Part shown: positions 1-21,916 of the stretch, in pieces | Layout of the letters: every line of letters begins with the position of its first letter | Numbering within the stretch: the stretch's first letter is position 1 | Virus record (IMG/VR): IMGVR_UViG_3300031758_000658 | Coordinates: 1 to 21,916 of that record | Length of the DNA stretch: 21,916 nucleotides | Direction: 5' to 3' (one strand) | DNA from: a virus | The notes under the pieces: model-generated | Told to the model about the DNA's origin: nothing | Seen by the model: only the letters and a program-made list of their open reading frames with translations | Database searches by the model: none | Made by a program: the position numbers and the translations under genes

Positions 1-828
1 TCATTTGATGGGACTGGTTTATCTAATTTGACTGAATTATGGTTAAATAATAACCAATTAACGTCATTTGATGGGACTGGTTTATCTAATTTGACTACTT
101 TATATTTAGGTGGTAACCAATTAACTTCATTTGATGGTACAGATTTGATTAGTTTACCTAGTTTAGATTTATCAAATAATCAATTAACATCATTAGAAGA
201 TTTTGTTTTTCCGACTAATTTAACTCAATTATGGTTAAATTATAACCAATTAACGTCATTTGATGGGACTGGTTTATCTAATTTGACTGGGTTAGGTTTA
301 ATGGGTAACCAATTAACGTCATTTGATGGGACTGGTTTATCTAATTTAACTAATTTGTACTTAGATGTGAACCAATTAACATCATTAGATAATTTTGTTT
401 TTCCAACTAATTTAAGTGGTTATTTAGGGTTATCTTCGAACCAATTAACGTCATTTGATGGAACTGGTTTAACTAATTTGACTGGGTTAGGTTTAGTTGG
501 TAACCAATTAACGTCATTTAACGGAACTGGTTTATCTAGTTTAACTTATTTAGGTTTAGATGAAAATCAAATATCTTCATTTGATGGAACTGGTTTATCT
601 AGTTTAGAAAATTTGGAAATGAATATTAATCAATTAACATCATTTAATGGTACTGGATTGACAAACTTGACTGAGCTATATTTAAATGAGAATCAAATCA
701 CAAATTTTGATGCTACAGATTTAGGTAATTTAAGTACTTTAAGTTTATATATGAATCAATTAACATCATTAGATGTGTCTAATTTACCAAATTTAACCAT
801 TTTAGAGTTGGGAGAAAACTCTATGATG
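1..828 (+). repeat. 63-bp tandem LRR-coding repeat array with a nested 192-bp period
   Basis: Units start with TCATTTGATGG or TCATTAGA at 1, 64, 127, 190, 256, 319, 382, 451, 514, 577, 640, 703 and 766. Most are 63 bp; those at 190 and 382 are 66 and 69 bp and carry a variant coding FVFPTNL. Units at 1, 64, 256 and 319 are almost identical over their first 40 bases. The two FVFPTNL units lie 192 bp apart, giving a higher-order three-unit repeat. Similarity decays toward 828, as expected for an array that expands or homogenises at one side. Confidence 0.9.
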
Positions 829-2502
829 ACACCATCAGCTAATAATCAAATCCTACAACAACTTAACCAACATGGTGTAAGTAATGGTTATTTTAGTTCA
901 AGTAATGGTAGAACTGCTGCGAGTAATGCTGATTATAATAACTTGTTGAATAACTTATATTGGTCATTCTATGGTTTGGATTTACAAATAGTTGGAAATG
1001 GTAGATTAGCGGTAAGAGGTGTAATAAATACATCACCATTTGTACCACAAGAAGGTTCATTTACAGTTAATGTAACTGGTACTGAATACACATATATGGG
1101 GATAGGTTCAAGTACTGGATATATCAAAATAAGATACTGGGATGGTGTTGAAGAAATATTAGGAAATGGTGATACGTCAACATATGTGCCAGATGAATAC
1201 AATATACCTTCATCATTAATATGGTTTGAAAAAGCAATTACTGATTCAATACCAAACAAAACAATAAATTATTACCCATGTTTATCTGATGGTACAATGT
1301 CTGGTGAGATAATTTATTTATATACACAAGAAGCATATGCTTATCAACCAGTTTTACCACAAACCCTTAAAGGATTATGGTTGTTTTCTTATAATAGGTC
1401 ATCATCATTGGATTTAACATCATTAACATCATTAGAAACATTTATTTATCGTGATTCAACTACATTAACGACTATTGATTTAAGTAATATTTCAACACTT
1501 AAATTAGTTATGGTTGGTAATCAAACTGAAAGTGTATTCCCATTAGAGAATATATTAATTAGTAACCCATCTAATTTAGATAAATTTAAAGTATATGGGT
1601 GTGGTATATCACAATTTGATGTCTCAACGGTGTCCAATGCTAATAAATTATGGTTAGAAGGTACTTCTTTAGTATCAATGGATTTATCAGAAAGTAATGC
1701 TACTCAATTAGATATTCGTAACTCTCAATTATTAACTAGTTTATCTTTACCAACTGGTGTTATAAATCTTACTATTGGTAACGCACCGTTATTGAGTAAT
1801 TTAGATTTAACTGGTCTATCAAATGTTACTAATTTGAATATGGAAAATGTTCCAAGTCTTGAAACTTTAGATGTATCTGATTTAGTTAATTTAACTAGTC
1901 TAGCCTTACAACAAGGTTGGACACCAGATTATTCAGCTAAAATTCCTTTAAGTATAGCTTCTTTAGATTTATCTAATAATACTTTACTTACTCATTTAAC
2001 ATATGAATTGAGTATACCAGAAACATTAGATTTAACTAATAACAATAATTTAATTTTATTAAATGTTGCAAACGCTACTAATCTAACGTCTGTATTAGGT
2101 TTAAGTGATACAAATATAGTTACTTTTGGTTGTAGTAATTCACAATCACTTGATTTAGATTCAATTTTAAGTGATGTTAATTTAGACCAATTAAACTTAA
2201 ATGATATCACAAACACTAATTTAGATTTATCTCAACAAACTAATTTGACTCAATTAAGTATTAATAGGTCTAATGGAAACACATTACTACCTTTAGAATC
2301 AATTAACTTGAGTGGATTAAATAATTTAGGGTTTATTGGGGTATCAAAGGTAAGTGGTGCTGTGTTAGATGATGCACTTATTGATTTGAATGGAAATACT
2401 AAAACTAATGGTTATTTTTATAACGCAACTGGAAGGTCTTCAGCTTCAAACTCTGCTGTTAGTGGATTAATTAGTAAAGGATGGACTATCCAATCTTGGT
2501 AA
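1..2502 (+). CDS. Leucine-rich-repeat virion/adhesin protein, 5' partial
   Basis: The frame is open from the first base, so the true start lies outside the window; 833 residues are visible. The first ~275 residues are tandem 21-23-residue leucine-rich repeats of the form NQLTSFDGTGLSNLTxLxL, followed by a motif rich in N/G/S (ANNQILQQLN, then NGYF and NGRTAASN). A non-LRR stretch follows (about residues 320-450). A second, more divergent LRR array then runs to about residue 780 and ends in a similar closing motif (LIDLNG, NGYF, GRSSASN, GWTIQSW). No membrane segment is visible in the part seen. LRR solenoids bind proteins or glycans, so a receptor-binding or virion-surface role is inferred from the fold and from fibre-type genes elsewhere in the window. 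The exact function is not recognised. A cell-surface protein of the host is less likely given the phage context. Confidence 0.8.
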   Translation, partial: SFDGTGLSNLTELWLNNNQLTSFDGTGLSNLTTLYLGGNQLTSFDGTDLISLPSLDLSNNQLTSLEDFVFPTNLTQLWLNYNQLTSFDGTGLSNLTGLGLMGNQLTSFDGTGLSNLTNLYLDVNQLTSLDNFVFPTNLSGYLGLSSNQLTSFDGTGLTNLTGLGLVGNQLTSFNGTGLSSLTYLGLDENQISSFDGTGLSSLENLEMNINQLTSFNGTGLTNLTELYLNENQITNFDATDLGNLSTLSLYMNQLTSLDVSNLPNLTILELGENSMMTPSANNQILQQLNQHGVSNGYFSSSNGRTAASNADYNNLLNNLYWSFYGLDLQIVGNGRLAVRGVINTSPFVPQEGSFTVNVTGTEYTYMGIGSSTGYIKIRYWDGVEEILGNGDTSTYVPDEYNIPSSLIWFEKAITDSIPNKTINYYPCLSDGTMSGEIIYLYTQEAYAYQPVLPQTLKGLWLFSYNRSSSLDLTSLTSLETFIYRDSTTLTTIDLSNISTLKLVMVGNQTESVFPLENILISNPSNLDKFKVYGCGISQFDVSTVSNANKLWLEGTSLVSMDLSESNATQLDIRNSQLLTSLSLPTGVINLTIGNAPLLSNLDLTGLSNVTNLNMENVPSLETLDVSDLVNLTSLALQQGWTPDYSAKIPLSIASLDLSNNTLLTHLTYELSIPETLDLTNNNNLILLNVANATNLTSVLGLSDTNIVTFGCSNSQSLDLDSILSDVNLDQLNLNDITNTNLDLSQQTNLTQLSINRSNGNTLLPLESINLSGLNNLGFIGVSKVSGAVLDDALIDLNGNTKTNGYFYNATGRSSASNSAVSGLISKGWTIQSW

Positions 2503-2532
2503 ATAACAAATGAAATAAAAATTAAATAAAAT

Positions 2533-2721
2533 ATGGAAAATAAATTTATAGCAACAGAAGATGCTTGGTTCATCGTTAAAGGTGAAAAAGTACACTATGG
2601 TAAAATTAAAACTGGTGGAATACTAGAAACAAAAAACCCAATTGATACTTACAAAACTGAAGAATCATGGAAAGCAGCTTTGAAATCGTTTGGTATCGAT
2701 AAAATAGAAAACAGACCTTAA
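2533..2721 (+). CDS. Small hypothetical protein, 62 aa
   Basis: A short ORF 30 nt after the LRR gene and followed directly by a strong terminator, so it is probably the last gene of the same transcript. It begins MENKFIATEDAWFIV and contains GEKVHYGKIKTGG and a C-terminal segment rich in W, K and E. It has no signal peptide, membrane segment or cysteines. The start is preceded by an A-rich leader without a Shine-Dalgarno sequence, like its neighbours. I do not recognise the family. The position suggests a small late protein. Confidence 0.65.
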   Translation: MENKFIATEDAWFIVKGEKVHYGKIKTGGILETKNPIDTYKTEESWKAALKSFGIDKIENRP

Positions 2722-2734
2722 ATATAAATAGGTC

Positions 2735-2756
2735 AACTCAAATTTAGTTTTGAGTT
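2735..2756 (+). other. Hairpin between the 62-aa gene and the terminator
   Basis: Arms AACTCAAA (2735-2742) and TTTGAGTT (2749-2756) pair perfectly around a 6-nt loop. It lies just after the stop codon of the 62-aa gene and 4 nt before the main terminator stem. It may stabilise the 3' end of the message. It has no T-run of its own. Confidence 0.5.
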
Positions 2757-2760
2757 ATTA

Positions 2761-2794
2761 AAAAAGGAGACTTAAATGGTCTCCTTTTTTTTTT
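2761..2794. terminator. Bidirectional rho-independent terminator
   Basis: An 11-bp stem, AAAAAGGAGAC (2761-2771) with GTCTCCTTTTT (2779-2789), has a 7-nt loop and a T-run to 2794 on the plus strand. On the minus strand the same hairpin is followed by a T-rich tail from the A-run at 2761-2766. It separates the plus-strand LRR genes from the converging minus-strand operon and probably ends both. Confidence 0.9.
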
Positions 2795-2882
2795 AATGGT
2801 TTATTTCGTGTGTGATTAAATAAATTAAATTTGGTGAACCATAATCACTAAATTCGTTATAAATTTCTATTATATTTTCCAT
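2793..2882 (-). CDS. Possible 29-aa small protein at the end of the minus-strand operon
   Basis: An ATG lies 5 nt after the stop of the glycosyltransferase gene and opens 29 codons beginning MENIIEIYNEF and ending in THEINH. Its stop lies in the T-run of the terminator, so the ORF would fill the space between the last large gene and the operon's end exactly. Tight spacing and strand support a real gene, but the length is short enough for chance. No function is suggested. Confidence 0.4.
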   Translation of the reverse strand: MENIIEIYNEFSDYGSPNLIYLITHEINH

Positions 2883-2887
2883 AATTT

Positions 2888-4090
2888 TTATTTTAAATTT
2901 TTATAAAGATTTGTTTTTGGGTTATATTCCAATCCATGATTACCACCATTGAAAAGATTATGAATCAATTTATCATATGTTTTAACAAGTTTTGGGTTAT
3001 CGGCATAATACCTCATTAATACTTTATCATTTCTTTCATTATAAGCGTCAATATTTTTATCATGTTCAGTCAAAATATAATCCAATTGTTTGGCTCCAGA
3101 GACAGTATCAGAGTTTTCATAGTAATAACCTAAGTCTTTACACATTGGTGCGTTGTGAAGCACTGGGTAGCCTAAATAAGCAGCGTCTAAATATAAATAA
3201 TTCAAAGGGTTTAATATTTGATGACAAACCAATACATCAATAAATTGAGTTAATATATAAGCTGTTTGATACCTATTTTCAGCAGATATTTTTTTATCTT
3301 TAAATAAATCAAAAGATTTTATAATACCCATAAACTCTTTATGTTTAGTTATTTTTTCAGAGTTTGTTATCATTAAAGATTTTATATGTTTTTGACCTAT
3401 TTCACCTCTGTAACATTCTTCAGTAATCATTGCTGGTATTAGTGAAAATTTAACAATATTTAAATTAGGTTCCATGACACCAATAGTCTTTTTTTCTTTA
3501 CCTATTTCATACCTATAATCTTTTCTAAAAGTGCCTTGTCTAAATGAACTTTCAACAGCGGTAACAGCTTCTAATAAATATTGATTATGCCAAACAAATG
3601 GTACTATAAAAGCATTTGTTCTATATAATGTTTTATAAAAACCACTATTTACCTCATCTTGTTGTGGTATATACCAGATTTCATCATACTCTTCATCAAA
3701 TCTATATATTTTAGTTGGGTCATTTTCTTTAAATAATATGTTTTCCATAGCGATTACATAATTGTTACCACATTTATATGCAATTACTTTTTTATTCGGG
3801 TTAGACTTAAACTTTTTGATATCTTCATTTGATATTTGTGCTCCCATAACAATCAATAAATCCACATCCATAAAATTATCTTTAAATGTACAAATATCGA
3901 TATCTTTTAAATAACTAGGTTTTGTACTCCAATCAACTTCGATGGTATTTAGAAGTTTAATTTCATAATTATTTTTTGAATTTTTTAATAATCTTGTTAA
4001 CATAAGAATATTTTGTTTAATTCCGTTTGTCCAAATAGATTCTTTGTTATCTTTTAACCCAATTGTTATTCCAATTTTTAATTTTTCCAT
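2888..4090 (-). CDS. DUF2827-like putative glycosyltransferase
   Basis: A 400-residue soluble protein beginning KIGITIGL...SIWTNGIKQNILML. This resembles, from memory, the N-terminal Rossmann-like motif of DUF2827 proteins (GT-B-like putative glycosyltransferases of phages and Burkholderia). A VDLLIVMGAQIS strand-loop and a C-terminal NPLNYLYLDAAYLGYPVLHNAP segment also fit a nucleotide-sugar-binding GT-B half, where a conserved acidic/Gly loop contacts the donor. The length suits a GT-B enzyme. Likely role, inferred: glycosylation of a virion protein, of phage DNA, or of host surface polymers. A perfect TATAAATA box lies 9 nt upstream of the ATG, so it may be expressed late on its own as well as from the operon. 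Substrate unknown. Confidence 0.65.
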   Translation of the reverse strand: MEKLKIGITIGLKDNKESIWTNGIKQNILMLTRLLKNSKNNYEIKLLNTIEVDWSTKPSYLKDIDICTFKDNFMDVDLLIVMGAQISNEDIKKFKSNPNKKVIAYKCGNNYVIAMENILFKENDPTKIYRFDEEYDEIWYIPQQDEVNSGFYKTLYRTNAFIVPFVWHNQYLLEAVTAVESSFRQGTFRKDYRYEIGKEKKTIGVMEPNLNIVKFSLIPAMITEECYRGEIGQKHIKSLMITNSEKITKHKEFMGIIKSFDLFKDKKISAENRYQTAYILTQFIDVLVCHQILNPLNYLYLDAAYLGYPVLHNAPMCKDLGYYYENSDTVSGAKQLDYILTEHDKNIDAYNERNDKVLMRYYADNPKLVKTYDKLIHNLFNGGNHGLEYNPKTNLYKNLK

Positions 4091-4098
4091 ATATAATT

Positions 4099-4674
4099 TT
4101 ATTTATAGTGTTTTTCAATAAATCTATCAACTAATTCATTTTTATCATTCTCATTAGATGCTGTTAACCATAACCAAATAAAGGATGATTCTATTTTCTT
4201 TATTTCATCTTTTTTGGAGTTTATCAATTCATTTAATGTTTTTGTTTCTTCTAGTGATAATTTTACTTTTATATTTAATTTTTTGGAAATAAAACATAAT
4301 TCAAATATATTATAAGCTTCATATGCTTCAGTAGCTTCCATATATAATTCTTTCAAATCATCCGAATCAACTTTATCTGGATGCGTTACTTTAACTATAT
4401 TTCTATATATTTTTTTAATACGAATTTTAGTATTTTCAGATATACCAGAAATATCTATTTTGGGTTCAATCTTTGTTGATTTTGGTTCTTGTTTTGTTTT
4501 TGGTTCATGATTAGATTCTTCTGGATTTAACTTATTTAATTTTCCATTAACTAAATCTAAAAAGTCTTTTTGTTTTGCATTTATCAACTCTTTCTTTAAT
4601 TCTTCATCGGATTTTAAAAAAGAATATTCTTGAATCAATTTATTTATTTGTAAATCGACTAATTTTTCATCCAT
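4099..4674 (-). CDS. J-domain (DnaJ-like) co-chaperone protein
   Basis: A 191-residue, highly charged protein. Residues about 80-120 hold a J-domain core: helix II IRIKKIYRNIVKVT, the diagnostic HPD at H98-P99-D100 followed by K, then a helix III with EATEAYEAYN. J domains stimulate the ATPase of Hsp70 (DnaK), and HPD is the contact motif. The N-terminal 75 residues are a helical, Lys/Glu-rich segment with no Zn-finger or G/F region, so this is a minimal type III J-protein. After the domain come a short helical region and a C-terminal tail. It sits 5 nt after a membrane-protein gene. A role in recruiting host DnaK to virion assembly or to a membrane step is inferred only. Confidence 0.75.
   Translation of the reverse strand: MDEKLVDLQINKLIQEYSFLKSDEELKKELINAKQKDFLDLVNGKLNKLNPEESNHEPKTKQEPKSTKIEPKIDISGISENTKIRIKKIYRNIVKVTHPDKVDSDDLKELYMEATEAYEAYNIFELCFISKKLNIKVKLSLEETKTLNELINSKKDEIKKIESSFIWLWLTASNENDKNELVDRFIEKHYK
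4100..4107 (-). promoter_or_regulatory. Late-promoter-like TATAAATA box
   Basis: A perfect TATAAATA on the minus strand, 9 nt before the ATG of the glycosyltransferase gene. It matches the T4 late promoter core and overlaps the 3' end of the J-domain gene. Confidence 0.55.
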
Positions 4675-4679
4675 AATGT

Positions 4680-5066
4680 TTATTTAATTAGTAATTTATC
4701 AAAACAAATTGTAAATACTAACCCATAAATAACTCTAGCTAAAATAGCGGCTAATATTATATTCATAGAACCAAATGATAATAGAGGTAAACCTATAAAT
4801 AAAAATGTGTTTCTAAAAAATTTAAATAGATGCCATGCATCTGTCGTAAATACAAAAATGGTAGAAGAACCTAAAAATCTTTCTTCTCTAGCACTACTAT
4901 CTTTCCATTTGTTAACCCATGATTTTGTTGGGTCCCAAAATGTTTGTTTGTATTTATCTTGAGAAAATATAGATTTATCATAATGAAATTGAATTTTATC
5001 CATAATGGCTTCGGCTACACTTGATGCTGCGACAAATAATAATCCTAATATCGTTAATAGTATCAT
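4680..5066 (-). CDS. Small membrane protein, 128 aa
   Basis: An N-terminal hydrophobic segment (residues 1-20, MILLTILGLLFVAASSVAEA) is followed by a polar stretch rich in W, K and D. Two more hydrophobic segments lie at about residues 84-103 and 104-124. The middle has a distinctive SSTIFVFTTDAWHLFKFF motif. I recall similar proteins from Bacteroidota phages and genomes but cannot name a function. The start codon overlaps the stop of the gene before it as ATGA, indicating translational coupling. The N-terminal segment could be an uncleaved anchor. Confidence 0.7.
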   Translation of the reverse strand: MILLTILGLLFVAASSVAEAIMDKIQFHYDKSIFSQDKYKQTFWDPTKSWVNKWKDSSAREERFLGSSTIFVFTTDAWHLFKFFRNTFLFIGLPLLSFGSMNIILAAILARVIYGLVFTICFDKLLIK

Positions 5067-5320
5067 TTTATTTTAAATAAAGATTTAAATTTCTTAACAA
5101 ATGGCATATCTTCACCATTATGTTCAAGTTTATAAACATCATTTTTAGTAATAATTGTCCATACTATATTTCCAATAAACGCACCATTTGCTGCAATACC
5201 AGAACCAATTAAACCATATAAATCAACATCACCACTACTTATCCAATTAGGTAACATAACCCAATATATGATAAAGAAAAATGATGTTAGTAACCAGTAA
5301 ATCATATTAATTAATTTCAT
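5063..5320 (-). CDS. Two-TM small membrane protein (holin-like size)
   Basis: 85 residues with two hydrophobic segments (about 4-25 and 36-58) separated by a short acidic turn (SSGDVDLYG), then a basic C-terminal tail (FVKKFKSLFKIK). Size, two membrane segments and a charged tail fit a class II/III holin or another small phage membrane protein. No lysozyme lies beside it, so the lysis role is only a possibility. It is the first gene of the minus-strand run and has a TATAAATA-type box 10 nt upstream. Confidence 0.6.
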   Translation of the reverse strand: MKLINMIYWLLTSFFFIIYWVMLPNWISSGDVDLYGLIGSGIAANGAFIGNIVWTIITKNDVYKLEHNGEDMPFVKKFKSLFKIK

Positions 5321-5330
5321 TTTGTTTTTT

Positions 5331-5342
5331 TATTTATAAATA
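5331..5342. promoter_or_regulatory. Palindromic late-promoter box TATTTATAAATA (serves the minus-strand operon)
   Basis: A perfect 12-bp palindrome, so it reads TATAAATA on both strands. On the minus strand the TATAAATA half (5331-5338) ends 10 nt before the ATG of the two-TM protein. Confidence 0.6.
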
Positions 5343-5365
5343 TTAATAAAAGATAAAAATTAAGA

Positions 5366-5377
5366 TATTTATAAATA
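5366..5377. promoter_or_regulatory. Palindromic late-promoter box TATTTATAAATA (serves the plus-strand fibre genes)
   Basis: The second copy of the same 12-bp palindrome in the 72-bp divergent gap. The plus-strand TATAAATA (5370-5377) ends 15 nt before the fibre ATG. An A-rich stretch and no Shine-Dalgarno sequence precede the start. Confidence 0.6.
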
Positions 5378-5392
5378 AAAAACATTAAAAAA

Positions 5393-7411
5393 ATGATAAT
5401 TTTAAGAATATTAAATAGCCCTTACGCTAACGATTTAACTAGAAACGCAGTATTATCACACCAAGATGTTGATAATAACTTTATATATCTAAAAGGTCAT
5501 ATAATTTATGAAGCTGAAAATAATGGAGGATTAGTTACATTAAAAAAATATAACGGAGAAACTATTACTTTTAGTGCTGCTACTAGTGGTGGAAGTACAT
5601 TTACTGGAGGTACTGTGAATGGACAAACAATATTTACAAACGGTTTAACAACAACAACCGTATCTGCAACTACATATTTTAATTTACCTAAAGATGTTTT
5701 TACAACTGGTGGTACTTATAATTCTAGTAATGGTACTACTACATTTATCAACAATACTGGTGGTACATTTAACGTAACTGGTTATTTTAAAACATCTGAT
5801 GACATTTATACTACTGGTATGACGTTTAACCCTAGTAATTATGATTTAATTATAAGTAGAAACGATAATACCAATTTTACTCAAAATTTATCTATTTTAG
5901 CTACTGATATGACTATTACTGGTGGTACATACAACCCAAATAGTGGTGTAGCCGTGTTTACAAACAATACTGGTGGTACGTTTAGTGTTTCTGGTTTCTT
6001 GACTGGACAAACAGACACTTATGTCACTGGGTTAACATTTAATAATAATATTTTAACACTAAAACAAACAAACAATCAAGCAGACATTAGTTTATTATTA
6101 AATAATTTAACTGGTTTAACTGTTAATGGTAGTGTGTCTGCTACTACATATTTAAATTTACCAATAGATGTAAGGGTAACTGGTGGTACTTATTCTAATG
6201 GAACGGCTACTTTTAGAAATAATACTGGTGGTACATTTACTGTTACTGGTTTTGGTGGTACATCTCCAATATCAGTTGTTAACACATCATCTTTATTTTC
6301 AACTGGTTTATTAGCTACTGGTTTTAATGCCAGTGGTGTTACTGACAGTATTTTCTTAGGTAGTTATGCTGGTTATGGCGCTACTGGTGCATCTGGTACA
6401 AATTTATTTGGTTTTAACGCTGGTTATGGTGCGGAAAAAGCTAATAATTCAAATTTTATTGGGTATGAAGCTGGTTATAGTGCTACTAAAGCTAGTGAAT
6501 CTAACTTTATCGGTGTTTCTGCTGGTAAAGAGTCAACTGGTTCAAATTATAATAATTTTATTGGTCAATATTCTGGATATAAATCAATTAACCCAAGTTA
6601 TTGTTCATTTATAGGTGGTAATAGTGGTTATGAAACATCTGGTTTAACTTATGATGTTTATATTGGTGGAGATACTGGTTATAGGTCTAAAGATGTAACT
6701 TATTCTAATTTTATTGGTAAATCAAGTGGTTATCAAACAACTGGTTTAACATATAGTAATTTTATTGGTGACTCTGCTGGTGGTTTTACATCTGGTTCAA
6801 GTTATAGTAATTTTATTGGTTATCAAGCTGGTAAAGGATTTGGTGGAGGTTTTGTTGGTTCTAATAATATAATAATTGGTACAAATGTAACATTACCAAA
6901 TTTAACTAATAATGGTTTAAATATAGGTGGTATAATATTTGGTAGTGGTACTCAATCTGTAATCGGTGGGAATCCAACAGCAGAACCTACAGCTAATGGT
7001 AAAATTGGTATTGGTATTGTTGCTCCAACAGAAAGGTTACATGTATCTGGTAATATTAAATTAGATGGTAATTTAACATTTACTGGGCAATCTAATAACC
7101 CTATTTATAGTGCTGGAACTGTAACATCAACACATATACCTAATTGGAATAATAGCAACATTCAAACTGTTATTTTATCAGCAGCAACTACTAACATTAG
7201 TGGTGGTACTAATATTGCTAACGGTGCTGTTTATACTATAATACTTAAACAAAATGCAAGTGGTTCTAGAACAGTTAATTGGGGTTCTGAATACAAATGG
7301 CAATCTGGTATAGCACCAATATTAACGTCAACAGCAAATGGTGTTGATATTCTAACATTTATAAGTGACGGTACAAACTTGTATGGTCTAATAGCAAAAG
7401 ATTTTAGATAA
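5393..7411 (+). CDS. Tail-fibre/virion protein with beta-roll repeats
   Basis: 672 residues. The N-terminal ~65 residues (ILRILNSPYANDLTRNAVLSHQDVDNNF) look like a short virion-anchoring head of a kind common in phage fibres. Residues about 90-300 contain three copies of a TGGTY...FxNNTGGTFxVTGF module. Residues 319-490 are ten 17-residue repeats with SNFIGxxAGY cores, resembling the left-handed beta-roll repeats of trimeric adhesins and phage fibres. A neck with APTERLHVSGNIKLDGN follows. The C-terminal ~80 residues (GAVYTIILKQNASGSRTVNWG, then DILTFISDGTNLYG) match a domain I recall at the ends of many marine and freshwater phage virion proteins. No enzymatic motif or S74 chaperone domain is seen. 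The stop overlaps the next start as TAATG, so the lectin-like protein is co-translated. Confidence 0.8.
   Translation: MIILRILNSPYANDLTRNAVLSHQDVDNNFIYLKGHIIYEAENNGGLVTLKKYNGETITFSAATSGGSTFTGGTVNGQTIFTNGLTTTTVSATTYFNLPKDVFTTGGTYNSSNGTTTFINNTGGTFNVTGYFKTSDDIYTTGMTFNPSNYDLIISRNDNTNFTQNLSILATDMTITGGTYNPNSGVAVFTNNTGGTFSVSGFLTGQTDTYVTGLTFNNNILTLKQTNNQADISLLLNNLTGLTVNGSVSATTYLNLPIDVRVTGGTYSNGTATFRNNTGGTFTVTGFGGTSPISVVNTSSLFSTGLLATGFNASGVTDSIFLGSYAGYGATGASGTNLFGFNAGYGAEKANNSNFIGYEAGYSATKASESNFIGVSAGKESTGSNYNNFIGQYSGYKSINPSYCSFIGGNSGYETSGLTYDVYIGGDTGYRSKDVTYSNFIGKSSGYQTTGLTYSNFIGDSAGGFTSGSSYSNFIGYQAGKGFGGGFVGSNNIIIGTNVTLPNLTNNGLNIGGIIFGSGTQSVIGGNPTAEPTANGKIGIGIVAPTERLHVSGNIKLDGNLTFTGQSNNPIYSAGTVTSTHIPNWNNSNIQTVILSAATTNISGGTNIANGAVYTIILKQNASGSRTVNWGSEYKWQSGIAPILTSTANGVDILTFISDGTNLYGLIAKDFR
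6347..6860 (+). repeat. 51-bp (17-residue) beta-roll repeat array inside the fibre gene
   Basis: Ten consecutive units have cores such as SIFLGSYAGY, SNFIGYEAGY, NNFIGQYSGY, SNFIGKSSGY and SNFIGDSAGG, all in register at 17 residues. The last unit lengthens to 18 and runs into SNNIIIGTNV. The regular I-G...G-Y pattern predicts a beta-helical or trimeric beta-roll shaft. Confidence 0.85.
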
Positions 7412-8256
7412 TGTTTAACATACCATTTAATTATAGAGAAGGATATAGTTCTGGTGACCCAATTCCAGTATTTGGGTCAGCTAAAGCTATAGTATGGGTT
7501 GATTCTTTGAAGGGAGTTTATAATGGGTTACCATATAGTGCAGCAACACTTAATAATACTGATATTAGATTATGGCAAGACCAAACAATATATGGTAATA
7601 ATTTAACTGCTACAACTACTAGTTCACCTACATATTCAGCAACAACTTTTGCACCTAGTGGTACTAGTTCATCATTCCCTTATATTGGGTTTAATGATAA
7701 TAATTCAGAATATCTTGCAGCCCCTAACTCAAGTAGTTTACAAAATATTTCAAGTGGATTTACCATTTTTTTCGTTATTAGAAAAAATCCAAATAGAACA
7801 TGGAGCTCTGGAGCCCCTATTATTGAATATAACGCAGAATGGACTAATGAAACTGAAGGTTTTGGTATAGATGGTGATTCTTCACCAACGTTTATTGATA
7901 TGTGGTATTATAATAATTCGTTAAACAAAACAACTATAAGTGTTCCATGGGGTAGTTTAGGTGTTGATGATGAAAAATTTTTCTACTATACATTTAGGAT
8001 GAGTGGTGGAACTGTTAATGGTTATGTTGGTACTACTATTAAAGATACTTTAACTGCTATTGGTGGGAATAAAAACATGAAATCTGTAGGAGTTAATGGT
8101 AAATTTTATATAGCTGGTGGGTTTGATGGAACAACATTTAAACAATCAAGCCCAATTGATGTTGCTGAAGTTTTGGTCTATGATGGTGCTGTACCAGATG
8201 CTGGGTTAATTACTGTTTGGAATTATTTTAAATCTAAATATGGGTTTATTAACTAA
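7411..8256 (+). CDS. LamG/concanavalin-A-like lectin-domain virion protein
   Basis: 281 residues. After a short N-terminal linker (IPFNYREGYSSGDPIPVFG), the rest reads as a jelly-roll lectin. It has VWVDSLKG-type strands, a FTIFFVIRKNPNRTW core strand, and a typical closing VAEVLVYDGAVPD...VWNYFKSKYG, as in LamG-like (Laminin_G_3) domains of Bacteroidota and their phages. Such domains bind carbohydrate. No signal peptide is seen, consistent with a virion part. Its start overlaps the stop of the upstream fibre gene by one base (TAATG), suggesting stoichiometric production and a shared role at the fibre tip. Receptor binding is inferred. Confidence 0.7.
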   Translation: MFNIPFNYREGYSSGDPIPVFGSAKAIVWVDSLKGVYNGLPYSAATLNNTDIRLWQDQTIYGNNLTATTTSSPTYSATTFAPSGTSSSFPYIGFNDNNSEYLAAPNSSSLQNISSGFTIFFVIRKNPNRTWSSGAPIIEYNAEWTNETEGFGIDGDSSPTFIDMWYYNNSLNKTTISVPWGSLGVDDEKFFYYTFRMSGGTVNGYVGTTIKDTLTAIGGNKNMKSVGVNGKFYIAGGFDGTTFKQSSPIDVAEVLVYDGAVPDAGLITVWNYFKSKYGFIN

Positions 8257-8260
8257 ATAA

Positions 8261-8272
8261 TATTTATTAATA
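8261..8272 (+). promoter_or_regulatory. Late-promoter-like box, variant TATTTATTAATA
   Basis: The 3' half TATTAATA (8265-8272) is one base from TATAAATA and ends exactly 9 nt before the ATG at 8282, the same spacing as at 4090, 8773 and 21597. Confidence 0.45.
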
Positions 8273-8281
8273 AAAAAAAAT

Positions 8282-8656
8282 ATGGAATTTCACATAAATA
8301 AAAACGCAACGTTACCAAAGCTTAAACTTGAACTTATCAAAGATGGTAGAAACGACTTTAATAAGTTTCACGATAAGATACAAAACGCTACTATTACATT
8401 TAGTATGACTGATGTTGTAACTGGTGTAAAACGTGTTGCGTGTAGTAATGCTGGTATTGAAGAAGTTTTACCTAAAAGTAATTGTATTTGTGATGAATTT
8501 TATTTGGTTTATCAATTTACTTCAAAACAAACATCTATAGCTGGTAGATATGCTGGCCAATTTGAAATTACTTTTTTAGATGGTAGCGGAACCCTTATTG
8601 TACCTATAAGAGAAGAATTATTTATTAATGTTTTAGATGGGTCAATTAAAAAATAA
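8282..8656 (+). CDS. Possible baseplate/fibre-anchor protein (BppU N-terminal-like fold)
   Basis: 124 residues with alternating hydrophobic strands: PKLKLELIKDG, then an ATITFSMTDVVTG strand, a YLVYQFTSKQTSIAGRYAGQFEITFLDGSGTLIVP stretch and a short C-terminal strand. The order 'modifier of the input, T-I-T-F-x-M, ... A-G-x-Y-x-x-x-F-x-x-x-F-x-D-G' is what I recall from N-terminal domains of phage baseplate upper proteins (BppU family). Three Cys (CSNAG, CICDEF) are unusual for that fold. It follows two fibre-type genes and has its own late-type box. The assignment is a pattern judgement without alignment. Confidence 0.45.
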   Translation: MEFHINKNATLPKLKLELIKDGRNDFNKFHDKIQNATITFSMTDVVTGVKRVACSNAGIEEVLPKSNCICDEFYLVYQFTSKQTSIAGRYAGQFEITFLDGSGTLIVPIREELFINVLDGSIKK

Positions 8657-8703
8657 CTTGACATTCTGATATAAAATTCGTAACTTTGTAACGTACAAAG
8701 TTA
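8657..8703 (+). promoter_or_regulatory. Bacteroidota-type promoter with overlapping inverted repeat
   Basis: TAACTTTG (8681-8688) matches the Bacteroidota -7 consensus TAnnTTTG exactly. CTTG (8657-8660), 20 nt upstream, fits a -33 element. A perfect inverted repeat, TAACTTTGTA (8681-8690) with TACAAAGTTA (8694-8703) and a 3-nt spacer, covers the -7 box and the expected start of transcription near 8695. It could be an operator or a 5' hairpin. It is not a plus-strand terminator, because the arms are followed by A, not T. It would drive the DNA polymerase gene with a leader of about 78 nt. Confidence 0.55.
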
Positions 8704-8755
8704 AAAAAAAAATATTGGTCACCCTATTGAATTGTATTAGTTTTGTTTGTATATT

Positions 8756-8763
8756 TATAAAAA
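8756..8763 (+). promoter_or_regulatory. Late-promoter-like box TATAAAAA
   Basis: One base from TATAAATA, ending 9 nt before the polymerase ATG. It may give a second, later promoter to the polymerase gene, or be a chance AT-rich match. Confidence 0.3.
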
Positions 8764-8772
8764 ATTAATTTT

Positions 8773-11700
8773 ATGAGTAGTACAAAAACAAGAGTAAGTA
8801 ATGAAGAAATTGAAAACTTTTTGCAAGGTTCTAACCCTCAAAAATACATAGTAGCGATTGAATCTGCTTATAATGAACCAAATGTTACGTTGGTTATCAA
8901 CGACCCAGAAAAGGGTAAATATCTTTATGATGATAAATATAAACCATTTTTATGGTTTAAAGAAGAAGTTACCAAAATGATTTATGGTGGTAAACATCAA
9001 AGAATCATCAAAGCTTGTAATGAATATGGTGTTAAAATAACTAAACTAACAACATCTGATGAAAATGGTTATACACCAACTCGTATGGAGAATGGTTATA
9101 AATACATGGCAACATGTAAACATTCATATAACAATCTAATTAAATTTTTTAAAGAGGGAGGTATTGATGTGTTTAGTGATAAACACATCATTGATGGTGA
9201 TAAAACCACACCTATGTATAGAAGTTTATTTGTTATGTTTAGCCCTACTGAGCAATATCTTATTCAAACTGGTAAACGTTTATTTAAAGGTATTGAAGAT
9301 TATGACGATGTACATAGATTTCAATTTGACTTAGAGACCGAAGGATTATTCGCTAGTAGAAACGCAATCTTTCAAATAGGTGTTAGAGATAATAGAGGTT
9401 TAGAAGGTGTGTTAGAAACTATTGGTGATACAGCTCTAGAAAAAAGAAATAGTGAGCGTGAAAATATTGAAAAGTTTTTTAAAATAATCGATGCTGTTCA
9501 ACCAGACATTATTACTGGTTACAACTCAGAAAACTTTGACTGGCCTTTCTTATTTGAACGTGCTGAACGTTTATCTATTCCAATCACTGAATTGGCTATT
9601 ACTCTTAATAGATTATCTAAAATACAACGTAAAAGCACAACACTTAAATTAGGTGGAGAAACTGAGAGGTATCAGCAAACTTATATGTATGGTTATAGTG
9701 TTATGGATATTTCACATGCTGTTCGTAGAGCGATGGCTATTAACTCTGAAATAAAAAGTTGGGGTTTGAAGTATATAACACAATATTCTGAAATTGCTAA
9801 ACCTAACCGTGTATATGTCCCAGGTGATAAAATTAACACAACATGGGCTGATAAAGTAAACAATTATGCTTTTAATAACGCAGATGGTGATTGGTATATG
9901 ATTACCGATAAGAAACCATTAAAAGATGGTTATAGAATAGTAAAAGGTGATTATATTGTTCAGCGTTATTTGTGTGATGACTTATGGGAAACTGAACAGA
10001 TTGATAAGATATTCAACCAAGCATCTTTCTTGATTGCAAAAATGTTACCGACAACCTTTATGCGTTCATCAACAATGGGTACTGCTGGTCAATGGAAACT
10101 TATCATGGCTGCATGGTCATATGAAAGAGGATTAGCAATACCAGAAGGATTGCCTAAAAGAGAATTTACTGGTGGTTTATCTAGATTATTAGAAGTAGGT
10201 TACGCTAGAAATGTATATAAGTTAGACTACGCTGCTCTTTACCCTAAAACACAGTTAACACATGGTATTTTCCCAGATTTGGATATTTCTGGGGTGATGG
10301 AAGGTATGTTAACATATGTTGTTGATACACGTGATAAGTTTAAATTCTTAACTGGTATTGAAAAAGGTAAAGCTAAGAAACTTGAAAAGCTGATTAAACC
10401 AGACCCAAAAACCATGACAGAAGAACAAATAGCTGAAATTAAAGCTAGAGTAGCCGCTATGTTGCCAGAAGAGTTAGAATCAATAAAAAAACAAATTGCT
10501 GAACATAAAGCGTTGGCAAACTTGTATGATAAGAAACAGTTACCTCTTAAAATTCTTGCTAACTCATGGTTTGGTTCATATGGTGCGCCATATATCTTTA
10601 ACTGGGGTGATACTGACTCTGCTGAAGAGACAACATGTCGTGGTCGTCAATACTTACGTTTGATGGTTCGTCACTTTACTGAAAAGTATGGTTTCAGACC
10701 GTTAGTGATGGATACTGATGGTTGTAACTTAGCAGCGCCAGATAATATCGATGAATTTAAATATGTTGCTAAAGGTTCACATTGGAAAACAGAAGAAGAC
10801 GGTGGTAAAGAATTAACTGGTTTAGAAGCTGTGTTGGCTGAATTCAATGAAAACTTTATGGAAGGTCGTATGGGGTTGGACTTAGATGATATCTGTAATT
10901 CAACAATTAACTTTGCTCGTAAAAACTATGCTAACGATATAGGTGGTAAAATCAAGTTGGTTGGTAACTCAGTTAAGTCTAAAAAAATGTCTGTGTTTAT
11001 CGAAGAGTTTTTAGGTAAAGGTATTAGAATGTTATTGGATGGTGATGGTTATTCATTTGTAAAGTTCTATCATGAATACGTAGATAAGATTTATAATTAT
11101 CAAATTCCGCTTGTTAAGATGGCTTCAAAAGCAAAAGTGAAGTCAACCATTGCTGATTACAAAAAGAAGTCTCTAACAAAGAATAAAGCTGGTAATCCGA
11201 TGCCTAAACAAGCGCATATGGAATTAGCAATTAGAAGTAACTTAGATGTTACTTTGGGTGACGTATTATATTACATAAACACTGGTTCTGCTAAATCTCA
11301 TGGTGATTTAAAAACAGTTGAAAAGAATAAGATGACCAAAAAAGAAAAAGATGCTTATTTTGCTGAACATGGTACTTTACCAAAAGTTGAAAAGGTTACA
11401 GAACTTAATTGTAAGTTAATTGACCAAGATACTGTTGAAAAAGATTTTGAAAACATTAAAGAAATGGATATGCTTAAAAAAGCGTTAATTACATTAGCTG
11501 AAAATGGTAGTAAAGATAGTGAAGAGTATCAAAATATTGAAGCTAGAATTAAAGATATTGATGAGTCTTTATATACTGATGAATATAATGTTGCACGTTA
11601 CTTAGAAGCGTTTAATAAAAAAGTTAAACCACTTCTTGTTTGTTTCCACCCAGATATTCGTTCAAAAATATTATTGGATATTGTTAAAGTTAAAGATAAA

Positions 11701-12633
11701 ACAACTAAGAAAACTACTGAACGTTTAAAAGATAGAACTATCTTTACTAAAGGTGAATGCGAATTGGTTTCTGGAATGCCATTTAAAGATGGTGACCAAG
11801 ATTCATATGAAGACCTTATGAGAATGGAAGATAAAGAAATCAAATTCTGGGATAAAGTAAATAAAGTTCCAAATAATATGGAAGTTGAAGAGTGGGAAGA
11901 AATAAGAGCTGATTACCATGAAAGAATGAGAATTGCTAAAGAAGAAGGAGTTAAACATGAAAAAGAACAGTTGGATAAATTATTTAAACATTTAGAGGTA
12001 AATCATTTAAAAAATATTAGAACTTATGGTGATTTAGGTGTTGAAATTTTAACTATTGTTGGTGTTGATGATGGAGGTTCTGGTATGTTAATTTCTAGAA
12101 AATGGGGCGAACCGCTTTATCATATTACAGACGCTTTTAAATATGAAAAAGAAGCGATTGAACGAGAAAAGTATTACAAACTCAACGGTAAAGATAATGA
12201 TGATGATAGATATGAACAATGGTTAGATTATATCACTGAATTCGAAATAATGACTGGTAAAACTAATAATTATTCAGAATACATAGATAAAGAACCATGC
12301 GATATTGACCCAACAACTGAAGAACTAAATGTTAACGTAATTGTTGAAGGGGTTCGTAAGTTAGAAACTGAACTTTTTAATAACGTTAAAGTAGAAGTAA
12401 AACCTAAACGTAAATATTCTGAAAATGAAGAAGAAGATGATGATGAATTAGAAGAAGATGAAAATGGGAACATTATTAGAAACGATGAAGAATTACTTCT
12501 TGATGATGAATATGATGATACTTTTGGTGAGATGCCAGATGAATTACTAGAAGAATTGGCTAGTATAAACGGAATGGATAAAGAAGCGGAATTGCAAGTA
12601 AAAGAAGAGGAAGAAGATGAGTGGGGATTCTAA
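8773..12633 (+). CDS. Family-B DNA polymerase (T4 gp43-like) with long C-terminal extension
   Basis: Replicative polymerase with 3'-5' exonuclease. Exo I is FQFDLETEG (D186, E188), Exo II is GYNSENFDW (D256) and Exo III is probably RYLCDDLW (about Y399-D403). Motif A is KLDYAALYP (D485), motif B is KILANSWFGSYG (K593, N597) and motif C is MDTDG (D647, D649; Gly where Ser is usual). A basic KSKKMS thumb-side motif follows. The protein is 1286 residues, about 400 longer than T4 gp43 (898). The excess lies mostly after the catalytic core: a Lys/Glu-rich region from about residue 800 and a very acidic tail (residues ~1215-1280, runs of E and D). Acidic tails can mimic DNA or contact clamp or SSB proteins, which is inference here. 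No intein signature is visible. It is the only core replication gene in the window and has its own host-type promoter and terminator. Confidence 0.93.
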   Translation: MSSTKTRVSNEEIENFLQGSNPQKYIVAIESAYNEPNVTLVINDPEKGKYLYDDKYKPFLWFKEEVTKMIYGGKHQRIIKACNEYGVKITKLTTSDENGYTPTRMENGYKYMATCKHSYNNLIKFFKEGGIDVFSDKHIIDGDKTTPMYRSLFVMFSPTEQYLIQTGKRLFKGIEDYDDVHRFQFDLETEGLFASRNAIFQIGVRDNRGLEGVLETIGDTALEKRNSERENIEKFFKIIDAVQPDIITGYNSENFDWPFLFERAERLSIPITELAITLNRLSKIQRKSTTLKLGGETERYQQTYMYGYSVMDISHAVRRAMAINSEIKSWGLKYITQYSEIAKPNRVYVPGDKINTTWADKVNNYAFNNADGDWYMITDKKPLKDGYRIVKGDYIVQRYLCDDLWETEQIDKIFNQASFLIAKMLPTTFMRSSTMGTAGQWKLIMAAWSYERGLAIPEGLPKREFTGGLSRLLEVGYARNVYKLDYAALYPKTQLTHGIFPDLDISGVMEGMLTYVVDTRDKFKFLTGIEKGKAKKLEKLIKPDPKTMTEEQIAEIKARVAAMLPEELESIKKQIAEHKALANLYDKKQLPLKILANSWFGSYGAPYIFNWGDTDSAEETTCRGRQYLRLMVRHFTEKYGFRPLVMDTDGCNLAAPDNIDEFKYVAKGSHWKTEEDGGKELTGLEAVLAEFNENFMEGRMGLDLDDICNSTINFARKNYANDIGGKIKLVGNSVKSKKMSVFIEEFLGKGIRMLLDGDGYSFVKFYHEYVDKIYNYQIPLVKMASKAKVKSTIADYKKKSLTKNKAGNPMPKQAHMELAIRSNLDVTLGDVLYYINTGSAKSHGDLKTVEKNKMTKKEKDAYFAEHGTLPKVEKVTELNCKLIDQDTVEKDFENIKEMDMLKKALITLAENGSKDSEEYQNIEARIKDIDESLYTDEYNVARYLEAFNKKVKPLLVCFHPDIRSKILLDIVKVKDKTTKKTTERLKDRTIFTKGECELVSGMPFKDGDQDSYEDLMRMEDKEIKFWDKVNKVPNNMEVEEWEEIRADYHERMRIAKEEGVKHEKEQLDKLFKHLEVNHLKNIRTYGDLGVEILTIVGVDDGGSGMLISRKWGEPLYHITDAFKYEKEAIEREKYYKLNGKDNDDDRYEQWLDYITEFEIMTGKTNNYSEYIDKEPCDIDPTTEELNVNVIVEGVRKLETELFNNVKVEVKPKRKYSENEEEDDDELEEDENGNIIRNDEELLLDDEYDDTFGEMPDELLEELASINGMDKEAELQVKEEEEDEWGF

Positions 12634-12638
12634 ATAAC

Positions 12639-12663
12639 AAAGGGGCTTAATAGCCCCTTTTTT
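12639..12663. terminator. Rho-independent terminator shared by two converging genes
   Basis: AAAGGGGCT (12639-12647) pairs with AGCCCCTTT (12652-12660) around a TAAT loop, followed by T residues to 12663. It begins 5 nt after the polymerase stop and ends 3 nt before the stop of the converging structural gene, so it can serve both. The minus-strand T tail is weaker. Confidence 0.92.
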
Positions 12664-12666
12664 ATT

Positions 12667-13809
12667 TTAATATACCCAGAACCCTAGTGGTCTGTATTTT
12701 AGTGTTTTGTTTAAGTTTTCAGCTTCGTTAGCGCCTCGTTCTAATTGTTTTGTTGATGATAATCTTTCTAATCTAGCGTCAAGTCTTTCTAACACTGCTT
12801 TTTTCTCTTCATTACCTTCAGATAATAATGAATCATAATCCATTGTCCTTTCTGCGCCTTCAACACCTACAATACCACCAAATTTACCTCTAACTCTACC
12901 TAGTGTTCTTTTACCTTCAGCAATAAACAATTGACGTACTAGTGTTTTTGTTGGTTCATTAAAGTCTGCATAATCTAATTTAGATAGTGGAACTTGGTTA
13001 GGCATTTTGATAATGTCTGGATTATCTTTTCTACATTGGTCAACGTTATCTGGATTTGTGTCATAATAGAAATACCATACTTGACAACCAGTTAAATTAA
13101 TTGCACTACCAACACCACCAATACCTTGTCCAAAAGATAATTTAGAACCTGGAGTGCTCATCAAGTGTAATAGTTTTGTACCGTCTGGTCCAGCTGTTAT
13201 TTTATGAACCAATTCACTTCTTACGATACGATTTTTTAAGTTCATATCAGCAGCAGTTAATAAAATATCAAATGCTGGTGCAATATAATAACCAGAACGA
13301 GCAAAACCAGGTCCGCCAGTACCAACACCACCACCTATTTGTGAAAATCCACCACCAAATCCATAGTCAATACCACCATAGTTAGCTAATAACGCTTGGC
13401 TAGTTGCTGGAGGTGTAATCCAAAGTACTTCATTTATTTCACGACCAGCTGGTATTTGATATACTTGTCTTCCAGATTCAAGAGTCACAAAATCTTTTTT
13501 AAGTTCCCATGGGCCTCTAGTTTGTAAACCAACTTGTTTTGAATACGCGTAAGTGTATTGTGTCATGAAATCAAAATTTCTAACACTCAACGCAAACGCC
13601 ATATCCAATGTATCTAGATTTTGACCAATCAATGATTGCCATTGATGCTCAATTAACCATTCTTGAACGTATTGAGCATAATCTTCAATACAAATTTCAA
13701 GAAGAGTACATAATTGTTCATCTGTTAATTCAATTTGACGAGTTGGTGCACCTAATGAATGACGCAACTGTCTGAATAATTTTTCTTTATCGTCTAAACT
13801 AACTCCCAT
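12667..13809 (-). CDS. Neck/head-completion-type virion protein (gp13-like, tentative)
   Basis: 380 residues. The N-terminal helical part (FRQLRHSLGAPTRQIELTDEQ, then IEDYAQYVQEWLIE) resembles the opening of T4-like neck (gp13-type) proteins, which join the head to the tail after DNA packaging. A VLWITPPATSQ strand leads into a Gly-rich stretch (about residues 143-172, with GFGGGFSQIGGGVG) that looks like a flexible or surface loop. The C-terminal half has strands with YFYYDTNP, a LVRQLFIAEGKRTLGRVRGKFGG segment and a charged helical tail ending in GFWVY. It is on the strand opposite to the polymerase and shares its terminator. A near-match late box (TATAAGTA) lies 12 nt upstream. Structural role likely; the gp13 label is inference. 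Confidence 0.6.
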   Translation of the reverse strand: MGVSLDDKEKLFRQLRHSLGAPTRQIELTDEQLCTLLEICIEDYAQYVQEWLIEHQWQSLIGQNLDTLDMAFALSVRNFDFMTQYTYAYSKQVGLQTRGPWELKKDFVTLESGRQVYQIPAGREINEVLWITPPATSQALLANYGGIDYGFGGGFSQIGGGVGTGGPGFARSGYYIAPAFDILLTAADMNLKNRIVRSELVHKITAGPDGTKLLHLMSTPGSKLSFGQGIGGVGSAINLTGCQVWYFYYDTNPDNVDQCRKDNPDIIKMPNQVPLSKLDYADFNEPTKTLVRQLFIAEGKRTLGRVRGKFGGIVGVEGAERTMDYDSLLSEGNEEKKAVLERLDARLERLSSTKQLERGANEAENLNKTLKYRPLGFWVY

Positions 13810-13821
13810 AATTTATTTATT

Positions 13822-13829
13822 TACTTATA
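13822..13829 (-). promoter_or_regulatory. Late-promoter-like box, variant TATAAGTA
   Basis: One mismatch to TATAAATA on the minus strand, 12 nt before the neck-protein ATG. An overlapping perfect TATAAATA on the plus strand (13826-13833) could feed the endonuclease gene at 13942 through a ~100-nt leader. Confidence 0.35.
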
Positions 13830-13923
13830 AATATGAGAATAAACACAATTATGCTAAAAATTTCTTTGTTAATTCGTAACTTAATCGCTACCTAACTCGT
13901 ATTTTATAAAAATAATAGATATT

Positions 13924-13931
13924 TATATTAA
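13924..13931 (+). promoter_or_regulatory. Weak late-promoter-like box TATATTAA
   Basis: Two mismatches to TATAAATA, but inside a TATTTATATTAA context and 10 nt before the endonuclease ATG, the common spacing in this window. Confidence 0.25.
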
Positions 13932-13941
13932 AATAAAAATA

Positions 13942-15027
13942 ATGGATAAATTAAAATTTATAAATAAGGCTATATTAATACATAATAATAAGTATGATTA
14001 TTCGTTAGTGGATTATAAAAGAATTGACTCAAAAGTTAAAATAATATGTAATATTCATGGTGAATTTGAACAGACACCACATCATCATATTTATAGAAAA
14101 CAAGGGTGTAATAAATGTGGTTATATTAATATTAGTAAAAACACCAGAAAAAATAAAAACGTTTTTGTTTCTGAAGCTAAATTAATACATGGTGATAAAT
14201 ATGATTATTCATTAGTTGACTATGTTAACGCAAAAACCAAAGTTAAAATAATATGTAAAACTCATGGTGTGTTTGAGCAAACACCAACAAATCACCTAAA
14301 TGGTCAAACATGTGGTAAATGTAACGGTTTAAATAAAACAACCAATGAGTTTATAAAACAAGCTAAGTTAATACATAACAATAATTATGATTATTCATTA
14401 GTTGATTATTATGATACTAAAACTAAAGTTAAAATTATATGTAATAGTCATGGTATGTTTGAACAAACACCAAACCAACATTTAACATTAAAACAAGGTT
14501 GTCCAAAATGTGTTGGTAAGAATAAAACAACTAATGAATTTATTAATGAGGCTAAATTAAAACACGGTGATAAATATAATTACACTAAAACAATATATAA
14601 AAAATCTAAAATTAAAATAGATATAATATGTCCAAACCATGGTTTATTTAAACAAACACCAAATATGCATTTAAAGGGTCAAGGTTGTCCTATTTGTAAA
14701 GAATCAAAAGGTGAAAAAACTATTCGTGAATTGTTGATTAAAAATAATATAAATTTTAACCAACAACATACTTTTTTTGATTGTAAAAATATAAATGTTT
14801 TACCGTTTGATTTCTATTTACCAGACTATAATACTTGTATCGAATACGATGGGATACAACATTTTAAACCAGTTAATAGATTTGGTGCTGAAAAAGGTTT
14901 TTTATTGACTAAACAAAACGATTCAATAAAAAATAATTACTGTTTAGTCAATAAAATAAACTTAATAAGAATACCTTATTTTGAAGATATTACATTTCAT
15001 TTAAAAACTTTATTACCAGTAAACTAG
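13942..15027 (+). CDS. Homing endonuclease with Vsr/EDxHD-like nuclease domain and four zinc-finger-like repeats
   Basis: 361 residues. Four repeats of ~60 residues (about 1-60, 68-126, 127-187, 190-248) each have the form AxLIHxxKYDYSLVDY...KVKIIC...HGxFEQTPxxHL...GCxKC, with paired Cys/His likely to bind zinc and DNA. The C-terminal ~105 residues hold a Vsr-like nuclease: FDFYLPDY (D290), IEYDGIQHF (E301, D303, H307) and an INLIRIPYF strand. This is the layout of EDxHD homing endonucleases such as I-Bth0305I, here free-standing. The last 38 nt overlap, tail to tail, the 3' end of the glutaredoxin gene. Such genes spread by cutting uninvaded genomes. No duplicated host-gene end is visible beside this one, unlike the other two endonucleases here. 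Confidence 0.8.
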   Translation: MDKLKFINKAILIHNNKYDYSLVDYKRIDSKVKIICNIHGEFEQTPHHHIYRKQGCNKCGYINISKNTRKNKNVFVSEAKLIHGDKYDYSLVDYVNAKTKVKIICKTHGVFEQTPTNHLNGQTCGKCNGLNKTTNEFIKQAKLIHNNNYDYSLVDYYDTKTKVKIICNSHGMFEQTPNQHLTLKQGCPKCVGKNKTTNEFINEAKLKHGDKYNYTKTIYKKSKIKIDIICPNHGLFKQTPNMHLKGQGCPICKESKGEKTIRELLIKNNINFNQQHTFFDCKNINVLPFDFYLPDYNTCIEYDGIQHFKPVNRFGAEKGFLLTKQNDSIKNNYCLVNKINLIRIPYFEDITFHLKTLLPVN

Positions 15028-15250
15028 CTTCTTCGATACTTTTAAACGAAACGTTTGGTACCAATAATTGGTTACCAACCTTTATGATAGGAACTTCATC
15101 AGCTTTTGAAACTTCCCTAACTTTTTCAAACTCTTCAGTGTTTTCATCTAGTTCAATATCGACATCTCTAAATTCGACACCTTCGTTTGTTAAAATTTCT
15201 TTTAATTCTGTGCAATAAGGGCACCCTTTAAAACCATAAATTGTTACCAT
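14990..15250 (-). CDS. Glutaredoxin
   Basis: 86 residues with a thioredoxin fold start (MVTIYGFKGCPYC). C10 and C13 form the classic CPYC dithiol site. A cis-Pro loop (EVPIIKVGN) and a C-terminal helix follow. It reduces disulfides using glutathione or a thioredoxin-like donor. In T4-like phages a glutaredoxin feeds electrons to the phage ribonucleotide reductase, which is the likely role here, although no reductase gene is in view. The GG usual after the cis-Pro loop is replaced by NQLL/PN. It starts 5 nt after the stop of the displaced helicase 3' end, so glutaredoxin was probably the next gene of the helicase operon before the HNH cassette came between. Confidence 0.9.
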   Translation of the reverse strand: MVTIYGFKGCPYCTELKEILTNEGVEFRDVDIELDENTEEFEKVREVSKADEVPIIKVGNQLLVPNVSFKSIEEASLLVIKFLNEM

Positions 15251-15255
15251 AATAA

Positions 15256-15462
15256 TTAATCTATTAATTGTTCTGCTAATAAAGCAGTTATTTCATCCTC
15301 TGTTATTGTTTTTTCACCCATAATGGTTGAAATTATATCTTTTTTGTTTCTTAACATTTCCCACATTCTAGTTGAAATGCTATTTTCAAATAATTGATAG
15401 TAAACGTTAACGTCATTATTTTGACCTATACGATACGCACGGTCTTCAGCTTGCTCATTGTT
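15256..15462 (-). pseudogene. Displaced 3' end of the SNF2 helicase gene
   Basis: 68 codons plus a stop, homologous to residues 545-615 of the intact helicase upstream on the same strand. From NNEQAEDRAYRIGQ the first 26 residues are identical in both copies and 39 of the first 49 match. The nucleotide differences in those 26 codons (about 15% of bases) are all synonymous. Upstream of 15463 the similarity stops abruptly. The frame stays open to a GTG at 15504 (FLFKNIYHY) but has no ATG, so it is probably not a gene of its own. It lacks all helicase motifs except VI. Its end is 5 nt from glutaredoxin, so this looks like the original gene end. Confidence 0.8.
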
Positions 15463-15533
15463 ATAATGATAAATATTTTTAAAAAGAAAGTAAATATTAT
15501 TCACTTTTTTAATAATATTAATATATTTATTAA

Positions 15534-15581
15534 TGTGGGTACAATGTTACCACAAATAATAGTTTAATTAAATTAATTAAA
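15534..15581. promoter_or_regulatory. Two inverted repeats before the RHH gene (candidate operator)
   Basis: An imperfect repeat, TGTGG (15534-15538) with CCACA (15550-15554), has extra inner pairs. A perfect 9-1-9 repeat, TTTAATTAA (15563-15571) and TTAATTAAA (15573-15581), runs up to the ATG. RHH proteins often bind such sites in their own promoter. The second repeat is pure A/T and could be chance. Confidence 0.35.
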
Positions 15582-15989
15582 ATGAAAGAAACGGAAATAA
15601 AAATTAGAATAAATTCTGAACTTAAACGTAAGTTTAAAAATAAATGCAAAATTGAATCTTTATCAATGAGTGATAAAATAGTTAATTTTATAAATGATGA
15701 TATTAATTGTATAGAAGATGGTGTTTATTTAGCACAAGAAAAATCAATTAGAATATTATTAACTAAAATGGTATTAAATAAAATTTTAAATAATGGATTA
15801 TTCGAATTTACTGACACACTTAAAAAAGTTTTAGAAGATGCATTAAAAGAGAATTTAGGTTTTGAAACCATAGTGTCAGATATATTATTTAATAAAGAAA
15901 ATAATATGACTTATGGTTATGTTCAATTTTACTTAGAAGATTCAACACCATATAATATTGATTTCACAGTTATTCCAAATGCAAAGTAA
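15582..15989 (+). CDS. Ribbon-helix-helix DNA-binding protein, cassette passenger
   Basis: 135 residues. Residues 1-42 fit an Arc/MetJ-type ribbon-helix-helix: beta strand TEIKIRIN, helix SELKRKFKNKCKIES, then LSMSDKIVNFIND. The remaining ~90 residues (TKMVLNKILNNGLF..., then ...YGYVQFYLEDSTPYNIDF) are not recognised and might sense a ligand or bind a partner. Its stop overlaps the HNH start by 11 nt, so the two are co-translated. Inverted repeats before the start suggest self-repression. Likely job, inferred: to limit endonuclease expression. An unrelated passenger gene is the alternative. Confidence 0.6.
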   Translation: MKETEIKIRINSELKRKFKNKCKIESLSMSDKIVNFINDDINCIEDGVYLAQEKSIRILLTKMVLNKILNNGLFEFTDTLKKVLEDALKENLGFETIVSDILFNKENNMTYGYVQFYLEDSTPYNIDFTVIPNAK

Positions 15990-16488
15990 AATATGTACTA
16001 AATGTAATATTGAGAAATCAATTAATGAATTTCACGTTAATAAATTAGGTAAAGATGGTTATCATTGTCAATGTAAAGAATGTAAAAATAATTATAAAAA
16101 AGAATATAATCAAAAAAACCAAGATAAAAGACGAGAATATGGATTAAAAAATAAACACGTTGGTTTATGGAGAAGCGTTCTTAAAATGTCATTATGGCGA
16201 TTAAACACCAAAAAAGAAGGTTATACTATAGACCTTCTTGGTTACTCTGCCTTAGAATTTAAAGAACATATTGAACAGTTATTCACAGAAGGTATGTGTT
16301 GGGATAACCATGGCGAGTGGCATGTTGACCATATTAGACCAGTAAGTAGTTTTGATACAACTGAGCACCCTAGTGTTGTCAATGCATTGGAAAATTTAAG
16401 ACCTATGTGGAGTACTACTAGGGTGATTAATGGTGTTTATTATGAAGGTAATCTAAATAGAAATAAAATTAAACGTAAAAAGTTATAA
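15979..16488 (+). CDS. HNH homing endonuclease
   Basis: 169 residues from the ATG at 15979. An upstream in-frame ATG at 15958 adds seven residues unlike the family, and the family's usual opening CTKCxxEKxxxEF sits right after 15979. A zinc knuckle is formed by C6/C9 and C32/C35. The nuclease core is WHVDHIRPVSSF (H115, D117, H118) with ENLRPMW (N139), a complete HNH metal site. The last Leu codon of this gene is the stop codon of the converging helicase gene (shared TTATAA, 16483-16488). It sits exactly between the intact and displaced helicase 3' ends, which points to the helicase motif VI codons as its ancestral cleavage region. Confidence 0.85.
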   Translation: MQSKICTKCNIEKSINEFHVNKLGKDGYHCQCKECKNNYKKEYNQKNQDKRREYGLKNKHVGLWRSVLKMSLWRLNTKKEGYTIDLLGYSALEFKEHIEQLFTEGMCWDNHGEWHVDHIRPVSSFDTTEHPSVVNALENLRPMWSTTRVINGVYYEGNLNRNKIKRKKL

Positions 16489-18330
16489 TTCACCATCTAA
16501 TATTTTTTGAATTAACAAATCAGTTTCATCTTCTTTTGATGCATTATCAACACCTAATATTGTGTTAATTACTTGTTTTTTTTGTTTTAAAGTTTCCCAC
16601 ATCCTAACTGAAATCGTATCTTCAAATAATTGATAATATACATTAACGTCATTATTTTGTCCAATACGATACGCTCTATCTTCTGCTTGTTCATTATTAC
16701 CAGTAACCCAATCAAACGAATTAAATATAACAACAGTTGCTTCAGTCAACGTAATACCAACACCAGCACTTTTTATGTTTCCAACAAAAACTTTTACTTT
16801 TTCATTGTTTTGGAATTGGTCAACTGAATGTTGTTTTTTAGCTGATGACATTGGACCGTTATGTTTAACAGCTGCCTTACCAAAATGATTCGCAATTATT
16901 TCTAATTCATCTGAAAATGATGTAAACACAATTACTTTACGTCCCATTTCAATAGCGTTCTCAACCATTTCAATTGTGTATGGAATCGCTTCGTTAGCAA
17001 TGAATTGTCTTAATAATATAAGTTCAACCAAATCTTTTTGTGATTCGTTTGTTCTTTTGCCTTGTTTCTTTTTCAATTCAACATATTCATCCCATAGTTT
17101 ATCATACATTCTCCAACCGTTTTTATCTAGTTGATGATACATTGGAGTAACTATTTTGTCTGGCATGTCTATAGCGTCAGTCTTTAAACGTCTTAATAAT
17201 ATGTTTTTTGTTTTGTTTGCTAATTCTTCTAAATTACTAGCACCATCTGTTATCCATATTTGCTTTCTTTGGCCGTTTTTAAGCGTTCTAAAGAACTTTT
17301 TACCTTCACAGTATCTTACTGCATAGTGTTTCCAATTATCTGCAATAGGTGACTTAATTATCTTTAAAAGATTAAAAAAGTCCATAGGTCTATTTGCGAC
17401 TGGAGTACCAGTAAGAAGCCATACTTTTGGTATATTATGCTTGACGCATAAATCAACCATGATTTTACCTCTGATACTTTCATTATTTTTTAAATTATGT
17501 GCTTCATCGACAATACATAAATCAAATTTTTCATTAACCATATCTTTAATCAATATAGGTTCTTTTTCGCCTTCTTTTAGTTTTTTTGTAGGTGGTAAAG
17601 TATGAAAGTTTTTAAGTATGTCAAAATTTATTATTGTAAATTTATTTGAATCCCATTTCTTCCCATCAACAATTGTTGTTTCATCGCAAAATACATTTAT
17701 TTCACGCTGCCAGTTTATTTTTGTTGATGATGTGGTAACTATAAGGATTTTTTCAGCACCACTTTCTAGTGCAGCAATAATTGATTGCATGGATTTACCT
17801 AAACCCATGTCGTCTGCTAATATACAACCATTTCTAGATAATAAAAATTTAATACCATCTTCTTGGTGTTTGTATAATGTTTTACCGTATTTACTAAGTA
17901 TTTCATTATATTTTGATAAATCTACATTTACATCAATTGGTTCAAAATAAGGGTCATCAGTTACTTGTGTTTTTGGTAACCAATACATTTTTGATTCCTT
18001 TTGGTTTTGCTTTAATTTACCATAAATATGAAAACTTTTATCTGTATCTGCTAATATAAATTCAATAAGGACTTTTTCTGGTATAAATGACAAATCATCT
18101 AACTTTTTAAGTTCCTCACCTAAATAAGGTGTAATACCTATTACTCTATTAATATATTGTGGTTCTTTATCGTGATTATCTACTATATATCTAGATTGAT
18201 TCTCTGTTAATTGAATCTTTTTGTTTTTAATGAATTCATTTTTAAGCTTTTTAATATACGGATTTATACCATCATAGTCTTCCAATAAAGACAACGCTGA
18301 ATGGCTTTTTAAATCATTAATATCAATCAC
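16483..18330 (-). CDS. SNF2-family (SF2) helicase/translocase
   Basis: 615 residues. After a ~150-residue N-terminal region come motif Q (YKHQEDGIKFLL), motif I (ADDMGLGKSM, K179), Ia (ILIVTTSSTKINWQ), II (IVDEAHNLKN, D275-H278), III (WLLTGTPVANRP), IV (KVIVFTSFSDE), V (IKSAGVGITLTEA) and VI (QAEDRAYRIGQ, from Q548). All motifs needed for an ATP-driven dsDNA translocase are present. In phages such proteins act in replication, recombination or transcription of DNA. The last 71 residues exist twice: the copy here belongs to the HNH cassette, and the older copy lies at 15256-15462. The 3' end beyond residue ~593 differs clearly between copies (ASKEDETDLL here, TEDEITALLA there). No late box is seen upstream, so early or middle expression is likely. 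Confidence 0.92.
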   Translation of the reverse strand: MIDINDLKSHSALSLLEDYDGINPYIKKLKNEFIKNKKIQLTENQSRYIVDNHDKEPQYINRVIGITPYLGEELKKLDDLSFIPEKVLIEFILADTDKSFHIYGKLKQNQKESKMYWLPKTQVTDDPYFEPIDVNVDLSKYNEILSKYGKTLYKHQEDGIKFLLSRNGCILADDMGLGKSMQSIIAALESGAEKILIVTTSSTKINWQREINVFCDETTIVDGKKWDSNKFTIINFDILKNFHTLPPTKKLKEGEKEPILIKDMVNEKFDLCIVDEAHNLKNNESIRGKIMVDLCVKHNIPKVWLLTGTPVANRPMDFFNLLKIIKSPIADNWKHYAVRYCEGKKFFRTLKNGQRKQIWITDGASNLEELANKTKNILLRRLKTDAIDMPDKIVTPMYHQLDKNGWRMYDKLWDEYVELKKKQGKRTNESQKDLVELILLRQFIANEAIPYTIEMVENAIEMGRKVIVFTSFSDELEIIANHFGKAAVKHNGPMSSAKKQHSVDQFQNNEKVKVFVGNIKSAGVGITLTEATVVIFNSFDWVTGNNEQAEDRAYRIGQNNDVNVYYQLFEDTISVRMWETLKQKKQVINTILGVDNASKEDETDLLIQKILDGEL

Positions 18331-18354
18331 TTTTATTTGTCAATTTAAACAATG

Positions 18355-18376
18355 TTATTATATTTAAATATAATAA
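18355..18376. promoter_or_regulatory. Perfect 22-bp A/T palindrome between divergent genes
   Basis: The arm TTATTATATTT (18355-18365) is followed directly by its reverse complement (18366-18376). It lies 25 bp upstream of the helicase ATG and 65 bp before the plus-strand leader ORF. Position and symmetry fit a dimer-binding operator or a cruciform. Base content alone makes shorter ones common, but 11 matching pairs would be rare by chance. Confidence 0.4.
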
Positions 18377-18427
18377 AATTTTAAATAAAAATCAATAGTT
18401 GTGATTATTATTTATTAGATTAATATT

Positions 18428-18435
18428 TATAATAA
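18428..18435 (+). promoter_or_regulatory. Late-promoter-like box TATAATAA, original promoter of the virion gene
   Basis: Two mismatches to TATAAATA within TATTTATAATAA, 5 nt before the displaced start codon at 18441. It presumably drove the virion gene before invasion and now drives leader, GIY-YIG gene and virion genes together. Confidence 0.35.
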
Positions 18436-18440
18436 AAGAT

Positions 18441-18488
18441 ATGGAAAATAACAAAATAACACCGATTACACGTATTAACAAAATATGA
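18441..18488 (+). pseudogene. Displaced 5' end of the virion gene (15-codon leader ORF)
   Basis: It reads MENNKITPITRINKI and stops. The first 14 residues match the intact gene at 19179 (MKNNKIIPITRINK) at 12 positions, with a base change in almost every codon, mostly synonymous. After codon 14 the similarity ends. The stop TGA overlaps the GIY-YIG start codon as ATGA, so the remnant probably works as a leader that couples translation to the endonuclease. Confidence 0.75.
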
Positions 18489-19220
18489 TTATATATAAAA
18501 CAACAAATTTAATTAACAATAAATTTTATATTGGTCAAGATTCTAAGAATAACCCAGAATATTTAGGTTCTGGGACTATTATTAAAAAGGCTATCAATAA
18601 ATATGGTAAAGAAAATTTTAAAAAAGAAATATTAGATATTTGTTTAGATAAAGAAGAATTAGATATAAAAGAGATATATTGGATAAAAGAACTAAAAAGC
18701 ATTGAGAATGGTTATAACATTTCATCTGGTGGTAATGGGTGTTTAGGTTGTAAACAAAGTGATGAAACAAAAGAAAAAAGAAGATTAAAAAACATTGGGG
18801 ATAAAAATCCAATGTATGGTAAAACTTTATCTAAAAAAACCTTAATAAAAAGGAGTGAAAAAGTAAAAAATGAAAAAACTTTTAGTGGTGAAAATAACCC
18901 AAATTTTAAATATAAAATAGAAAAAAAAGAATTATATAATTTATTTATAATAAAAAATTTAAAAATAGATGAAATTTCTAAAATATACGGTTGTCATAGA
19001 ACCGTTATTTCTGATAATCTTAGGAAACACAATATTAAAAAAGTACTTTCAAATAAATACAATTTAAAAATAGAAGAAATACAAAAATATTTAGTTAATG
19101 GCTTGAATTTAGTAGAAATAGGTGTAATTTATGGATGTTCAAATAAAATAATAAGTAAGTTTATTAAAAAATATAAAAATGAAAAATAATAAGATTATAC
19201 CTATAACTAGGATTAATAAA
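18483..19220 (+). mobile_element. GIY-YIG homing cassette carrying a replacement 5' end for a virion gene
   Basis: It is bounded by the two copies of the virion gene's first 14 codons (18441-18482 and 19179-19220). It consists of the endonuclease ORF plus the new 14-codon start. Deleting it joins codon 14 of the remnant to codon 15 (TGG, Trp) of the intact gene in frame. No terminal repeats or intron structure are seen. Confidence 0.65.
18485..19189 (+). CDS. GIY-YIG homing endonuclease with NUMOD-like and tandem HTH DNA-binding parts
   Basis: 234 residues. The nuclease domain (1-~90) has IIYKTTNLINNKFYIGQ (the GIY and YIG strands), LGSGTIIKKAINKYGKENF, the E-containing helix DKEELDIKEIYWI and GYNISSGGNG. 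Residues about 92-130 (KQSDETKEKRRLKN, GDKNPMYGKTLS) look like NUMOD3-type DNA-binding motifs. The C-terminus has two similar helix-turn-helix units (IDEISKIYGCHRTVISDNL and LVEIGVIYGCSNKIISKFI). This is the SegA-E / I-TevI-type layout of free-standing phage endonucleases. The ATG is translationally coupled to the leader ORF (ATGA), and the end overlaps the virion gene start by 11 nt. No start upstream is possible because the GIY strand begins at residue 2. Confidence 0.88.
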   Translation: MIIYKTTNLINNKFYIGQDSKNNPEYLGSGTIIKKAINKYGKENFKKEILDICLDKEELDIKEIYWIKELKSIENGYNISSGGNGCLGCKQSDETKEKRRLKNIGDKNPMYGKTLSKKTLIKRSEKVKNEKTFSGENNPNFKYKIEKKELYNLFIIKNLKIDEISKIYGCHRTVISDNLRKHNIKKVLSNKYNLKIEEIQKYLVNGLNLVEIGVIYGCSNKIISKFIKKYKNEK

Positions 19221-19697
19221 TGGTTTAGTGAAGAAGATTTCAGTTTAGAAATCGATTTAGGTAGAGAGGCTATAGAAGGTGATGGTAATTTTACTGTAAT
19301 TTTATATAGCGTTGATAGACAATTATCAGCGGCTGATAATGTATATGGTGAAGCACCAATCAACGGAATTAAATTTTTACCACCAGTCGAACTTAAAGTG
19401 TCACCTACGATGGCTACACCAGAAAACAAAACATATAATCAAGGTATGTTAAGGTATATAATAGATGGACAATTTACATTTAGAATATATGATAGCCAAT
19501 TAAGTGAGTTAGATGTTAATATTTATTATGGTGATTATATTGGTTATCCAGTAACTGAAACAGAAATAAGATATTTTAGTGTTGTTAATGACGGTATTAA
19601 AAACTATGATAATCAACACACAATAATGGGATACAAAGGTGCATATAGAACAATTGTTTGTGCATCTGTTGATTCTAATGAATTTCACGGAATATAA
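19179..19697 (+). CDS. Conserved virion protein (neck/tail-completion module), target of the GIY-YIG cassette
   Basis: 172 residues, no membrane segment, beta-rich (NFTVILYSVDRQLSAADNVYG, FTFRIYDSQL, YGDYIGY) with a C-terminal MGYKGAYRTIVCASVD. The start at 19179 is chosen because residues 1-14 match the displaced copy at 18441. It lies 6 nt before the gp15-like gene and is part of the same late block. I do not recognise a specific family. A role in the T4 gp14/gp15 region is suggested only by neighbours. Its first 14 codons were apparently supplied by the endonuclease cassette, and its translation now depends on termination of the endonuclease 11 nt inside it. Confidence 0.7.
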   Translation: MKNNKIIPITRINKWFSEEDFSLEIDLGREAIEGDGNFTVILYSVDRQLSAADNVYGEAPINGIKFLPPVELKVSPTMATPENKTYNQGMLRYIIDGQFTFRIYDSQLSELDVNIYYGDYIGYPVTETEIRYFSVVNDGIKNYDNQHTIMGYKGAYRTIVCASVDSNEFHGI

Positions 19698-19703
19698 TAA
19701 ATT

Positions 19704-20762
19704 ATGGCAGTACCTAAAGGATTTAAGACAAACATAGATATTACTAATCAGAAGATAGGTCCAGAAAGAAGACAAGAAATTTTGGATGGTATTGCTGATA
19801 ATGGTACATTTTTACCTAAAGGTGTATTAGAAGAGGATATGGACCAAACTTTTTTAGAATTTATAAATGACGATAAAAGAATGTCGTTAAGTATAGACGG
19901 TAAAAAAGTTCCAGTAATCTTTTTAACTATTCAAAGATGGACTGAATTCAGTAAAACATGGCAATTCTCAGATAAATATAAAAATATTGAGTTACCGTTC
20001 ATTACTGTAGTTAGAAAACCAGATATTCAACAAGGTCAAAACCAAGCTGGATTATGGAACATACCAGTAAATAGAACATACACATATATGAGAGTCCCAA
20101 CTTGGGATGGTGTTAGGCGTGGTGTTGATGTATATAAGGTGCCTCAACCTACATCAGTTGATTTAACATATGAAGTTAGGTTATTTACTAACAGAATGAA
20201 AGATTTAAATGAATTTAACCGATTAGCTCAAAGAGCTTTCCAATCTAGACAATGTTATATCAACGTTAATGGTCATCCAATGCCGCTGCATTTAGAATCT
20301 ATTGGTGATGAAAGTAACATTGATGACTTTGAGAATACACGTTTTTATGTTCAATTGTTTGAAATTAAGTTATTAGGTTATATTTTAGATGAAAAAGATT
20401 ATGAAATTATACCAACAATAAACAGACAATTGGTTGCGTTGGAAATAGATGAAGAAAAGATATATAACGATGTAATTTTTGACCCAGTTAAAAGAGGTAA
20501 TTCACTTACTTACAACTTTTTATTTAAAGCAAAAGCTGAACCAAAATTTACATTCACATCACAATATGGTGCATATATAACACAATTGAAAGATATTGTT
20601 GAATTATCTAGAATAGTAATATCAATAAATGGTTCTGTTATCTTTGATGGAACTGTGTTGACAACACCTATAACCATAAATGGTGGTGATGTTGTTACAA
20701 TAAGAATTTATAAAAACTTTTATTCAAATGGAAGTTTTAGGTTAATAGGAAGTACTTTATAA
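19704..20762 (+). CDS. Probable tail-completion/sheath-stabiliser protein (gp15-like)
   Basis: 352 residues. The central part (FITVVRKPDIQQ, YTYMRVPTWDG, YEVRLFTNRMKDLNEFNRLAQRAF, then GHPMPLHLES and FYVQLFEIKLLGYILDE) has the order of features I know from T4 gp15-type tail completion proteins: YE(I/V)...F(T)...M.D.N......F, then P..LES, then a strand with L.F. The length is more than T4 gp15 (272), the extra being a C-terminal beta domain of ~90 residues (FTFTSQYGAYIT onward). The stop overlaps the next ATG as TAATG. Late virion function is likely; the gp15 label is moderate. Confidence 0.55.
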   Translation: MAVPKGFKTNIDITNQKIGPERRQEILDGIADNGTFLPKGVLEEDMDQTFLEFINDDKRMSLSIDGKKVPVIFLTIQRWTEFSKTWQFSDKYKNIELPFITVVRKPDIQQGQNQAGLWNIPVNRTYTYMRVPTWDGVRRGVDVYKVPQPTSVDLTYEVRLFTNRMKDLNEFNRLAQRAFQSRQCYINVNGHPMPLHLESIGDESNIDDFENTRFYVQLFEIKLLGYILDEKDYEIIPTINRQLVALEIDEEKIYNDVIFDPVKRGNSLTYNFLFKAKAEPKFTFTSQYGAYITQLKDIVELSRIVISINGSVIFDGTVLTTPITINGGDVVTIRIYKNFYSNGSFRLIGSTL

Positions 20763-21568
20763 TGGGATATCTATACAATTATGATGTAAATGAAACTTTT
20801 GTTATTGAACCTTTATCAATAACTGGTGATGTACCTACGGTTACTGCATGTACAGCAATATTTAGTAATTCATTTGCGTCATGTAGTGGTGATACTCAGA
20901 TTATTATGGGTACTGGTACTATAATATTTGATGGTAACATTAGCGGTCAAAACATTAGTGGTAATACATTTAATGCTGCAACTTATTATAGTGGTGGTAC
21001 TAATTTATTTGATATCATAATATCAACAACATCTAGTCAATCTATAACTGGCGGTACTTTTAATAATAATACAGATGTTTTAACATTATTTAAAGGTGAT
21101 GGTAATATTTTAAGTATAACTGGGTTTACTGATTATTATATTACTGGTGGTACTTTTAACAAATCAACAAAAATTTTAAGTTATACTAGAAATGATAATC
21201 AAAAAATAGATGTTGAATTACCAGTTAGGACTTTTTTAAATAATTCTGGTCAAACTATTTCTAACCAAACATTGGTTATTGATACCGTGACTTCGATTAA
21301 AAATAATTCTAATACGTTTTTTGTGTCTTATGTTAACGCATATAACAATTCTAGTGATTATGGATTCTGGAAAAGAACATTGGCTTTAAATAAAACTTCT
21401 GGAACGTTAACTATAATAGGTGAAAACTCAGATTTTGATAGAATTTCTAGTGGTATGACACCAAATTCAGTTGTTTACTCTGCAAATAGTGGTAATTTAT
21501 CAATAATTGTAAGTGGTGAAACTGCAAAAAATTACATATGGTCTTCAAATTGGGAGATTATAAATTAA
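20762..21568 (+). CDS. Fibre-type virion protein with ITGGTFN repeats
   Basis: 268 residues. The N-terminal part (NYDVNETFVIEPLSITGDVPTVTACTAIF) is followed by beta modules ISGNTFNAATYYSGGTN, ITGGTFNNNTDVLTL and ITGGTFNKSTKILSY, the same module type as in the fibre gene at 5393. The C-terminal ~110 residues (SNQTLVIDTVT..., ...GETAKNYIWSSNWEII) form a compact beta domain that I recall at the ends of other phage virion proteins. It starts at the TAATG overlap with the gp15-like gene, so it is co-expressed with tail genes. A short fibre or collar-whisker component is inferred. Confidence 0.65.
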   Translation: MGYLYNYDVNETFVIEPLSITGDVPTVTACTAIFSNSFASCSGDTQIIMGTGTIIFDGNISGQNISGNTFNAATYYSGGTNLFDIIISTTSSQSITGGTFNNNTDVLTLFKGDGNILSITGFTDYYITGGTFNKSTKILSYTRNDNQKIDVELPVRTFLNNSGQTISNQTLVIDTVTSIKNNSNTFFVSYVNAYNNSSDYGFWKRTLALNKTSGTLTIIGENSDFDRISSGMTPNSVVYSANSGNLSIIVSGETAKNYIWSSNWEIIN

Positions 21569-21575
21569 GATTTAA

Positions 21576-21587
21576 TATTTATAAATA
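21576..21587. promoter_or_regulatory. Palindromic late-promoter box TATTTATAAATA
   Basis: Third perfect copy of the 12-bp palindrome. The plus-strand TATAAATA (21580-21587) ends 9 nt before the ATG of the last fibre gene. Confidence 0.6.
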
Positions 21588-21596
21588 AATAAGTAG

Positions 21597-21916
21597 ATGG
21601 CAACTAACATTAGGTCGATATCAATTGGTGTGATTCTTATACAAACTGGGAATGGTGTTCCAACACATATTTCCTCTAAGGGTACGCTATTTGTCAATTT
21701 AGATACAGCGGTATTATACATAAATAAAGATGGTGTCGCTACATGGGAAACAAATAATAGTGGTGGTTTTACATTAACCCAAAATCAATTTAATGCGATT
21801 ACTGGTGCTACGTCACCTAGTAGTACTAATGTTTTTGCAACAATATCTGATATAGTTAGTTCTGCGTTTACTGGAGGTACTGTAAATGGTTTTACTAATT
21901 TTATTGCTGGAATATC
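21597..21916 (+). CDS. Fibre-type virion protein, 3' partial
   Basis: An ATG opens a frame that runs to the window end (106 codons visible). It reads MATNIRSISIGVILIQTGNG, then GVPTHISSKGTLFVNLDTAVLYINKDGVATWE. This is the short two-strand motif common at the start of phage fibre proteins (x-P-x-H-x-x-x-x-G-x-x-x-x-N ... LYxNxxG). After that comes FTGGTVNGFTNF, nearly the same as FTGGTVNGQTIF in the fibre at 5393. It follows a perfect late box with 9-nt spacing. A modular tail fibre is likely. Confidence 0.7.
   Translation, partial: MATNIRSISIGVILIQTGNGVPTHISSKGTLFVNLDTAVLYINKDGVATWETNNSGGFTLTQNQFNAITGATSPSSTNVFATISDIVSSAFTGGTVNGFTNFIAGI

Follow-up and report, generated by a model that had tools for sequence, protein, structure and literature searches.

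The locus described here is best explained, with a probability of roughly 0.8, as a homing cassette that needs neither splicing nor an intron and that carries a built-in rescue end: a GIY-YIG endonuclease gene together with a replacement start for the gene that it would invade. This reading draws on comparison of the locus with its relatives: the arrangement of the parts; the absence of the cassette from close relatives; similar cassettes in divergent phages; boundaries around codons 7–14; decay products; and a second, fossil stub.

The window, meaning the whole stretch of viral DNA that was analysed (21.9 kb), is AT-rich and includes a head-tail adaptor gene. Relatives of the invaded gene, which encodes a protein of 172 amino acids, are borne on contigs that reach up to 368 kb. 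The window therefore is probably part of a large tailed phage.

Two starts for one gene

A short stub ORF, the nuclease ORF, and the 172-aa gene follow one another on the same strand (Table 1). The stub and the start of the gene share 12 of 14 residues and 31 of 42 nucleotides. In a six-frame search of the window, the runner-up to the gene start matched the stub peptide at only 6 of 14 residues, and chance is thereby excluded. An earlier note on this DNA had proposed that the 15-codon ORF copies the start of the intact gene, and had named a common, unrelated motif as the finding that would speak against it; the same search excludes such a motif, and the orthologues described below settle the origin of the copy. 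The nuclease ORF occupies the space from stub to gene, also as proposed: the stub stop codon overlaps the nuclease start by four nucleotides (ATGA, 18485–18488), and the nuclease 3' end overlaps the start of the 172-aa gene by 11 nt.

Table 1. Positions in the window of the parts of the three cassettes and of the genes that they adjoin
Feature	Positions	Strand	Remark
Displaced native 3' end of the glutaredoxin gene (ELTKKFLA, then stop)	13849..13875	-	Same DNA as L003
Third cassette: phrog_559-type nuclease (2.2e-94) in the glutaredoxin gene	13942..15027	+	
New glutaredoxin C-terminus, SLLVIKFLNEM, from the third cassette	14990..15025	-	Native L002/L003 end is AELTKKFLA
Displaced native 3' end of the helicase gene	15256..15463	-	Resembles native ends of L002, L003, L006, and L007
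Endonuclease-VII-like HNH ORF of the second cassette	15958..16488	+	phrog_1035, 2e-24
Second cassette: replacement 3' end of the SNF2-type helicase	16483..16699	-	
Box TATTTATAA of the original gene, now before the stub	18424..18432	+	Putative promoter
Stub ORF, MENNKITPITRINKI and stop (15 codons): displaced native 5' end	18441..18488	+	Codons 1–14 are 18441–18482
PITRINK codons of the stub: presumed target segment	18462..18482	+	Synonymous hot spot in native relatives
Cassette, 738 bp: GIY-YIG ORF and new codons 1–14	18483..19220	+	Absent from L002–L006
GIY-YIG homing endonuclease, 234 aa (GIY-YIG, NUMOD3, C-terminal helix-turn-helix)	18485..19189	+	
Replacement 5' end: new start codon and codons 2–14 (MKNNKIIPITRINK)	19179..19220	+	
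Conserved 172-aa gene in its rebuilt form, with the replacement start	19179..19697	+	

Empty sites and the joint

Five relatives (L002–L006), whose proteins are 82–84% identical to the 172-aa protein of the window, lack the nuclease; in each, the same 5' region runs directly into the intact gene. Each of twelve 30-nt blocks before the ATG of L003 matches the flank of the window stub at 25–30 of 30 positions. Alignments (blastn) between the window and these five relatives stop at 18482 and restart at 19160–19162, that is, 17–19 nt before the new ATG. The stub shares its upstream flank with the five and matches their codons 1–14 at 36 of 42 nt (L002–L005) or 33 of 42 (L006). By comparison, the new start matches L003 at 33 of 42 nt, the native locus L036 at 35, and the stub at 31. 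Together, the flank, the alignment breaks, and the better match of the stub (36/42 versus 33/42) identify the stub as the native start, and the 738-bp cassette as an insertion that supplies a new one. The orthologues thus bear out two expectations of the earlier note: without the endonuclease, their 5' region and first codons resemble the copy at 18441; and the element brings a new gene start, being absent from L002–L006 and carrying a copy that differs from the native stub. These nearest cassette-free relatives are only about 93–94% identical to the window over 300 nt upstream, and 85–86% identical in the gene body.

Where exactly does the cassette end? The stub matches L003 best in codons 1–9, whereas in codons 10–14 the new copy is closer to L003 than the stub is; the true joint in the window therefore may lie near codon 9/10. 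An in-frame joint of codon 14 to codon 15, as previously suggested, stands as one possibility, but the comparison with L003 also allows the more upstream position. In the closest pair (L202 and L219, below), the joint falls within an AACAA that is shared at codons 13/14. Fixing the joint in the window from L003 alone was rejected: the PITRINK codons are too variable among relatives.

The gene and its box

The motif TATTTAT lies within 45 bp of 8 of the 20 gene starts checked on the two strands of the window, where about 0.04 would be expected per start. The 172-aa gene was compared in 82 distinct versions, and 66 of them likewise have the motif no more than 45 bp from the ATG. Given these two counts, TATTTAT is a real signal; it is likely a promoter element of this phage group. 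The earlier note had spoken of a late-type promoter. The signal itself stands, but the T4-like label "late" is not established: the T4 late promoter consensus, TATAAATA, is absent before the stub, and is present before 17 of the 66 native versions.

The 172-aa protein of the window matches nothing in Pfam or PHROGs. When 36 family members were compared with PHROGs, two families were hit, each weakly and by 1 of the 36. A profile of the family, searched against solved structures, gave only a chance-level match (E 0.26) and no solved relative; and no relative was found at E ≤ 0.01 among 50,697 annotated phage records. An AlphaFold model built with 36 relatives (pLDDT 54.7) was too poor for a fold search. 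Conservation, the box, and the neighbouring genes are consistent with a putative virion role. The overlaps between reading frames suggest that translation of the 172-aa gene is routed through the nuclease.

How often is the gene invaded?

Two IMG/VR scans with the 172-aa gene returned 163 and 425 encoding relatives, of which the best 80 of each were kept. These and a scan with the nuclease yielded the 82 distinct versions, the window included. Two of them (L088 and L096) entered through the nuclease scan, so the figures that follow are counts rather than frequencies.

An intact cassette, with stub, nuclease, and new start, is present in 9 of the 82 versions, and two nuclease types are involved. 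Type A is carried by the window (L001), L027, L044, and L083; type B by L033, L078, L200, L202, and L211. Sixteen versions have no TATTTAT within 45 bp of the gene: the nine intact carriers; two decayed ones; two with a third nuclease; one unclear case (L192); and two native versions (L077 and L226). Across carriers the stub varies from 12 to about 22 codons, and the spacers differ also. Stub and nuclease are fused in frame in L027 and L083; in type B, all five cassettes include a separate TATTTAT box upstream of the nuclease. The type B new start begins MSK(S/P)IV and is one residue shorter. Because its residues before PITR differ, this start is, judged by its sequence, foreign and not merely respelled.

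The two decayed examples, L058 (about 828–988) and L061 (about 1123–1280), keep the stub or a fragment of it, along with about 46 and 33 codons, respectively, of the nuclease 3' end; by these remnants they are decayed cassettes. A short ORF without an endonuclease was the other finding named beforehand as counting against the insertion. These two loci alone answer to that description, and each still retains its nuclease codons. The retained nuclease 3' end may hold start signals of the gene.

Type C, in L088 and L096, places a third nuclease directly behind the box, between box and gene, with no visible stub. Pfam finds NUMOD3 (1e-10 or better) and no GIY-YIG domain in these two proteins, which are GIY-YIG-like by eye only; their C-terminal half is 52–53% identical to that of the window nuclease. 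In L192 (3918–3997), the box sits at −80, the 80-bp gap between box and gene holds no long ORF, and the gene has a type-B-like start, MSKPITPITR. This locus possibly has lost a cassette almost completely.

The nuclease

The window nuclease matches NUMOD3 in Pfam (1.3e-6). Its GIY-YIG match (2.8e-4) scores 21.6 bits against a cut-off of 22.6, and HTH_28 (1.8e-4) also falls below its cut-off. The protein belongs to the phrog_314 homing endonucleases (1.4e-33), and a profile of 10 nuclease relatives matches the catalytic domain of I-TevI at 5.7e-5. Residues Y4, Y15, G17, E63, and N78 are invariant in all 10 relatives and align with positions of the I-TevI GIY-YIG core, the five residues of which presumably have catalytic roles. 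The region of I-TevI R27 aligns unclearly. The catalytic domain and DNA-binding motifs argue for membership among the GIY-YIG homing endonucleases, with site-specific cleavage of alleles that lack the nuclease gene as the predicted activity; L219, L003, and L206 would be its natural substrates.

Within each type the nuclease genes look functional, since dN/dS is 0.11–0.32 in 16 of 16 pairs, with dS near or above 1 (saturated) in several type A pairs. Pfam matches for other carriers lie on both sides of the cut-offs: GIY-YIG (0.027) and SegE_GIY-YIG (1.6e-4) in type B L033, both below; SegE_GIY-YIG (0.006) in L146, below; and GIY-YIG (5.7e-5) in L235, above. NUMOD3 is present also in the L033, L088, L096, L146, and L235 nucleases. 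Distant phage relatives are 32–35% identical among the 12 matches listed, one of which is annotated as SegH.

Before and after

The closest pair consists of L202, which has a type B cassette, and L219, which has none. The two agree at 879 of 900 nt upstream, with stub codons 1–13 identical, and at 1397 of 1440 nt downstream, counted from nt 60 of the gene. The new start of L202 matches L219 at 46 of the first 63 columns. None of the five PITRI codons is the same in the two: four differ synonymously, and the fifth replaces I by V. A second pair, at a different gene (L333 and L334, below), has the same layout. In both pairs, flanks that are 96–98% identical enclose a stub of native sequence and a new start that diverges from it.

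The type B nuclease genes of L033, L078, and L202 are 87–92% identical in nucleotides; the accompanying genes are 73–79% identical in codons 53–105, and 70–74% in codons 106–170. Identity rises at the nuclease and drops again inside codons 7–13. The 3' boundary of type B is blurred, because codons 8–13 differ between carriers. A tree of the gene body, its bootstrap still unsettled, groups L202 with the native L219 (100/100), and L211 with the native L206 (100/95). Across the 13 labelled rows, type B requires 4 changes, and well-supported branches force no fewer than 2 of these. When labels were shuffled on the tree, type B was as scattered in 304 of 500 trials, which fits mobility and also chance. 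Presence and absence at one site in close relatives, and nuclease divergence out of step with that of the host, are what a mobile homing element would leave, and the cassette has both.

Moreover, the spacers of L033, L078, and L202 contain an older copy of the segment, KITPIT-INR, beside the stub (21–22 of 30 nt). Letter shuffles did as well in 2, 0, and 9 of 2000 trials, respectively. A fossil stub was looked for in the L200 and L211 spacers, and none was found. A ruined copy of this kind would be expected from an earlier round of homing.

Rewording of the target codons

The PITRINK codons carry 42 synonymous changes in 17 disjoint native pairs, against 21.8 expected from the same amino acids elsewhere in the 172-aa gene, which puts them at the top of 169 gene segments compared. 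A segment 63 codons farther on (about codons 71–77), where no cassette is known, has 41 against 21.6 in these pairs. In a set of 29 pairs this second segment is at the top, with 92 against 51.6, and PITRINK has 91 against 53.5. The hot spot at codons 71–77 perhaps is another nuclease target or an RNA signal.

The excess of synonymous changes at PITRINK is compatible with nuclease escape. Unless its letters changed, the target would be rebuilt along with the gene; a reworded start would plausibly protect the rebuilt gene from being cut. Between stub and copy in the window, the divergence is about equal to that among some native relatives.

A model, and its competitors

How might the cassette spread? 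The GIY-YIG endonuclease would cut an uninvaded gene in the conserved, PITRINK-coding stretch near its 5' end. In a mixed infection, the break would be repaired from a cassette-bearing genome, pasting in the nuclease together with the cassette's version of the first 7–14 codons. The recipient's own first codons would persist downstream of the native 5' signals as a stub with no function; the rest of its gene would be joined in frame to the cassette's start, and so would be whole without splicing. The conserved stretch would be respelled (the first few residues may differ too), which would remove the native target sequence from the rebuilt gene. Stub, nuclease, and gene probably are transcribed together, and the stop/start overlaps suggest translational coupling. 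The model thus predicts that the nuclease cuts at this site, that the cassette homes, that rewording protects the rebuilt gene, and that the three ORFs share a transcript and are translationally coupled.

A free-standing nuclease of the ordinary kind might instead have landed in a gap, with the stub arising from sloppy end joining that duplicated the first codons, followed by drift and with no rescue at all. Phages commonly have such nucleases next to essential genes, according to parts of two published accounts (PMC2988022, PMC10448857), and the stub and copy of the window differ about as much as some relatives do. In L202 and L333, however, the stub equals the cassette-free relative exactly and the copy is foreign, whereas duplication in place would give two native copies. 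Also, the five type B copies share MSK(S/P)IVP across divergent hosts, and among the versions compared only L192 (MSKPITP) comes near. An origin by sloppy joining thus appears very unlikely. Still harder to sustain is a self-splicing intron, or a ribosome bypass like that of T4 gene 60, that joins stub codon 14 to codon 15 and leaves the second start as decoration. The reading frame would indeed join, and homing nucleases often reside in group I introns. Nevertheless, an Rfam search of 13800–19700 at E ≤ 1 gave a single sub-threshold match, which was not to an intron (IS009, 19.2 bits where 117 are needed); the downstream gene is complete with its own start; and stub lengths and spacers vary, with stub and nuclease even fused in two carriers. 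A group I or group II intron was rejected on the same Rfam result, and an intein was rejected because a stop codon follows the stub and the frames are separate.

Two other readings leave most of the homing model in place. The rewording might be passive, reflecting nothing but a diverged donor, and immunity would then come only from the split site. Natural donors carry synonymous differences anyway, and the divergence in the window is ordinary. Against this, an unchanged rebuilt gene would restore the full native target; L202 differs from L219 in every PITRI codon; and in relatives that were never invaded, synonymous changes concentrate in the target codons, though not there alone. Passive rewording, which is compatible with the other steps, seems to us rather unlikely. 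Alternatively, the stub may be in use, as a 15-residue leader peptide or as a translated start that couples to the nuclease, which would add to the homing model rather than replace it. The ATGA overlap in the window and the in-frame fusions in L027 and L083 are in keeping with a working stub; its variable length and ending, and the separate TATTTAT before the nuclease in the five type B cassettes, are not. We regard a functional stub as possible, but on the doubtful side.

Known systems

The nearest likeness is to mobile ORFs of fungal mitochondria, which form gene hybrids in Allomyces atp6 and in Glomus atp6, atp9, cox2, and nad3, as described in sections of one report (PMC3630166). There, as in the window, an endonuclease gene brings a foreign gene end, and the native end is kept as a duplicate; the replacement ends are closer in protein than in DNA, again as here. 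The fungal hybrids described in those sections are mitochondrial, are formed by LAGLIDADG or GIY-YIG ORFs, and exchange the 3' end, which encodes the carboxy terminus, whereas the present case concerns the 5' end and the start codon, in a phage. A nuclease accompanied by a divergent duplicate end, with the native end displaced, is what the window contains, so the likeness is one of working.

Insertions in Tremella mitochondria have N-terminal duplications, and part of that report proposes that they exchange gene fragments (PMC7315562). Six introns were predicted in that system; by the portion of the report concerned, cDNA revealed one real intron, three insertions retained in the host-gene cDNA, and two lying downstream (PMC7315562). 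Like the phage cassette, the Tremella insertions described there carry a partial copy of the host gene; the phage cassette, by contrast, gives no indication of an intron, and its copy is the translational start of the gene.

Among T4-type phages, the Seg and Mob nucleases are intron-free, lie near or in essential genes, co-convert their flanks, and include gene-splitting insertions, in the account of one review section (PMC2988022), for instance mobE in Aeh1 nrdA, and mobA with gene 60. T4 gene 60 is split by a homing nuclease and bypassed by the ribosome, as part of another source relates (PMC5009743). In these accounts the gene is in two reassembling pieces or is bypassed; here, it would have a replacement end and remain in one piece. 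The section of the T4 review on evolution and genome impact (PMC2988022) describes no replacement ends. Barth and colleagues, in the part consulted, report nucleases near or interrupting essential genes (PMC10448857); replacement-end cassettes are not described in the corresponding parts of that paper or of a study of Skunavirus HNH nucleases (PMC12724721). The matches listed from the open-access literature include no phage case of such a cassette. In synthetic HomeR drives, a homing element in an essential gene is combined with a re-coded rescue of the target (PMC7968924). Those are engineered Cas9 drives in flies, to which the phage cassette would be a natural counterpart.

The locus thus is best read as a homing-nuclease gene hybrid in a phage and at a 5' end. 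The arrangement recurs at its site and, going by several further examples, is apparently general in this phage group. Essential genes are the targets of homing nucleases; intron-free phage nucleases, as portrayed in the sections cited above, sit beside a gene or leave it in pieces. Bringing a reworded end would remove that cost, and would explain how such elements can occupy the coding sequence of essential genes when nothing is spliced. If the model is true, the cassette would amount to a natural form of the home-and-rescue principle behind synthetic gene drives. Selfish elements would then exchange the first or last residues of phage proteins between lineages; gene callers would place starts wrongly at such sites and list tiny ORFs that are not genes; and synonymous changes in conserved phage genes could be escape mutations.

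Other gene ends

All three nucleases in the window swap a gene end: one 5' end and two 3' ends. The earlier note had called the present cassette the mirror image of an HNH case, and rightly: in the HNH cassette it is the helicase gene that receives a new 3' end, and the third cassette also swaps a 3' end. Segments 16495–16699 and 15259–15463 both align by blastn to a single stretch of L003 (3055–3259), and so are duplicates of about 205 bp. Between the two helicase ends lies a small Arc-like ORF (15582–15989). Two copies of the helicase C-terminal peptide are held by 12 of the 16 loci with this HNH nuclease, a count in which the L291 copy is partial, at a contig end, and several loci are near-identical phages. 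As for the single-copy loci, L280 and L284 begin too near a contig end for a second copy to be visible, and L285 and L289 truly have one copy. In the glutaredoxin gene, L002–L007 lack 13876–15025 by blastn, and the strand opposite the 3' end of the nuclease ORF itself encodes the new gene end. This phrog_559-type nuclease has its own TATTTAT box.

A further 5'-end swap is found in L333 (the contig of L146), where an antisense NUMOD3 nuclease at 1497–2551, with a weak SegE-type GIY-YIG match, replaces the 5' end of a neck-like gene. Its phage relatives comprise 60 records, and several of the ten listed bear the annotation neck protein or head-tail adaptor. L334 lacks the insert (site 2335), and its flanks are 97.2% identical over 1549 nt and 96.5% over 989 nt. 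The L333 stub matches L334 at 51 of 51 nt, and the new start at 46 of 51. Among the best 80 loci of that scan, only L333 has the start motif in two copies. In L235 (361–1300), the gene for a T4-type terminase large subunit (Terminase_6N, 4.4e-16) has a GIY-YIG nuclease at its 5' end. A probable stub reads MDQEIVRRTVEKAPEIEYEP, and the rebuilt gene starts with TTG. Searching the collection for a native relative returned L235 itself only. By position and relatives, this probably is the same 5'-end swap. In L019, a displaced 3' end of the neck-like gene lies beside a phrog_559-type nuclease.

A scan for flank duplications covered 174 ORF/flank entries, with repeats, since several queries reach the same ORF. 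Its null consisted of 174 random flank pairings (top scores 68, 51, 50, 46, and 46), which include related loci and so may contain true matches. Scores for L019 (113), L146 (85), and L203/L044 (74) exceed every null pairing; those for the window locus (62), L083 (54), and L027 (53) are beaten by one. L235 (50), L232 (49), L231 (46), L233/L234 (45), and L202 (43) score within the null range, and are assigned by position and relatives. Matches in L288 (51), and in L311 and L280 (47), look like low-complexity chance matches and were set aside.

It is somewhat better than an even guess that large phages generally host splice-free cassettes with reworded ends, using GIY-YIG, HNH, and phrog_559-type nucleases at both 5' and 3' ends, swapping termini and start signals, and driving an arms race in synonymous codons. 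The 5'-end cases would be the 172-aa gene, the neck-like gene, and probably the terminase; the 3'-end cases, the helicase, glutaredoxin, and neck-like genes.

One minor observation concerns the helicase ORF on the minus strand of L044 (1–2193) and L061 (1–1038). By eye, an insert that looks intein-like (GDKVIGSDGKPYNVIGV) seems to follow directly on its DDMGLGK motif.
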